From contig DAIDDL010000004.1 of NCBI GenBank assembly GCA_027309085.1, positions 68,865 through 132,864 on the forward strand: 64,000 nucleotides of DNA, given 5' to 3'. Source of the DNA: Sulfobacillus sp. (GTDB lineage: Bacteria > Bacillota > Sulfobacillia > Sulfobacillales > Sulfobacillaceae). The position numbers and the translations under genes were made by a program. Below the pieces are notes generated by a model. It did no database searches, had not been told where the DNA came from, and saw only the letters and a list, made by a program, of their open reading frames with translations. Each line of letters starts with the position of its first letter. Position 1 is the stretch's first letter. Below, in pieces: positions 1 to 64,000 of this stretch.

Positions 1-283
1 AGGAAACGGTAGACCACGTCTTTGCCGAATGGCACCTCGTCGGATTGGCGGGTTTCCAACCACCGCCAGAAATTCCATTGGGTGAAGATCAGGCCGAGGA
101 GACACGGCACCACGATACGGGGAGCGATCCCCACCGCAGCTTTATGGATGCCTGCCGCGTGGAGAATGCGGGCGAAGCCGATCGTCGCGAGGAACTGAGA
201 AAGTCTTGAATCCGGATGATTTTATGGTACCTCTTTCTGGCTAGTTTTTGGTTGACACCTAAATTATACCAGAAACGAGGCAT
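1..283 (-). mobile_element. 5' part of an IS4-like transposase gene, frameshifted, cut by window edge
   Basis: Read on the minus strand, this encodes the N-terminal part of a DDE transposase of the IS4 type. The hydrophobic stretch CLLGLIFTQWNFWRW is followed by PFGKDVVYRF, a motif common near the N terminus of these enzymes. The gene runs off the left edge. The reading frame with a start codon (ATG at 283) enters the motif-bearing frame only by a shift at about 190-200, and the motif-bearing frame has no start of its own after an upstream stop. It is therefore probably a disrupted copy, or contains a sequencing error. The family assignment rests on motif memory only. Confidence 0.5.
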
Positions 284-287
284 TTTT

Positions 288-603
288 TGTTGTCAAGCGG
301 TCAGGTAATCGCCAAAAATCGGCGTCCTGACAACGTTTTCGGACACTTTTCTCCTGCGAAAGTTGAGTCATTATACGCATCTCTTTTCGTGGGATTGGAA
401 CGCGCTGAAAGGCTGGAATGCCCTGATGCGGTTGGCGCACTTATTGAATACCCTCATCCTGCACCAAGTCGCCCTATGGGCGACCGTGTTGAACTTAGGC
501 ATCCCAGCGACGATTCGCTGGCTGCGCGCGACCATGTCGGGCCATTGGTTGGATCTCCACCATGTGGCCGTCCAACGCACCCGCCCCCCAGTTGCGACTG
601 ATC
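288..603 (+). pseudogene. C-terminal remnant of a second transposase
   Basis: A plus-strand open stretch without a credible start encodes residues such as LFSWDWNALKGWNALMRLAH followed by LNTLILHQVALWATV. This resembles the extreme C terminus of DDE transposases, where a short basic tail follows a helix rich in Trp, Leu and His. Near 588-593 a run of six C residues breaks the frame. With one C fewer the protein would end LRLIW and stop at 601-603, as expected for a normal terminus. No N-terminal or catalytic portion remains. It is a decayed IS fragment from a different element than the one at 1-283. Confidence 0.5.
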
Positions 604-841
604 TGGTGAATCTTGGTCACCCCCTCGATATCCGTGTCACGAAGCACAGAACCTGGGGAGTCGTGGTATTTCCGCATGGGTTCCACCGGAACGCCATGGA
701 CCGCTGACAGAACCACCCTCCCGAATTTCGGAGAAACCGAACTGTAGCGGGGATGACAACGGTTCTTCCAACAATTCCAGAGCTGTCCCGCCCTGCGCAA
801 GGGTTAGGCGCGCGATCGTGTTCCTGGTATACTGGAGGGGA

Positions 842-1273
842 ATGATGGCCGACGCGAAAGGACTGAACCCCATGAGCGATGCCCCGAAAGCTCCCGCTGA
901 GCCGACCCCTGTCATCGAGATGCCGTGGGTGCTCATCAGCAATCAGATTCAGCAACTCAACGATAACATGAATCAGCGTTTTAACGATGAACGCATGCGC
1001 ATGGATGACCGGTTTGCGGCGCAAGAGCGGCAAATTAATGATCGGTTTGTGGCCCAAGAACGGAGCTTCGCGGATCGGTTTGCCGCGATTGATCAACGGT
1101 TTGTCGGCATTGATCAGCGCCTCGATAAAATGGATCAGCGCCTCGATAAAATGGATCAGCGATTCGATAAAATAGAGCACCGCCTCGAATTTCGGGTCAG
1201 CACGTGGCTCGCCATTATTCTGGCGGCGCTGACGCTCATTATTGGAGTGTTGCTGGGTCATTCCTCGTTATAG
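842..1273 (+). CDS. Coiled-coil protein with C-terminal membrane anchor
   Basis: I do not recognise a named family. The start chosen is the ATG at 842, preceded by GGAGGGG at about 833-839. The first ~35 residues are Pro/Ala rich. Residues ~40-115 form a continuous coiled coil made of short repeats (RFAAQERQI, RFVAQERSF, then DQRLDKM repeated and DQRFDKI). A single hydrophobic helix follows (WLAIILAALTLIIGVLLG), then a short tail ending HSSL. The architecture resembles DUF1640/XhlA-like membrane-tethered coiled coils. A TATACT box at about 827 is a possible -10. The repeat units are near identical at DNA level, so copy number may vary between strains. It lies among IS debris but looks intact. 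Confidence 0.65.
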   Translation: MMADAKGLNPMSDAPKAPAEPTPVIEMPWVLISNQIQQLNDNMNQRFNDERMRMDDRFAAQERQINDRFVAQERSFADRFAAIDQRFVGIDQRLDKMDQRLDKMDQRFDKIEHRLEFRVSTWLAIILAALTLIIGVLLGHSSL

Positions 1274-1299
1274 TAACCATGAACCCCCTCGGATGTGTT

Positions 1300-1324
1300 G
1301 CCTGCGGCCTCCCGCAGGCTTTTG
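1300..1324 (+). terminator. Rho-independent terminator after the coiled-coil gene
   Basis: Stem GCCTGCGG (1300-1307) pairs with CCGCAGGC (1312-1319), a four-base loop, followed by TTTTG. It sits 26 bases after the stop of the coiled-coil gene. Confidence 0.75.
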
Positions 1325-1600
1325 TGTTGCCTGACATTTTTCCTTCACAAAAAAACTGACCAGCGGTCAGCGGCTTTCATCTCCACAGGTAAACCCCGGA
1401 GGTTTTCGCCGCGACTTTCTAAACGGCCCGACACCTCACTCACGGGCGCGGTTTGTTTCACGTTACCCCACTGCCGATGAAGCGACCCGTGCCGGCTTAA
1501 CGATTCGGGTGCATTCCTGATTCCCCAGCGGCCACGCGTTTCATAAGGTTCTGGATCGTCTCTGCCGCGCCCTGACCGGGCGCAGTGTGTCGGTTGTGTG
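1325..1600. other. Intergenic stretch with no gene seen
   Basis: About 275 bases between the terminator and the repeat. Only short open frames without ribosome binding sites are present, and no RNA motif was recognised. On the minus strand this sequence lies directly 3' of the repeat, so it would be the flank (guide side) if the repeat encodes an omega-RNA-like transcript. Confidence 0.4.
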
Positions 1601-1868
1601 ATGAACTCTCCCGCCGCCTAACCCATACGGGTTGAGGCAGGGATTTCTGGGATCACTCCCGGAAGTTCCTGGTTCTACGACCGCTGCGCCGAGCCGTTAG
1701 GCTGCGTGCGTCTTATGCTGGATCTCCCCAGGCGTCGATTCGGACCGTTCCGGCCCTATGCCCTTATAGTAGAACAAAAATTTAGGGCTGTCTAGCCCTG
1801 CGGGCTGGCCCGCTTGACCCCCTCTTGGCTATCGCCTAAGAAGGGGAATGCGCGGGCGTTATGTTCAA
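1601..1868 (-). repeat. 268-bp repeat, copy 1; omega-RNA-like IS200/IS605 right end without tnpB
   Basis: These 268 bases recur at 60713-60980 in the same orientation with a single difference seen (A at 1643, G at 60755). On the minus strand the element ends with a GC-rich stem-loop (core AACCC-GTAT-GGGTT inside CCC..GCC/GGC..GGG) and then GAGTTCAT. That is the layout of the right end and omega RNA 3' end of IS200/IS605-type tnpB elements. The sequences diverge immediately after GAGTTCAT, as expected for an element boundary. No tnpA or tnpB lies beside it. The other end coincides with ATGTTCAA, the first codons of the ssb fragment. The identification is by pattern only. Confidence 0.6.
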
Positions 1869-2070
1869 CGAAATCATCCTCATTGGCCGTCTGACCCGGG
1901 ATCCCGAATTACGGTATCTCCCCAACGGCACCCCCGTCGCGAACTTTGCCGTGGCCGTTTACCGGCCCTTCACGACTCAGCAAGGCCAAAAAGAAACGGA
2001 CTTCATTGACTGCCTAGCGTGGAGCAAACTGGGAGAAACCGCCGCCAACCACCTCCAAAAAGACCGGTGA
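1861..2070 (+). pseudogene. ssb: Truncated single-stranded DNA-binding protein (N-terminal half)
   Basis: The 69 residues MFNEIILIGRLTRDPELRY, PVANFAVAV and FIDCLAWSKLGE are unmistakable SSB OB-fold sequence covering strands 1-4. The protein stops right after NHLQKDR, about where the fold is half complete. Full SSBs are usually 110-180 residues with an acidic C-terminal tip, and here both the second half and the tip are missing. The break coincides with the start of an IS630-type fragment on the opposite strand. The first eight bases are shared with repeat copy 2, so the native promoter and ribosome site were lost at the repeat junction. It is unlikely to be functional and is probably an accessory or plasmid-type ssb relic. 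Confidence 0.75.
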
Positions 2071-2228
2071 CGGTAGGCCTGAAGGTAATGGGAGATGGTC
2101 GCCAAGGACCGGCCGATAATCTGGCTCACTTGGGCATACGGATAGCCTTGGAGGACCAGCGCGACCGCTTGATAGCGCTGTAACACCCACCGACTCGGAG
2201 CGTGCTTCATGGCCACGTATACCATGCC
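2071..2228 (-). pseudogene. N-terminal fragment of an IS630-family transposase
   Basis: On the minus strand, residues PSRWVLQRYQAVALVLQGY then AQVSQIIGRSLATISHYLQA form the helix-turn-helix that opens IS630-type transposases. The fragment ends at the join with the ssb piece around 2070, so only about 50 residues remain and the DDE domain is absent. Possible starts are ATG at 2210 or 2228. Upstream on the minus strand near 2312-2320 there is a TATAAT-like box. Confidence 0.55.
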
Positions 2229-2383
2229 TAAATTCTTCTGGCGGGAGTTGTCGAGCACCGACGGGCGCCGCCAAGTCATTGGGGACCATGCACATGGGAC
2301 ATTCCTGCATTATATGAACAGATGAAGGTACCATAGCGCATTACCGAGGGACAAAATTTTCCAGACGATGCGGCGCCTGGCAT

Positions 2384-2631
2384 TTATAAATCTTTATGGC
2401 CGAATATATAGACATAGACCAGTAGCACCGTCAGTCTATGGCACAGCTGCCGGGACGCCGGGGGTCCGGTAAGCGGGCAAACCGCTCCGTCAGAGGCGGC
2501 AGCAGGGACCAGAGTCCTTCCAGCAGACTGTCGGCGTCCGTTTGGCGGGCGCTCTGCTCGTCCGCAATCGTCTGATAGGCACTTTTGCGGTGAGGAAGCG
2601 TGTTGGGGTGCAATTTGTCGGGGTGGGCCAT
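2384..2631 (-). pseudogene. N-terminal fragment of another transposase, frameshifted
   Basis: The minus-strand start ATG at 2631 is preceded by AAGGAGG (2643-2649) with 11-base spacing. The protein contains ADSLLEGLWSLLPPLTERF then ARLPDPRRPG, a pattern typical of N termini of DDE transposases where a PDPRR box precedes a hydrophobic helix. The continuation HRLTVLLVYVYIF lies in another frame after a shift near 2440-2445. The reading then dies out by ~2384. It is a decayed fragment, and the exact IS family is uncertain. Confidence 0.45.
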
Positions 2632-2642
2632 AAACTCTGAAA

Positions 2643-2692
2643 CCTCCTTGCTGGAGTGGCCGACAGTTCCGCCGGCCACTCCAGCAAGGAGG
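2643..2692. repeat. Perfect 19-bp inverted repeat covering a transposase ribosome site
   Basis: CCTCCTTGCTGGAGTGGCC (2643-2661) is exactly complementary to 2674-2692, with a 12-base loop. The left arm contains the Shine-Dalgarno of the transposase fragment that starts at 2631. A transcript entering from outside would fold and hide that site, as known for several IS elements (for example IS10 and IS200) that block expression from impinging transcription. Confidence 0.7.
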
Positions 2693-3160
2693 CAACGACA
2701 GCCGGAGATCTCCCCCGTCGCCCACGGCCCGATCAACGGGCGGACTGTGGGAGATCCTCTCACGCTATGGTCGCACGACGACTTGTGCGAGGTTCAGCCC
2801 CTTTTGCAACGAAATTTTCTTGGTCATCCCCTCGAACGCACCCGTGCCAACGGTTCCATCACTCATGCTTCAGAACTGCTTGACCACGGACAGTCGCGCC
2901 GGAAATATGGCAGCAGCACAAATCTCACAATGCGTCCCTATCTACATCTCCGCAGGCTCAAAAGGCCGTTTGTGATCATGCCCAAATGCTTGCCAACAGG
3001 GAGTTTGTCCGGTATCCGCCCATCCTTATAGCTCTTTCGGATCACGCCCCCAGGACCGCATGGTCGGCGTATTTTACGACAAACGTCCGTTCTCCGCGCA
3101 TCTCTCCGATTTTATCCTTAGGTTACCGGCTAGTCATAGGCCGTGAAGAGGAGGATTTTT
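2693..3160. other. Intergenic region upstream of cydA, no gene seen
   Basis: About 470 bases. Plus-strand open frames here lack ribosome sites and recognisable protein sequence. The cydAB promoter should lie in the distal part, but no convincing -10/-35 pair was found. Confidence 0.4.
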
Positions 3161-4558
3161 ATGGACCAGTTGGGGTTTGCGCGGCTGCAATTTGGCGTCA
3201 CAACGGTGTATCATTTCTTTTTTGTGCCGATCACCATCGGCCTGGCACTGCTGATTGCGATCTTGGAAAGTATCTATGTCCGGACGGGCAATGAGGATTA
3301 CCGTCCGCTCATCCAGTTTTGGGGACGGCTGTTTCTGATTAACTTTGCCGTCGGAGTCGTTACCGGATTATTGCAAGAATTCCAATTTGGACTGGACTGG
3401 GCCAACTATTCCCGGTTCGTGGGAGACATCTTCGGCGCCCCGCTGGCTGTCGAAGCCCTGCTGGCGTTCTTCATGGAATCCACGTTCATCGGAGTCTGGA
3501 ACTTCGGTTGGGACCGGATCTCCAAGAAGCTGCACCTGACAGCCATCTGGCTGGTGGCCGCCGGCACCATGATTTCGGGATTCTGGATTCTCACCGCGAA
3601 CTCCTTTATGCAGGAGCCGGTGGGATATCAGATGGTCAATGGCCACGCGCAGATGAACAGTTTCGGCGCCCTCCTGACCAATCCGCAGCTCTGGGTCGAG
3701 TTCCCCCACACCATTTTGGCGGCGTATTTGAGCGCGTCATTTTTCATGCTGGCTATCAGCGCCTTTCAGCTGTTGCGCCACCATCATGTTGAGAGCTTCA
3801 AGAAGTCCTTCCGGGTGGCTGCGGTTGTCGGGCTGATCTCGGCGGTGCTGGTCATTTTTGTCGGGGATATGCAAGCCAGCCACCTTGTCAAGTCACAGCC
3901 CATGAAACTCGCAGCGGCGGAGGCGCTGTGGAACACGAGTTCGGTCCACGCTCCGTGGAGCGCATTCAGCATTGTCAACACCAAGGCTCAAAAAGATGAA
4001 CTGTCTATTAAGATTCCGGATATGCTGACGATTTTGGCTTACAAGCGTCTGAGCGGGTCCGTGCAGGGCATCCACCAGGTGCAGGCGGAATATGTTAAGA
4101 AATACGGGCCCGGCAATTATATCCCTCCTGTGGCCCCAACCTATTACGCCTTTCGCACCATGATCTTCGCCGGCACACTCATGCTGGTGTTCGCGGCCTA
4201 CGCCGTCTACCTGCTGCGCCGCTCACGGTATGCCGACAAGCGCTGGTTTCTGAAAGTGTTGGAATGGAGCCTGATCCTGCCCTACCTAGCGAACGCCGCG
4301 GGGTGGATTATGACCGAAGTCGGTCGGCAGCCCTGGGTAGTGTACGGACTGCTCCGCACAGCCAATGGAGTATCCTCACCCGCTAGCGTGTCAGAGACTG
4401 ATATTATCCTGTCGCTGACGACGTTTGCCGTGGTGTATGGCTTCATGGCCGTATCCGCTATCTACCTGTTCCGGAAGTACACCATAATCGGGCTCGATCC
4501 GACGAACGAACCCCAGTCTGCCGACAGCGCGTCCCCGATGATGTTTATCGGGTCCTGA
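3161..4558 (+). CDS. cydA: Cytochrome bd ubiquinol oxidase subunit I
   Basis: This is the haem-bearing subunit of the membrane quinol oxidase that reduces O2 to water. The start is ATG 3161 with AGGAGGA at 3149-3155. The 465-residue protein opens with QFGVTTVYHFFFVP, whose His is the expected haem b595/d-side ligand. It keeps GDIFGAPLAVEALLAFFMES with the conserved glutamates, the Q-loop KLAAAEALW (Lys and Glu of the quinol site), YAFRTM whose Met probably ligates haem b558, and GRQPW. At 465 residues it is shorter than the E. coli protein (~520), consistent with the short Q-loop class. cydB follows after 37 bases, forming an operon. Confidence 0.95.
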   Translation: MDQLGFARLQFGVTTVYHFFFVPITIGLALLIAILESIYVRTGNEDYRPLIQFWGRLFLINFAVGVVTGLLQEFQFGLDWANYSRFVGDIFGAPLAVEALLAFFMESTFIGVWNFGWDRISKKLHLTAIWLVAAGTMISGFWILTANSFMQEPVGYQMVNGHAQMNSFGALLTNPQLWVEFPHTILAAYLSASFFMLAISAFQLLRHHHVESFKKSFRVAAVVGLISAVLVIFVGDMQASHLVKSQPMKLAAAEALWNTSSVHAPWSAFSIVNTKAQKDELSIKIPDMLTILAYKRLSGSVQGIHQVQAEYVKKYGPGNYIPPVAPTYYAFRTMIFAGTLMLVFAAYAVYLLRRSRYADKRWFLKVLEWSLILPYLANAAGWIMTEVGRQPWVVYGLLRTANGVSSPASVSETDIILSLTTFAVVYGFMAVSAIYLFRKYTIIGLDPTNEPQSADSASPMMFIGS

Positions 4559-4595
4559 GCGGAATGAGGCTTGGACACATTGGAGGGATTGTCTT

Positions 4596-5597
4596 ATGTT
4601 ACCGACTATATGGTTTATTCTCATCGGCGTCTTGTTTACGGGCTATTTCATTTTGGAAGGATTCGACTATGGGGTCGGCATGCTGTACTCCTTTATCAGC
4701 CACAATGATACCGAGCGGCGGATGGCGCTCAACACCATCGGGCCCCTGTGGTCAGGCAACGAGGTGTGGCTGGTGACGGCCGGCGGCGCCTTGTTCGCCG
4801 CGTTCCCCTTTTGGTACGCGACATTGTTCAGCGGGTTTTATCTGGCCCTGGTGCTGATGCTGGTCGGCCTCATCTTCCGGGGGGTAGCCATCGAGTACCG
4901 CAGCAAGGACCAGAGTCCCGCATGGCGCAAACGGTGGGACATCATCATGACTGTGGGCAGCTTTCTGCCAGCGCTGCTCTGGGGGGTGGCCTTCGCCAAC
5001 TTTCTGGAAGGCGTCCCCATCAACGCGCAAATGAACGACATTGGCGGGTTCTTCAGCCTGCTGCGGCCCTATACGGTCTGGGGCGGCTTACTGAGCCTGA
5101 CCCTGTTTCTCGCTCAAGGCGCCACATTTCTCACCTTGAAAACGGCGGGTCCGTTGCGCGATTCGGCGCTGCGAGTTGCCAAGCCTTTGCTGAACGCCGC
5201 CATTGTCCTGTCCGCAGTCTTCGTCCTGTGGACGATGGCCATGCCCGCTCTGGGCCACCGGGACTGGTATCTGGTGGTGAGCCTTTTGGGATGGGTCAGT
5301 CTGACTGCCGCACGCATGGTCGTCTCCCAAAAGCAGGGCACGGCTTTTCTCCTGCAGTCGCTCATGATTGCGCTGAGCACCGGGGCCTTTTTCCTCGGGC
5401 TGTTCCCGCACGTGATGGTCTCGACGCTCGGCGCCCAATACGACCTGACCGTTTCATCTGCCGCGGCCAATCCCTACACGCTGCATGTGATGACGATTGT
5501 GGCGCTGACCATGGTGCCCATTGTACTGGCCTACCAGGCCTGGACTTACTGGGTGTTCCGCAAGCGGATTACTCCTGACCAGCACTTGGAATACTGA
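4596..5597 (+). CDS. cydB: Cytochrome bd ubiquinol oxidase subunit II
   Basis: Partner of CydA in the bd oxidase. It is 333 residues, polytopic, and begins MLPTIWFILIGVLFTGYFIL followed by EGFDYGVGML. The EGFD motif near residue 21 is the family hallmark. Also present are GPLWSGNEVWL and FWYATLFSGFYLAL, both typical of CydB. The start ATG 4596 has GGAGGG at about 4580. There is no cydCD nearby, so haem and cysteine export for assembly must be encoded elsewhere. A strong bidirectional terminator follows. Confidence 0.95.
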   Translation: MLPTIWFILIGVLFTGYFILEGFDYGVGMLYSFISHNDTERRMALNTIGPLWSGNEVWLVTAGGALFAAFPFWYATLFSGFYLALVLMLVGLIFRGVAIEYRSKDQSPAWRKRWDIIMTVGSFLPALLWGVAFANFLEGVPINAQMNDIGGFFSLLRPYTVWGGLLSLTLFLAQGATFLTLKTAGPLRDSALRVAKPLLNAAIVLSAVFVLWTMAMPALGHRDWYLVVSLLGWVSLTAARMVVSQKQGTAFLLQSLMIALSTGAFFLGLFPHVMVSTLGAQYDLTVSSAAANPYTLHVMTIVALTMVPIVLAYQAWTYWVFRKRITPDQHLEY

Positions 5598-5612
5598 GCC
5601 AAACCGGGCCCC

Positions 5613-5660
5613 GACCAAAGGACCCCAAGCGCAGTCGGCAGAGGTCCTTTGGTCTTCTTA
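5613..5660. terminator. Bidirectional terminator between cydB and the DoxX-like gene
   Basis: A 12-bp perfect stem, GACCAAAGGACC (5613-5624) with GGTCCTTTGGTC (5643-5654), is followed by TTCTT on the plus strand. It serves the convergent genes cydB and doxX-like. Confidence 0.75.
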
Positions 5661-6080
5661 AGCGGCTTTGGCGTGGCGGGGCTTTCGCACCATCGTGCTC
5701 GCGAACATCAAGTTCATCGTCCCCATCAGCAGATTCAGTTCCATATCGTGGGGTTCTTTAAATCCCAGCGTCAGGAAAAATATGAGGTTTAGGAGAGCCA
5801 ACACCAGTGGGGGAATCCGCCCGCCCCATGACAGCAGCAGGAGGGCGCCGCAGATCAGTTCGATAATGCCCACCGTCAGACCAAACGCCGCCACATGCGG
5901 AAAAATATCGGTGCGGATAATAGAAGCCAGGGGTGTCGTCGGCAATGCCGCTGTCACGCGGGGCACCAGCCAAACACTGGTTGGGGTGTACAGCTTGAAA
6001 ATTCCCCGCCAAAGAAAGTACAATCCGTCAAAAATTCGCAGCACTGTAATCCAGCGGCTGCTGGCCTGGTATCTGATCAT
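5658..6080 (-). CDS. DoxX-like small integral membrane protein
   Basis: 140 residues with four predicted membrane helices, at roughly residues 10-30, 60-85, 88-108 and 112-130. The segment LRIFDGLYFLWRGIFKLYTP resembles the opening helix of DoxX/DoxD-type proteins. DoxD/DoxA is the thiosulfate:quinone oxidoreductase of acidophiles, but DoxX-like proteins are broad and the catalytic role here is unproven. The start ATG 6080 has AAGGAGG at 6088-6094, much better than the longer upstream extension. It is divergent from the di-iron gene and convergent with cydB. Confidence 0.6.
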   Translation of the reverse strand: MIRYQASSRWITVLRIFDGLYFLWRGIFKLYTPTSVWLVPRVTAALPTTPLASIIRTDIFPHVAAFGLTVGIIELICGALLLLSWGGRIPPLVLALLNLIFFLTLGFKEPHDMELNLLMGTMNLMFASTMVRKPRHAKAA

Positions 6081-6244
6081 AACCCCACCTCCTTGCATAT
6101 CTTCTTGACTGGATCTTAACGCAGTTTGGCACTTTCGACCGCATTGCCGCCAAAATAGTCCCAACAGACTACGGTTCCAAAGCCGGCACCCCACGACAAA
6201 ACCGATCAATTTAGCCATAATGAGTGTATAAAGGAGCTGACGCA

Positions 6245-6997
6245 GTGATACGAATAAACCCAGACATGTCCGATGACCAATTGTTAAGACTGTTTGACAA
6301 GGGGACACTGAACCAGTGGACACCCGACGCCATTGAGTGGGGGGATTTGGACCGCATCACACCTGAACTGCGCCACGCCATTGCCCAGGTTCTGACCCCC
6401 GTCTATTTGGGAGAGCAAACGGCCATGTACGGGGTCAGCGCGGTCTTGCCCGACATGCTGAGCCATGGCCACCATGAGGAAGCTCTGTATTTAAGCAGTA
6501 TGGGAATGGATGAAGCCCGGCACTTCCGCAATTTGCACAAGCTGTATCACGTTTTTCAAGAGGAGCCTGTGACCCGCCACCGGATACCAGAAATGTTCCG
6601 CTACCATGCGCGTCTGCTGAGCCACAAGGACTCGACGGAGTGGATCTGGGGTATTTTGATCAGTGATTTATTCGCCAAACATTTTTACGGGGGACTCTAC
6701 CAGCGCTATCCTGACACCATTGTCGGCCGCCTATCCCGGAGGACCCTCAAAGACGAGGCGCGGCATCAGGCCTTTTCAGAACGCTATCTTGAGAAGGTAC
6801 TGCCCACGATGGACAGCGAGCACAAGGCGCAGTTGATTGGTCTGCGCGACGACTTGTTCCGCACGATGGACTCTATTGGCACTAGGCTCAATGATTCCAT
6901 GCTGATGCTGGACTGGGAGCCAGAAAAGTTTCTGCACGATTTGTACCTGGATACAGAGAGATGGGTTCAGCGCCTGGGAATTGAGCCCGGAAATTAA
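6245..6997 (+). CDS. Ferritin-like di-iron protein (AurF/AhpF-type oxygenase-like fold)
   Basis: 250 residues, almost all helical. Four metal-ligand segments are visible: GEQTAMYG, MGMDEARHF, STEWIWGILISDLF and KDEARHQAF. Two EARH (ExxH) motifs plus two isolated glutamates match a carboxylate-bridged di-iron four-helix bundle. GTG 6245 is chosen because AAGGAG sits 9-14 bases upstream. The substrate is unknown; possibilities include an N-oxygenase, ribonucleotide reductase R2-like oxidase or iron/peroxide protein. No obvious redox partner is adjacent. A hairpin overlaps the stop codon. Confidence 0.7.
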   Translation: MIRINPDMSDDQLLRLFDKGTLNQWTPDAIEWGDLDRITPELRHAIAQVLTPVYLGEQTAMYGVSAVLPDMLSHGHHEEALYLSSMGMDEARHFRNLHKLYHVFQEEPVTRHRIPEMFRYHARLLSHKDSTEWIWGILISDLFAKHFYGGLYQRYPDTIVGRLSRRTLKDEARHQAFSERYLEKVLPTMDSEHKAQLIGLRDDLFRTMDSIGTRLNDSMLMLDWEPEKFLHDLYLDTERWVQRLGIEPGN

Positions 6998-7006
6998 TCC
7001 GGGCTC
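6983..7006 (+). terminator. Hairpin overlapping the di-iron gene stop codon
   Basis: GAGCCCGGA (6983-6991) pairs with TCCGGGCTC (6998-7006). The stop codon lies in the loop. There is no clear T-run after it, so it may terminate weakly or protect the 3' end. Confidence 0.5.
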
Positions 7007-7362
7007 TCCCGAGCCTTCTCTTTCCCGGCACCGGTGCAATTCCGCAGGGCGCTCGGTGGGAATTGGATCGCCTTCCGCGTGGACGCATTAATCTTGTGCG
7101 GGCCGTAGAATTGCATGCCCGAAAACTGGCTGACTCCAGCCAGAGATGGGTCAATAATCTCTCCCGCCCGTCGTTGTGGCAGGCAATCCTCTTCTCTCTC
7201 GGTCCCGTGCACGAACCTTGCGGAAATGTTTGCGCCATATTCACACTCCCCTGCCCGTGTGACGCCGCCATCCCTCCCCTACATACTTGTTGATGTCAAG
7301 ATTATGCTGTATTTCGGCTGCCCAAAGATGCCGTGATATACTGAAAATAAAGGAGGCTGCCT
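7007..7362. other. Intergenic stretch, no gene seen
   Basis: About 355 bases on the 5' side of the AbiEii-like gene. I found no supported ORF or RNA gene. A possible extended -10 (TGATATACT) lies at about 7331-7341 just upstream of the next gene. Confidence 0.4.
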
Positions 7363-8037
7363 ATGCACGAGGATGTTCTTCCTGCCGGCGTCTTACCGGT
7401 CGCACAGAAATTGGGCCAGTTGCCGCAACTTACACATTTTTACCTTTCTGGAGGCACCGCCTTGGCCCTTCAACTGGGACACCGGCAGTCACGCTACCTT
7501 GATTTTTTCAGCCAGGAACCCACCGAGACCCTTCTGTTTGGTCCCATCCAAGATCAACTAAGTCCAATTTTTACCCAGACCACCCTAGTTGATCACCAAA
7601 TTGACCAAACGCACTGCATTTTGGACGGAGTTCAAGTCACCTATCTGGCCTATCCTTTTTCCCGGGTTGCTCCTCTTAAGATCTGGCAGAGCCTAAAGAT
7701 TGCCGACGTGGGCGACATCGCCGTGCAGAAGGCCTACACCATTGGAAGGCGGGCCCAAGCCCGGGATTACATCGACTTGGACGCTATTATGTCCCGTCAT
7801 TTTCTATCCCTCGAGCAGATCATCGCGCGGGCGCAACAGGTTTACCGTGATTTTTCTCCGCGCCTATTTTTGCAGCAGCTCACCTATACCCAGGATCTTC
7901 CGGACGCTGAAGAAGCCGCAGGGTCAATGAACCCCCCATCGGCCTTTGCCCCCATTGAAACCCGGTTGCAGGCGGCAGTCCACGCCTATGTGCAAGCCGC
8001 GTTAAAATCTCCAAAAAATCCAGGGAGCCTGAACTGA
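7363..8037 (+). CDS. AbiEii/AbiGii-type nucleotidyltransferase (toxin-like)
   Basis: 224 residues. The N-terminal FYLSGGTALALQLGHRQS then YLDFFS matches the GGTxL...R.SxDxD core of AbiEii/DUF1814 nucleotidyltransferases. VGDIAVQKAYTIGRRAQARDYIDL matches the second conserved block (a D..K/Q..A...R...RD..DL pattern) used for nucleotide binding. The first metal aspartates read YLDFF rather than SxDID, so activity may be altered. AAAGGAGG sits 7 bases before ATG 7363. The stop overlaps the start of the next gene, suggesting translational coupling and a toxin-antitoxin-like pair. Known AbiE systems place the AbiEi antitoxin upstream, and here the partner is downstream and unrelated in sequence. 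Confidence 0.75.
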   Translation: MHEDVLPAGVLPVAQKLGQLPQLTHFYLSGGTALALQLGHRQSRYLDFFSQEPTETLLFGPIQDQLSPIFTQTTLVDHQIDQTHCILDGVQVTYLAYPFSRVAPLKIWQSLKIADVGDIAVQKAYTIGRRAQARDYIDLDAIMSRHFLSLEQIIARAQQVYRDFSPRLFLQQLTYTQDLPDAEEAAGSMNPPSAFAPIETRLQAAVHAYVQAALKSPKNPGSLN

Positions 8038-8384
8038 TGAGCCAATTGCCCCCGTCGCTCGCGCCACTCTTTCACCGCTATGCATGGCAGACTTTGGACA
8101 CCTCCCGGCACGCGGCCGTGATTATCCCGACCATTCTTCAGTGGGGGGACTGGGAAGCCGACCTCTGGCTCTTCGAAACCTACGAATGGGACACTATCCG
8201 CGACTGGCTCGCCCACGATCTGCAGACCTCCCGGACCCTGCCGGACGCGGCTCAGACCTTCTGGACCACTGCATTTTGGGGAAAGCCATTCCTCTCCCCT
8301 TCTGAATCTTCTCAGCGGTGGGCGGCCAACCGCCGCCATGTTCCTCCAGACAGCGTGCCTGAATGGCTGCGCAATTTCCGCTAG
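8037..8384 (+). CDS. Small partner of the AbiEii-like protein, putative antitoxin
   Basis: 115 residues. The start overlaps the previous stop in TGATGA. The protein contains YAWQTLDTSRHAAVIIPTI then WGDWEADLWLF, and a segment LPDAAQTFWTTAFWG. This Trp-rich small protein lacks the winged-helix plus C-terminal layout of AbiEi. It resembles short uncharacterised proteins (DUF6922-like) found beside nucleotidyltransferases, but I am not certain of that name. Its tight coupling to the AbiEii-like gene is the main functional clue. Confidence 0.55.
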   Translation: MSQLPPSLAPLFHRYAWQTLDTSRHAAVIIPTILQWGDWEADLWLFETYEWDTIRDWLAHDLQTSRTLPDAAQTFWTTAFWGKPFLSPSESSQRWAANRRHVPPDSVPEWLRNFR

Positions 8385-8699
8385 CCGCGGCGCGCAATAG
8401 CCCGCGCATTCAGCCAGACATTTTGTGCGCAGCTAGCTGCCCGCGATATGGTGCAGCCTCTGTTCCGACGCCATGTCAGGCCTTTCAGGTCCCCCCTGAA
8501 CGCAGCCTGGAGTCTCCATGCGCGCTGCTGTTTTGCCGAAGTCACAACCCGTTGACGAAAGCGACAATTGGTGCCACACTTTTAGCTAAAGTCAAAGGAT
8601 TGGGATAGTTCTGCGGAACATCCGCCATCTAGGCGCTGTCACTTTCTGAGTGACTGGACATGCGCCAGCCTCATATCGATAATTTGCGGGGGATACCGA
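8385..8699. other. Intergenic region before the acyl-CoA cluster
   Basis: About 315 bases with no supported gene. TTGACG at about 8551 could be a -35 element, but no good -10 at the right distance was seen. Confidence 0.35.
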
Positions 8700-9494
8700 A
8701 TGTCTGATGAAGTGCTCTACGAAAAAGACGGCAACGTGGTAACCATCTGGCTGAACCGGCCCGGCGTGCATAATGCCGTCAATGGCGAGACCGCCCAGCT
8801 GCTGAAAAATGCCTGGCAGACCTTCCGGGATGATGATGACGCCTGGGTCGCCATATTGGCTGGGCGCGGGCCATCATTCAGCGCGGGAGCCGATTTGAAG
8901 GCCGTTGACTCCCTCAGGCGCCCCGACAATCCTTTCGACCCCGACTTTATTTACCGCGGCACAGGCTATTTGGGATTCACCCGCATGACCGATATTTTTA
9001 AACCCACCATTGCCGCCATCCACGGCCACTGCATAGCTGGGGGCATGGAAATGGCCCTGTGGTGCGACATCCGCATCGCCGCGGCCAATGCCGTGTTTGG
9101 CTGTCTCGAACGGCGCTGGAACGTTCCCTTAATTGACGGGGGAACCCAGCGCCTGCCCCGCGTGGTCGGCTGGGGACGCGCTATGGATTTGATCATCACG
9201 GGACGGGAAATCGACGCGCCGACAGCCCACCAGTGGGGCCTGGTCAGCGAGGTCGTGGAATCCGACTCCGCCTACCCCGCGGCGCGGGAATGGGCCCGGC
9301 GCATCGTGACGAATCCCCAGTCGGCGCTGCGCACAGACAAGCAGGCGGCTGTGCGCGGGTGGGGGCTAAACATTGAAGAGGGCCTGCGCATCGAAGCCCA
9401 GTTGGGAATGACGCAGCTCTTCAGCACAGAGATGGCGGAGGGCATCAAAAAATTTCAAGAGAGCCCCTCCCACCGCACCAAAGACCGGGACTGA
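8700..9494 (+). CDS. Enoyl-CoA hydratase/isomerase (crotonase) family protein
   Basis: 264 residues, the usual crotonase length. FSAGADLKAV supplies the first oxyanion-hole segment and HCIAGGMEMALWCDIRIAA the second, with the Glu aligned to rat crotonase Glu144. FGCLERRWNVPLIDGGTQRLP carries a Glu in the Glu164 position, so both hydratase acids appear present. ATG 8700 follows GGGGGA. It is the first gene of a cluster with an SDR dehydrogenase and an acyl-CoA ligase, which suggests hydration of a 2-enoyl-CoA within a fatty-acid or aromatic acid degradation route. Confidence 0.88.
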   Translation: MSDEVLYEKDGNVVTIWLNRPGVHNAVNGETAQLLKNAWQTFRDDDDAWVAILAGRGPSFSAGADLKAVDSLRRPDNPFDPDFIYRGTGYLGFTRMTDIFKPTIAAIHGHCIAGGMEMALWCDIRIAAANAVFGCLERRWNVPLIDGGTQRLPRVVGWGRAMDLIITGREIDAPTAHQWGLVSEVVESDSAYPAAREWARRIVTNPQSALRTDKQAAVRGWGLNIEEGLRIEAQLGMTQLFSTEMAEGIKKFQESPSHRTKDRD

Positions 9495-9546
9495 CCTCAG
9501 GATTTGATCTGCGGTCGGCAATTTTAAAAAAGGAAGCGATTGTGAT

Positions 9547-10308
9547 ATGCAAATTGACGGGAAGACATTTCTGATTACCGGGGGAGCTTCAGGGCTGGGA
9601 GCAGGCACAGCACGCATCTTATCCCAAGCGGGAGGACACGTCGTCATTGCGGATGTAGACACGGTCCACGGCCAGGAAGTGGCGGCTGCCTTAAACGGGC
9701 AGTTCGTTAAAACCGACGTCACCCGCAGCGAGGACATAGAAGAATGCCTGGCCGTCGCCAAATCTTCGTACGGCGGCGTGCACGGCGTCGTGAACTGCGC
9801 GGGCATCGGCATTGCCAGGCGCACTCTCAGCAGGTCCGGACCCCACCCGCTCGACCTGTTTGAACGCGTCATTGATGTCAACCTCATCGGCACGTTCAAC
9901 GTCGTCCGCCTGAGCGCAGCCGCCATGGCGCAGCAAGAGGCGTGGGAAGACAACGAGCGCGGAGCCATTGTCATGTCCGCCTCAGTAGCAGCGTTTGAGG
10001 GACAGATTGGCCAGGCGGCCTACTCCGCTTCCAAAGGCGGCATTGTGGGACTGGTCTTGCCCCTGGCCCGGGAACTGGCCAGATTTGGCATCCGGGTTTT
10101 GGCCATCGCCCCCGGAATTTTTGACACACCTATGCTGGGGCTGCTGCCGGATGACGCCCGGGCTTCTCTTGGAGCTCAAATGCCCTTTCCTCCCCGGCTC
10201 GGACAACCCCAGGAGTTCGGCCAGCTGGTCCGCCACATTATGGAAAACGTCATGCTCAACGGCACGGTGATCCGCATCGACGGAGCCTTGCGCATGCAGC
10301 CGCAGTAA
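9547..10308 (+). CDS. SDR-family 3-hydroxyacyl-CoA dehydrogenase (type II-like)
   Basis: 253 residues, Rossmann-fold short-chain dehydrogenase. TGGASGLGAG is the NAD-binding TGxxxGxG motif, and IADVD gives the acidic residue favouring NAD(H). NCAG replaces NNAG. SASVAAFEG supplies the catalytic Ser, and YSASKGG the Tyr-x-x-x-Lys. The overall pattern, with LFERVIDVNLIGTFNV and APGIFDTPMLG, resembles human HSD17B10-type 3-hydroxyacyl-CoA dehydrogenases. That fits its place after the crotonase, where it would oxidise the 3-hydroxyacyl-CoA product. AAGGAAG lies about 10 bases before ATG 9547. Confidence 0.85.
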   Translation: MQIDGKTFLITGGASGLGAGTARILSQAGGHVVIADVDTVHGQEVAAALNGQFVKTDVTRSEDIEECLAVAKSSYGGVHGVVNCAGIGIARRTLSRSGPHPLDLFERVIDVNLIGTFNVVRLSAAAMAQQEAWEDNERGAIVMSASVAAFEGQIGQAAYSASKGGIVGLVLPLARELARFGIRVLAIAPGIFDTPMLGLLPDDARASLGAQMPFPPRLGQPQEFGQLVRHIMENVMLNGTVIRIDGALRMQPQ

Positions 10309-10397
10309 ATAGTCCGGGGCTTTTGGGACCCAAACCTGGTGGTGTTCTGATCCAGTGCGCGGATCTTGCGCCCTATAACAGTCAAAGGAGAAGACCC

Positions 10398-12014
10398 ATG
10401 GAAAGCACGATGATGGACTTTCCGCTGGTGCTGCCCCATATTCTCGAGCGCGCCGGCCATCTATATGGTGATGTGGAACTGGTTTCGGTCAAGCCCGACC
10501 ACTCCCTGCACCGTTATTCCTATAAGGATTTTTATGCGCGGAGCCGCAGGCTGGCCAATGCGCTGTCGGCTTTGGGATTAGAACCTGGAGATCGGGTGGC
10601 CACGTTGATGTGGAATCATCACGTGCATCTGGAAAGCTACTTTGCCGTCCCCAGTGCCGGGTTTGTCCTCCATACCCTCAACCTCCGGCTGGGTCCATCC
10701 GATCTGGTCTATCTCATCCAGCACGCGGAAGACAAAGTAGTCATCGTCGATGACATTCTCTGGCCTTTGTGGGAAAAAGTTGCTCCCCTGGTTTCGGTGA
10801 ATACCGTCGTCGTGGTGCAGTGGACACCGGGTCCTGTCCCTGAAGGGGCCGTAAGTTACGAGGCCTGGATCCACCGCTACCATGAACAGTTCGACTATCC
10901 GCAAATTGCCGAAACAGCGGCGGCGGGGATGTGCTACACATCAGGAACCACAGGCCGCCCCAAAGGTGTCGTGTATTCCCACCGCTCCTTGATTCTTCAG
11001 GCCCTGTCGGTAGGCTTGGGCGCCACCCTTGCCATTCGCCAGCAAGATGCCGTCTGCTCCATCGTGCCCATGTTCCACATCAATGCCTGGGGCATCCCCG
11101 TGCTCTGCGCCATGGTCGGCGCCAAACAAATCCTGCCCGGGCCCTACTTGGCCCCCGCCTCCTTGTTAAGCCTGTTCATGTCCGAGAAGGTCACCAAAGC
11201 GGTCGGCATCCCCACCATATGGATGGGAGTCCTGCAAGAATACGAGAAGGATCCCGACAAATGGGACATTTCCTCTCTGGAGATCATTGGTTCCGGCGGG
11301 GCCCCCGTGCCGGAAGCTCTGATCCAGGCATATGACCGGTATGGCGTCAAGCTTCTGCAAGGATTTGGAATGACCGAAACGGCTGCTGTCGCATCATTTG
11401 CCACCCTGAAAAGCACACTGGAAGATGAGACGCCGGCTGCACAATATGCCTACCGCGCCAAAGCTGGACTGCCGATTCCTTTGGTGGAAGCGCGCATCAT
11501 GTCCCTTGATGGCGGCAGTGGCGCAGAGCTCCCCCATGACGACCGCGCTGTGGGGGAACTGCAGCTGCGCGGCCCTTTTGTCGCCCAGTCCTACTACAAC
11601 CGTCCTGATGCCGAGGCCAGCTGGACGGCAGACGGATGGTTCCGAACGGGTGACGTGGCCGCGATTGATACTGAAGGCTATATCCGCATCGTCGACCGCA
11701 CCAAGGACTTGATTAAGTCCGGCGGGGAGTGGATCAGTTCGGTCGATTTGGAAAACGCCATCATGGCCCACCCTCATGTCCAAGAAGCGGCAGTCGTAGG
11801 GGTGCCCCATCCCAAGTGGCAGGAGCGCCCAGTCGCTGCCGTCGTACTCAAAGAGGGCAGAATCCTCAGTGAATCGGACTTGGGAATATTTCTTGCCGAA
11901 AAGTTCCCCAAATGGTGGCTGCCGGACCGCATCGTGTTTGTAGAAGAGCTGCCCAAGACCACGACCGGAAAGTTTTTAAAATCGGCCCTGCGCGACCGGT
12001 TCACCAGTCCCTGA
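10398..12014 (+). CDS. Acyl-CoA ligase (AMP-forming), medium/long-chain type
   Basis: 538 residues of the ANL adenylate-forming superfamily. The P-loop-like [18 protein letters not shown] is clear, and the A5 motif reads [31 protein letters not shown] and the catalytic lysine segment [11 protein letters not shown] are all present, so both half reactions should be possible. ATG 10398 is chosen because AAAGGAG lies 8 bases upstream; the longer frame has no ribosome site. It would activate a carboxylic acid to its CoA thioester for the crotonase and dehydrogenase encoded just upstream. Confidence 0.9.
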
Positions 12015-12098
12015 GCCGCTCCCCCGCGGCCAGCCCGGCAGACTCCTTTTTGCATGGCGGACGAGCCCCCGCAAATCTGCGTCTCTCTTGTCAGGCCC

Positions 12099-12305
12099 TC
12101 AGAGTACAGCTCCGGCATGAACCGCAACAGCCCATGTCAGGAGCCCAAACGTCAGGAGGGCAGCCGCAATGTGACAGTAGATCAAGAGCCGCGGCACACG
12201 TCCGGATCCCAGGATGATCCAAAAAAAGATGACGGCGCCAATGGCTGCCACCAGCAACAACCCTCCGTATCCGACGAACAGCAACGGAAAGTAGGTCACC
12301 CTCAT
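12099..12305 (-). CDS. Small 2-TM membrane protein, paralogue of its upstream neighbour
   Basis: 68 residues with two hydrophobic helices, FPLLFVGYGGLLLVAAIGAV and IYCHIAAALLTFGLLTWAVA, then HAGAVL. ATG 12305 has AAAGGGG 5-8 bases upstream. The second helix shares a pattern with the upstream protein (basic residues, x-His-Ile, then ALLTF/AVLTF, Trp). The two therefore look like paralogues that could form a dimer. The intramembrane His could bind haem or quinone, but that is speculation. No named family recognised. Confidence 0.55.
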   Translation of the reverse strand: MRVTYFPLLFVGYGGLLLVAAIGAVIFFWIILGSGRVPRLLIYCHIAAALLTFGLLTWAVAVHAGAVL

Positions 12306-12335
12306 CGCCCCTTTCAATACAGTGCAGAAGAACCG

Positions 12336-12608
12336 TCACGGACCCTGATTACGCTGATACCGGCGGCGCAGCTGCTCATGGCGGAGATAGTTGCTCCAAG
12401 GAGAGGGAGACCGGTAGATTTTCGCCGGCTTCTGCCAGGTGAATCCTGACAGGGCGGATGTCCAGGCAATAAAGGTGAGGACGGCCAAAAAAATGTGGGT
12501 GATAAACCACTTTTTAGGGAGAGCGCTCCGCTTGCGGTCATAGGTCCAGAAAAAACCCAGTCCGACCGCAAGGGTAAGGCTGTAAATTCCGTAAGCAGCG
12601 TACAGCAC
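12336..12608 (-). CDS. Small 2-TM membrane protein
   Basis: 90 residues starting at GTG 12608, with AAGGAAAGGGGGAG 6-20 bases upstream. Helix 1 is AAYGIYSLTLAVGLGFFW and helix 2 is FITHIFLAVLTFIAW. A basic tail with LRHEQLRRRYQRNQ follows. The gene is 30 bases upstream of the second small membrane gene in the same direction, so they are probably co-transcribed. It is divergent from fdhD. Not recognised as a named family. Confidence 0.55.
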   Translation of the reverse strand: MLYAAYGIYSLTLAVGLGFFWTYDRKRSALPKKWFITHIFLAVLTFIAWTSALSGFTWQKPAKIYRSPSPWSNYLRHEQLRRRYQRNQGP

Positions 12609-12727
12609 AGGCTGTCTCCCCCTTTCCTTGGCAGTATCCGGCCAGCAGCCCAGGATTATGCATCAATGGCGCCAGATGCGTATACTAAAGCAAGATGCAT
12701 GCACACAGCGCGAAAGGGGGAGAGGTT

Positions 12728-13558
12728 ATGAGGTTGCCAGACTCTTTGCGCCAATCCGTAAGATTGGCGCCCCGGGATCATTACCGGGGTGGACACTGGA
12801 CTCACGAGGACGCCGAAATCGTACGGGAGGAGGCGGTCACCCTTTTTGTCAATGGCCGCGAATTTGTCACCATGGTGGTGACCCCCACGGACCTGAAAGA
12901 GCTGGCCATCGGATTTCTGGCATCTGAAGGCTTTATCCAGACGGCAGCAGAAGTCACAATCTTTCAGCATCAGCCTGATTCACAGCAGATCTGGGTGCGG
13001 GTTCCCGGCCTGTCGGCTGACCGTCTGGCCGGCAGCGGCAAGCGCTACCTGAGCAGCTGCTGCGGGCGGGGACGCCCGGCATTTTACTTTGTGGAAGATG
13101 CCAATCTGGAACCTATGGAGGTGTGTCCCCTGCCATACCCTCTCACTGCGTCCCGGATTACCCGCCTCTTCGCATCCCTCAGCCGGTGGACACGCCAGCA
13201 GCACTCGGGGGGACTGCATGTGGCCGGCCTTGCCGGCGACGCGGGAATTTTAGCAATGCGCACAGACGTCGGCCGCCACAACGCCCTCGACAAGCTATAC
13301 GGATTCAGCCTGCTGCAGGGAATGGCGCTGCAGGACAAAGTGGTAGTGTTCTCGGGCCGGCTGTCCTCGGAAGTGATATTGAAAATCGGCCGCATGGGAG
13401 TTCCCGTCGTCATCTCCAACGCCGCCCCCACCACTTTAGGGATTGAACTGGCCGAGACGCTGGGAATTACAGCCGTGGGCTTTGCCAGGAATTCCGAGCT
13501 GAGCGTCTACACCCACCCGGGGCGCCTCGCCATGGACCCCGTGCCCGCTATAACATGA
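12728..13558 (+). CDS. fdhD: Formate dehydrogenase accessory sulfurtransferase FdhD
   Basis: 276 residues. FdhD moves sulfur from a cysteine desulfurase to the molybdenum cofactor of formate dehydrogenase. Seen here are TVTPTDLKELAIGFLASEGF-like sequence (read TPTDLKELAIGFLASEGFI), the cysteine motif YLSSCCGRGR, TDVGRHNALDKLYGF and VVFSGRLSSE. The SCCG form is like Bacillus-type FdhD rather than the CxxC of E. coli. ATG 12728 follows AGAGG. No formate dehydrogenase subunits are in the window. The next gene overlaps by four bases. Confidence 0.92.
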   Translation: MRLPDSLRQSVRLAPRDHYRGGHWTHEDAEIVREEAVTLFVNGREFVTMVVTPTDLKELAIGFLASEGFIQTAAEVTIFQHQPDSQQIWVRVPGLSADRLAGSGKRYLSSCCGRGRPAFYFVEDANLEPMEVCPLPYPLTASRITRLFASLSRWTRQQHSGGLHVAGLAGDAGILAMRTDVGRHNALDKLYGFSLLQGMALQDKVVVFSGRLSSEVILKIGRMGVPVVISNAAPTTLGIELAETLGITAVGFARNSELSVYTHPGRLAMDPVPAIT

Positions 13559-14025
13559 ATATAGAGCCGCGCCGCCCAAGCGTCTGTCAGGGATACGGCC
13601 CTCCCGCGCCGAAGGCCATGCTGCCCAGCCGGGGACTGATCATCCGCCAGCCATGGACTGAGATGATCCTGTCCGGCCACAAAACTTGGGAAATCCGGGG
13701 AGGTCCCACCCACATACGGGGCCCCATCGCCATCATTGCGGCTGGCTCCGGCAAAATCATGGGCGTCTGCACCGTCACAGACGCCACCGGGCCCCTCACT
13801 GAGGAGACGTATGGACTGGCCTACCGGGAACGGGGATCGCTGCGCTTTGCGCCCGAGTCCCTCCCCTATCCCCAGACGTTTGCGTGGGTGATGGCCAGCC
13901 CTTGCCGGCTCTTGCAGCCAGTGGTTTACGAACACCCTAAGGGCGCCGTGATATGGGTCAGGCTCTCACCCGCAACCCAGCAGTCCCTCCTTGCGGAGTT
14001 GGAGCGCAGCTCATCTTTCGGGTAG
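13555..14025 (+). CDS. ASCH-domain protein
   Basis: 156 residues. After ~25 variable residues, RGLIIRQPWTEMILSGHKT then WEIRG and AIIAAGSGKIMGVCTV match the beta-barrel ASCH fold related to PUA domains, with the conserved K-T-x-E/W-R segment. ASCH proteins are thought to bind RNA or modified nucleosides, and some are amidohydrolases for acetylcytidine. The start overlaps the fdhD stop by four bases (ATGA), implying coupling. Whether it acts with FdhD is unknown. Confidence 0.75.
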   Translation: MNIEPRRPSVCQGYGPPAPKAMLPSRGLIIRQPWTEMILSGHKTWEIRGGPTHIRGPIAIIAAGSGKIMGVCTVTDATGPLTEETYGLAYRERGSLRFAPESLPYPQTFAWVMASPCRLLQPVVYEHPKGAVIWVRLSPATQQSLLAELERSSSFG

Positions 14026-14037
14026 CGGCTCTGAGCA

Positions 14038-14988
14038 TCACCTGTCTCCTGCCGAAAATCCGATCCGCTGCCCACATGTCTTGAGAAAACGCGGAGCATC
14101 CACCTCCACCGCCACGTCAGCGTTGGGCCGGGGCGCCATCCATTCCCGGCGGTCCGCCACAGTCATCCCCCGGGTCAGCGTCCCCTGCAGTTCAATCTCC
14201 ACCGCATAGGGCTCTGTGCGGCACACCAGGGGGTCCTCTGCGACCGCCACTGCCAGCGGGTCATGCAAAGGCGCCGTCCGCAGCCCTTTGGGCTGGCCTG
14301 GATTATACGCCGCCAGATAAAAGTCCACCGCATTGCGGATGGTCTCTGAATAGGGCCTGCCGGGGTCCAGTGTCGCCAGCATGGTGTCGGAGATGCGGGC
14401 CTGCATGGTGACATCGAGTCCCACCATCGTAATGGGCATGCCCGAATGGAACACGACCCATGCGGCTTCGGGGTCGCCCCAGATATTCGCCTCGGCCACT
14501 GGGGTCACATTGCCCCCGACAAATGCCGCCCCGCCCATAATCACCGCGCGGCTGACCCTCTTGGCCAGTCCCGGGTCGGCTATCAGGGCGGCCGCAATAT
14601 TCGTCAGGCGGGCTGTGGCCACGAGCACAATCTGCCCAGAATACTGTGCGGTGACAGACTGCAGGTAGGGGACCGCGCCCATGGTCTGCGGGCGGAGGTG
14701 AGGATGCAAAACCGCATGCCCGCCCATTCCGTCTGGCCCGTGAAACGCTTCAGCTGAGGCCTCCCACTGTCCTACAAGAGGATGGGAAGCGCCCTGAAAC
14801 ACCGGCGCTTCCCTGGCAGCCATTTCCACGATAGCCAAAGTATTGCGGGTGGTGGTGGCAATATCGCCGTTCCCAAAGCAAGTCGTCACCCCCAGCACAT
14901 CCAGCCGGTCGGATGCCAGAGCGTAGAGCAGGGCCAGCGCATCGTCAATACCCGTGTCAACATCCATAACCACCGGGACTTTACTCAT
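14038..14988 (-). CDS. Inosine-uridine-type nucleoside hydrolase
   Basis: 316 residues. MDVDTGIDDALALLYAL is the N-terminal DxDxxxDD calcium-binding motif of IU-nucleoside hydrolases, which split ribonucleosides into base and ribose for salvage. VLGVTTCFGNG, PVFQGA and LVATARLTNIAAAL follow the family plan. MGGAAFVGGNVTPVAEANIWGDPEAA carries the conserved N and E of the active site (shown here as two parts, MGGAAFVGGN and AEANIWGDPEAA). The inner ATG 14988 is preferred over 14994 because GAGG is then properly spaced. It converges with the ASCH gene. Confidence 0.9.
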   Translation of the reverse strand: MSKVPVVMDVDTGIDDALALLYALASDRLDVLGVTTCFGNGDIATTTRNTLAIVEMAAREAPVFQGASHPLVGQWEASAEAFHGPDGMGGHAVLHPHLRPQTMGAVPYLQSVTAQYSGQIVLVATARLTNIAAALIADPGLAKRVSRAVIMGGAAFVGGNVTPVAEANIWGDPEAAWVVFHSGMPITMVGLDVTMQARISDTMLATLDPGRPYSETIRNAVDFYLAAYNPGQPKGLRTAPLHDPLAVAVAEDPLVCRTEPYAVEIELQGTLTRGMTVADRREWMAPRPNADVAVEVDAPRFLKTCGQRIGFSAGDR

Positions 14989-15066
14989 TATCATCGCCTC
15001 GTTCCGCTGTCTGAAGATAACTCATTGTATCATCCCCATAAGGATCTCCGGAACGGCGAGCACCCG

Positions 15067-16317
15067 TCAGGGATACTGTTTGTCCCGCACCACCATAGCT
15101 AGGGCGCGGGCCAGGTCGCTCACCGCATAGCGTTCCTGGGCCAGAGTGTTGTATTGTCCCCCCACCTCAATGAGAATATCGCCAGGCGCCAGCTGCTGGT
15201 TATAGCGGTAAGGCACCATATCAATGCCGTCCCCTTCCAGAATGCCCGGAGCAATCGCCGCCAGGTGGTGCGCCACATGGATGGCCAGCTCCAGATTTTG
15301 ATGCCAGTACGGATTGGGGAGCAATTTGTTGCTGCCCACAATTAAAAGAATGCGGGCCGTAGACACCCCGTGAACCTGGGCCGTTGTCTCGTCCAGCGGT
15401 TTTTCGCTGCGGTGGATGTCCAGGAGAATGTGCACACTGGGATACCAGCGCAAGAGACGCCTGGCTGTATGGTACGATTCGTTGTAGCTGGGCAGCAGGC
15501 CTTGTGACATGTTGTCGACCCGGGACTGCACCACAGGCACGCCGTCCGTGTGCAAATCTTGGGCGAGCCACCACCCCACCTGCACAACGGTTTGGGACCA
15601 GTCGGTCGAGTAGGCCGTCGGTGAGTTCTTTGGCAGGGACGGCCAGAAAGACTCGTGGCTGTGCGTTTGATAGATGCCTACGATCGGTTTCGCCCCCAAT
15701 TCAGCCCAGATTCTTTCGTGATCGCCGGGCAGTCCGGGCTGCACCGCGTCCTGCTCTTTGATCCTCGGCAAGACCTTGGGCTGGGGCTTGGCAGACACCA
15801 CCACCGGAGTCTGTGCCAGCGTGGGGATTTCCATGCGCAAAATCCCGGTCAAACTAGTGAGTCGGACCCCAGAAATGTCGGCCAGAGCCGTCATAATAAT
15901 GGCGCGCACCGGCCATGCCCTGTGCCGGGGCGCTGTGGACAGGCGGGACAGAGGCACACCGTCAGCGAGCCAGCTCAGAAAAGAGGACGAATCTCCCTGC
16001 CAGCCGTGCAGGCTCCGGTCCAGCCATGACGAGGCTTGCCGGGGCACCCCAATAGTGCCCGTGACCGGCACGGCAGTTCCCGTGCGCGCTGGCACCTTGA
16101 TAAACACCAAGGCCGCCATGCCGAGCACCAGCCCGTACAGGCCTAGACTTGTCCACGGGAACCGCTTGGGGAGAAATGGCCGGAACGGATCTTTATGCGG
16201 ACCGCCCGCAAGAGGAAGGCCAGCCTTCCAGCGGTTCGAGCTCCGGGGCTTCCTGGCGGTTTTGGCCCGCCTTATCCAGATAATGGCCGGACGCCGCCAG
16301 CGAGATGGCCGGTGCAT
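15067..16317 (-). CDS. spoIIP: Stage II sporulation protein P
   Basis: 416 residues with a basic N terminus, one membrane helix (SLGLYGLVLGMAALVFI) and a C-terminal amidase-type domain. IYQTHSHESFWPSLP carries the His/Glu zinc-site residues of SpoIIP. VQVGWWLAQDL, LLDIHRSEKP and DILIEVGGQYNT give the remaining conserved blocks. SpoIIP works with SpoIID and SpoIIM to thin septal peptidoglycan so the engulfing membranes can move. ATG 16317 follows AAGGAGG. It lies next to rpsT, as in Bacillus and clostridia. Confidence 0.9.
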   Translation of the reverse strand: MHRPSRWRRPAIIWIRRAKTARKPRSSNRWKAGLPLAGGPHKDPFRPFLPKRFPWTSLGLYGLVLGMAALVFIKVPARTGTAVPVTGTIGVPRQASSWLDRSLHGWQGDSSSFLSWLADGVPLSRLSTAPRHRAWPVRAIIMTALADISGVRLTSLTGILRMEIPTLAQTPVVVSAKPQPKVLPRIKEQDAVQPGLPGDHERIWAELGAKPIVGIYQTHSHESFWPSLPKNSPTAYSTDWSQTVVQVGWWLAQDLHTDGVPVVQSRVDNMSQGLLPSYNESYHTARRLLRWYPSVHILLDIHRSEKPLDETTAQVHGVSTARILLIVGSNKLLPNPYWHQNLELAIHVAHHLAAIAPGILEGDGIDMVPYRYNQQLAPGDILIEVGGQYNTLAQERYAVSDLARALAMVVRDKQYP

Positions 16318-16462
16318 GGCCTCCCTCCTTTCCTATACCCCATGTGTATGGTAAATGATGGAGAATATGCCACCCTCCTCATCTCCTATCTTTTCTCCCC
16401 CTTGTCCCATGGCCTCCCGTCTAAAAAATTGGCTAGAGCGCCTAACATTTATCATTTCTCGC

Positions 16463-16491
16463 TTTACCCAGGAATGGGCCCATGCTATAAT
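16463..16491 (+). promoter_or_regulatory. Sigma-A-type promoter of rpsT
   Basis: TTTACC (16463-16468) and TATAAT (16486-16491) are separated by exactly 17 bases. The -10 is consensus and lies 22 bases before the rpsT start. Confidence 0.75.
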
Positions 16492-16512
16492 CAAACGTCA
16501 GGAGGTATAACC

Positions 16513-16788
16513 GTGGCTAATATTAAGTCTGCGAAAAAACGCATCAAGCAAACACAGGTGCGAACGCTCCGCAATAAGATCCGTAAAACGATGGTTCGCA
16601 CGGCGGTGCGTCGGTTTGAGGATGCCTTGAACCGCAATGATATTGAAACAGCACAAACGGCACTTCGGTTTTGCTATGGGCGCCTGGATCGGGCCGCTCA
16701 AAAAGGGGCAATTCACCGCAACACCGCCGCCCGGAAGAAATCCCGGCTGACGCAGCGTTTGAATAAAACCCGATCAGCTTCAGCCTAA
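16513..16788 (+). CDS. rpsT: 30S ribosomal protein S20
   Basis: 91 residues, highly basic, beginning MANIKSAKKRIKQT, the standard S20 start. GTG 16513 is chosen because AGGAGG at 16499-16504 is correctly spaced and this N terminus is invariant in the family. S20 binds 16S rRNA helix 44 and 5' domain. It is a single-gene unit with its own promoter and terminator, convergent with holA. Confidence 0.96.
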   Translation: MANIKSAKKRIKQTQVRTLRNKIRKTMVRTAVRRFEDALNRNDIETAQTALRFCYGRLDRAAQKGAIHRNTAARKKSRLTQRLNKTRSASA

Positions 16789-16792
16789 TAGG

Positions 16793-16820
16793 AAAAACCC
16801 CGCCGGTTCGGGGTTTTTTT
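16793..16820. terminator. Bidirectional terminator between rpsT and holA
   Basis: AAAAACCCCG (16793-16802) pairs with CGGGGTTTTT (16809-16818), six-base loop, T-run on the plus strand and A-run on the 5' side so it works both ways. Confidence 0.9.
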
Positions 16821-16825
16821 CTTAC

Positions 16826-17770
16826 TCACGACCGTCCCAGCAAGGCGAGGTAGCTGACCACCCAGGTTTCGGGATCGCCATACCCTGTTTTCAGCGCCCG
16901 GTCAATAAAAGCCGCCCGCCCTAACAATTTGGACAGGTCTTCTGCGGACCAGTATTGACTGTATTGCCAGAGCTTTTTGGCCGGAAATTCCTTCAGTCCC
17001 TCCTGGCCCGCAAAGTCTTGGAGGGACTGGCCCCTCTGGCGTGCCGCCATGGCCCGGTTGAGCTGAATCAAGTGCCTGACGGCCACGATAAAAATCAGCA
17101 GGGGGGCTTTGCCTTCTTTCAATAGATCCTGCGCCTGTTTGAGCACCTGAGGCCCCTGCCTCTGCGCTAATGGGTCAGTCAGGCGCCACAGCTGGGTATC
17201 ATGGGGCAGCGGGGAGGCGAACTCCCCCACCGCCTGCTCATCCCAAGTCCGGGTAGGGTCATATAGGGCCATCTTGTCCAACTCATAAAGAATTTGCTGC
17301 TCCTCGTGGGTCAGCATCTCCCCCAGCATTTCCACCCCGTCCGCCGTGAGGCGCACCTGCCGCTTTTTGGCCTCCTGCCCCACAAACTTCCGGAACACCG
17401 CTGGAGCCAGCGGTTTCAAGTCAATTTGCCGGTGCGGGCCAAAAATTTTTGAGAGGGCGGCGGAACCCTTCTTATCCCAGATGATCAGCAACGCCTCCGG
17501 GTCAGCATGGCTGAGGTATGACTGCAGGCTGTCTTCCCTTTTCGGCCAGGCTGCATCTTTCGCCACCACAATGCGGCGCTGGCTGAAAAATCCCGTAGTG
17601 CGCAGGGCCAGGTCCAGTTCGCCCCACTGCGCTACGGCCTCCAGCGTCACGTAGCCGTCCGCCCACCCCTCCCCCAAAAACCGCCGCCGCACGCCGTCCA
17701 GCCAGCGCTTGGCCCAAAACTGGCGCTCTCCCACCAGGTAATAGCCAGAGTCCAGCGTGCCCCGCTCCAT
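16826..17770 (-). CDS. holA: DNA polymerase III delta subunit
   Basis: About 314 residues. The delta subunit opens the beta clamp within the clamp loader. GYYLVGERQFWAKRWLDGV matches the family's opening (L-x-GE-x-x-x). The Lys-rich LAPAVFRKFVGQEAKKRQVR and LYELDKMALY, then LLIFIVAVRHLIQL, follow the HolA/YqeN plan. The frame stays open to 18094 and would overlap gerKA, so the start is uncertain. ATG 17770 has GGAGG 11 bases upstream, while ATG 17779 is too close to it. Location next to rpsT agrees with other Firmicutes. Confidence 0.85.
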   Translation of the reverse strand: MERGTLDSGYYLVGERQFWAKRWLDGVRRRFLGEGWADGYVTLEAVAQWGELDLALRTTGFFSQRRIVVAKDAAWPKREDSLQSYLSHADPEALLIIWDKKGSAALSKIFGPHRQIDLKPLAPAVFRKFVGQEAKKRQVRLTADGVEMLGEMLTHEEQQILYELDKMALYDPTRTWDEQAVGEFASPLPHDTQLWRLTDPLAQRQGPQVLKQAQDLLKEGKAPLLIFIVAVRHLIQLNRAMAARQRGQSLQDFAGQEGLKEFPAKKLWQYSQYWSAEDLSKLLGRAAFIDRALKTGYGDPETWVVSYLALLGRS

Positions 17771-17905
17771 GAGGGCCATTCCCTCCAGGATATCCACTAG
17801 CCGCCCCTTCTTCCCGTGCATAAACCCCATCCATAGTGGCCACATTGTACCAGAGAAGCAAAGGCCAAGAAAAGGCCGAGGAACTTTTGTAGGAGGAGCC
17901 CTGCC

Positions 17906-19726
17906 ATGTGGCCATTTTCGACCCGCCAACACACCGGGGATCCTGAGACATCCCAGCGGGAGACGCCTGTAATTCCCAATGCCCTGGATAAGAAACCTCA
18001 ACCCCACTCCCCGGCCGAGACGCTGATGGAGCAGATGGCCACCGCCCAGGAAACTCTGGAAGGCATTGCCGGGACCGACATTGGTCTTCTGCAAGACCTG
18101 ATTACTGAAACCAAGACATTCAGCAAAGAGTTGGACACATTAAGCCGCACAGTCCGCCAGAACGGCAGCACGACGCAGTCCGTGGACATATACAACGGCA
18201 GTGTGGATGACGCCTACAACTTCCTCAAAAATACGGTGGGCCAGTCCCCTGACATCAATATCCGCCGCTTCTTCCTGGGACGGACCCGGCGCATACCGGC
18301 CGTGCTCATATTCAATGACGGTCTGGCGGACAACCAGATGATCGACCAGGACATTATTGTCCTCATGCAGAGCTATGAGGACGCGGAATCGCTGACCACC
18401 CAAGGACCCGCCATCCACCAATATGTCCATGACTCCATCGTCTCCGTGGGACATGCCACAGCCGAGAACAAATGGTCCAAACTGCTGCCGAAAATGCTGG
18501 GGGGCAACACTCTGGTCTTCATCCAAGGGGCCAGCTCGGTATTGGTTCTGGACACGGTCAAATACCCTGCCAGGGCCATTGAGCGCCCGGGCACCGAGCG
18601 TGCGGTCAATGGCCCCCAAGAGTCCTTCAACGAGGTCGTACTAACCCAGATGAACCTGGTGCGGCGGCGCATCAAGAGTCCCCAGCTCCATTTTGACAAG
18701 ATCACCATAGGGACCTTGACCCACACCATGGTCATCGTGGCGCACATCGAAGGGGTGACCAATCCCGAACTGGTTATGGCCGTCAAGCGCCGCCTGCGGG
18801 CGGCGAAAATTGACGGCTTGCAGTACTCCAGCACGCTGGGGGCATTCTTGTCCACGCACCCCCTGTCCCTCTTCCCGCAGGTCCGGTCCAGCGAGCGGGT
18901 CGACGTGGTCGTCCGCGACCTGCTGCAGGGCAAGGTGGCAATTTTAGTGGACAATACCCCTTTTGCGCTGACGGTGCCGTCCACCTTCATGGACTTTTAC
19001 CAAACCACTGATGACTATACCGTCAGCTTCTGGACGGCCGGCATGGAGCGGCTCGTCCGCCTGTTCGGACTTTTTGTGGGGCTGCTGCTGCCCCCTTTTT
19101 ATGTCGCATTTGTCTCCGTAGACCCTAACTTGCTGCCCCTCAAGCTGATTATGACCATTGCCGGCTCACGGGTGGACATCCCCTTCCCGCCCCTTCTGGA
19201 AGTCGTGATCATGTGGGTCATCATTGAAGTGCTGAGAGAAGCGGCGATCCGCCTGCCCAAGGGCCTCTCCACCACTTTGGGGACGGTGGGCGCCATTGTG
19301 GTGGGCACCGCGATTGTCAAGGCCGGCATTGTCGACAGCCTCATGATCATCATCATCACCCTGACCGCCCTCGGGCTCTTCACCTCCCCCGTCTATGAAA
19401 TGGCGACCCCGTGGCGGATTCTCTTCTGGGTTCTGGTATTTGCGTCCTACCTCCTGGGCCTGTACGGCATTGTCCTGGTGATCCTCATGATCCTGACCCA
19501 CCTCGCCACCCTGGAGAATTTTGGAGTGGCTTACCTGTCACCGTTCGGGCCGGCGCGCCTCCGGGACCTAAAGGACACCTGGCTGAAATTTCCGGCATCC
19601 ATGCTCACCAAAAGGCCTACATACCTGCGCACCGTGCACCCCCGAAAGTGGGCCAAACACACCACCCAGCCAATGAAAAGTCCCCAGCTCTACACCACAC
19701 AGCAGGAGAGGCTGGACGATGACTAA
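17906..19726 (+). CDS. gerKA: Spore germination receptor subunit A (GerA/GerKA family)
   Basis: 606 residues. The cytoplasmic N-terminal domain includes YNGSVDDAYNFLKNTVG and RRFFLGRTRRIPAVLIFNDG. The C-terminal half has five or six membrane helices, including LFGLFVGLLLPPFYVAFVSV and RLPKGLSTTLGTVGAIVVG, all typical of GerA. It forms a nutrient-gated channel complex with the B and C subunits in the spore inner membrane. GTAGGAGGAG lies 8 bases before ATG 17906. It overlaps the C-subunit gene by eight bases. Confidence 0.93.
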   Translation: MWPFSTRQHTGDPETSQRETPVIPNALDKKPQPHSPAETLMEQMATAQETLEGIAGTDIGLLQDLITETKTFSKELDTLSRTVRQNGSTTQSVDIYNGSVDDAYNFLKNTVGQSPDINIRRFFLGRTRRIPAVLIFNDGLADNQMIDQDIIVLMQSYEDAESLTTQGPAIHQYVHDSIVSVGHATAENKWSKLLPKMLGGNTLVFIQGASSVLVLDTVKYPARAIERPGTERAVNGPQESFNEVVLTQMNLVRRRIKSPQLHFDKITIGTLTHTMVIVAHIEGVTNPELVMAVKRRLRAAKIDGLQYSSTLGAFLSTHPLSLFPQVRSSERVDVVVRDLLQGKVAILVDNTPFALTVPSTFMDFYQTTDDYTVSFWTAGMERLVRLFGLFVGLLLPPFYVAFVSVDPNLLPLKLIMTIAGSRVDIPFPPLLEVVIMWVIIEVLREAAIRLPKGLSTTLGTVGAIVVGTAIVKAGIVDSLMIIIITLTALGLFTSPVYEMATPWRILFWVLVFASYLLGLYGIVLVILMILTHLATLENFGVAYLSPFGPARLRDLKDTWLKFPASMLTKRPTYLRTVHPRKWAKHTTQPMKSPQLYTTQQERLDDD

Positions 19727-20843
19727 CCCGATGCGCCGCTTTTTCCAGGTTTTGGCTGTCATCGGTCTGCTGCTCAGTCTCTCTGGATGCTGGGGCAACC
19801 GCCCCGTGGACGAGAGGGACATGGTCTTCACGATCGACATGGCAAATGGCTCCCCCAAGGCGCCGCTGAAAATGCTGTTTCAGTTTCCCACACCGGCCGC
19901 CCTGATCGACTATTCGGCGCACAAGGGGCTGTCTTCGAAAAATGCGCCAGTAGCCGACGTCACCGGGTCCGGGCAAACGGTCGCCCAATGTTTTAATCAA
20001 GGGCAGGCACAGGTCGCACGCGACCTGTATCTGGGACAGATCCAGCTGGTGGAAGTGGCCAGCAATTTAAAACCTCAGATCTTCAGCCAGGCTTTGCTGG
20101 CGCTCACGCGCATCGGTACGATGGATATGACCCCATTTGTGTTCGTGACGAAGGATCTGACTACCGCAATGCGCGCTCAAACCCCTCAGGCGCAGTTTCC
20201 CACCCTGTACTATTCGTCCCTATACAGCTGCACTCACTGTGCGACGGACAATCTGGGGGTAAGGCTGTGGCAGTTTGCCGCTGAGGACCAGACCCCGGGA
20301 GTGGACCCCCACTTGCCCTACGTCAGCATTGACCCCGCCGCTCAAACCATCGTCACCGACCGTGTCGGCTTGTACCGCCACCTGCAGTTTGTCACGGCCC
20401 TCTCGCCGCAGCAGACGCAGGATTTTGGACTGTTGAAGGGACTGGCGAATAAAGTGAGCGTCTTCATTCCCCAGGGTCAGATCAGCCTGCGCTCCATTCA
20501 CGGGTCGGCCCATCTGCGAACGGCTGTCGTGCACGGCAAGGTTCAGGCGACATTTCTCCTCAATTTGAGCAGCACCCTGGCCGGCACCGCCACCGTCACC
20601 CACACTCCCGCTGGCAATGCCGCGATAGCCGCCGAAGCCTCCAAAGTTTTGGCTCAAAACTGTCTCCGCTTGCTGAAGTACACCCAAGCGAAAGATGTGG
20701 ATCCCTGGGGCGTTGGGCGCATGCTAGACTGGCAGCACCCGAATACGTTCTTGAAGTTTAGACACTGGCACCAGGAATACCCCAAGGTCACCATGACTGT
20801 TCATGTCAAGCTGCATGTCTACAAACTTGGCAATATCAAATAA
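19719..20843 (+). CDS. gerKC: Spore germination receptor lipoprotein subunit C (GerC family)
   Basis: 374 residues. A signal peptide (FFQVLAVIGLLLSLSGC) ends in the lipobox LSGC, so the mature protein is lipid anchored at Cys ~24. WGNRPVDERDMVFTIDMA is the conserved opening of mature GerC proteins. Later domains follow the family, ending near VKLHVYKLGN. The start lies inside the gerKA stop region, so translation is coupled. It is the middle gene of a gerA-gerC-gerB operon. Confidence 0.9.
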   Translation: MTNPMRRFFQVLAVIGLLLSLSGCWGNRPVDERDMVFTIDMANGSPKAPLKMLFQFPTPAALIDYSAHKGLSSKNAPVADVTGSGQTVAQCFNQGQAQVARDLYLGQIQLVEVASNLKPQIFSQALLALTRIGTMDMTPFVFVTKDLTTAMRAQTPQAQFPTLYYSSLYSCTHCATDNLGVRLWQFAAEDQTPGVDPHLPYVSIDPAAQTIVTDRVGLYRHLQFVTALSPQQTQDFGLLKGLANKVSVFIPQGQISLRSIHGSAHLRTAVVHGKVQATFLLNLSSTLAGTATVTHTPAGNAAIAAEASKVLAQNCLRLLKYTQAKDVDPWGVGRMLDWQHPNTFLKFRHWHQEYPKVTMTVHVKLHVYKLGNIK

Positions 20844-20859
20844 GAGGGAGGAGGTCTCC

Positions 20860-22032
20860 ATGAATAACGCCAGCAAAAGGCTGCCCCGCATTTCGGGACT
20901 CCAGTTCGGCACGATGGTCACTGCAGGCTACATGGCCATGGGCGTCTTTTACTTCCCGCGCGAGCTCGTTACCGCCGCTGGCCGGGACGGCATCTGGGGA
21001 CTGTGGGTGGACGGGTTGGTGACATTTGCCCTGATGGGGCTCAGCTTTAAAATGAGCCGCATGGTGCCGAATGAAACCTTCGGCCAGTTCTCCTCCCAGC
21101 TTCTGTCCAAGCCGGTCGGGGTGGTTTTAGGTCTGGTGACCATCGTTTACCACCTGCTCCTGGCGGTGGTCATGGTGACCCAATTCACTTGGCTGACCAA
21201 CAATGACTTTCTGCCCGACACTCCGGTTTGGGTTATTAAGACCTCTCTGGTGATTGCAAGCTTGTATATGGCGTGGTTTGGGACCGCCACTTTAGCACGC
21301 GTGCTGCAGGCCGGCTATATTCCCATGGTGGCCCTCTCAGTTCTCACTCTCGCCCTGGCGGGGACGCTCATCAGGCACCCCGTGCTGCTGGTGCCCCCCG
21401 TCAACATGCAGGTGATTCCCCTCCTGCAGGGAAGCTACCGGCAATATTTCATTTTTCTCGGATTCGAGGTCAGCATCACCTTGTACCCCTTCATCCGCAA
21501 TGAGGACCGGCGGGTCGGGGAGCGCTATGCCTATGGCGGGCTGGCATTAATGATCGGCATCCTCACTGTGATGTATGAGGTGTGCATGGCCACATTCGGG
21601 CCCGCTTACATCCCTCTGCTGCGCTGGCCCATGGTCACCCTCATGCGCACTGTTGAAATCTCCGGATTCTTTATCGACAAGTGGGGCAGTCTTGTCATCG
21701 TGCTGTGGACGGTGGCGGTATTGGGCTTCATGGCCGTGCGCCTGTGGTGCACGGCCCACGACCTGGCCGGCCTGCTCTTCATCCGCTCAGTAGGCTCCTA
21801 CCGCTACCTGCTGCTGCCCAGCGCAGTGGCCGTGTGGATTGTCGCCATGCTGGTGCCCAACGCCGCTGTCAGCGACTACATGACGGAGCAGTATCTCGTC
21901 CCCACCGGGTTGCTGTATCTGAGCACCATTCCCCTAATAACCATCACGGTGGGACTTATCCGCAAGAAGACCGTCCGCGACCTCCGCGTCGGCACGGAGG
22001 CGCAGTCTACTCCGGGCTCGTCTCTAGAGTAG
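20860..22032 (+). CDS. gerKB: Spore germination receptor subunit B (GerB family)
   Basis: 390 residues, about ten membrane helices, APC-type transporter fold. ISGLQFGTMVTAGYMAMGVF and PRELVTAAGRDGIWGLW are the usual GerB opening. FIFLGFEVSITLYPFIRNED is the conserved mid-section. GerB binds the germinant. ATG 20860 follows GGGAGGAGG. The 3' end overlaps the convergent kinase gene by 26 bases. Confidence 0.92.
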   Translation: MNNASKRLPRISGLQFGTMVTAGYMAMGVFYFPRELVTAAGRDGIWGLWVDGLVTFALMGLSFKMSRMVPNETFGQFSSQLLSKPVGVVLGLVTIVYHLLLAVVMVTQFTWLTNNDFLPDTPVWVIKTSLVIASLYMAWFGTATLARVLQAGYIPMVALSVLTLALAGTLIRHPVLLVPPVNMQVIPLLQGSYRQYFIFLGFEVSITLYPFIRNEDRRVGERYAYGGLALMIGILTVMYEVCMATFGPAYIPLLRWPMVTLMRTVEISGFFIDKWGSLVIVLWTVAVLGFMAVRLWCTAHDLAGLLFIRSVGSYRYLLLPSAVAVWIVAMLVPNAAVSDYMTEQYLVPTGLLYLSTIPLITITVGLIRKKTVRDLRVGTEAQSTPGSSLE

Positions 22033-23305
22033 GCCCGTCAGGATAGGGGAGGGTTATCGCAATTTCCGTGCCGTCCCCCTTCTGCGAGGTGACTTGGACC
22101 ACCCCGCCATGGACCTCCGCGAGTTGCTTGATGATCAGAAGCCCCAGCCCGTGACCCTGCGCTTTGGTAGTGCGCCGCTTGACAAACAGGGTCTCCATCA
22201 CTTCAGATGGCATTCCCGGGCCGTCGTCAGCAATGGTCACGCGCTGGCCGTCGGCACTGCGGCTGACCGCCACGGTAATTACTCCCGGAGCAGTGAAGGC
22301 TTCCGCTGCATTTTTCAAGGCATTGATCAAAATTTGCTCAAACCGGTCGGGATCGGCAAAAATTCTGTCCTGAGCACTCATCAGAGATTTTACTTGCACA
22401 TCGTGCCCGTATTCCCCGCCGGATTGCACCACCGACCATGCCTTCTCGACCAAAGTGGTGAGAGGACACCACTGTTTGTGAAGCTCCGTGCTCCGGGACA
22501 GGGACATGAAATCCGCAGTCAGGCGGGACAGCCGGTCAACTTCCGCCATGGCCCGGTCCAGGTGGGCGCGGGCCGGTCCCGGCGCCAGCTGCATCTGCGC
22601 CAGCTCAATGTATCCGCTCAGAGCGGACAGAGGGTTTCTCACCTCGTGCATCACTGCCGAGACAAACTGCACAGAAATTCTGTCACTCTCAATAATGGGG
22701 GCAGGAACCGCTTCCACCATCACCCACGGGTAGTGGGCATGGATCCGGATTTCAAACCCTTCCCGGGCCAGCGCAAAAAATGTGCGGTGGCCCCGGCGCA
22801 TGGCCACGTGCCAGCGCGGCAGCCACGATACCTGGTCCCAGTTCTGTCCCGCGGTTCCCGGACCCAAGAGACTCTCCGCGACGGCATTGACTAGAATGAA
22901 CCGGCCGTCTTCTGCCACCGCCAGACCGGTTTCCAGAAAGTCTCCAGCCAGCCCGGCCAGATTGTCCGATACCCATAGCAAGTAGCCCTCCACCGTCCCC
23001 CCAAGGGAGCGCACCGGCTGGCTCTCCACGGTCACTTCGGCCCCTGAGGCCAGCTGGACCCGGGGAATCCGGTGGTGTCTATCCTCCCCAAAAACCTGGC
23101 GCAAGAGCTCCCGGCGGGTATCCTTGCGCATCTCCACCCAGCCGGCAAAGCGATTTTTCCACACAATTTCTCGAGTCATGTCCACAAATACCAAGGGCAC
23201 AGGCAGGTTGTTCAGGACCTCCTTGCGCACCAAGAAATCATTCGTCAAATGAATATGGGGCAAGATATGGAACGTATGCGGCACGCTGCAGGCATCTCCT
23301 GTCAT
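22007..23305 (-). CDS. PAS-containing sensor histidine kinase, sporulation-kinase type
   Basis: 432 residues. Two PAS-like regions (NNLPVPLVFVDMTREIVWKN, and a second around ETGLAVAEDGRFILVNAVAE) precede the HisKA box VMHEVRNPLSALSGY with the phospho-accepting His. The N box is LINALKNAAEA, the G1 box DDGPGMP and the G2 box GHGLGL. There are no membrane helices and no adjacent response regulator, which fits a cytoplasmic orphan kinase feeding a Spo0F/Spo0B phosphorelay (spo0B is in this window). The start at 23305 lacks a good ribosome site, so the true start may be slightly downstream. The tail overlaps gerKB. Confidence 0.85.
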   Translation of the reverse strand: MTGDACSVPHTFHILPHIHLTNDFLVRKEVLNNLPVPLVFVDMTREIVWKNRFAGWVEMRKDTRRELLRQVFGEDRHHRIPRVQLASGAEVTVESQPVRSLGGTVEGYLLWVSDNLAGLAGDFLETGLAVAEDGRFILVNAVAESLLGPGTAGQNWDQVSWLPRWHVAMRRGHRTFFALAREGFEIRIHAHYPWVMVEAVPAPIIESDRISVQFVSAVMHEVRNPLSALSGYIELAQMQLAPGPARAHLDRAMAEVDRLSRLTADFMSLSRSTELHKQWCPLTTLVEKAWSVVQSGGEYGHDVQVKSLMSAQDRIFADPDRFEQILINALKNAAEAFTAPGVITVAVSRSADGQRVTIADDGPGMPSEVMETLFVKRRTTKAQGHGLGLLIIKQLAEVHGGVVQVTSQKGDGTEIAITLPYPDGPTLETSPE

Positions 23306-23555
23306 GAAGCATTACAGAGCAATCAAACTGATCGTAATGGTGTTATACGACAAACCTTGCCGAAAATCCTGCCAGGAACAGCAGAATTTTGACGAATAAG
23401 ACCGTAAGCAGGCGATATCCGCCGAGAATGCTTCTCCCTTTGTGTCTTGCGGATGCGGAAGTGCCCAAACACGGAGAAGCCATGCGTCACAATCGCGGAG
23501 GACACCGTCAAGAAATCCCCCACAGTGGGACATACTACCTGCGGAGGTGACGTAT

Positions 23556-23957
23556 ATGCTTATGCGCTGGGATCCGGCGGATGTCGATCATTTCCGGGAC
23601 AATATGTCCCGGGTGTGGAGCCAGGTGCGCGACGACTGGAATTTGGACAACACTAGGCCCCGCACCCACCTGCATCAGATTGAAAATGGCTTCATGGCCG
23701 AATTCGAATTGCCCGGGGTGAATCCCGATCAGGTCAATATTGAGGTGGATGACCAGTCGATCAGTGTCAAAGGGGCCTTTCCCGCCTCACCCTTAGAGCA
23801 GGATAAGCGTGAGGGAGAAGCGTTCCATGCTGTCGTCGGATTCCCCACTGAGGTGGACCCGGAAACGGCCGAAGCCGACTATCACTTTGGGCTGTTGCGA
23901 ATTACTGTATTCAAAGCCACAGGGCGTCGCAAGAGGATCAGCATCAGCGCGCACTGA
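23556..23957 (+). CDS. Hsp20/alpha-crystallin small heat-shock protein
   Basis: 133 residues. The alpha-crystallin domain is visible as MAEFELPGVNPDQVNIEVDD, SISVKG, then FPTEVDPETAEADYHFGLLRITVFK. The family's G-x-L motif reads GLLRI. ATG 23556 has GGAGG 9 bases upstream. It is an ATP-independent holdase for unfolding proteins. It stands alone between the kinase and a shared terminator. Confidence 0.88.
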   Translation: MLMRWDPADVDHFRDNMSRVWSQVRDDWNLDNTRPRTHLHQIENGFMAEFELPGVNPDQVNIEVDDQSISVKGAFPASPLEQDKREGEAFHAVVGFPTEVDPETAEADYHFGLLRITVFKATGRRKRISISAH

Positions 23958-23963
23958 GCACCA

Positions 23964-23998
23964 GATTAAAAGCCCCCAAATGGGGGCTTTTAATCAAT
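23964..23998. terminator. Bidirectional terminator between hsp20 and the leuS operon
   Basis: A 14-bp perfect stem (23964-23977 with 23982-23995), core AAAAGCCCCC/GGGGGCTTTT, four-base loop. A and T runs flank both sides, so it can terminate both convergent units. Confidence 0.9.
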
Positions 23999-24257
23999 CT
24001 TCCGGCGGCCTTCTTTTCCGGCCTGAGAACACTCCAGACACCACGCCAATCAGCGCACCGCCAATAGCGGGCTGCCACACCTGCAAAGGCGCGCCCACCC
24101 ATAAAATGGTGGACAGTTCGGCCACTAAGGCCCCTAAAGCCGCCACCACCATCACCCAAGCCATGGCAATGGGACCAGCCGGTCTCCGCGATCGCCCCAG
24201 CACCGCCCCGACCACGGCTGAGCTGGCGGCAATAATCAGAGCCAAGAGCGTTCTCAA
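23994..24257 (-). CDS. Small Gly/Ala-rich membrane protein downstream of leuS
   Basis: 87 residues with three hydrophobic segments: LLALIIAASSAVVGAVLG, GPIAMAWVMVVAALGALVA and PAIGGALIGVVSGVFSG, and a basic tail. The start overlaps the leuS stop by four bases, so it is translationally coupled. It ends inside the terminator stem. No family recognised; Gly-zipper-like spacing in the last helix is noticeable. Confidence 0.55.
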   Translation of the reverse strand: MRTLLALIIAASSAVVGAVLGRSRRPAGPIAMAWVMVVAALGALVAELSTILWVGAPLQVWQPAIGGALIGVVSGVFSGRKRRPPED

Positions 24258-26740
24258 CGCACCACCACATTCACCAGTCTTCCCGGAATAGCCACCACTT
24301 TTACGATGGTCTTGCCCGCCACCAGTTCCTGAATCTTCTCATCCTCCAGCGCCAGCCTCGATAGCGCCTCGGAGTCAGCGGCTGTCGCCACCGTCATTCG
24401 GCTCCGCACTTTGCCGTTCACCTGCAGAGCGACCGTCACCTCATCGTCTCGGAGCCAGCGCTCTTCATATGTGGGCCAAGGTTCCAAGTGCACGCTGCGG
24501 CCGTGGCCCATCTGTGCCCACAGTTCTTCAGAGAGATGAGGGGCAAACGGGGCAAGGAGCAGCACCAGGGTCTGGAGAGCCTCTGCCTGCTCAGCTCCCG
24601 GCAGCCCGCCGACATCCTGGTACAGGACATTGGTCATCTCCATCAGGGTGCTGATGGCGGTGTTGAATGCGCGCCGGTCGCGGACATCTTCAGTAATTTT
24701 TTTGGTAGCCCGGTGCACCGACTTGTTCACCCGTTCCCGGGCAGCCTGCTCGGCGCTCCTGTCCCCTGTCTGCTGCTGAACCCTGGGACGCACCACCAGG
24801 CGGTACACCCGCTGCAAGAAGCGGTAAGCGCCTTCGACACCCTGCTGCGACCACTCAAAGTCCTTGTCAGGCGGCGCGGCAAACAGCATAAACACGCGGG
24901 TGGCATCAGTGCCCCACTCCTGCATGATGTGTTCCGGACTAAGTGTGTTGCCCTTGGATTTCGACATTTTTGCCCCGCCATAGACGACCATCCCCTGCGC
25001 CAAAAGCCGCGAAAAGGGCTCTTCCACCGGCACCAAACCCGCATCGTACAGCACTTTGGTAAAGAACCGCGAGTACAGCAGGTGCAGCACAGCATGTTCC
25101 TTGCCCCCCACGTACTCATCCACGGGCATCCAGTAGGCAGCATCTTCGGGACGGAAGGGCTCCTCGGCGCCGGGCGACGTAAAGCGGTAATAGTACCAGG
25201 AGGAGTCGACAAACGTGTCCATGGTGTCGGTTTCCCTGCGCGCTGGCTCGTGGCATACCGGGCAGACCGTGTCTACCCAGTCGTCCGCCCCGGCCAGTGG
25301 CGACGCTCCTTTGCCGGTAAACTCCACATTCTCGGGAAGGAGCACCGGCAAGTCCTTGCGGGGCACGGGCACGGCCCCGCACGTCTTGCAGTGGATAATG
25401 GGAATAGGTGCTCCCCAGTAGCGCTGGCGCGAAATCAGCCAGTCGCGCATCCGGTAGCTGACGCGCTTGCCGCCTTTTCCCCGCGCACTGAGCGCCCCGG
25501 CTATCTGTTCTTTCGCCTCATTGCTGTCGCGGCCGGTAAACTCCCCTGACTCAATCAGCAGGCCCGTCCCGGTATAGGCTTCCCCGTTCTCAGACGTTCC
25601 GGCCGCGTCGGGCCCCACCACCACCGTCTTGATGGGCAAGCCATAGGTATTGGCGAACACAAAATCCCTCTGATCGTGCGCGGGCACTCCCATAACCGCC
25701 CCAGTGCCGTAGTCGCCCAGCACATAGTTGGCAATCCAGATGGGAACTTTTTCGCCGGTTAGCGGGTGCACCGCATAAGCGCCAGTGAAAATACCCCGTT
25801 TTTCGGTGTTTTCCGCAGTGCGTTCGATATCGCTGTGGATGCGTTCTTCCGCAATGAAGGCCCGCACCGCCTCCTGTCCGGCATAGTCCCCAATGAGCTC
25901 TTCCACCAGGGGGTGTTCGGGCGCGATCACGATATACGTCGCTCCAAACAGCGTGTCGGGGCGGGTGGTAAACACCGCAATGGTCTGGGACGACCCCAGC
26001 ACATCAAACACCACCTCGGCGCCGACACTCTTGCCTATCCAGTTGAACTGCTGTGTTTTAATTTCTGGCGGCCAGTCAAGGGCCTGCAAATCCGAGAGCA
26101 GCCGTTCCGCATAATCTGTGATCCGGAAGTACCACTGGGTCAGGTCCCTCTTAATCACCACGGAATCGCAGCGCCAGCATAACCCGTCCTCCACCTGCTC
26201 GTTGGCGAGCACGGTTTCGCAAGTCGGGCACCAGTTGACCGCCCCGGCTTTCTGGTAGGCGAGATTGCGCTCGAAAAACAGCAGGAAGAGCTCTTGCGTA
26301 AACCGGTAATAGTCCGGCTCGGAGGTGGTGACCTCACGCGACCAGTCGAAAGAGAGGCCCATCTGCTGCATCTGCTTTTTCATGTACGCAATATTAGCCA
26401 GGGTGGACACGCGCGGGGGAACCCCGTTTTTAATCGCGGCATTTTCAGCCGGCATCCCAAACGCGTCCCAGCCCATGGGGTGAAGCACGTTGTAGCCCGC
26501 CATCCTCCGGAAGCGGGCAATCACGTCGCCCAGCGTGTAGACCCGCACATGACCCATATGCAGATGTCCGGAAGGGTACGGAAATTGCTCCAAACAGTAA
26601 AATTTAGGCCGTGCGGAAACTTTCGTTTCGTACAGATGCGCCTGTTCCCAGACTTTCTGCCACTTGCCCTCCACCAGCCGCACACTGTACCGGTCCGGAT
26701 TGGATACCGTCTCGGGACGGCCTTCATGGGTCTTCATCAT
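24254..26740 (-). CDS. leuS: Leucyl-tRNA synthetase
   Basis: 828 residues, the normal bacterial length. The HIGH motif is PYPSGHLHMGHVRVY (HMGH at residues 61-64) and the KMSKS motif is AKMSKSKGNTLSPE. The zinc/CP1 cysteines WCPTCETVLANEQV and CWRC, and the editing-domain GTGAVMGVPAHDQRD, are all present, so proofreading should be intact. ATG 26740 follows GGAGGAG. Expression is controlled by the T-box leader immediately upstream. Confidence 0.97.
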   Translation of the reverse strand: MMKTHEGRPETVSNPDRYSVRLVEGKWQKVWEQAHLYETKVSARPKFYCLEQFPYPSGHLHMGHVRVYTLGDVIARFRRMAGYNVLHPMGWDAFGMPAENAAIKNGVPPRVSTLANIAYMKKQMQQMGLSFDWSREVTTSEPDYYRFTQELFLLFFERNLAYQKAGAVNWCPTCETVLANEQVEDGLCWRCDSVVIKRDLTQWYFRITDYAERLLSDLQALDWPPEIKTQQFNWIGKSVGAEVVFDVLGSSQTIAVFTTRPDTLFGATYIVIAPEHPLVEELIGDYAGQEAVRAFIAEERIHSDIERTAENTEKRGIFTGAYAVHPLTGEKVPIWIANYVLGDYGTGAVMGVPAHDQRDFVFANTYGLPIKTVVVGPDAAGTSENGEAYTGTGLLIESGEFTGRDSNEAKEQIAGALSARGKGGKRVSYRMRDWLISRQRYWGAPIPIIHCKTCGAVPVPRKDLPVLLPENVEFTGKGASPLAGADDWVDTVCPVCHEPARRETDTMDTFVDSSWYYYRFTSPGAEEPFRPEDAAYWMPVDEYVGGKEHAVLHLLYSRFFTKVLYDAGLVPVEEPFSRLLAQGMVVYGGAKMSKSKGNTLSPEHIMQEWGTDATRVFMLFAAPPDKDFEWSQQGVEGAYRFLQRVYRLVVRPRVQQQTGDRSAEQAARERVNKSVHRATKKITEDVRDRRAFNTAISTLMEMTNVLYQDVGGLPGAEQAEALQTLVLLLAPFAPHLSEELWAQMGHGRSVHLEPWPTYEERWLRDDEVTVALQVNGKVRSRMTVATAADSEALSRLALEDEKIQELVAGKTIVKVVAIPGRLVNVVVR

Positions 26741-26764
26741 TTCGTGTCTCCTCCAATTAAAAAA

Positions 26765-26990
26765 CGTCCCTCATTACACCTAAGGGACGAGAGTTAACCC
26801 GCGGTACCACCCAATTTAGCGCACCAGTCGATGCGCTCGCTTTGATCAGCGGTAACGGGCTGAATCCGTGCTCTCCAGAAGCGAGGGGGAAGACATAGGG
26901 ATCGGCTCACACCCAGCACCGATTCTCTGAAGCCCTGACCATCTTTCCGGGATCTCCTATCATAGAGCGTACGCAATATTCCATCGTCTC
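26765..26990 (-). promoter_or_regulatory. T-box riboswitch leader of leuS
   Basis: The minus-strand leader contains GGGTGGTACCGCGG (about 26799-26812), the near-invariant T-box that pairs with the tRNA acceptor end. It is followed by a terminator with stem CGTCCCT/AGGGACG and a T-run (about 26761-26788). Further upstream is an AGAGAA element and a stem (ATCGG/CCGAT). CTT at 26890-26892 is a plausible Leu specifier codon, consistent with the downstream gene. Uncharged tRNA-Leu would stabilise the antiterminator. Confidence 0.93.
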
Positions 26991-27000
26991 CATCTTACCG

Positions 27001-27355
27001 CGAATGGCAGCCCAGCGCAAACGCGGAGCCATTTACCTAGAAACTCTTCAATGACTGGAATAGGCTTGGTCGGCCGCAGTGGGCCTAGGGACGCTCCAGC
27101 GGGCGCTGCGGGGTCTGTGTAAATCCCGAGTAACCAGCAGGCGCCATGTGTCGCTCTGTTGGCCGTTTCTTTCGGTTGACGGTGTCATTGCGTCCCCGTG
27201 CCCGATTTCCCAGGCTCTAAAACTCCGTACTGTTTTCGGAATGCGACACTCCACCCGGAATTTGCTTCGCTGGGTGCCCGTGTCGGTCCCTCCCTAATTC
27301 CTGTGTTAAAGCTGCCTGTGCCTGGTCAATTATTCCAACGCAAAGCAGGAGTTCT
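27001..27355. other. Intergenic stretch, no gene seen
   Basis: About 355 bases between the leuS leader and the EAL gene. There are no supported ORFs or RNA motifs. It should hold promoters for both divergent units, but none was recognisable with confidence. Confidence 0.35.
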
Positions 27356-30169
27356 GTGCTCGGACACGAAACTTTAGACAAGAAGAATATGGGAGGTCTC
27401 TGGAGGGATGACGATTTGAATAATAAGGGGGCAGAGCCACCTCAGCATGACGCTTGGACCCGGTGGGCTAAAGACCGACTCATACGTGCGGTATTCCAAC
27501 CTATTGTTTCTCTGCGGGATGGGTCCGCCCTCGCCTTTGAAGGGCTCAGCCGTCCCCACGACGCAGGCGGCACCCCCATCGATGTCTCGGCCCTCATCGT
27601 CTCGGCTGAACAACATGACCAGCTGCTCGCCTTCGATGAGACCGCCTTCCGTGCGGTGCTGGCTTCGGCCGCATCTGTAGCCTATGGTCCGGAACTGCTG
27701 CTGTTCATCAATATTCTGCCAAAAAGTCTAGAGCATCCTCTCCCGTTTCTGCGCCATTTGCAGCATCACCCGCTCATCACCCCGCAACAGATGGTGCTCG
27801 AGATTTCCGAACGGGAAACCATCTCCGGCGGTGACGCCAAGCTTCAGGAATATCTGGCGCCTTTTCGGGAAATGGGGGTGCGGGTGGCCCTTGACGATCT
27901 GGGATCGGGCTATTCTGGTCTCAACCGTCTAGTGGAGCTGTCTCCGGATTTCGCCAAGATCGACCTCAGTCTGGTGAGGGACGTCGATCGCAACTCCATC
28001 AAGCTGGCCTTGTTGGAAAGCACGGCCCGGTTTGCCGCCAATACCGCAGCGACGGTTCTGATTGCGGAGGGAATCGAATCGTTCGCAGAACTGTATACCC
28101 TGAAAGAGATCGGTGTCGATTACGGTCAGGGATACCTCCTCGGCCGCCCGCAGGAACACCTGGCCACCTCTCTGGAACCCGCGCAGTTTTCCAAAGGCAA
28201 GGCGCGGACGCTATCACCACAGTACCAGCTTGACAGTCTCTTGACCTCAGCGCGCCGCATGGTACAGGGTCTAGCGCGGGGAGAGGGACGCTACACGCAC
28301 CTCCTGGCACTAGCCAAACGTCTGACCGGAGCCGATGTGGCTGCCCTCTATAAAGCCGACGGCCCAGGGCTGCGCTACTTCGAGTCCACCGTCCTGCTGG
28401 ATGCCGAAGAAATTGCCTATTTCAACCGCGCCATCGACCCCCAGTCCCCTGCGCTCTATGCGGCGATGCTAAGACGCAAGCCCGCCATATTCCAGCGGGC
28501 ATCGGACCGTGCGCCCGGGGTATGGTCCGAGCGGCATCATCTGGAGTCTCGCCTGGCCGTGCCTATTTGCGACAATCTGGGCTGCTGGGGAATGCTGCAT
28601 CTAGGCTATGTTGAGCCCGATCAGATCCGGCCTGCAGTCATTCAGCTGGCCGAAGGAATCGCGTCCTTGTTAGCTCTGGCGCTGGGGTATGCGGAGCGTG
28701 AAGAATCCTTGGGGGACCAGGCCCTGTTGGGGGAGCCTTTATTTGAGGCCATATCTGCCTTAGCCGATACAGACAGCCTGGAGCGGCTGCTGGCGAGGGC
28801 GGTCGAAGCTGCCCTCGCCGCCACCGGTGCCCACGAAGGATGGATTGGCATCCTGAACACCCAGACCCTGCATTGCGTCATGGCGGATGGGCAGAGTTTC
28901 GACATCGAGCGCGAAAACCTGTTTGACCCCTCAACGGATGACGGGCAAGGACCCGTCGGGACCATTCTGCAGCGCCAAACATCGCTGGTCATCCCCAACA
29001 TCGCCAATGATCCGACCTTGAATCCCTGGGTGGAAGAAATGCTGGCTAGCGGAATCAAGTCCGCAGCGGGACTTCCCCTGATTTCCCAGGGACGGCTGTT
29101 AGGCATTCTCAAGGTCTATCACAGCGAGATCGGCGGATTCACCCCCGGACGCATCCGCCGGCTTCACGCCCTCGCCTCACTGGCCACAGCCCTCATTGAA
29201 CGTTCTCTCAGCACCTTGGTAAGCGAAGACTATGGCAGGCGGCAGCGCGTCATTGCCCAAGGGTTCGCCGCCATGAACTATCTTCACTCCAGCCAAGACC
29301 TGCTCGACCTTCTGGTCTCGACTCTTGCGGAATACGGCCCGTACCCTCTTGTGAGCGTCATTCAGGAGCGTACAGGACTGTTTGTTCCCCTGGCCGTCCA
29401 TGCGGACGCGGACTCGCTCCAGGCGCGGTTTCGCCAGCGGATGTCCACCACCCCTTACCTCCAGGCTTTCTCTTTAGCTCTGGAAACCGGCCAGCAGCAG
29501 CCCCTGGAGTCTGCTCCCGGTGAATCATCATCCGGTGGTCCGGCATGCGGCACCGTTATTCCCTTGAAGGTGCATGGGCTCCTCGCCGTCATCTGGGCAG
29601 CCGCGCCAGGCAGCCTGCTTCCTTATGCCCACGACATGGAAACCTACATTCACTCCCTGGGCGCAGCTCTGGACCGCAACATGCTGCAGGACACCATTGC
29701 CGAAGCTCAGCAAGAAACCGAACGCCTTCTGGCCACAATCAAAGCGCTCCCGCTCGCGTCCACCACACAAGATCTCTGGAAGCAGGTCGGCACCGTACTT
29801 ATCACCCATCTGCGCGCTACGGGCGGGTGGCTGATCGAGCAAACCCAGCCGCCGCGTGTCCTCGCACAGTTCGGCCGGGCCCGCGCTCCAGAAGATGGAA
29901 TCCCGCCAGCGCTGCTTGCCGCAATCTCCCCCGTGGCGGTCAGCGGCGAGGATGTCCCCGAGGCGCTGCGGCGCACAGGCACCAAGAGTTTGGCTGGGTT
30001 TCGCCTGTACCGGCCTGAACGGATCCCAGCCCGCTTCCTCATCATCACGGGGGATTCCAATGAGGGATTCTCCCCCTCCCAGATGCGCCGTTTTGAAATT
30101 CTGGTGTCGTTCGCCCAAGCCAGCTATGAGATCTTGCAGCTGCGCTCTGGCGCCCGGGGCAACGTCTGA
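27356..30169 (+). CDS. EAL-domain c-di-GMP phosphodiesterase with tandem GAF domains
   Basis: 937 residues, soluble. The EAL domain spans ~residues 35-265. The signature reads EGL (62-64) in place of EAL, but the metal and catalytic set is kept: FINILPKSL (Asn), VLEISERE, VALDDLGSGYSGL (both Asp), FAKIDLSLV (Lys), IAEGIES and YGQGYLLGRP. It should therefore hydrolyse c-di-GMP. Three to four GAF-like modules follow (~290-440, 455-610, 625-780, 790-930), each with hydrophobic Trp-Gly repeats. GTG 27356 is supported by CAGGAG; ATG 27389 is an alternative. It mirrors the GAF-GGDEF protein at 44088. Confidence 0.85.
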   Translation: MLGHETLDKKNMGGLWRDDDLNNKGAEPPQHDAWTRWAKDRLIRAVFQPIVSLRDGSALAFEGLSRPHDAGGTPIDVSALIVSAEQHDQLLAFDETAFRAVLASAASVAYGPELLLFINILPKSLEHPLPFLRHLQHHPLITPQQMVLEISERETISGGDAKLQEYLAPFREMGVRVALDDLGSGYSGLNRLVELSPDFAKIDLSLVRDVDRNSIKLALLESTARFAANTAATVLIAEGIESFAELYTLKEIGVDYGQGYLLGRPQEHLATSLEPAQFSKGKARTLSPQYQLDSLLTSARRMVQGLARGEGRYTHLLALAKRLTGADVAALYKADGPGLRYFESTVLLDAEEIAYFNRAIDPQSPALYAAMLRRKPAIFQRASDRAPGVWSERHHLESRLAVPICDNLGCWGMLHLGYVEPDQIRPAVIQLAEGIASLLALALGYAEREESLGDQALLGEPLFEAISALADTDSLERLLARAVEAALAATGAHEGWIGILNTQTLHCVMADGQSFDIERENLFDPSTDDGQGPVGTILQRQTSLVIPNIANDPTLNPWVEEMLASGIKSAAGLPLISQGRLLGILKVYHSEIGGFTPGRIRRLHALASLATALIERSLSTLVSEDYGRRQRVIAQGFAAMNYLHSSQDLLDLLVSTLAEYGPYPLVSVIQERTGLFVPLAVHADADSLQARFRQRMSTTPYLQAFSLALETGQQQPLESAPGESSSGGPACGTVIPLKVHGLLAVIWAAAPGSLLPYAHDMETYIHSLGAALDRNMLQDTIAEAQQETERLLATIKALPLASTTQDLWKQVGTVLITHLRATGGWLIEQTQPPRVLAQFGRARAPEDGIPPALLAAISPVAVSGEDVPEALRRTGTKSLAGFRLYRPERIPARFLIITGDSNEGFSPSQMRRFEILVSFAQASYEILQLRSGARGNV

Positions 30170-31175
30170 TCCGTCAGACGGCCATGTACATTCCCCGTGC
30201 TGTCTCCCCAACGCCCGTGCCTCCGGGGTGGGCTCACGCACGTGGGACATGAGCCCGGCTTGGAGATATCGGCGGATAAGTCGCAGCACCTGTGGGTTCC
30301 GGCCCCGGCGCGCTACGCGCGCCATCAGGATATCGCGGTCAATCCGGTCGAAGAATTTTTCCAAGTCCATGCCGACAACCCATTGCGCCCCGTCTCGGCA
30401 CTTCGTCGAACTTGGCGGCCGCTTGATGAGCGCTTCGCCCCGGGACTCGACGGCGAGAACTGGGGGTCGGAGATTGGTGTAAGCACTCGCTGGATGAACC
30501 GGTCCATGACCGAAGGAACCCCTAACATCCGGACGGCCCCGGTGAGTTTCGGGATTTCGATGCCCCGGATGATAGGTGCCTGAGAGGATGGCCATGCGAA
30601 TCTGGGGCCAGCGTTGTCGGAGGTCGTCCACCAACTGTTCCGTGGTCACCCTATCAACACCAGGCGCACCTTCGTCAGCGAGCACCCGTCGTAAAGCCTG
30701 CTTCAGATTCTGTTCATCCAGAATGGTCTTGATGAGGCTGTCAGCCGACACGTCGGGTGTCGAGGACGCACTCTTCGCCTGGGACAACCCACCGGCACGA
30801 GGCTCTCGGCAGACGAGATATTCGGCTGTCTTTGCGTGTCCCACGAATCCATAGGTTGCACCACTTTCTTGTACTGTTCAGCCCTTAAGTCGGCGCAGCC
30901 GCGCCGACTTACTGTGGCCTCAACTGACTTCTCCGGTCTCACGCACACCTGGCGATGCACCTTCCCACTTTGCGGCACCTCCGATCTCCCCCGGCTAAGA
31001 GCGTGTGCTATCCCCCCGCCTACGGGGTACATGTACGTAGCGTGCGCTTGACTATTTTGGGCTTTATTCTGTTTCGCGAACTCACGCCACGCGCCCCGCC
31101 TCGCATGCACTTTCCGTGCGTCCGGCCAGAGGTTTGCCGCCGGCTTTTCGTCAGATTCCCCCTCGCGGTGGACAC
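30170..31175 (-). mobile_element. 5' portion of a group II intron
   Basis: Upstream of the maturase remnant (30862-31175 on the minus strand) is structured RNA typical of group II intron domain I, with GCATCGCCAGGTGTGCGTGA and GACCGGAGAAGTC segments. GTGTC at 31175-31171 could be the 5' splice-site end (consensus GUGYG). Domains V and VI would lie past the missing maturase half and are absent. The truncated 3' side abuts the stop of the EAL gene. Confidence 0.7.
30180..30861 (-). pseudogene. Truncated, frameshifted group II intron reverse transcriptase
   Basis: In three frames on the minus strand lie pieces of an LtrA-type maturase: MDSWDTQRQPNISSAESLVP, LKQALRRVLADEGAPGVD, LVDDLRQRWPQIRMAILSG, PKLTGAVRMLGVPSVMDRF, and WVVGMDLEKFFDRIDRDILM. 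At least two frame changes are needed to join them. The protein breaks off before the YADD active site, so the maturase and endonuclease domains are missing. It is dead as a mobile element. Confidence 0.85.
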
Positions 31176-31254
31176 CCTTGCCTTAGACTAACGGTTGGAA
31201 CGGGTCATCCCCGTCAGGACTTCACCTAGACCACACGCCCATGCCGGTCGCACG

Positions 31255-31292
31255 AAAAAAGGGAACGCCACCTGGCAATTGGCGTTCCCTTT
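31255..31292 (-). terminator. Terminator of the ClC channel gene
   Basis: GGGAACGCCA (31261-31270) pairs with TGGCGTTCCC (31280-31289). On the minus strand the stem is followed by a run of six T (plus-strand A run at 31255-31260). Confidence 0.85.
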
Positions 31293-31344
31293 ACAGCATG
31301 ACCTGCTTCCCGAACTCGCACCTGCCGCCTACTCACTGCCCTGC

Positions 31345-33330
31345 TCAGGTTCCCTGGTAGGCGACAATCTCCTTGGCCTTCAGCTGATTAATAATGCTCT
31401 GGCGGTCAGAGGCCGGCACGACATAAACCAGCAGACGGTCACCTGGTTCCAGCACAAACGACCCGTGCGGGATCATGGCGCCCTGCTTGCGGGAGACGGA
31501 CACAATGAGAGCATTCTTTGACAAGGCGAGATCCTGAATAGCTTGTCCGACAGCCGGGGAGACAGCGGGCAATTCCATTTCAACGAACAACCCGTCGTTC
31601 TCCTGTTTCAGGCTCTCCACCTGGTGCGCCGTATCCACCGCGTGCACAGCGGATGCGTTGTAGGCCTTCAGCACCCCTGACTGGGTAATGACACCCGCAA
31701 TGCGGTGAGTGGCCGCGTCCTGAACCGGCAACACCGCCATATTGTACATTGACAGGTAACGGATGGCCTCATCCAGCGATTCATTGCTGGCAATGGGCTT
31801 GGGCAGCGGCTGGATAATATTCTCCACGGTCGTGTTCCGCTCCTTCGATTGCATCGCCGCCACAATATCCCGCATGGTTACAATCCCTTCCAATCCCGAC
31901 GCGCGGCTGACCACGGGTAAAAATGACCGGTTGAGCCGCGTCATTTTCTGCCACGCTTCCGAAACGGCCGCCGCGGGCCGGATAGACGTTTCCCCAAGAG
32001 GCTCCAACGCTGCCTGCACTGATATGGCGGCCATCGGTCTGACGTCGTCCCCGCGCAGAATCTTGATTCCCCGGCGATGCAGTTTGACCGTATACATCGA
32101 ATCGCGGGTAAAAAATGTGTAGGTTAGAAAACTGATCACGGCGCATGCCATTACAGGCGCGGTCAGATGATAGTCTCCGGTAATCTCCAGCAATATGGTA
32201 ATGGCGACAAAAGGCGCCTGCGCCGCCGCCGCGAACAGTGCAGCCATCCCGGCGATGGCATAGATGGATGGGTGAGGCGCGAGCTGCGGCGAGATGGCGT
32301 AGAGCAGATTGCCAAAAGCGCCGCCGACCATTCCCCCCAAAAACAAAGAGGGGGCGAACACTCCACCAGACCCTCCCGCGCCAATGGTTAAGAGCGTGGC
32401 CACATATTTGGCAATAAACAGCACAATCAAGCCGCCCCATAAAATCTGATTGGTGAGAGCCAAGTGCATGGTAGGATATCCCACCCCCAGCACCTGGGGC
32501 ACAAAAAGACCGATAATCCCGACCACCAAACCGCCTGCCAGAGCCTTGACCCAAAAAGGAATCGTCAAGTGATTGAAAAAGTCCTCGGAAAATGTCAGAC
32601 CTTTGGTGTAAAGCACAGCTACTACCGACATAATCAGGCCCAGACCCATCATAAACAACAGAGCGAAGTGGTTGATGACGTGATAGGAAGGCGTTTGGAG
32701 GACAGCCTGGCTGCCCATAATGGTGTCAAAAACTGTCGTGCCAGTGACAGAGGCGAGGAAAACCGGCACCACAGCGCCCATCTGGTAGCTGCCGAGAATG
32801 ATTTCCAGACCGAAAAATCCGCCCGCGATAGGGGCATTGAAGGTAGCGCCAATGCCCGCTGCAGACCCCGCGGCCAGCAGCAGCGTCGTGTATTTTTCCG
32901 AGAGTTTTAAAATCTGGGCCATGGTCGACCCGAAAGCCGCTCCAATGAGGGCAATCGGTCCTTCGCGCCCGACCGAGCCGCCGCTCCCAATCGTCACAGC
33001 CGGGGCGATAATTCCGAATATCCCGACCCGCGGCCGGATTTTCCCGCCATGCAGAGCCAGCGCCTCGAGAATCTGCGGGACACCGTGCCCTTTCACTTCC
33101 GGCGCACCGTAATGGGTGATGAGGCTCACAATCACCAGCCCGATAGCGGGCCCCAACACCACCAGGCCCAGATGGCCCGCGGACAGGCTGTCCCCTATCA
33201 ACAAAGTATGAACTACTTTAATCATCCAGCGGAACACAATCGCACCCAGGCCGCCGACCACTCCGGTCACCATGGCCAGCGCGCTGACAACCCACGGCTC
33301 CCATTTCGGGGCAAACAAGTGCGCCCGCAT
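31345..33330 (-). CDS. ClC-type chloride channel/antiporter with CBS pair and TrkA-C domain
   Basis: About 661 residues. The anion-selectivity motifs are GSGGSVGREGP (gating Glu) and GGSGGVFAPSLFLG. Around twelve helices end near residue 410. Two CBS motifs follow (~430-570) and a C-terminal TrkA-C/RCK-like domain (~580-661, with LPAVSPAVGQAIQDLAL and VLEPGDRLLVYV). The soluble tail suggests nucleotide or second-messenger gating. ATG 33330 has AAGG 8 bases upstream; in-frame ATGs at 33354 and 33363 lack good sites. It follows the SDR gene with no gap, so they are likely co-transcribed. Such proteins can aid acid resistance. Confidence 0.88.
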   Translation of the reverse strand: MRAHLFAPKWEPWVVSALAMVTGVVGGLGAIVFRWMIKVVHTLLIGDSLSAGHLGLVVLGPAIGLVIVSLITHYGAPEVKGHGVPQILEALALHGGKIRPRVGIFGIIAPAVTIGSGGSVGREGPIALIGAAFGSTMAQILKLSEKYTTLLLAAGSAAGIGATFNAPIAGGFFGLEIILGSYQMGAVVPVFLASVTGTTVFDTIMGSQAVLQTPSYHVINHFALLFMMGLGLIMSVVAVLYTKGLTFSEDFFNHLTIPFWVKALAGGLVVGIIGLFVPQVLGVGYPTMHLALTNQILWGGLIVLFIAKYVATLLTIGAGGSGGVFAPSLFLGGMVGGAFGNLLYAISPQLAPHPSIYAIAGMAALFAAAAQAPFVAITILLEITGDYHLTAPVMACAVISFLTYTFFTRDSMYTVKLHRRGIKILRGDDVRPMAAISVQAALEPLGETSIRPAAAVSEAWQKMTRLNRSFLPVVSRASGLEGIVTMRDIVAAMQSKERNTTVENIIQPLPKPIASNESLDEAIRYLSMYNMAVLPVQDAATHRIAGVITQSGVLKAYNASAVHAVDTAHQVESLKQENDGLFVEMELPAVSPAVGQAIQDLALSKNALIVSVSRKQGAMIPHGSFVLEPGDRLLVYVVPASDRQSIINQLKAKEIVAYQGT

Positions 33331-33363
33331 GTTTTCAACCTTCACCAAATGCATCCACCCCAT

Positions 33364-34086
33364 TTAATACGAAATATTCAGCCCGCCGTCGACGACCATC
33401 TCTGTGCCCGTAATGTAAGAAGAAACCTCCGGATCCAGCAAAAACCGGATGGCCTGCGCGGCGTCTTTTGCGGTGCCCAAACGGCCGAGCGCAATATGGG
33501 GAAGCAGCTCGGCTTCCGTCGCGGGATGTTTCACGCCCATCCCTTCCGCCAAGGCCCCCAGCACCACAGCGTTGACGCGTATCCCGTCCCGGCCCCATTC
33601 AGCGGCTAAATGCCTCATCAGCCCGTTAAGTCCGGCCTTGGCGGCGCCGTATGCTGCCGCCGGTCCCGCCGTGCTAGACATTTTGGCATCGACGCTCGAG
33701 ACTAGCACAATGCTGGCCCCAGACACCAACACTGGTTTCAGCGCGGTAGTCAATTCAAAAGCCGAGCGCAGGTTGACGGCCATGGTGTATTCCCACTCAT
33801 ATCCGGTGGTCGCCACCGCCTGGTCACTGAATACCACACCCCCCAGGTGAACCAGTCCCTGAACCCGGGCTATTTTCCGGGAGTGAAGAGCCTCTGTCAC
33901 GGCAGCAGCGGCAAGTCCCGGAACAGACAGGTCCGTCCGGATCCAGTCCCCAGCGTCTCCGGATTCCGCGGGAGGATTCCGGCTGGCCCCAATAATTCGC
34001 CAGGTCCCTACCAGCAACTTGCTCAAGGCTTGGCCAATCCCGCTCGTCAGCCCCGTGGCCACTAAAACCGGACGTGTATCAGCCAC
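33364..34086 (-). CDS. SDR-family oxidoreductase
   Basis: 240 residues. ATGLTSGIGQAL is the cofactor-binding TGxxxGIG. LVHLGGVV replaces the usual NNAG. VLVSSVDAK gives the Ser, and AYGAAKAGL the Tyr-x-x-x-Lys. ITGTEMVVDGGLNISY is the standard C terminus. GTG 34086 has GGAG 6 bases upstream. The substrate cannot be told from sequence. It is directly upstream of the ClC gene and divergent from the YyaL-like gene. Confidence 0.85.
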   Translation of the reverse strand: MADTRPVLVATGLTSGIGQALSKLLVGTWRIIGASRNPPAESGDAGDWIRTDLSVPGLAAAAVTEALHSRKIARVQGLVHLGGVVFSDQAVATTGYEWEYTMAVNLRSAFELTTALKPVLVSGASIVLVSSVDAKMSSTAGPAAAYGAAKAGLNGLMRHLAAEWGRDGIRVNAVVLGALAEGMGVKHPATEAELLPHIALGRLGTAKDAAQAIRFLLDPEVSSYITGTEMVVDGGLNISY

Positions 34087-34178
34087 GCTTGTCTCCAGTG
34101 AAGCATAGTCTCGCCAACCGGGGGTAAAGATTGGTATGATAGCCAGTGTGTTGTTGATGTCGAGAAAGGATGAAAATC

Positions 34179-35975
34179 ATGGCCGAACCCACTTTCCGTT
34201 TTAGTCCCCGGCCCAACCGGGCTCAGGAGATTGATTGGCACGAATGGAACCAGGACACTTTTCAGCAGGCACACGCCGAAGACAAGCCGGTTCTTCTGTC
34301 CATCTCCGCTGTATGGTGCCACTGGTGCCACATGATGGATGAAACCACTTATTCAGATGCGCAGATCATTGCCCGCATTAATTCTGATTTTATACCAGTT
34401 CGCATTGATAATGATCAGAGGCCGGACATTAATCAGCGCTATAACATGGGCGGGTGGCCCACCACGGCATTTCTCACCCCGTCGGGCGAAATCATCACGG
34501 GCGGCACGTATGTCGCCCCGGAACAGATGGGCCCTTTGCTGGATCAGGTTGTCCAGTACTGGGAAGAACACAAGGACGAGATCCGCGACCAACTTACCCC
34601 GCCGGCTCCGGCCAAATTGAATCTTCAGGCCCAAGCGCCCGCACCGGAGTCCATCACCAAGATCATGGACACCATCCGCCAGCAGTTTGACCGTGCTTAC
34701 GGCGGCTTGGGAGTCGCTCCCAAATTTCCTCAAGTGGATGTGTGGGACTTGTCCCTGATCTTTTTCACGGCGACCGGCGACGGCTGGGCCGCAGGAATGA
34801 CCGTCAGGACACTGGATGCCATGGCTGGCTCTGCGCTGTATGACGCCGTGGCCGGAGGATTCTTCCGCTACTCGACGACGCGCGAGTGGACCATTCCCCA
34901 CTTTGAAAAAATGCTGGAGGAGAACGCCCAGCTGGCGCGACTTTACATGCACGCCTACCAGGTGCTGGGAGACGAAACCTACCGTCAGCTGGCTGACCAG
35001 GTGCTCACCTGGGCCAACAAGTTTTTGCTGAACATGAACGGCCTCTGGGGCGGCTCCCAAGATGCCGACGAAGAATATTACCGGCTTCCCCAGGAGGAAC
35101 GGGACAAACGGCCCGCCCCCTTTGTCGACCCGGTGGTCCACACCAACTGGAATGCGCAGATGATTTCTGCCCAACTGATGGCGGCGGCTCTCATCAATCC
35201 CACCGTTTACTCCCCCATTGCCCTCACCGCCTTGGAAGCTTTATGGGACCGGATGTGGGACGAGAAAGCGGGTCTCTACCACTACGAAAATGGGGATGCG
35301 GAGCTGGCTGGCCTGCTCACCGACGTGGCCCAGTTTCTCAACGCCTGCATTGACGGGTACGAATTCACCGGTGACACGGTCTATCTCGACCGGGCGCGGA
35401 CCCTCATCGACTATGCGGACCGCGTCCTCAAAGCCGATAACGGGGCCTTTTATGATCAGGTCGACAATCCGCACGCACCTGGCCGCCTCCAGCACCGCCA
35501 GCAGCCCATCAATGAAAATGCGTTGATGGCCAAGGCATTTCTGCGTCTCGGCACAATCACCGAAGATGACCAGTGGACCGAACGCGGCCGGTCCCTCATT
35601 GCGGCATTTGCCCCTGTGGCAGAAGAACAAGGCGTTTTTGGCGCCCTGTGGGCTATTGTCGCCGACCGCGCCCAGGCCCCTTTGCTGACCGCTACGGTTG
35701 TGGAATCGCACCACCGCTCCGGCACAGCCTTGCGCCAGGCCATTTTTGGCCTATTCGACCGCAACCGCATTGTGCGCACATGGCCTGTGGGATCCGAGGA
35801 CTTCAGCCAGAGCGGATACCCTGAGATTCCCATGCCCGCGCTATACCTGTGCCAAGGACAGACCTGCTCCCCGGCGGTCACCGACCCCCAGGGGATTCTG
35901 GAAGCGCTGCAACAGCTGAACGCGCCGGCCGCGCCCGCCCCGGAACAGCCCCACATTCCTGCTGGCGAGGAATAA
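34179..35975 (+). CDS. YyaL-like protein: thioredoxin-fold DUF255 plus (alpha/alpha)6 domain
   Basis: 598 residues. An N-terminal thioredoxin-like domain carries AVWCHWCHMMDETTY (CxxC) followed by FIPVRIDNDQRPDINQRYN and GGWPTTAFLTPSG. The helical C-terminal part resembles glycoside-hydrolase/AGE-type toroids, with GGFFRYSTTREWTIPHFEKM. This is the bacterial homologue of SPATA20; its reaction is unproven. ATG 34179 is preferred over 34170 because GAAAGG is then 9 bases away. Confidence 0.85.
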   Translation: MAEPTFRFSPRPNRAQEIDWHEWNQDTFQQAHAEDKPVLLSISAVWCHWCHMMDETTYSDAQIIARINSDFIPVRIDNDQRPDINQRYNMGGWPTTAFLTPSGEIITGGTYVAPEQMGPLLDQVVQYWEEHKDEIRDQLTPPAPAKLNLQAQAPAPESITKIMDTIRQQFDRAYGGLGVAPKFPQVDVWDLSLIFFTATGDGWAAGMTVRTLDAMAGSALYDAVAGGFFRYSTTREWTIPHFEKMLEENAQLARLYMHAYQVLGDETYRQLADQVLTWANKFLLNMNGLWGGSQDADEEYYRLPQEERDKRPAPFVDPVVHTNWNAQMISAQLMAAALINPTVYSPIALTALEALWDRMWDEKAGLYHYENGDAELAGLLTDVAQFLNACIDGYEFTGDTVYLDRARTLIDYADRVLKADNGAFYDQVDNPHAPGRLQHRQQPINENALMAKAFLRLGTITEDDQWTERGRSLIAAFAPVAEEQGVFGALWAIVADRAQAPLLTATVVESHHRSGTALRQAIFGLFDRNRIVRTWPVGSEDFSQSGYPEIPMPALYLCQGQTCSPAVTDPQGILEALQQLNAPAAPAPEQPHIPAGEE

Positions 35976-35992
35976 CTTTCCGCATTTCAGGT

Positions 35993-36034
35993 AGAGGGAC
36001 TGGCTCCGCTTGGGCGCCGGTCCCTCTCTTTTTA
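35993..36034 (+). terminator. Terminator of the YyaL-like gene
   Basis: AGAGGGAC (35993-36000) pairs with GTCCCTCT (36020-36027), then CTTTTT. Confidence 0.75.
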
Positions 36035-36084
36035 GACGGTTTATATGCCAGACATACTCAGGCGCATGCTTCAAGGAAACCCTA

Positions 36085-37106
36085 TCAAGATCCCTTGAGC
36101 GTTGTGTCCTCTTGGGAAAATTGCCGAGACCACAACACGGGACGCAAACGCACTAACCCTTGCGCCATCAGCAACAGCACCGGCAACTCCACCAACGGCC
36201 CCACAAGAATGGCCATGTAGACGAGAGGATGGCCAGGAAATGCTGCCATGGCCACGCCAATCACCACTTCCGAGTTCCTGGCCGTCGTCGTAAACGTCAG
36301 GGTAACATTGTCCTCGTAGCTCAAGTGCGCCCATGCGCCATTGAATAGCGCGAGCAGAAACATAATGACAAAAAAAGCGAAAATCGCCCCCACCATCGTA
36401 AGCAGCGCCACGAGGTCGTGGATTTTAAGCGGCGGTTGACTCGCAAACAACGCCACTATGACGACCACCAACGCCCATAGCTTGAAAGGGCCCAAAATGT
36501 CTTTCACAGGACCTGCAAAGACCGCTTCCCCCTGGCGATGAAGAAGCCACCATTGCAGTCCCCACCCGACCGCAAACGGGGCCACAACGAAGATTCCCAC
36601 ACTCTGGAGTAAGGTCCATGGGTTTAAATAGAGCACGTGGCCGACCAGTACCACAAATAGAGGGGCAGCAAGAGAATTTGCAGTCCCAATTTCCATGGCA
36701 AGAGCGTCGCTCCCCAAGCCACATCGCCTTGCGCTGCGTCGATGAAAATAAGGTACCAGCCGACGCATGGGGTCAACGCGTATAAAATCAGGCCAATCCA
36801 CAAGTCCGGGTTATGGCGCAAAAACAGCCATCCTAACAGCCAGGCAACGCCCGGGATGATCACAAAATTGGTCGTCAGAGCCAGAGCGGTCGCCTTTCGC
36901 TTCCTCAATGCACCCCGCAAGTCAGCGGTGCGAACGCCGAACATGACCGCCGTAATTACTAGAAAGATACCGATGTTGACCAGCGGGTGCAAAAATGCTA
37001 AGGCACCATGGGCTAACCAATTGAGGCCGAGTCCAATCAGCATGGCTGCGACCAGAATAAATGGGGTCGCCTCATCTTGCCGGGACTGGCCCTTTGCCTG
37101 AGCCAT
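36085..37106 (-). pseudogene. Arsenite-efflux-like permease (ACR3/bile-acid symporter superfamily), frameshifted
   Basis: The minus-strand frame starts at ATG 37106 (GGGAGAGG upstream) and encodes ten-helix permease sequence: FVIIPGVAWLLGWLFLRHN then LTPCVGWYLIFIDAAQGD, close to arsenic resistance proteins with a conserved Pro-Cys in the core helix. Around 36630-36645 the frame is lost: LLLPLYLWYW ends in a premature stop. The second half continues in another frame from VGHVLYLNPWTLLQSVG to TTARNSEVVIGVAMAAFPG. One missing base restores a protein of about 340 residues. It is a fresh pseudogene or a sequencing error. Confidence 0.8.
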
Positions 37107-37198
37107 CACGTTCCTCTCCCTTCTAAGAACGCGGCCGGAATCGCGGCGGGCGGCGTGGTTTCGTTGCCATTCTAATCGGCCCTCACGGTTGCAGCCCT

Positions 37199-38061
37199 TT
37201 AGGCAGAGACGTGAGGCACTGGGGGACGTGCCTGGTGCCGCATGTGCCACCAGAGGTGGGCGATGCCCGCAAGCGCTGCCACGGCTGCTGCCATGGTGCC
37301 CATATGCCATGTCTCCCCAATCAACTCGCCGGCCACCGCCAGCAGAATCACACCGTATAAGGCCTTAATCCATGAGGGCTTCGCACGGTGCGCCATAAAC
37401 CAAGAGCCCGCTATACTGCCCGCACTCGCCGCTATCAGAGTCACGACGAGAATGAGGCCCGGAATGGCCATATGGGCCATGTGGCCCGAAAACCCGGCGA
37501 GACTGGAGACGGTCGCGACGGCTGCCGTGGTGGCCGCACTCGTCTTGGCACGGTATCCCATCCAAATCAGCATCGGGCTGATAATGAACCCGCCCGCTAT
37601 GCCCAACAGCCCTCCGATAAAGCCCGCCCCGCCCGCCACTAGTGCGCCTAAGAGCGCCCGGCGGGCCCACGGAATTTCCGTATCCGGCTCGGGTTGCTGT
37701 ACCAGCCAGAGCGTCCGGGCCGCGGCGATGAGCAGCATCGCGGCAAATGCCCAGATCCAGATGAGAAGGCGCGCAGGCAGGTCGCCTGTGACCAGAGCCC
37801 CCAGCGGGGCCCCGATGAGCACGGCAATCATCATCGGCCACGCACCCCTCCAATCAATGAGGTGTTGACGCTGATATTGCGGCAAAGAAAAGATCTTAGC
37901 GGTTGCACTTAATAAAATGCCTAGCGGATCGCTACGGTCTTGACATCATAGCCCACCCAGTGAAAGAGCGGCATATAAATCATGCCGCCTCCTTGCCCCA
38001 GCATGGAAAAGATAAAGGAAATGCCCACGACGCCGCCTGTGACTCCGAATAAACCGCCCAT
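37199..38061 (-). pseudogene. TauE/SafE-family sulfite/anion exporter, frameshifted
   Basis: The first ~46 residues (VTGGVVGISFIFSMLGQGGG, MIYMPLFHWVGYDVKTVA) and the remainder (GGAGFIGGLLGIAGGFIISP, MLIWMGYRAKTSAATTA) are the two inverted-repeat halves of a TauE/SafE transporter with the paired GxxxGGG motifs. They lie in different frames. The break is at about 37926-37930, where one extra base would give KTVAIPLGILLSATAKIF. TauE proteins export sulfite, sulfoacetate or related anions. The exact start is uncertain (ATG 38061 or GTG 38070). Confidence 0.8.
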
Positions 38062-38079
38062 CTCCCTCACCCATCTTTC

Positions 38080-38673
38080 TCAGATCTGTGCGCTGCTGTG
38101 CACGTGATGGTCCCAGCAGGCCGGACACCATGCCCCGTCTCCGGACTGGTGGGCATCGCTGCCGATCACCAGTTCCCCGCAGTCCGTGCAGCGGACATGG
38201 GTCCAATCCATTGGAGACCCGATCACGGGATAGGCGGAAAACCGCTGCACCGTAAACATCTCTTCCACAGGACGATCCAAGATGCTCTGGATGTCTCCCG
38301 CCACTTATCCGGGGGCTGGGTGATATCCCTTCTGGTGCTGACTCTTGGCCGCCACTGGCGGCCGCTGTAAGAATTCTTCCAGGAATTCTGCGCGGAAACT
38401 GACCCGCACCGCTTCCTGGGACCCCACATCGACTACAGTCACGGCAAATTTTCCGAGGCGCGTGAATTGCAAATTGACCGTACAGCCGGTAATCCATTGG
38501 ATCCCGTCTACAAAACAATGGGAAAACTGCTCCGGCGCGACCTCCACGATGGCCGTCAGTTCCTTGTCCGCTGACCGCGGGACTTCCAATGCCGCCAGAG
38601 CCTCCCATCCTGCGCGCAATCCCAAGGGTAGCCCTAAACAGACATTTCCATGAAAAGCCTGCGCGGCCTGCAA
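38080..38673 (-). pseudogene. FmdE/FwdE-like protein interrupted by an in-frame stop
   Basis: A TTG start at 38673 (GGAAG upstream) opens AFHGNVCLGLPLGLRAG, the HGxxCxGxxxG motif of formylmethanofuran dehydrogenase subunit E-like proteins. WITGCTVNLQFTRLGKFAVT follows. TAA at 38305-38307 then interrupts the frame. Directly after it the same frame continues with IQSILDRPVEEMF and a zinc ribbon CTDCGE...CPACW, the usual FmdE C terminus. A single C to T change (CAA to TAA) would explain it. FmdE-like proteins are linked to molybdopterin enzymes. Confidence 0.75.
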
Positions 38674-38709
38674 ATCTTCTCTTCCATCCTCTCTTTATTT
38701 GCGGTGATG

Positions 38710-39105
38710 CTAGGAGCCGGGTTGCAGGGGAACCCCGGATACCGGAGCATCTTTCCACGGATTGACCGGAACAGTTTCCCCCACGTGACAGGCCAGTGTC
38801 GTGTTCGCTTCCAGCGCGGCGACCTCGTCTGCCACATCGGGCCACGCCGCCATGAATGCGCTGCTGACGGGCAGGCGGTCCTCCGCCACCCGGTAGAAGA
38901 CCCACTGGCCTGCCCGCTGCTCGCAAATCAACCCCACTTGCCGCAAGCGTCTCAAGTGATGCGACACCGTCGGCTGGGAGACTCCTAAGACCTCAACGAG
39001 TTCACATACGCAGCGCGGCCCCCTCGCCAGCAGCGCAAAGAGGTGTAACCGCGTGACATCTCCCAGAACTTTATAAAACTCCGCCCAGTCCCGAAATGAA
39101 TCCAT
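38710..39105 (-). CDS. arsR: ArsR-family metalloregulator
   Basis: 131 residues, winged helix. VLGDVTRLHLFALLARGPRC then CVCEL is the alpha-3 metal site CxCxx of arsenic/antimony-sensing ArsR proteins. VSQPTVSHHLRRLRQVGLI is the recognition helix. ATG 39105 follows AGGAGG. It heads a same-strand run with the fmdE-, tauE- and permease-like genes (gaps of 36, 18 and 92 bases) and should repress them from the palindrome upstream. Unlike those genes it is intact. The C-terminal Cys (TLACHVGE) could add a ligand. Confidence 0.88.
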   Translation of the reverse strand: MDSFRDWAEFYKVLGDVTRLHLFALLARGPRCVCELVEVLGVSQPTVSHHLRRLRQVGLICEQRAGQWVFYRVAEDRLPVSSAFMAAWPDVADEVAALEANTTLACHVGETVPVNPWKDAPVSGVPLQPGS

Positions 39106-39148
39106 CCGTCAACCACCACCTCCTACCGATAGTCCATGATACCGATCC

Positions 39149-39168
39149 ATATAGACATATGTCTATAT
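39149..39168. promoter_or_regulatory. Candidate ArsR operator (perfect 20-bp palindrome)
   Basis: ATATAGACATATGTCTATAT is a perfect palindrome 44 bases upstream of the arsR start. AT-rich twofold-symmetric sites of this size are typical for ArsR/SmtB dimers. Confidence 0.75.
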
Positions 39169-39365
39169 CCATATGGACATGCACAACGACCCATATGGTC
39201 CTTACCAGTTGGAAGCTATTGCCGGTATAGTGAGAGCGCCTCGAGAGAAAGTGGTTGCCGCGGCCTCCCCTCTTAGTGCAGGCAGTCAAAAGAAAAATCT
39301 GGGCCGCAGACAATTGTCTCCCCAGCAACACCACCGCAGCCGACCCCGAGCAAGAGGAGTCGGCT

Positions 39366-39971
39366 CCTTTGGACTTGACACCATTAAACCGGCAGGACCC
39401 TTTGCCCTCCGCGGGTATGAGCACCTGAGGACTATTGCTCTTGCTCAGCAGGCGGATCCGCCTGTAGAGCGGGTGGCCGTTCCGGGCCACTTGTCTGGCA
39501 CCGTGCGTCTGATGAACGGCATGACTGTGTGCCTGTCATCGCCACAAAAGGCCAGGGGATCACGTCGTGGACGACTCAGGCGCTCCATGCGGCAATGGCC
39601 TCCGCCAATCGTCCGGAAAACGGGACGGTTCCGCAGGAACTGTATCAGAACTTTCTGGACCGGGGCTACTACGAATTACGCAACGCTGACGTCAAGCTAG
39701 AAGAACGCGCCATCAACTTTGCCGCCACCAAGGCCTTCCAGCTCGATGAAATCATGATCCAAGCGGCGCGCGAAAATCTGGTGCTGGACAGCATTTCCGT
39801 CGAAGCAGGCGGCTTGTGCCGGCCGGGCTCCGAATGCCGTGATGTTGTGCTATCGTTTTTCAACCCCCAGCGGCGCCAAAATACTGCCCGGCAGACTTCC
39901 GGCTGACGGTGGATGTCAGCGAGGCTCTCCCCGTAATGATTGGTCCCGTGCATTCCTGGTACATTTATTAG
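39366..39971 (+). pseudogene. Remnant of a PatG-like (cyanobactin maturase) C-terminal region
   Basis: Three frames must be joined. Frame 1 gives IKPAGPFALRGYEHL and VERVAVPGHLSGTVRLMNG. After a slip in GTGTG near 39530, frame 2 gives TKGQGITSWTTQALHAAM, NFLDRGYYELRN, AINFAATKAFQLDEIM and LDSISVEAGGLCRPGSECRD then VVLSFFNP. After a slip near 39885, frame 3 gives TVDVSEALPVMIGPVHSWYIY and a stop at 39969-39971. This order of motifs (ELRN, NFAATNAF, CRP/D-SxCxDV, DVSDVxPVTxGxVRSW) is what I recall of the C-terminal domain of PatG-type proteases. No subtilase domain, precursor or PatA-like gene is near. Confidence 0.6.
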
Positions 39972-40273
39972 GCGCTGTGCTGGAATTCACGCTGCCCATT
40001 CTATGGACCTTATGAAGAAGAGGAAATCGCCCAAGGGATGTCCTCTTAGCTGTGAACCGCTCAGGAAGGGTTTCATGCCTGTCCAACCGCACGGCAACTC
40101 GGGAGCGTAAATAGGGTAAGAACGATGCGGCCCCCACAGGTCCCTGCGCCAATGATTTGCGGCCCCCGGACGGCAGGATTCTCCTCATTGGTGATACGGG
40201 ACGTCAGGAAACCTTGCAGCACGTGAGGCTCTGAACGTTTCCAGTTGCCTTTAAGGCCAGTTTCTCATCCTGC
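39972..40273. other. Intergenic stretch, no gene seen
   Basis: About 300 bases between the PatG-like remnant and the convergent ATP-grasp gene. Only unsupported short frames are present, and no clear terminator was found. Confidence 0.35.
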
Positions 40274-41305
40274 TCACACCCAACATTGGCGGGCAAGATT
40301 TTCCACCAGAAGAGGGTAAGGCCATCCGGCAGCCTCCGCCGCCATAGCCACCAAAGACGCTTGCCCGTCCCGTCCTGGCCTGCCGGGCCCACTGAGATTC
40401 GGTTTAAAATTGACATCAACCATTCGGAATATCCCCTGGCCATCTTGCCGCCCATCAACTCGCACCACCCCCCGCGTGTTGAGGCTGTCCGCCAGAGATT
40501 CACACTGAGCGACGAAGTTGGCCAATTCCTGAGGCACCTGATTGGCCACCGCACTGTTCCCCGCAACTGGCGCTACCCCGCTGTAAGGCATAATGCCGTC
40601 GACATGTCCCTGGCGGATCACCGGAGGCAGGGCCCAATGATGATCCTTGATGAAACGGGTTTTGCGGCCACGGTAATCTCCTGGCGGCAAAACCGACACG
40701 GTCACCTCTTGTCCCGGCAGGTACGACTCGGCCATCACCGCGGCACCGTATGTGCCGACCTCCCAGTTCTGGATAATACGCCGGAGATCGTTGAGATTGT
40801 CCGCCCGCACCACCCCCTGGCTGCCCCGGCCCCGAACTGGCTTGACAATCACCGGAGCGTTTTCGCAATCCGTCCAGTGCGGTTCATGGAAAGCCTCGGT
40901 CCGCATGGCCTGCGGGACGGGATACCCGCCCTTCTCCAGCCATTGGTGCATGACCCATTTGTCCTCAAAGCGGTCTACCATTTGGGGCTCCTGGCCTATT
41001 ACCGAAATCCTCCCCAGCCAGCGGACAATCGGATGCCCGCTATAGAGAGTGGTGTTGGCCCAGAGAATTTCCGCTCCAGCCTCCACGGCTTGCGCGATGC
41101 CACTGGCCGTGTCCCCGAAGGCCCACGCCTCTTCCTGGTCAGGCGCTGGATCCGGCTGCGGCGTGACGACAGGAAAATTAGCGCACTGCAGGGCATAGCC
41201 AATATCGGCACCACTGTCCCGGTACCCCCCAGGTTTTAGAGGCTTGAGCGCGCCCCCGGACTTGGGAGCGGCCGCCGCCTGATACAATACCGCAACCGGT
41301 CTCAA
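40274..41305 (-). CDS. ATP-grasp enzyme of unknown specificity (D-Ala-D-Ala-ligase-like)
   Basis: 343 residues. The pre-ATP-grasp region ends near residue 105. RFEDKWVMHQWLEKGGYPVP opens the ATP-binding domain; PVIVKPVRGRGSQGVVRAD is the flexible ATP lid with two basic residues; AESYLPGQEVTVSVLPPGDY and VDGRQDGQGIFRMVDVNFKP then N give the Mg ligands (D...D-x-N). This is carboxylate-amine/thiol ligase chemistry via acyl phosphate; the substrates are unknown. TTG 41305 is used because GGGAGGGGG lies 8 bases upstream. It ends 300 bases from the PatG-like remnant on the opposite strand. Confidence 0.8.
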   Translation of the reverse strand: MRPVAVLYQAAAAPKSGGALKPLKPGGYRDSGADIGYALQCANFPVVTPQPDPAPDQEEAWAFGDTASGIAQAVEAGAEILWANTTLYSGHPIVRWLGRISVIGQEPQMVDRFEDKWVMHQWLEKGGYPVPQAMRTEAFHEPHWTDCENAPVIVKPVRGRGSQGVVRADNLNDLRRIIQNWEVGTYGAAVMAESYLPGQEVTVSVLPPGDYRGRKTRFIKDHHWALPPVIRQGHVDGIMPYSGVAPVAGNSAVANQVPQELANFVAQCESLADSLNTRGVVRVDGRQDGQGIFRMVDVNFKPNLSGPGRPGRDGQASLVAMAAEAAGWPYPLLVENLARQCWV

Positions 41306-41393
41306 TCTCTGCCCCCTCCCGGTGGAATCTTATCGCGCCCAGTCTCCAGCACCCTCAAGCTGCGAAAATTTCCTCCGACTCCGCGGTGATGTT

Positions 41394-42545
41394 CTAGAGC
41401 CCGATATTCTTGGCGATGATGGTCTTCATAATCTCATTGGTGCCAGCGTAAATAGACATCACGGCAATGTCACGGTAGCGGCGCGCTACGGGGTACTCTT
41501 CCATGTACCCATACCCTCCATGCAGCTGCAGGCACTCGCCAATGACTGCCTTAGCGGTATCGGTTGACCACCATTTCGCCATCGACACCTCGGTCACAAT
41601 ATCCTCCTGCTGCATGTGGCGGGCAATGAGTTGCTCCAAAAATGCCCGGCTGACATAAGATTGCGTCATCATTTCCGCCATTTTGAACCGTGTATTTTGA
41701 AATTTGCCAATCGGCTGGCCGAAAGCGGTGCGCTGTTTCACGTAAACCAAGGTTTCCGCCAGCGCTTCCTCCATGGCCACCTGCGCGGCAATAGCCACAA
41801 GGAGCCGTTCTTGCTGGAGCTTCTCCGCAAGGTAGCGGAAACCCTCACCCTCTTTCCCCAGCAGGTAGCTGGCTGGCACCCGGCAGTCTTCAAAGAACAG
41901 TTCCGCCGTGTCTTGGCTGTGCTGACCCATCTTATTCAATTGGCGCCCCCGGCTGAAGCCTGGCGCATCTTCGGGCACAACGATCAGACTGAAGCCGCGC
42001 TGGCGCGGTTCAGCTGCTGGGTCCGTCTTGGCCACGACGACGATTAGTCCCGCCTGAATGCCGTTGGTGATAAAAGTTTTTTGCCCATTGACCACGTACT
42101 GGTCCCCGTCACGCACTGCCGTAGTACGGATACCGGCCAGGTCCGACCCTGTTCCGGGCTCCGTCATGGCAATCGCCGTAATAGTTTCCCCACTGAGGCA
42201 CCCCGGCAGCCACCGCCGTTTTTGCTCCTCACTGCCATAGCTGGTGAGATAGGGCACGACGATGTCGTTATGCAGTCCAATCCCCACCATGCCGGACCCG
42301 ATCCGCTCGAGCTCCTCATTCACCACCACTGAAAACCCAAAGTCTGCGCCAGCGCCGCCGTAAGCTTCCGGCACCATGGGGCACAGAAACCCCTGCTCCC
42401 CCATGGAGCGCCAAAAAGCCTTCGGGATTCGGCGCTCTTCCTCCCACTGATTAAAGAAAGGCGCTGCATGCGCTTCGAGAAATCCACGTAAAGACTGCCG
42501 GAACATGTCATGCTCCGGGGTCAGGTACGGGTGCTTCACGGCCAT
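41394..42545 (-). CDS. Acyl-CoA dehydrogenase
   Basis: 383 residues, FAD-dependent. MTEPGTGSDLAGIRTTA and FITNGIQAG bind the flavin and substrate. LQLHGGYGYMEEYPVARRYRD and IYAGTNEIMKTI give the C-terminal signature, with the catalytic base Glu in GTNE. It introduces the 2,3 double bond in acyl-CoA. ATG 42545 has GGGAGGA directly upstream (tight spacing), so GTG 42539 may be the actual start. It begins 18 bases after the thiolase stop, so the two form an operon. Confidence 0.92.
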   Translation of the reverse strand: MAVKHPYLTPEHDMFRQSLRGFLEAHAAPFFNQWEEERRIPKAFWRSMGEQGFLCPMVPEAYGGAGADFGFSVVVNEELERIGSGMVGIGLHNDIVVPYLTSYGSEEQKRRWLPGCLSGETITAIAMTEPGTGSDLAGIRTTAVRDGDQYVVNGQKTFITNGIQAGLIVVVAKTDPAAEPRQRGFSLIVVPEDAPGFSRGRQLNKMGQHSQDTAELFFEDCRVPASYLLGKEGEGFRYLAEKLQQERLLVAIAAQVAMEEALAETLVYVKQRTAFGQPIGKFQNTRFKMAEMMTQSYVSRAFLEQLIARHMQQEDIVTEVSMAKWWSTDTAKAVIGECLQLHGGYGYMEEYPVARRYRDIAVMSIYAGTNEIMKTIIAKNIGL

Positions 42546-42563
42546 TCCTCCCGCAGTCTCCAA

Positions 42564-43751
42564 TTATTGCGCAATCCGTTCGATAATGGCCGCATTGGCC
42601 ATGCCGCCACCTTCGCAAATCGCAATCAGCCCATACCGCCCTTGCCTTTCCTCCAGGGCGTTCAACAGAGTTGCCGCAATGCGGGTGCCCGTGGCGCCGA
42701 GAGGATGCCCCAGAGCAATCGCCCCACCGTGCACGTTCACCTTATCCCACGGCGCGCCAATCTCTTTCTGCCAGGCGAGCACCACTGAAGCAAAGGCCTC
42801 GTTGACTTCAAACAGATCAATGTCAGACACACTGAGACCCGCCCGTTCCAGCGCCTTCTTGGTGGCAGGAATCGGTCCGGTCAGCATCGTGATGGGATCG
42901 ACCCCGACCACGGCAAATGAAACAAAACGCGCCCGCGGTGTCAGGCCCAGGCGTTCAGCCACATCCTTGCGCATGACCAGAGCCGCCGAGGCCCCATCGG
43001 AAATCTGGCTGGCATTTCCAGCGGTGACCAGCTCCAAATCGGGGAATGCCGGCCGGAGGCCCATCATTTTTTCCACACTTGTATCCGGCCTGATGCCCTC
43101 ATCCTCAGCAAACAGCCGCATAGTCTGACTATTTTCGTCCACTGGCACCTCCAAGGGAAGAATTTCATTCTTAAAGAGTCCCTGTGCCCTCGCCGCGGCG
43201 GCTAGCTGGTGGCTCCGCCATCCATACCGGTCCAAATCCTCCCGGCTCAGTCCCCACTCTTTGGCGATCATTTCGGCACCTAGCGCCTGGTCAAAAAAGT
43301 CACGGTTCCAGCGGTCGAGCCGATAGCGCTTCTTCAAATTCTCTGTCATGGGGTGCCCTTGAATTTGAATGGTGCTGAGCATGGGCACGCGCGTCATCGA
43401 CTCCACCCCGGCGGCAATGGCAATATCATAAGACCCCGACATGACTCCTTGGGCCGCGAAAGCCAGCGCCTGCAGGCTGGACCCGCACTGGCGGTCCAAG
43501 CTGGCGGCAGGCACTGATTCGGGCAGTCCCGCCGATAGCCACGCATTGCGCCCGACATTGCCGCCCTGCTCGCCCACCTGGTCCACACAGCCCACAATGA
43601 CATCGTCCACGCTGGCGGCGTCGAGGGCATTCTTTTCCACCAATTGGCTCAATACCCCGCCTAGAAGATCCACGGGGTGGGTTAGCGCTAAGCTTCCCTT
43701 GCGGCGCCCGAGTGGCGTCCGCACTGCATCCACAATGACAGCTTCAAACAT
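42564..43751 (-). CDS. Acetyl-CoA acyltransferase (thiolase)
   Basis: 395 residues. The nucleophile Cys is in SLDRQCGSSLQAL, the His in GGAIALGHPLGATG and the second Cys in AICEGGGMANA, the complete thiolase triad. NEAFASV is also present. It cleaves 3-ketoacyl-CoA or condenses acetyl-CoA. ATG 43751 follows GGGGAGGA. With the acyl-CoA dehydrogenase downstream, and the hydratase and SDR at 8700-10308, the window encodes all four beta-oxidation steps in two separate clusters. Confidence 0.93.
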   Translation of the reverse strand: MFEAVIVDAVRTPLGRRKGSLALTHPVDLLGGVLSQLVEKNALDAASVDDVIVGCVDQVGEQGGNVGRNAWLSAGLPESVPAASLDRQCGSSLQALAFAAQGVMSGSYDIAIAAGVESMTRVPMLSTIQIQGHPMTENLKKRYRLDRWNRDFFDQALGAEMIAKEWGLSREDLDRYGWRSHQLAAAARAQGLFKNEILPLEVPVDENSQTMRLFAEDEGIRPDTSVEKMMGLRPAFPDLELVTAGNASQISDGASAALVMRKDVAERLGLTPRARFVSFAVVGVDPITMLTGPIPATKKALERAGLSVSDIDLFEVNEAFASVVLAWQKEIGAPWDKVNVHGGAIALGHPLGATGTRIAATLLNALEERQGRYGLIAICEGGGMANAAIIERIAQ

Positions 43752-44087
43752 AATAAATCCTCCCCATGGTTCACAAATTTCACCAAAAACAGCCAGGCTG
43801 CTGACGGTTTGCCGATGCGCAAGAGACCGTCAGGCGATAAACTTTCCTTTAGTCATTTTATCATAATACAAATATATCCGTCACTCTTTCATCCTGACCA
43901 ATTCGTAATATTCAGATTGATGTCAGGCAAGACGCCTGACACGCCAAATTTACGGGCGTCGCATTCGGTCGAATTCTGGTATAGTGGCTCATATGATGAT
44001 TAGCGAGTGGTGGCTCTTCCTGAGTTTGCGCGCTTTCACCGCCCCTACCCGGGTGCATTGGAACTCGCTTGAGCCGAGAGGAGACTC
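43752..44087. promoter_or_regulatory. Divergent intergenic region with two inverted repeats
   Basis: Between thiolase (minus) and the diguanylate cyclase (plus). CTGACGGT (43801-43808) matches ACCGTCAG (43826-43833), about 50 bases upstream of the thiolase start, and TGTCAGGC (43921-43928) matches GCCTGACA (43934-43941). Both share a TGACGG/TGTCAGGC-like core and could be operators, for example of a TetR-type fatty-acid regulator. A TATAGT box at 43980-43985 may be the -10 for the cyclase gene. Confidence 0.45.
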
Positions 44088-47000
44088 ATGGGAATCCATA
44101 TCCGCCTGCCTATAAGGGAGCGAACTTCTGTTACCACGAAATATACAGTAGTCCTCTTGCTGCTGAACAGCTTGGCGGTGGTCTTGTTTGTCTACCTATC
44201 CCATGTGTACTGGCAGACCAATGTCCGCAGCACGCAGCGCAATTTAGGAGCGCAAGCAGCCGGGTCGGCAGCCCTTTTGGATAGCAAATTGACCACTGAC
44301 CAAGAATTTTTGCGGCAGACAGCCAGCATCTTGCCGTCGGCCACGTCTCCTTCTATGATCCATTCCGATCTCGTCCGCTTAAAACACGAGCTAGGTCCGA
44401 GCAATGCATCTCTCGCTGCGGTGGTGACAGGTCACGGCCAGTACGTCTCGCGTGTAGGGCCTCTGGTGCCTCTCCCCTCTCCTCCGCCAGGGAAGGCCAG
44501 TCTGGGGACCTTGGCGCCGCTCTTGCAAAGCGCATTCCGCGAGCCTTCCTTCTTTTTGTCGCTGCCCTTTGCCGACCCTCTCCAGCGAACCCGCCTTTGG
44601 GTATTGGCAGGCTCGCCAGTTTCTGGGCCGGGCCACCGCTACCTCATTATTGGCCGCGGGGCCTTCCTTCCCGTACTGGATCGCCAGCTGGCTTCGTCCC
44701 CTTATTCTGACGTGATCTTGCAGTTGCTGCGCCGCAATGGCATGGTGCAGAGCCAGTCCCCCGCTTTCCCGCCCGGGACCTCGAAAATAGTTCGCCCTGA
44801 CTGGTTCTCGCAGCAGATAGCACGGGACCCCCAGCTCCCGTCGGGACGGGGGACGGGCACTATTGGCCCCCGCGGCCCTTCCTATCTCATCGCGTTCTCG
44901 AAACTCAATGACTATCCGCTGTATGTGGCGGAAAGCGTGCCGGTGCAGTCGGTATTTGCCGGGTGGCTGCACACCATGCTGCTGGGGCTGATTGCTTTCG
45001 TGTGTCTCGTCATCCTCTCTGACGGCAGCATCCTCTTTATCATTTACCGTCTGCACATGTCCCGCGAACACCACGCTTCCACGCTGAAACTTTATAATGT
45101 GCTCTCGCAGGTCAGCCGCATCACCAGCACCGCCGCCACCGAATCCGACTGTCTGGAAGCTCTCGCACCGGCATTGTGCGCTCAGGCTTTCTATGCAACC
45201 TGGATTGGCGTCGCCGAGGCGGACAGCGTCCGCGTCCTGGTTGCTGCAGGGCCAGGTTCCGATGCCCTGCAGCAACTGCCTTTCAGCATTGGCGGCCACA
45301 ACGCAACCTACCAGTCTCTGGCCGCACGGGCCGTCCTCACCCAGCACACGCTGTATGACAACGACATCACCACGGCCCTGACACACCAGGGCTATGCCTC
45401 GTTTATCAAAACTTACCGTTGGGCTTCAGGCATTTCCATTCCGATCATGCGCCAGCACAGAGTCTGGGGAGTGCTGAATCTGATCAGTGACCGCCCGAAA
45501 GCTTTTGACCAGAACATCCTCCCCCTGACCGACCAAATTGGATGGTCCCTGCAAGATGCGCTCGAACGGTTCGACCTGCGGCAGCTAGAAGCGCAGGTGC
45601 GTCGAAAGAACCAGCTGATTCTCACCTTTCACCATGTTCTGGGGGCCATCGGGGAAGTGGCGCAGAAGACAATGGATGAGTCCGTGATTTTACAAGATGT
45701 GTGCTCGCTGCTTACTGAAAGCCAGGTTTTTGCAGCGGTGGGAATCGGCGTTCCCGGCACGGACGGGATCCTCCGCTTTCCCTACCGCGGCGGTGAGCCC
45801 TTCGCTTATGGGGGTCAGGACACTAGCGAAACAGAATCGGCGGCTGCCCGCGCCTGGCGCACAGGCAGGTACCGGGTCGAAAACGACTGGGAAGGGCCCG
45901 CAGTCCACCACCCTCTATCCGCGGCGCAGCCGTGGCAGTCCAGCGCTGACTTTGTCATTTACCGGAGCAAGGAACCGTATGCGGTTCTCGAGGTGTACCA
46001 CCGCGACAAAGATGTGTTCGACGCGGAGTTGATTCAGCTGGGGATTCGCCTGGCTGAACTGGTAGGACAGATCCTCACCAATGCGCGCAATGAAACGGAG
46101 CTGCACCGCCTTCACCAGTTCTATGAAGCTCTGGCCCACGCCAACGAACTGCTGCTGTACACCGACGATCCCCAGACCCTGTACGAATCGCTGGCAGAAC
46201 TCATCATGGCCCAGACGACAGCTTTGGGATGTTGGATCGCGTTGTCCGATGGCGCCCGCCTGGACGTTAAAACCCGGGTTTTTCAGGATGCGGCCACAGC
46301 CGTCCTCTTCGACCAGGAGATACAGCAGATTTCTCTGGAAGACTCCGCGGCGGCAGGACCCACGGTTATCAGCGATGTCCTGGCCTCAAAGAAACCCGTT
46401 GTCGTCAATGATCTGGCGGGAGAGACCCGGTATCCCGGCCCTCGTCTCATGCGGTACCTGCTAGCCGGGTCTATTGGTGCGGTGGCTGCATTCCCTATTG
46501 CCAATGGCACCGGTGAAAGCGGGGTGTTAACCGTGCACGGCCCTGCCCACCTGTTTTCGGACGAAATTATCACCTTGCTGCAGTCCTTAGCCTATAATCT
46601 CACCGCTAAGCTGAGATTTCTGCGCGCTGAGGAGGAAGAGGAGACGGTCAAAGCGCAGCTGGCCTATCAAGCCTCGCACGATGCCCTGACCCAGATTCCC
46701 AACCGCGCGCACTTTGAGAGGACACTCGACGAATTGGCGGGGAAACAGCGCCAAGTTCCCGTGCCAGCCACGATGATCATGGCTGACCTCGACAAGTTCA
46801 AGATGGTCAATGACACTTACGGCCACGCCGCGGGAGACTACGTCCTGCAAGTCACCGCCAAGCGCCTGCAGGGATGCCTGCGCGCTGAAGACACCCTGTG
46901 CCGCTACGGTGGGGATGAATTTGTCATCCTCATCGAATCTGCCCTGCCCTCTTTGACCCTCCACCGCCTTGCCGGCTGTCTCCTCGCCCGGGTGCAAGAA

Positions 47001-47159
47001 CCCGTGCTCTGGGACAACACAGCCCTGACCATCGGCATCAGCCTGGGGGTGGCGACAGACACGGAAGGCACGAAAGAGCCGCGGCAACTATTTAAGGAAG
47101 CCGATGAAGCCGTCTACGCCGCCAAACAGCACGGAAAAAACCGGGTGCAGTTTCGCTGA
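44088..47159 (+). CDS. Membrane diguanylate cyclase with sensor, tandem GAF and GGDEF domains
   Basis: 1023 residues. Two membrane helices (VVLLLLNSLAVVLFVYL near 25, and MLLGLIAFVCLVILSDGSIL near 295) frame a ~240-residue extracytoplasmic sensor region. Three GAF-like modules follow (~335-485, 510-665, 690-840). The C-terminal cyclase has DALTQIPNRAHFE, MADLDKFKMVNDTYGH and RYGGDEFVI (GGDEF at ~941-945). RAED at ~932-935 is a canonical RxxD inhibitory site five residues upstream. It should make c-di-GMP with product feedback. GAGGAG lies 5 bases before ATG 44088. Confidence 0.92.
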   Translation: MGIHIRLPIRERTSVTTKYTVVLLLLNSLAVVLFVYLSHVYWQTNVRSTQRNLGAQAAGSAALLDSKLTTDQEFLRQTASILPSATSPSMIHSDLVRLKHELGPSNASLAAVVTGHGQYVSRVGPLVPLPSPPPGKASLGTLAPLLQSAFREPSFFLSLPFADPLQRTRLWVLAGSPVSGPGHRYLIIGRGAFLPVLDRQLASSPYSDVILQLLRRNGMVQSQSPAFPPGTSKIVRPDWFSQQIARDPQLPSGRGTGTIGPRGPSYLIAFSKLNDYPLYVAESVPVQSVFAGWLHTMLLGLIAFVCLVILSDGSILFIIYRLHMSREHHASTLKLYNVLSQVSRITSTAATESDCLEALAPALCAQAFYATWIGVAEADSVRVLVAAGPGSDALQQLPFSIGGHNATYQSLAARAVLTQHTLYDNDITTALTHQGYASFIKTYRWASGISIPIMRQHRVWGVLNLISDRPKAFDQNILPLTDQIGWSLQDALERFDLRQLEAQVRRKNQLILTFHHVLGAIGEVAQKTMDESVILQDVCSLLTESQVFAAVGIGVPGTDGILRFPYRGGEPFAYGGQDTSETESAAARAWRTGRYRVENDWEGPAVHHPLSAAQPWQSSADFVIYRSKEPYAVLEVYHRDKDVFDAELIQLGIRLAELVGQILTNARNETELHRLHQFYEALAHANELLLYTDDPQTLYESLAELIMAQTTALGCWIALSDGARLDVKTRVFQDAATAVLFDQEIQQISLEDSAAAGPTVISDVLASKKPVVVNDLAGETRYPGPRLMRYLLAGSIGAVAAFPIANGTGESGVLTVHGPAHLFSDEIITLLQSLAYNLTAKLRFLRAEEEEETVKAQLAYQASHDALTQIPNRAHFERTLDELAGKQRQVPVPATMIMADLDKFKMVNDTYGHAAGDYVLQVTAKRLQGCLRAEDTLCRYGGDEFVILIESALPSLTLHRLAGCLLARVQEPVLWDNTALTIGISLGVATDTEGTKEPRQLFKEADEAVYAAKQHGKNRVQFR

Positions 47160-47224
47160 GGGGAGCGGTCGCTTGTCGTGGACGGTGGCACACAATCTCC
47201 CTCCATCCGAAAGCGGCAGCAACA

Positions 47225-47806
47225 TTATCCGTCGATTATTGCGCCATAAGACTGCGCCAAAAGAGAAGCCTGAGCGCTATCCAGGCGCGTGCGGCACAGC
47301 TTCAGCGACGTCCAGTCAATGCCGGCGGCATTGGCGCCGCGCAGGTCGGCGTGTGTCAGATTCGCCTGCGCCAAAATTGCCCGGCTGAGGTCAGCGTTTT
47401 GAAAGTTGCAGTGCGCGAGGTTGGCACCATAGAAGTCCGTATCCTGAAGTTTCATGCCCGAGAAGTCATATTTGCTCAGGTTCTGGTAGCGAAGAGTGGA
47501 CCCCGACCAATCGCCCTGGTGAATGCGGACCCCGCGCAGGTCCGCCTCGTCCAAGGTGCAGGCAATCATGGACACCCGGTTCAGTTCCGCCGCAAAAAAT
47601 GCCGCCCATTGCCATTCACATCCAATAAAGACGCTCTGCGCGATGCGGGCACTGCCGAATTGAGCCCCGGTAAAATCGCAGTGGATAAATCGGCATCCAT
47701 CCAACTGGGCCTCGCCAAACAGTGCGTGGCGAAAATTGGCATCCGCAAATTCCCGGCCCCGCCAGATTTGGCCGCGGAAATCCTCTTCTTCAAACCCTGC
47801 TTCCAT
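47225..47806 (-). CDS. Pentapeptide-repeat protein
   Basis: 193 residues. A(D/N)LXX-type repeats run through most of the sequence: REFADANFRHALFGEAQLDG, CDFTGAQFGSARI, NLAHCNFQNADLSRAILAQA and ADLRGANAAG. The right-handed quadrilateral beta-helix mimics DNA in Qnr/MfpA proteins that protect gyrase, but most family members have no known role. The size and a central break resemble Qnr-like proteins. ATG 47806 follows GGAGAGGGG. Confidence 0.85.
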   Translation of the reverse strand: MEAGFEEEDFRGQIWRGREFADANFRHALFGEAQLDGCRFIHCDFTGAQFGSARIAQSVFIGCEWQWAAFFAAELNRVSMIACTLDEADLRGVRIHQGDWSGSTLRYQNLSKYDFSGMKLQDTDFYGANLAHCNFQNADLSRAILAQANLTHADLRGANAAGIDWTSLKLCRTRLDSAQASLLAQSYGAIIDG

Positions 47807-47977
47807 GGTGCCCCTCTCCTGCCTCGGGATCGGGAGTCCCCGTTTTTGTGAACGCCCGTACTCCGTTCCCTGATATGTACCGCGAGGCGATGGCGCAAGA
47901 CGGCTTTGGGACGGGATTCCCGCCCAGTCACGACCCAGGGCCATCTCATATCGCACGCTGCCCCATGGTCCATGAAC

Positions 47978-49807
47978 CTAGTAGCTTTTGAGACGGTAAG
48001 GCATGATCATGACCGAAATGTCCTTGCGGAAGATGAAGGAGGTCTCCAGTGTCAGGGAGAGCTGATTATGCAAGAAGTGTTCCCAGACGTGGCTCACCAC
48101 CAGCTCCGGCAGGATAATCAGAGTGCGCTGTTCTGGATTCTGGTGGGCGACAAGGTCTACATAGCGCACAATGGGGCGGACAACGGAGCGGTACTGGGTC
48201 GGCACCACCGCCAGCTTGATGCGCGGGTCGGGAGCCCACTTCTTCCAGCGTTCGGCAAACTGCTGTCCCGGCTCCACACTGCGCACCACGTGCAGAGCAA
48301 TGACCTCATCCGCGAGACTCAGAGCGTAAGACAGCGTATCAATCGACAGGCGGTTGATGCTGTTGATGGGCACCACCGCCACCACATGCAGCAATACCGG
48401 CTTGATGGACAAATCCGTAACGCGCAGCTCGTCGGCCACTGCCCGGTAATGGCGGCGGATGCGGTGCATGCCGAGAATCAAAAGCGGCAACACCACCGCG
48501 ACAATCCAAGCGCCTTCAGTAAACTTGGTAATCAGCGACACGACCACCACAATAGCCGTCAGGGTCGCACCCACGCCTCCCATGACAATTAGCAGCCAGC
48601 TCTGCCGCGCGGGAATGTTCGCCCGGTTCCGCCATGTCTTCACGGCGAGACTCAGCATCGCGATGGTAAAGCTCATATAGACTCCGATAGCGTACAGGGG
48701 AATAAGATTCGTCGTATTTCCCCGGAAGATCACAATCAGGAGGATAGCTGTCAGCGCCAGAATAATCACGCCGTTTTGGTAGACCAGACGGTCGCCGCGG
48801 CTGAGGAACATCCGGGGCATCCACTGGTCCCGGGCCATGATGCTGGACAGCAGGGGAAATCCTGCAAAGCTGGTATTGGCCGCAATCGCTAAAATAGCCA
48901 TGGTTACAAAAGACAGCAGGTAAAAATAAATTCCGCGGCCGAAAATGTCGCTGGCCAATTGCTGGAGCACTGTGGTATCAAGGGAGGGGACAATGTGGAA
49001 CCGGTAGGCGATGATGGACGTGCCCAGAAACATGCTGCCTAAAAACAGTCCGAGAAGCAGCAGGGTCATGCGGGCCCTGGCGGGAGACGGGCCCCGGAAA
49101 ACCGGCACGCCGTTGGAGATCGCCTCAACGCCGGTGAGGGCCGAAGACCCCGAACTAAACGCCCGCAGAATGACAAACAGGCTGACAAAGCTGACCGGGG
49201 GCGTGACATACATATGCCAGGCCGGGGCATGGGGCACATGCACACTCAATCCGACAACCGCCATTATCAGCACCATGGCGATAAAGAGATAGGTGGGCAA
49301 AGCGAATGCCTGGGCCGACTCCCTCAGTCCGCGCAGGTTCACGAGACCCAGAAACCCGACAATCAGCACTGAAAAGATGACCGTCCACGGAGCAAGTTCT
49401 GGAAACGCCGCCACCACAGCCGCCACTCCCGCCGTCACGCTGACTGCCACCGTAAGGGTGTAGTCAATCAGCAGGGCGGCTCCGGCGATGAGGCTAGCGG
49501 TGGACCCCAGCGTGTCGCGCCCGATAATGTACGCCCCCCCGCCGCCGGGATAGGAGCGGATAATCTGCCGGTAGCTTGTCACCAGAAATATCAGCAGCAG
49601 CACAATGACCGCAGAAATAGGCAGAACGTACCATAAAGCCTGTACACCGGCCCGGTCCAGTTCAATCAATATTTCCTGGGTGCCGTACGCGACCGAAGAC
49701 AGGGCATCAGGAGCCATCACCGCCAGACCCGCGATTACACCGACGCGGATGGATTCTTCCTCCCGGTCCTTCAAGGGACGGCCAAACACTTTACTCCATA
49801 ATTTCAC
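47978..49807 (-). CDS. APC-superfamily permease, KimA/YdaO-like potassium importer
   Basis: 609 residues with twelve helices and a cytoplasmic C-terminal domain (~450-609). The opening APDALSSVAYGTQEIL, then SYPGGGGAYIIGRDTLG and LIDYTLTVAVSVTAGVA, matches KimA-type proton-potassium symporters of Firmicutes rather than ordinary amino-acid permeases. The C-terminal part with LSLADEVIALHVVRSVEPG resembles a USP-like fold. GTG 49807 follows GGGTGGTGAG. In Bacillus, KimA is controlled by c-di-AMP; no ydaO-type riboswitch was recognisable in the 115 bases upstream. Confidence 0.8.
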   Translation of the reverse strand: MKLWSKVFGRPLKDREEESIRVGVIAGLAVMAPDALSSVAYGTQEILIELDRAGVQALWYVLPISAVIVLLLIFLVTSYRQIIRSYPGGGGAYIIGRDTLGSTASLIAGAALLIDYTLTVAVSVTAGVAAVVAAFPELAPWTVIFSVLIVGFLGLVNLRGLRESAQAFALPTYLFIAMVLIMAVVGLSVHVPHAPAWHMYVTPPVSFVSLFVILRAFSSGSSALTGVEAISNGVPVFRGPSPARARMTLLLLGLFLGSMFLGTSIIAYRFHIVPSLDTTVLQQLASDIFGRGIYFYLLSFVTMAILAIAANTSFAGFPLLSSIMARDQWMPRMFLSRGDRLVYQNGVIILALTAILLIVIFRGNTTNLIPLYAIGVYMSFTIAMLSLAVKTWRNRANIPARQSWLLIVMGGVGATLTAIVVVVSLITKFTEGAWIVAVVLPLLILGMHRIRRHYRAVADELRVTDLSIKPVLLHVVAVVPINSINRLSIDTLSYALSLADEVIALHVVRSVEPGQQFAERWKKWAPDPRIKLAVVPTQYRSVVRPIVRYVDLVAHQNPEQRTLIILPELVVSHVWEHFLHNQLSLTLETSFIFRKDISVMIMPYRLKSY

Positions 49808-49922
49808 ATACTCACCACCCGACTGGACCGCAACAACAACCGAAGTCGGCGGCCTGCTTATGCAAATCTCTGTTGTGTCTATCTATGCCCTAGGCAGGCT
49901 CGCCGACCGGCAGGTCAATACG

Positions 49923-50924
49923 CTAGAGTTGCGTCTGGGATCCTGTATGCGCCTGTGTCATCCCCATGGGTCTCCCTGCCGCTATCATAATCAATCCAAA
50001 CAGCAACGGTGCCGTACCGGCGTTGGCTCCGACCGAAGGGACCAGGCCAAATCCTTCGCCCGTTGCCCATATCCACAGCAAAAGCGCACCAGCAAACCCG
50101 AGCGTCAGCCACCGGCCCGTGTTCTTCCATAATACGACCGCCAACGACAAAAAGCAGGCGGCTAGGGCTCCGTTATAGACTACCGAGCCATTATGAGCCA
50201 TTTGGGCCGCATTGCCAATGAGTTTTTGAGCCCAAGGGACTGGAGAAACCGCAAATATTTTCGCGATGCCTTCCCCCCACAACCCCGACCAGGGATTCGC
50301 CTCCACCACAGCTGCGACGGCAAAAAACGCACAGAGGCCCTGGCGGATCCGCTCCGGGGTCTTGGATGCGCTCCACTGCCCAGCGGGAAGAAGCAGCAAC
50401 ACTGCGGTGACCACCGCCACCAGCCCCGCTCCGGGGGCGCCGGCGGCTGCACTCACGGGCCATGACAGCATCCCCCCCAACGCTTCAGGGATCAGCCAAA
50501 CAATCCCGGCGAAGACAGCGGCCAAGGCGAGCGTAATGCGTCCGGCGATGTTTTCCGCTTCAGTCAGCAGCATAATGCCAAACAGCACCTGGAAGATCAC
50601 GGCTAGGATATTCCACGTGACAGGCTGTGAGGTCCACTGGATCAGAAAGAAGTGATAGGCGCGGATGACACTAAGGGGCTGGTACCGGTATAGAGCACGG
50701 CTGAGCGCTCCGGGAGAATGGGTGACGGTCCACGGGAAAATTTGCAGCACACCGGACAGCAGCCACCAGACGCCGAACCCTGTCCATAAAATACGGCGGG
50801 CCCGGGGCACTGAGGGCTTGGGCACCCGGATCGTAAAAAGAATGACCACTTTGGCGCCAATCACAAAAAAGAGAAACAGACCGACATCGATAAGCGTTTG
50901 GTAATAGTTAACCACAAGTGCCAT
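49923..50924 (-). CDS. Polytopic membrane protein of unknown function
   Basis: 333 residues, eight to nine predicted helices, such as TLIDVGLFLFFVIGAKVVIL, ILAVIFQVLFGIMLL, LALAAVFAGIVWLIP and LTLGFAGALLLWIWATGEGF. A conserved-looking periplasmic segment reads VTHSPGALSRALYRYQP. The last part, GLVPSVGANAGTAPLLFGL, has small residues as in a packed helix. I do not recognise the family. AGGAGG lies 8 bases before ATG 50924. It is upstream of and in the same direction as the KimA-like gene. Confidence 0.65.
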   Translation of the reverse strand: MALVVNYYQTLIDVGLFLFFVIGAKVVILFTIRVPKPSVPRARRILWTGFGVWWLLSGVLQIFPWTVTHSPGALSRALYRYQPLSVIRAYHFFLIQWTSQPVTWNILAVIFQVLFGIMLLTEAENIAGRITLALAAVFAGIVWLIPEALGGMLSWPVSAAAGAPGAGLVAVVTAVLLLLPAGQWSASKTPERIRQGLCAFFAVAAVVEANPWSGLWGEGIAKIFAVSPVPWAQKLIGNAAQMAHNGSVVYNGALAACFLSLAVVLWKNTGRWLTLGFAGALLLWIWATGEGFGLVPSVGANAGTAPLLFGLIMIAAGRPMGMTQAHTGSQTQL

Positions 50925-50988
50925 GTGTCGACCTCCTGACCGTCATGCCGTCAGGTATGCCCACCCGGTCACGCGCTTATTCAGATCT

Positions 50989-51906
50989 TCAGGAGAACTG
51001 GACGATATCCGCATCGCCCCATAGTCGTTCGAGATCATAGTACTGCCGTTCCTCTTCGGTAAAGACATGCACAACCAGGGCTCCATAATCGAGAAGAACC
51101 CAATGAGACTTGCTGCCCCCGACCTTGTGCAGCAAAGGAACCCCTGCGTCTTTCAACGCCTCTTCAATATGCTCAGCCAGCGCCGCCACCTGAATTGTGG
51201 TATGGCCCGAAAGAATTACGAAATAATCCGCGACCAATGTCACCTCGCGCATGTCCAGCACTACGACGTTTTCACCTTTTTTCTGTTCTGCTGTGCGGGC
51301 CGCAAGTTCGGCCCACTGCCGTGATGTCTCAGGGATAACGCATTCCTCCTCATATTTTTCCTCGCCCTGGGTGTCGCGGAGCGCCTGCAGCATCAGCGGA
51401 TGCGGCGTCAGCCCGCGCCCCTTCAGGTAGTCAAGAGTTTCTTCCAGCAACACTCTGTAAGCTTTCGCCAACGAGCGCCGCGCTGTCTCTTCAATCGCGG
51501 CGCGCCGGGGATACTGGCGTCCGGGCTCCACACCGTCGGCAATGAACAGCGCCTGCCCGGTTGCGTCCTGTCCCGGAGCAGCGGTGGTGTGGTAGCGGAT
51601 AGCCCGGTGGACCTCCGGGGTGCCTACCCCCTCTTCTTCAAGCCAGGCCGCCGCCACGGGTCCATGCAGGAGGACAGGTTCCTGCCGCTCGAGCCCGCCT
51701 ACCCCGACGCCGAGCCGCAAAGCCTCGGCCAGCAGCGCATCGCGCGACATTTCGCGGGCCAGGTCATGGGCATACCCTGCCAAACATGCCTGGTCTGCCG
51801 GCAGGCCGTGGAGAACAGCCAACTCCTCCATGACAGCGGCCACCCGCAAGCTATGTTCCTGGCGGTGCCGGCTCAACTGGGCAAACCGTTCTCGATATGT
51901 CTTCAT
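50989..51906 (-). CDS. Fusion of YqeK-type HD hydrolase and ribosomal silencing factor RsfS
   Basis: 305 residues. Residues 1-~185 are a YqeK-like HD-domain Ap4A/NAD-related hydrolase: HSLRVAAVMEEL, GYAHDLAREM (HD pair), LLHGPVAAAWL, AIRYHTT and FIADGVEPGR. Residues ~195-305 are RsfS: RTAEQKKGENVVVLDMREVT then LVADYFVILSGHT, and HKVGGSKSHWVLLDYGALVV then HVFTEEERQYYDLERLWGDA. In most Firmicutes these are adjacent separate genes (nadD-yqeK-rsfS). Here no stop separates them, and the RsfS half has no internal start with a ribosome site that I can see. Confidence 0.9.
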   Translation of the reverse strand: MKTYRERFAQLSRHRQEHSLRVAAVMEELAVLHGLPADQACLAGYAHDLAREMSRDALLAEALRLGVGVGGLERQEPVLLHGPVAAAWLEEEGVGTPEVHRAIRYHTTAAPGQDATGQALFIADGVEPGRQYPRRAAIEETARRSLAKAYRVLLEETLDYLKGRGLTPHPLMLQALRDTQGEEKYEEECVIPETSRQWAELAARTAEQKKGENVVVLDMREVTLVADYFVILSGHTTIQVAALAEHIEEALKDAGVPLLHKVGGSKSHWVLLDYGALVVHVFTEEERQYYDLERLWGDADIVQFS

Positions 51907-52232
51907 CCATGTGCGCGGGAAACCACGGTCTTCAGGCCGCGCCGGGCTAGCGCAGCAGGCTCAAGCCTTCCCCATTCCCGCTTCTCCTTTCTGCTATAAA
52001 TCATGTGATCTTTGGTGACCTCATGATTCTCCCGGCTCCCCAGCCGTCAGCAAATAGCCCGCGGGTGCCCCTTCGGGCCTGACAGGCGCAACTGCCCTCT
52101 CGCTCCCATCCCAGACAGCCATATTCCCCCGCACGCCGCATTGAGGCAATGGTCCGCTGAGAAAATTCCCCCGGTACCGGCCTGGACAAAAGACAAAGCT
52201 GAAGGGACTGCCTCCAGCTTTGCATCCGCATC
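51907..52232. other. Intergenic region between rsfS fusion and the RRM gene
   Basis: About 325 bases. It contains the RRM gene terminator at 52194-52222 and otherwise no supported gene. Confidence 0.4.
52194..52222 (-). terminator. Terminator of the RRM protein gene
   Basis: CAAAGCTG (52194-52201) pairs with CAGCTTTG (52215-52222). On the minus strand the stem is followed by TCTTTTG. Confidence 0.6.
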
Positions 52233-52490
52233 TTAATAGCGGTTCTGACGGGGACGCGCCTCGTTGACAATAATATCACGGCCACTCAGCTGGGTGCCGT
52301 TCATTGCCTCGACCGCCTGGTCCACATCCTCATCAGCCACCTCCACGAAGCCAAATCCCCGTGAACGTCCTGTTTCGCGGTCCATGATAATACGGGCACT
52401 GACGACATTCGCATGCGCCGCAAAAGCCTGGGCCAGTTCCTCTTCGGTCGTGGACCACGGCAAGTTTCCGATATACAGCGTCTTCGCCAT
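52233..52490 (-). CDS. RRM-type RNA-binding protein
   Basis: 85 residues, a single RNA-recognition motif. RNP2 is LYIGNL and RNP1 is RGFGFVEV, both complete with aromatic RNA-stacking residues. A short Arg-rich tail (EARPRQNRY) follows. Similar small RRM proteins occur in cyanobacteria and some Firmicutes and are often cold- or stress-linked. ATG 52490 has GGGAGG 9 bases upstream. It is inserted between nadD and the yqeK-rsfS fusion, which are normally adjacent. Confidence 0.9.
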   Translation of the reverse strand: MAKTLYIGNLPWSTTEEELAQAFAAHANVVSARIIMDRETGRSRGFGFVEVADEDVDQAVEAMNGTQLSGRDIIVNEARPRQNRY

Positions 52491-52650
52491 TATTTGCATC
52501 CTCCCTGTAATTCCACAAAGGTACCTGACCAGGGACCCAGGCACCGGGAATACCTCTAAACCTGAGGAACACCGACCCCGTGATGCTGGGAAACCTTACG
52601 ATCAAGTGCTATTATGAACTCTTGCGTGTCAAAACATGCGACCGCTCCCG

Positions 52651-53274
52651 TTAGGGGGCATGTTCGTACAGCTGATTCTTGTCAATATAGTGCTCCACCG
52701 CTTCAGGCACCAGATATTTTATCGACAGTCCCAAGCGCAGCCGCTCACGCACCTGGCTCGACGATATCGCTAGCGCCGGCACCTCCAGCTGATGAATCCG
52801 GTCGACCTTTTCCGCACCGAGGTCCGAAGCCACTGCTTGGATCCTCGAAAGGGAATAGCCGGGGCGGCTAGCAGCAATGAGGTGAGCATACCGAAAAATA
52901 TCCTCCGGATAGTGCCATGAGGCAATCTCCAGAATTGCGTCGGCACCGCTGATAAAGTACCAGTCCACGGCCGAGTCCATCCGGTGAAAATAGGCAAGAG
53001 TGTCGCTCGTATACGACGGCCCCTGGCGATCGATTTCGACCCGGGAGAGCTCGAAGTGCATATTAGGCGCGATCGCAAGAAAGGTCATCAAGTACCGATG
53101 CTCCGCACTGGCGAGCACTTCCGGCGGCTTGTGCGGAGGTTGGCCAGAGGGGATAAAAATCACCCGGTCCAAATGAAAAGCATCCCGAGCCGCTTCAGCG
53201 GTCACCAGGTGTCCATAATGGATCGGGTTGAATGTTCCTCCCATGAGCCCGATGGCTCCAGTCTCTTTACCCAT
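52651..53274 (-). CDS. nadD: Nicotinate-nucleotide adenylyltransferase
   Basis: 207 residues. GLMGGTFNPIHYGHL is the nucleotidyltransferase GxFxPxHxGH motif, IPSGQPPHK binds phosphate, and ISSSQVRERL is the second signature (ISSTxIR). It adenylates NaMN to NaAD in NAD synthesis. Start ATG 53274 lacks a strong ribosome site. Gene order obgE-nadD agrees with Firmicutes. Confidence 0.93.
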   Translation of the reverse strand: MGKETGAIGLMGGTFNPIHYGHLVTAEAARDAFHLDRVIFIPSGQPPHKPPEVLASAEHRYLMTFLAIAPNMHFELSRVEIDRQGPSYTSDTLAYFHRMDSAVDWYFISGADAILEIASWHYPEDIFRYAHLIAASRPGYSLSRIQAVASDLGAEKVDRIHQLEVPALAISSSQVRERLRLGLSIKYLVPEAVEHYIDKNQLYEHAP

Positions 53275-53352
53275 TTATAAATAATTCGCGGTCTCTTGAA
53301 ATTTTCCTGCCGATTTCTAAGAATCTCCGCAAATTTCCTCTAAATGATAGAG

Positions 53353-54633
<1,281 letters not shown>

Positions 54634-55266
54634 CTACTGCCTGACACCCCAAAATGCGTCTAGGCTGTCTCGCTCTTGCTGCCACCTCACGCCTATAATA
54701 TGTTTTTGAGGACGACTCTTGATTCCCCCGGCCTGCACACGAAATCCCCCGTGCACAAAAGTCACGGTAATGACCCCCGACGCCGCCGGAATCACTTCCT
54801 TGAGCACCGCGCTCAGCTTCCACAGCATGGTGTAGGTTCCGGGGTTGTTCTCGGGACGCTCCCACCGGATCTCGGCGCCTGCCGCCTCGGCGGCGGCATC
54901 GAGCGCCATCATGCGGTAAACCCAGCGCAGCGGCAGACCTTGGAATACTCCCGGCTGCACGCTAGACAGGGCATGCTCACTGAGATAGCGCTCGGCCCGT
55001 GAGAATTTCTCCAGCTCCAGCCACCCGCTGATGATTTGAAGATGATTGGCATACCGGTGGCGGTAGCGCCGGATCATGTCCACCGCCTCAGACTGGTCTA
55101 TCAGCCGCACCGACCCCGCCGTGTAAGCCGCAAACAACGCCAAAAAAACAACGCGCCAAAAGTGAGGGCTAAGAAAGCTTCCCACTCCCAGCGCGAGAAA
55201 TATTAAGATACGCAGACTCACAACATAAAAATGGCCTGCGCGTTTGTTTTCTACACTACGCTTCAT
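54634..55266 (-). CDS. spo0B: Spo0B-like sporulation phosphotransferase
   Basis: About 210 residues. Two hydrophobic segments near the N terminus ([17 protein letters not shown] and [15 protein letters not shown]) are unusual, because Bacillus Spo0B is soluble. [20 protein letters not shown] is the phospho-accepting His helix of the Spo0B helical hairpin. The degenerate ATPase-like C-terminal part lacks N and G boxes. The position between rpmA and obgE is exactly that of spo0B in Bacillus. ATG 55266 overlaps the rpmA end. It would relay phosphate from Spo0F to Spo0A. Confidence 0.82.
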
Positions 55267-55534
55267 TAACAGGCAGGATCCGGATCTCGCGGCGGTCATG
55301 CCCGCGATTCACGAATGCCACAGTGCCGTCAATCTTGGCAAATAGTGTGTAGTCCCGTCCCATTCCCACGTTCAGTCCGGGATGAAACTTGGACCCGCGC
55401 TGACGAATAATAATGCTGCCAGCACTCACCAGTTGTCCCTGGTGGCGTTTGACTCCAAGCATTTTCGGTTTGGAATCGCGGCCGTTGCGGGAGCTTCCGC
55501 CCCCTTTTTTATGAGCAAAAAGCTGTAAGCGCAT
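55256..55534 (-). CDS. rpmA: 50S ribosomal protein L27
   Basis: 92 residues. The N terminus [20 protein letters not shown] shows the Firmicutes extension: the site LQLF-A fits the consensus cut by the Prp protease before L27 joins the ribosome. The Prp gene is just upstream. ATG 55534 has GGGAGG 7-9 bases upstream; longer frames are unlikely. Confidence 0.96.
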
Positions 55535-55562
55535 CGTATGTCCTCCCGGTAAACAAATTCCC

Positions 55563-55886
55563 TCAGGGTTTGGCGAATTCACGGTAGCGGACAAAGTCCG
55601 GTTCGGTATCCGCTAAATCTTTAAAACCCAAACAAATAGTGTCCATCACGGCCTGCGCCGGTTCAGACAGATCTTCAGCGACTGCGAGGTCCAGCACCCC
55701 ATCATCAAGACGATAAGCGATCTTGCTCTGGATGACACGAGTCAGTCCTATGACGAGCGTCTCTGACAGCGCCGACGCCGCCGCACAGACAATATCTTTC
55801 CCGTATGGAGCCTGGCCCGCATGTCCCGCCACCGACAGGTGGCGGACTGCGCCGCTCTTCTCCCGCTCGACTTCTATGCTAATCAT
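55563..55886 (-). CDS. prp: Ribosomal-processing cysteine protease Prp
   Basis: 107 residues. [20 protein letters not shown] carries the catalytic His (GHA) and Cys (DIVCA) of Prp/YsxB. It removes the N-terminal extension of L27 encoded by the next gene. Position between rplU and rpmA is conserved in Firmicutes. Confidence 0.94.
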
Positions 55887-55894
55887 GATCCGCC

Positions 55895-56215
55895 TTAAAC
55901 AGTGGCGTCAATGCGGTCAATGCGAACGCGGGTCAGATACTGGCGGTGCCCTTGGCGGCGGCGGTAGTTGCTTTTGGCTTTATACTTGAACACCAAAATC
56001 TTCTCCCCGCGCTCCTGCCGCACAATTGTGCCCACTGCACTGGCTCCATTGACGTAAGGCTGACCGACTACTGGCTGACCGTTGTCGTCCACAACCATCA
56101 GCAACCGGTCGAAAGTATATTCATTGCCTTCGTCAACAGGCAGTTTTTCTATCAGCAATTCCTGTCCGGGAGACACACGATACTGCTTGCCCCCCGTCTC
56201 AATTACGGCGTACAC
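55895..56215 (-). CDS. rplU: 50S ribosomal protein L21
   Basis: 106 residues: MYAVIETGGKQYRVSPGQEL at the N terminus and KAKSNYRRRQGHRQYLT near the C terminus are diagnostic. GTG 56215 has GGGGGA 5-6 bases upstream. It is first in the rplU-prp-rpmA-spo0B-obgE run. Confidence 0.97.
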   Translation of the reverse strand: MYAVIETGGKQYRVSPGQELLIEKLPVDEGNEYTFDRLLMVVDDNGQPVVGQPYVNGASAVGTIVRQERGEKILVFKYKAKSNYRRRQGHRQYLTRVRIDRIDATV

Positions 56216-56285
56216 ATAAATCCCCCTATTCCATGAATCACCGTGGCATTAATCCAATGTATGTTACCACGAATCTTGGGCACCG

Positions 56286-58148
56286 TCAAACCTCAGCTTG
56301 AGTGGCTGGAGACACCTGCTCCGGCAAAAATGTTGTAGGCGGGTCAATAATGCGCGCCGTGGCAAATGTGCGCAGGGCCCGCAGAATTTCCACAAGCACG
56401 GTTTCTCCTACGCGGGACCCTGCCGCCTCAATATCCACAACATAGCCGTCAAGGCGCGCAATGCCGTCGCGGGCGTTGCTGGCGTGGCGCTCCTGCACCA
56501 CCAATTCGAGCCGCTGGCCCTCGTGCACTGGGAGAGCGGCGCTCTCCACCTCATGGCGCGTGCCGATTTTCTGGAATTTGACATCGTCCATCTCGCAGTC
56601 GTGAGACCCGCGAACAAAAATAGCACGGCCGGTGGCACGCTCCAGGTCCTTGAGATTGGTTCCTCCGGGACCGATCAAGTGGCTGGCAATTGTCGGGTTT
56701 GCTTCGACTAAGATGGCCTCGGCCCCGCTCTCCTTGAGCCTTTCTGCAATCCGCTGACGGAGCCGGCGCGCGATCACCTCTTCTGAGAGCACCTGTCCCC
56801 GCCCGTCACACTGAGGACATACCCGCGTCAGTTGATTCAACAGGGACTCCCGCACCTTCTTGCGCGTCATCTCCAATAGTCCCAGCCGCGTTAAGCCGAG
56901 CACAGTGACCCGGGTCCTGTCGTGGCGGAGAGCCCTCTGAAATGTTTTGAGCACCTCCAGCTGGTCTTCCTCATTCTCCATGTCAATGAAGTCGATGACA
57001 ATAATCCCGCTGATGTCGCGAAGACGCAACTGCCGGGCAATCTCTACCGCCGCCTCGCGGTTCGTGGCTAGAACCGTATCGGACAGATCTGTGGAGCCCA
57101 CATTCTTGCCGGTATTCACGTCAATGACCGTCAGCGCTTCCGTTTCATCAATGACCAGGTAGCCGCCGCACTTCAACCAGACCCGCCGTTTCACTGCACG
57201 GTCCAACTCGGCCTCGACACCCCGGAGCTCAAATAGGGGGAGGCCCCCGCTGTCCAGTTCAATCCGGTGTTTCAAACCGGGTGAAATAGTCCCGGCGATC
57301 TCGCGGGCACGGTAGTAGGCCTGCTCGTCATCGATGACAAAGCGGTCTACAGACTCATCCAGGTGATCCCGGATCGTGCGGGCAATCAGGCTGGCCTCGC
57401 GGTGCAGCAAAGCAGGCGCCCGGGTCGTGCGCGCTTTGTGGCGAATCTTCGCCCACATCCGCCGCAAGTACGCCAGGTCACGCATCAAAGCCTTTTGCGA
57501 GGCTCCTTCCGCTACCGTCCGGACAATGAGTCCCATGCCCTTGGGCCGGATCTTGTCGGCGATAGCCCGGAGACGCTCCCGTTCCCGTTCTGAATCGATC
57601 CGGCGCGACACCCCGACGGTCTCCGAATAGGGTGTGAAAACCAGATAGCGGCCGGGCAGGCTGATATTCGTAGTCACCCGCGCTCCTTTGTTGCCGATGG
57701 ACTCTTTCACCACCTGGACAACAACTTCCTGCCCTACTCTCAGCACATCCTGGATGGGCCGCGATTTCCGGTGGTCACGCTCTTCCGCATGAGCATCGTC
57801 AACGTACAAAAATCCGTTTTTTTCCAGGCCGAGGTTTACAAATGCTGCACGCATCCCGGGCAGCACATTTTCCACCCGTCCTTTATAGATGTTGCCGGCC
57901 GACTGCTCCTCATCGTCCCGCTCAATATAAAATTCGACGAGCTGCCCCGCCTCTAAAATTGCCAGTCGACTTTCGTGTGACTCGTAATTCACCAGAAGTT
58001 CCTTGAAAATTTTTGGTTCCGGCACCAGAGGGGCGCTCTCATGTTCTATGGATGCGGCCCCTGGGGATTCGGCGCCAGGTTCTGTATTAGCCGCTCCAGC
58101 AGATTCTGCAGGAAGAATCCCCCAACGGCGACGCTTGCGCCGTGTCAT
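56286..58148 (-). CDS. rng: Ribonuclease G/E family endoribonuclease
   Basis: 620 residues. The S1-like domain (NIYKGRVENVLPGMRAAFVN) precedes the catalytic core. ALTVIDVNTGKNVG and IIVIDFIDMENEED supply the two Mg-binding aspartates, and CPQCDGRG the Zn-link CPxCxGxG between protomers. The length is RNase-G-like without the long RNase E scaffold tail. ATG 58148 has AAAGGGG 7-8 bases upstream, so the first 17 codons of the longer frame are dropped. It makes 5'-end-dependent cuts in mRNA and rRNA precursors. Confidence 0.93.
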   Translation of the reverse strand: MTRRKRRRWGILPAESAGAANTEPGAESPGAASIEHESAPLVPEPKIFKELLVNYESHESRLAILEAGQLVEFYIERDDEEQSAGNIYKGRVENVLPGMRAAFVNLGLEKNGFLYVDDAHAEERDHRKSRPIQDVLRVGQEVVVQVVKESIGNKGARVTTNISLPGRYLVFTPYSETVGVSRRIDSERERERLRAIADKIRPKGMGLIVRTVAEGASQKALMRDLAYLRRMWAKIRHKARTTRAPALLHREASLIARTIRDHLDESVDRFVIDDEQAYYRAREIAGTISPGLKHRIELDSGGLPLFELRGVEAELDRAVKRRVWLKCGGYLVIDETEALTVIDVNTGKNVGSTDLSDTVLATNREAAVEIARQLRLRDISGIIVIDFIDMENEEDQLEVLKTFQRALRHDRTRVTVLGLTRLGLLEMTRKKVRESLLNQLTRVCPQCDGRGQVLSEEVIARRLRQRIAERLKESGAEAILVEANPTIASHLIGPGGTNLKDLERATGRAIFVRGSHDCEMDDVKFQKIGTRHEVESAALPVHEGQRLELVVQERHASNARDGIARLDGYVVDIEAAGSRVGETVLVEILRALRTFATARIIDPPTTFLPEQVSPATQAEV

Positions 58149-58259
58149 GAATGGACCCCTTTCTGAAACAGTGGCAACTAAGCTCAAACTTTTGGGCAAA
58201 ATTTTGACTGTCTGGGATATTATCGCCTCTCTTCTATCATACCACGACAGAAATGGCGG

Positions 58260-59126
58260 TCAACGCGCAGCGAGCAATTCCTGCAACGCCACAGTCGGCC
58301 CCCACTCCTCGAGGCCTCTTAAGAGGTCTTCCTCATATAGGGTGCCCATTTTCTTGAGATCCGGGGACAGCACGATCACCCGGTGATACTTCATGGGCCG
58401 CATTACCCGGAGCACGTCTCCCAGAGGAGTCTCGCAATGCACGGCAAAGTCGTCGAGCGCCCACACGGGCCTTTTTCGCAGCCATATGGGACGCAGCGCC
58501 AGGTCCCGCACAATCAGGTAAGCCGCCGGGCGTGGGGAGTGTTTGGCCCCCCAGTAGATAAACACCGCGAACACTCCCACGCTGATCAGGGGACGTGGTG
58601 TGAGAAACGACAAGATCGTGACCACGAACAGCCCGCGGGCCAGCCACAGCCCTCCTTGTACCACTCTTCTCTCCGCCGCCTCGTACCCTATCGTGCGGGA
58701 CAGATAGAGCCTCGCCAGGTGCCCACCGTCCAAGGGGGCCACAGGGAGGAGATTCAACAGGCCCAACCCCAGGTTCATCTCAATGAAAAGATGAATCCAT
58801 TGAGGGCTGACCGGAAGCCACTGCGCCATTCCCCATGCGGCCGATGCTAGGAAAAAATTCTGCAAGGGCCCCGCCACCGCGATCATGGCTTCCACATAAG
58901 GCTCTTGCTGACTAATCCCGGAAATGCGCGCGATCCCGCCGAATGGCCATAGTTCAATGCGTTCCACCGTGCATCCATAGCTGTCCGCTATGATGGCATG
59001 GGTGAGTTCATGCAGCGTGATGACAAAGAAAGCCAGCGCTATCCGGATCCCCTGCCCTCCCGCCAGATAGAGGGCTAGAATCACAATGAACCACGGATTG
59101 ATTGAAATTTTTCGCCACATGGACAT
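58260..59126 (-). CDS. spoIVFB: Sporulation intramembrane metalloprotease SpoIVFB
   Basis: 288 residues, site-2 protease (M50). ALAFFVITLHELTHAIIADS carries the zinc motif HELTH, and LLNLLPVAPLDGGHL the second ligand Asp. A CBS-like cytoplasmic tail (~205-288) follows. It cleaves pro-sigma-K in the mother cell. ATG 59126 has AGGAGG 7 bases upstream. It lies 10 bases after the SpoIVFA-like gene. Confidence 0.92.
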   Translation of the reverse strand: MSMWRKISINPWFIVILALYLAGGQGIRIALAFFVITLHELTHAIIADSYGCTVERIELWPFGGIARISGISQQEPYVEAMIAVAGPLQNFFLASAAWGMAQWLPVSPQWIHLFIEMNLGLGLLNLLPVAPLDGGHLARLYLSRTIGYEAAERRVVQGGLWLARGLFVVTILSFLTPRPLISVGVFAVFIYWGAKHSPRPAAYLIVRDLALRPIWLRKRPVWALDDFAVHCETPLGDVLRVMRPMKYHRVIVLSPDLKKMGTLYEEDLLRGLEEWGPTVALQELLAAR

Positions 59127-59136
59127 GGTAGGCCTC

Positions 59137-59721
59137 CTAGCGGCGCGCCCACCTGGAGCCAAAAAACTCCCGGCTGAGCGGATTGAGGGGCAGACCGTCT
59201 TTTGTTACCCCCATCACGAGTCGGCCCCTTGAGTAGCCCAGGAGTTCCCCCGTCGCCACACTCTCCCCTCCGCGTACGGCCACTTGCGTCAGTCCCGTGA
59301 GTACGATGAGCGTGTTCCCCGCCTTTAGGGTCACCCCATCTTGGTTTGCTGTCGCGACCACAGCAGGGGCAAAGGCCCGCACCTGCGCATGAGGGTCCGT
59401 CTGCAGGCTGATGTTCCCCGCAAACTGGCTGTGATGCCACCCGAACGCCTGCACGACCCGTGCGGGCTCCACAGGAGGAGTCCAGGCAGCCCCGGGAGAC
59501 ATGGCCTGGTGGGCAGGGGCCGCTGCTCCGCCCGGGGGCCATGGCACTGTCCAGTGTGGGACATGGAATGCCGATGTAATCCACCGGCGTTCCGCAGACA
59601 GCGCCTGGCTGCGTGCCGGGCCGGGAAGGACGTGGCTGGCGTAGACTGCGCACACCAGAAGACCCGCCGCACTCCAGCGGATCCACCCCCGCTTTGCATG
59701 AACCGGCTCTTTGGATGTCAT
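59137..59721 (-). CDS. spoIVFA: SpoIVFA-like protein, LytM/M23-fold regulator of SpoIVFB
   Basis: 194 residues. A single membrane helix (WSAAGLLVCAVYASHVLPG) is followed by a Pro-rich linker and an M23-like beta domain (ISLQTDPHAQVRAFAPAV, GVTLKAGNTLIVLTGL, GELLGYSRGRLVMGV) lacking the catalytic His residues. In Bacillus, SpoIVFA holds and inhibits SpoIVFB until a forespore signal arrives. The pairing here supports the call although sequence identity looks low. GGGAGGGAG precedes ATG 59721. Confidence 0.8.
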   Translation of the reverse strand: MTSKEPVHAKRGWIRWSAAGLLVCAVYASHVLPGPARSQALSAERRWITSAFHVPHWTVPWPPGGAAAPAHQAMSPGAAWTPPVEPARVVQAFGWHHSQFAGNISLQTDPHAQVRAFAPAVVATANQDGVTLKAGNTLIVLTGLTQVAVRGGESVATGELLGYSRGRLVMGVTKDGLPLNPLSREFFGSRWARR

Positions 59722-59846
59722 TGGCGCTCCCTCCCCATGTGCGGCCCGATATCACCATCCTATGCAGGCTGGTCCCGTTCATTCCCCGAACGGCAGCGAT
59801 TTGATCATTCGCCGTCCCAGGTGATATGATCAATTCAAAGGAGACG

Positions 59847-60119
59847 ATGCCAGTGAAGGTAGCCCCGTGGGAAGCATTAGCGTTGGCGTTGGCTTTTGTG
59901 TTTGTCGGATCCTATCTGCAGCGGAAAGCCTTTGTCATTTGGCAGATGCCTCACTATTTGGCAAAGAGCTGGGTGCGCTACTCCCTGATGATCGTGACGA
60001 TTATCATCCTAGGCTTTCCCTCCGTAATGGGATATTGGTGGATGGCCCCTATTTACGGTGCAGCCATCGGATTTTTGGGAGGGCGCCAAGCCGACTGGGA
60101 AACGGCCTGCAAGGATTAA
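59847..60119 (+). CDS. Small 2-TM membrane protein
   Basis: About 90 residues, divergent from spoIVFA. Helices ALALALAFVFVGSYL and YSLMIVTIIILGFPSVMGYW, then a Gly-rich turn (GAAIGFLGGRQ). ATG 59847 follows AAAGGAG closely; GTG 59853 is an alternative with better spacing. Not recognised. Confidence 0.55.
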   Translation: MPVKVAPWEALALALAFVFVGSYLQRKAFVIWQMPHYLAKSWVRYSLMIVTIIILGFPSVMGYWWMAPIYGAAIGFLGGRQADWETACKD

Positions 60120-60271
60120 GGCCGGACCTCGGACGCCGAAGTCCTCTCGCGGACAACTCCCCGGGAACCGCAGAGTCTTGTCAGCCAGCAGCGCGGTGCT
60201 GGCGTCAGGGCGCACAGGGATATGGAATCAAAAATAATTGGGTCCCTGGAGCACCGACGGGGTGATTTTCA

Positions 60272-60300
60272 GCCGCAACCTAGGAAGTGGTTGCGGCTCC
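60272..60300 (+). terminator. Terminator downstream of the small membrane gene
   Basis: GCCGCAACC (60272-60280) pairs with GGTTGCGGC (60289-60297), eight-base loop, then TCCGTCTTTCTT. Confidence 0.65.
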
Positions 60301-60313
60301 GTCTTTCTTGCGG

Positions 60314-60348
60314 CCCGGAGGACACTCTCCCTGCGAGTGTCCTCCGGG
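60314..60348. repeat. 14-bp perfect inverted repeat
   Basis: CCCGGAGGACACTC (60314-60327) and its complement (60335-60348) with a 7-base loop. No T-run follows, so a terminator role is doubtful. Confidence 0.5.
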
Positions 60349-60712
60349 CGCCCGCTCCATGCTAGCTTAGGTTTGCTTTAGGAACACCTAGCTGGCAAAG
60401 ATGCCGCCCTGCCACTTATGTCCGAAATTGTCTGTTCCAGAGCCTGGTAGGGGCACGGTGGTTGTTGGGTCCCCCGGAGCGGGGGCACGCCAAACCGCAG
60501 TGGCGCGCTCCCCGCTCCGCGATGGCTATCGCCGGATTGTGGTCCGCTGCGCTAACAGATTGGCTTCGTCCAGGCAAGAGAATATGTAGACGGCGCCGAA
60601 TGACTAACTTGCCTTGACACATCGTGCCCGGGGGAGGCGCTTGGGGAAGAAACCCGTCCCCGGCCCATCGTGCGGGATATCTGGGGCCTGGCCATGTTAC
60701 GAATGGGCATCC

Positions 60713-60980
60713 ATGAACTCTCCCGCCGCCTAACCCATACGGGTTGAGGCAGGGGTTTCTGGGATCACTCCCGGAAGTTCCTGGTTCTACGACCGCTGCG
60801 CCGAGCCGTTAGGCTGCGTGCGTCTTATGCTGGATCTCCCCAGGCGTCGATTCGGACCGTTCCGGCCCTATGCCCTTATAGTAGAACAAAAATTTAGGGC
60901 TGTCTAGCCCTGCGGGCTGGCCCGCTTGACCCCCTCTTGGCTATCGCCTAAGAAGGGGAATGCGCGGGCGTTATGTTCAA
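60713..60980 (-). repeat. 268-bp repeat, copy 2; omega-RNA-like element without tnpB
   Basis: Matches 1601-1868 over 268 bases with one difference (G at 60755). The minus strand ends in the same stem-loop and GAGTTCAT, then diverges from copy 1 (GGATGCCCATTCG here). It is inserted between the small membrane gene and the 56-residue protein gene inside the otherwise conserved min-rod-spoIVF block, so it is a mobile insertion rather than a conserved leader. An open frame reading VREYVHHRTASVASGG runs into it on the minus strand and stops inside the repeat, but it is not recognisable as TnpB. Confidence 0.6.
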
Positions 60981-61091
60981 GACATACAAAGCGCCCCCGC
61001 TCGCCACGGAGGCAGTGCGATGATGAACGTATTCGCGGACACGCTTGCGCCCCATCGTGTTAGCGCCGAATACAAAAAAGTTCTTCCGCGT

Positions 61092-61262
61092 CTATGATTC
61101 CTTGCGTGGCGCGGAGGGCTTCTTGGCCCGCCCGGAAGGACGGGGCTTTTTCTTTTCGAGACGGGCCAACCGCTGTTCAATGCGCGAGAGCAGGGCAAAC
61201 AGCGCTAAAAAGAGCGCCCCGTCGACTGAGAGCAGCACAATCACCCAACTTGTAGACGTCAC
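61092..61262 (-). CDS. 56-residue single-TM microprotein
   Basis: GTG 61262 is preceded by GGGGGAAGAGG. The product has a short N terminus, one membrane helix (WVIVLLSVDGALFLALFALL), then a coiled-coil-like basic stretch (RIEQRLARLEKKKPRP) and a Lys/Arg/Pro/Ser tail ending PRKES. It is too short for usual gene callers. It lies on the same strand as PAP2, rodA and minE/minD, 90 bases downstream of the PAP2 gene. The helix-then-basic-coil pattern resembles small division or envelope-associated proteins, but no family is recognised. Confidence 0.55.
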   Translation of the reverse strand: MTSTSWVIVLLSVDGALFLALFALLSRIEQRLARLEKKKPRPSGRAKKPSAPRKES

Positions 61263-61352
61263 GCCTCTTCCCCCATTTTTATGGCCGCCATCCCAACTGG
61301 GGCTACCACAGCTGATCTCCAGAAACCGGAGGATTTGCCTCGCTGCCGTCCC

Positions 61353-61985
61353 TTATCTTGCCCTCCGGCGTCCATAGCGGGGCTCGGGCTGGAAGCGGAA
61401 CAACTTGAACAGCCACAGCACCACGCCCTCAAGGCCCGCGCGCGCCCCGAGCACAGCCAGTCCCGCCACTATGCCGATTGCGGCCCCGGCCAGCACGTCC
61501 GTAGGCCAGTGCACCCCAACCCAGACCCGGGCCAGGCTGATCGCCGCCGCAAACAGCGCGCCCCACCAGCCGTCATGGCGGCCCGCGTAGAACAAGGCCG
61601 TCGCAAAAGCAAAGCTTCCGGCGGCATGATCGCTGGGAAATGACGTATCCCGGGCGTGAGTGATCAGCAAATGCACCTGCTGGGGCTCAAAGATAAATGG
61701 CCGCGGCCGGTACGGCAGGACGTGCACCAGCACGACATTGACGGCCAGAGCCAGCACCCCGGCGGCGGTGCCGTAAACAACCGCCCGCCTTGCCCGGTTT
61801 TGCCGGAGCGGCGGCCAGAACCACATCATCAAAAAAATGACGGCCCACAGCTCTGGAGCCAATTTGGCAAGAATGATGGCCACAGCGTTGAGCCATGGAC
61901 TCAATGTGGCCAAATGGTTAATCACATGAAACCAGTACCGGTCAAATTCGGGAATGGGAAAAGATGTTGCCACCGGGCATGCCAC
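61353..61985 (-). CDS. PAP2-family membrane phosphatase (undecaprenyl-PP phosphatase-like)
   Basis: 210 residues, six helices. The three PAP2 motifs are LPYRPRPF (KxxxxxxRP-like), FPSDHAAGSF (PSGH-like) and SLARVWVGVHWPTDVLAG (SRxxxxxHxxxD-like), with the catalytic His residues kept. BcrC-type members dephosphorylate undecaprenyl pyrophosphate. GTG 61985 is the start of the open frame; the second GTG four codons on may be better spaced from AGAGG. It follows rodA by five bases, so it is cotranscribed with cell-wall genes. Confidence 0.82.
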   Translation of the reverse strand: MACPVATSFPIPEFDRYWFHVINHLATLSPWLNAVAIILAKLAPELWAVIFLMMWFWPPLRQNRARRAVVYGTAAGVLALAVNVVLVHVLPYRPRPFIFEPQQVHLLITHARDTSFPSDHAAGSFAFATALFYAGRHDGWWGALFAAAISLARVWVGVHWPTDVLAGAAIGIVAGLAVLGARAGLEGVVLWLFKLFRFQPEPRYGRRRAR

Positions 61986-61990
61986 CTCTG

Positions 61991-63166
61991 TTATGTGTTT
62001 TTACTGATGACCACGCGGGTTCCCGCTGCGGCGCGCCCATAAGACAGGGGTTTGCGGCGCAGGTAGACATTCAGCAAAATGCCCACACCCACCGAGTCCG
62101 CCAGAAGCGCTGACCCCCCGTAGCTCATAAAGGGCAGAGGCACTCCTGCCACCGGCATAATGCCAGACACCATGCCGGCACTCTCAATGACATGGAAGGC
62201 AAACATGGACACCACTCCCGCCGCCAGCAGCATGCCGTAGCGGTCCTTGGCATGCACCGCGATGAAGAGACCCCGGGCCAGGAGGAGCAGATACACCGCC
62301 AAGAGGGCCATCGACCCGACGAAACCCACTTCCTCGGCAATGACTGCAAAGATGAAGTCCGTGTAGGATTCCGGCAGGTAACTGAGCTGGTTGGAATGCG
62401 CTGTAAAGATTCCAGTGCCAAACAGACCACCGCTGCCTACGGCAATTCGCGACTGAATCACATTGAATCCCGCGCCCAGCGGGTCCTTGTTGGGATTGAG
62501 AAAAATAATCAGACGGTTCAGCTGGTACTGGTGCATCGGGATCCAGACATGAAAGTGGTAGTGCAAATAAATCCATGCCACCACAGCCACCAGTCCGCCC
62601 GGAAAAACAATCAAAAGCTTCCACCACGACGCTCCTGCCATCAGCAGCATGCCGCCGGCTATGGCCACGAAAACCAGAGCCGTGCCTAAGTCCGGCTGCT
62701 TCAAAATCAGCAGCATGGGCAACAGCAGGAGCAGACCCGGTGACACCAAATCCCGCCAACGGTTCAGCTGCGTCTTTTTATCCAAATGGGTAGCGAAAGC
62801 CACAACCAGCGCAATTTTGGCAAATTCTGAAGGCTGCAGCTGAAACGGCCCGACCTGGATCCACCTTTGCGCTCCCAGTGCCGAATGCCCCTTGAGAAGC
62901 ACGTACGCCAGAAGGGCCACGGCACCCCAGTACAGGTAAGGGCTCAGAGCCTTAAATCGCTCGTAAGGGAGCCAGGCCACAGCGGCCATGGTCACCAGGC
63001 CCAGCGCTACCCATACCATCTGGCGGTGCACGAAATACAGCTGCGATCCGGCAGGCAGCAGAGGCTTCGTGGCGCTACCGATCACAAACAGGCTCAGCCC
63101 CGACATCAGCAGAACAATGATCAAGACCAGATAGTCAATGTTTTTCCACACCTGATTGGGATGCAT
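61991..63166 (-). CDS. rodA: Rod-shape SEDS peptidoglycan polymerase RodA
   Basis: 391 residues, ten helices. GAQRWIQVGPFQLQPSEFAK carries the SEDS signature, and AEEVGFVGSMALL and MPVAGVPLPFMSYGGSALLA the later conserved loops including the catalytic-Asp region. The order minD-minE-rodA supports RodA rather than FtsW or SpoVE. It polymerises lipid II during elongation. ATG 63166 is preceded by GAGG. Confidence 0.92.
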   Translation of the reverse strand: MHPNQVWKNIDYLVLIIVLLMSGLSLFVIGSATKPLLPAGSQLYFVHRQMVWVALGLVTMAAVAWLPYERFKALSPYLYWGAVALLAYVLLKGHSALGAQRWIQVGPFQLQPSEFAKIALVVAFATHLDKKTQLNRWRDLVSPGLLLLLPMLLILKQPDLGTALVFVAIAGGMLLMAGASWWKLLIVFPGGLVAVVAWIYLHYHFHVWIPMHQYQLNRLIIFLNPNKDPLGAGFNVIQSRIAVGSGGLFGTGIFTAHSNQLSYLPESYTDFIFAVIAEEVGFVGSMALLAVYLLLLARGLFIAVHAKDRYGMLLAAGVVSMFAFHVIESAGMVSGIMPVAGVPLPFMSYGGSALLADSVGVGILLNVYLRRKPLSYGRAAAGTRVVISKNT

Positions 63167-63262
63167 TTAAGCCTCGACCTCTCTCACGTCATTATCTTTA
63201 CAGTATATAAGACAAGACGCAGGAGGTCGAGACCATGCAATTTTCATCGTTCGCCAGATCCT

Positions 63263-63529
63263 CTAGACGGAAGTGCGTTTGACGCTGCGAATCGGGATAT
63301 TCGCCACCAGAGCCATGGACTCGTCGTGGCGTGAGAAATCCACGCGAAATCCCTCATCATCGATATCCATGTATTCCGAAATCACTTTCAGCAGGTCATT
63401 TTTCAGGTTCTCCAGGGCCTGCGGTGACAAGCTGGCCCGGTCGTGCACCAGCACCAGGCGGAGGCGTTCTTTCGCCACATCCTTGCTCGCATCCTCCCGT
63501 CCAAAGACACGCGCGAACAGGTCAAACAT
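63263..63529 (-). CDS. minE: Cell-division topological specificity factor MinE
   Basis: 88 residues. FDLFARVFG is the membrane-binding N-terminal helix, ERLRLVLVHDRASLSP the MinD-contacting segment, and LKNDLLKVISEYMDIDDEGF with LVANIPI the dimerisation domain. ATG 63529 is favoured because AAGGGGGG lies 7 bases upstream. MinE drives MinD oscillation, so this organism uses an E. coli/clostridial type Min system and not (or not only) DivIVA/MinJ. Confidence 0.94.
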   Translation of the reverse strand: MFDLFARVFGREDASKDVAKERLRLVLVHDRASLSPQALENLKNDLLKVISEYMDIDDEGFRVDFSRHDESMALVANIPIRSVKRTSV

Positions 63530-63546
63530 AGACCGTCCCCCCTTGC

Positions 63547-64000
63547 TCATGACTTAAACCCCATGAGCTTGCGCAGCCGGTTAAAAAATCCCGAATCATC
63601 ATCCAATTTCATCATGGGCACATTTTCTCCTTGAAGGCGCCGGGTGATGTTGCGGTAGGCCTCCCCAGCTTTGGACTGGGGATTGAGCACGGCTGGTTCG
63701 CCGCGGTTTGTAGACACCACAATGAATTCGTCGTCGGGCACAACACCGAGCAACTCGATGGCCAGAATCTCGATCATGTCATCAATATCCATCATGTCGC
63801 CTTTTTTTACCATGCTCGCACGAATCCGGTTGATAATCAAGAAGGGCTTGTGCTTTTCCTGCGCTTCAAGCAACCCGATGATGCGGTCGGCATCCCGCAC
63901 GGACGACACTTCAGGAGTCGCGACGACAATAGCCTTGTCCGCGCCTGCGACGGCATTTTTAAACCCCTGCTCAATGCCTGCCGGAGAATCAATGAGGACG
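63547..64000 (-). CDS. minD: Septum-site-determining ATPase MinD (C-terminal part)
   Basis: The gene runs off the right edge; 150 codons are visible. LIDSPAGIEQGF is the Walker B/switch II region, and AIVVATPEVSSVRDADRIIG the following block. The C-terminal amphipathic membrane-targeting helix GFFNRLRKLMGFKS is intact. It ends just before the minE start. Confidence 0.95.
   Translation of the reverse strand, partial: VLIDSPAGIEQGFKNAVAGADKAIVVATPEVSSVRDADRIIGLLEAQEKHKPFLIINRIRASMVKKGDMMDIDDMIEILAIELLGVVPDDEFIVVSTNRGEPAVLNPQSKAGEAYRNITRRLQGENVPMMKLDDDSGFFNRLRKLMGFKS

Follow-up and report, generated by a model that had tools for sequence, protein, structure and literature searches.

In the patellamide pathway, PatA takes off the leader of the precursor and PatG cuts and macrocyclises; the role of the C-terminal domain of PatG is not known, and binding of PatE to it was not detected by NMR (PMC4259220; PMC10885120). 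Intact relatives of these proteases share the architecture S8 subtilase–PatG_D–PatG_C. We analysed a stretch of 64,000 nucleotides from a Sulfobacillus sp. contig (henceforth the window, to which all positions refer) that carries a PatG_C domain spread over several reading frames. Taken as a single joint reading, it is highly probable that this locus is a PatA/PatG-type subtilase pseudogene, which was gained horizontally, has since decayed and was once a probable leader peptidase.

A PatA/PatG-type protease remnant in successive frames

A profile of 67 full-length relatives served as the family model and was aligned to the window in a frameshift-aware manner. The homology path runs over 39369-39968 on the + strand and is collinear with positions 459-665 of 665, so that the matched part is the last 207 of the 665 positions of the PatA/PatG-type protease family, in successive frames. 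The path scored 557, against 37.6 ± 3.4 (maximum 44.6) for 40 shuffles of the DNA, a difference of about 15-fold. The frame changes at least three times along the alignment, near 39383, 39529 and 39897. The right border coincides with the natural C-terminus of the family, and the same alignment found no further family homology to the left of 39369. A scrap of five residues forms the left break of the homology and differs in frame from the next piece. The pieces and their surroundings are listed in Table 1.

Table 1. Features of the remnant and of its surroundings in the window
Feature	Position	Strand	Evidence or remark
SBF-type symporter, TauE exporter and FmdE	36085..37310, 37202..38070, 38083..38673	-	symporter and exporter each split over two frames
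FmdE	within 36085..38673	-	stop ahead of likely zinc-ribbon end
ArsR-family gene	38710..39105	-	
Palindrome ATATAGACATATGTCTATAT	39147..39176		upstream of ArsR-family gene; likely operator (predicted)
5' scrap (LDLTP) of PatA/PatG-type protease	39369..39383	+	alignment start, model position 459/665; 5 residues, weak alone
Segment 1: PatG_D end and linker to PatG_C	39383..39529	+	TIGR03895 402-466, E 4.8e-9
Segment 2: most of PatG_C, inside ORF 39529-39906	39529..39897	+	PF18065 7-93, E 2.1e-21
Central ORF	39529..39906	+	125 aa, GTG start
Segment 3: C-terminal strand FRLTVDVSEALPVMIGPVHSWYIY	39897..39968	+	PF18065 93-115, E 0.002, own-genome search
Small ORF MRPPQVPAPMICGPRTAGFSSLVIRDVRKPCST	40125..40226	+	33 aa

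The first segment reads IKPAGPFALRGYEHLRT...RLMNGMTV, the second VPVIATKGQGITSW...YYELRN...ERAINFAATKAFQ...LCRPGSECRDVVLSFFNPQ, and the third consists of the C-terminal strand followed by a stop. The first-pass annotation, made from the letters alone, had named four motifs in a fixed order, and all four lie in that order on the + strand between 39366 and 39971. ELRN, NFAATKAF and CRPGSECRDV share the frame of the central ORF, and DVSEALPVMIGPVHSW lies in a different frame directly behind it, up to a stop just past 39968. The spread over three frames that had been described is thus correct, and the 5' scrap adds one more frame change.

The profile search that had been suggested as a check returned matches to PatG families. 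The PF18065 (PatG_C) match reached 76.5 bits, against a gathering cut-off of 25.9. Segment 2 also matched TIGR03895 over positions 456-579 (E 6.9e-29) and, at the level of sequence, the PatG DUF of solved structure (PDB 4uvq, E 5.1e-13). Segment 3 matched TIGR03895 positions 583-604 (E 0.0016, own-genome search) and is collinear with the intact relatives in the alignment. Together with the frame changes, these matches bear out the earlier proposal of a decayed PatG-type C-terminal domain. As a full-length protein the locus falls short of TIGR03895, with about 101, 35 and 19 bits on the three pieces against a cut-off of 421.

Compared with the known domains, the remnant retains the conserved CR..S.C.DV stretch of PF18065 and 4uvq and covers PF18065 in order, but the domain is split over two frames and has no attached protease. 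TIGR03895 is likewise recognisable in order from position 402 to 604 over three frames, whereas nothing is left of positions 1-401, which comprise the S8 catalytic domain and the start of PatG_D. The S8 subtilase domain is absent, as the homology begins only at model position 459. Neither an S8 half nor a second copy was found elsewhere in the genome by an own-genome search with TIGR03895, which returned the three C-terminal pieces only. Because the S8 domain is absent, the N-terminal 458 positions are gone and there are at least three frame changes, we regard the locus as a pseudogene remnant that today encodes no working protease. The gene has lost its catalytic domain through deletion or rearrangement and, in addition, carries the frame-changing lesions.

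Comparison with intact relatives and distribution

The best identities to the fragment are 46-50% and belong mostly to stand-alone proteases that are not members of cyanobactin clusters. Among these best matches are proteases from a Nostoc plasmid (L008), Pleurocapsa (L015), Cellvibrio (L024) and a ‘Clostridia’ MAG (L016), which share this level of identity over 190-193 residues as well as the order of the segments and the C-terminus. Unlike the remnant, they are open in one frame (L008 being shortened in S8) and are followed by leader-bearing small ORFs, none of which occurs in the window. By tblastn, segment 1 alone is 53% identical to L008 and 51% identical to both L024 and L026. The L016 protease ORF (L016:1928-4918) is 997 aa long, about 300 residues above most, and has four leader-bearing ORFs downstream; the binning of this MAG may be wrong because the contig spans just 7.6 kb. 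The PatA/PatG protein of the Gloeothece cyanobactin cluster (L011) has a homologous C-terminal domain and the three-domain architecture of the intact relatives, but it is only 37% identical to the fragment, and genes for a SagB-type dehydrogenase, a TOMM leader-binding protein, PatB and PatC lie alongside it.

Relatives occur in cyanobacteria, proteobacteria, Bacteroidota, Planctomycetota, Acidobacteriota, Actinomycetota and a few other groups, so that PatG_C is also present far from cyanobacteria, in proteases that have no cyanobactin genes beside them. The first-pass annotation had assigned the domain to the end of PatG-type maturases of cyanobactin clusters; the family was right, and the setting was drawn too narrowly. 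In the class, PatG_C was found in this genome alone among 154 searched. It was absent from the 60 relatives in a set of 61 genomes that included this one, and from the other members of a sample of 398 phylum genomes at the family cut-off, where one further match lay below the cut-off and contained five internal stops. No relative was detected in viral contigs (alignment A2 as query) or in phage records, nor in peptide-pattern scans of genome contigs and viral contigs with the single fragment. The fragment sits on a very long end branch (1.59) of the tree and falls inside no starred set, and its position is hence unsure. Since no copy was found in the other searched genomes of the class, this lineage probably gained the gene horizontally, after which it would have fallen out of use. 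The simplest reading is horizontal gain and subsequent decay.

Genomic surroundings

The SBF, TauE and FmdE genes that lie downstream of the ArsR-family gene look broken, and together with the remnant they mark 36.0-40.0 kb as a region of local decay or poor sequence, in which local sequence errors may accompany decay. The genes at 40274-47159 are open. No convincing mobile-element repeats were found at the borders of the remnant. The 3.4-kb DNA around it had no match in other genomes of the genus, and the neighbouring ATP-grasp gene has counterparts of 41% identity in two genus genomes, of which the one examined carries it in other surroundings, so that no clean empty site was found in the genus.

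Leader peptides beside intact relatives

We compared the ORFs around the relatives all together and drew a leader family out of this comparison. Directly downstream of the proteases, on the same strand, lie small, often Cys-rich ORFs that start like M(K/N)LPxQxxPVxR. With a fixed leader pattern, 85 matches were found on the protease strand up to 6 kb downstream, at a median distance of about 360 bases, in 51 of the 84 loci (for example L024:6913-7295, L055:6500-7378, L091:6765-7639 and L016:4950-5800, and 47 others). The remaining sequence, 3.4 times as long, contained three matches, a 96-fold difference in density, and the reversed pattern also gave three. The p value of this enrichment (1e-50, uncorrected for relatedness) is nominal because the pattern came from the loci in which it was counted, loci that are related do not count independently, and the 85 matches include a few that are PatB-like or have no cysteines. 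In the other 33 of the 84 loci, the fixed pattern found no such peptide.

Weak similarity links the leaders to two cyanobactin precursor families, TIGR03678 (E 0.008) and TIGR04446 (E 0.06), and to PatB (TIGR04220, E 0.18), in each case at the N-terminus. A precursor-like ORF with an LPxQxxPVxR-type start is also present at L089, an Oscillatoria locus that groups with the protease of the L011 cyanobactin cluster. No recurring modification enzyme was seen near the stand-alone relatives among the 25 commonest families listed (87 sampled neighbours, L011 excluded). Stand-alone PatA-type proteases with such peptides are undescribed in the literature that we searched, a search with most subscription journals outside its reach.

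By analogy with these neighbourhoods, leader removal from the adjoining peptides is the likely role of the intact relatives. The leader peptides downstream of the relatives suggest that the gene behind the remnant was probably a leader peptidase as well: the intact protease would have cut small precursors encoded just downstream, with PatG_C serving for recognition or as a scaffold, without a catalytic role. Its substrates were probably peptides of the LPxQxxPVxR type, judging solely from the relatives, and the use made of such peptides by its own subfamily is unsure.

Alternative explanations

We asked whether the gene might be broken solely in the assembly, with sequencing indels splitting the frames artificially. 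The genome is a draft of 172 contigs, the genes at 36.0-38.7 kb are split as well and the motifs of the remnant are well preserved, and the frame changes could partly reflect sequence errors. The loss of S8 could not, however: this domain, together with part of PatG_D, is absent both mid-contig and genome-wide, which indels cannot explain, and the adjoining genes from 40274 onwards are intact frames. Sequencing errors alone are insufficient because the missing 458 positions fall mid-contig, and we consider a purely artificial break very unlikely. Equally slim are the chances that translation of the central ORF continues and yields a stand-alone PatG_C with a new role. It is open across most of the domain and retains ELRN, NFAATKAF and CRPGSEC, but the conserved last strand follows immediately in a different frame, the upstream half sits in a third, the ORF has no counterpart elsewhere in the class and its end branch in the tree is long. 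The functional stand-alone domain that the first-pass annotation had offered as its second option is therefore unsupported, since its C-terminal strand, upstream half and centre occupy different frames. Programmed frameshifting that fuses the frames into a single functional protein would account for the collinearity of the three frames and for their conserved motifs, yet it would need three frame changes within about 530 bases, all 67 full-length relatives in the profile are single-frame and the catalytic domain is missing regardless; this explanation is barely conceivable.

The remaining alternative, that the locus is a decayed patA or patG of a true, YcaO-dependent and macrocyclising cyanobactin operon, concerns the kind of gene that was lost. 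PatG_C and TIGR03895 take their names from cyanobactin maturases, and the fragment matches the solved PatG DUF at E 5e-13. Against this, a YcaO/PatD heterocyclase is absent from the genome at E 0.01, and neither the window nor the genome yielded a second Pat gene. No leader match to a PatE-like precursor occurs in the window, the genome has two leader-pattern matches, at control level and neither convincing, and no small leader-bearing ORFs with an LPxQxxPVxR start were found downstream of the remnant on the + strand. With no leader peptides above control and no YcaO, there is therefore no trace of precursors or cyanobactin chemistry. The fragment is moreover closer to its best matches, mainly stand-alone proteases, than to L011 (46-50% versus 37%), and the tree does not group it with the clade of L011 and L089, although the long branch makes its placement unsure. 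We therefore hold a cyanobactin operon to be improbable. Of the earlier idea that a RiPP cluster once existed here, the family assignment and, by analogy, the neighbours of relatives speak indirectly in favour, whereas precursor, YcaO and second Pat gene are all missing.

The small ORF at 40125-40226 sits where relatives carry precursors. We considered this ORF (MRPPQVPAPMICGPR...) as a decayed precursor and rejected it: although it is the best candidate in the window, its leader score of 6.4 ranks 68th of 89,649 positions and compares with a training 5th percentile of 26. It is probably a chance match because the score is far under that of real leaders.

Significance

The remnant belongs to a known protease family and is dead, in an unusual host. 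Read as a horizontally gained and decayed gene, it documents that a PatA/PatG-type protease gene reached a class with no other among the genomes searched. A further proposal, which we put forward tentatively and consider possible but short of probable, is that the remnant preserves a trace of a RiPP-like system that is widespread, in which a stand-alone PatA/PatG-type protease is paired with several leader-bearing small peptides. The LPxQxxPVxR-like leader of such a system may resemble the start of cyanobactin precursors and PatB, with no known modifier recurring nearby, and its range may extend over cyanobacteria, proteobacteria, Bacteroidota, Acidobacteriota and others. The leader-bearing ORFs would then possibly form a RiPP-like family that is widespread and undescribed and has a relationship to cyanobactin leaders and PatB. 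The pairing of protease and peptides in the relatives is a better lead than the remnant itself. It makes a role of PatG_C testable, for example in binding the LPxQxxPVxR leader start, and suggests a possible source of cyanobactin leaders and PatB. If the proposal is true, cyanobactin clusters would be one specialised branch of an older protease–peptide pairing.
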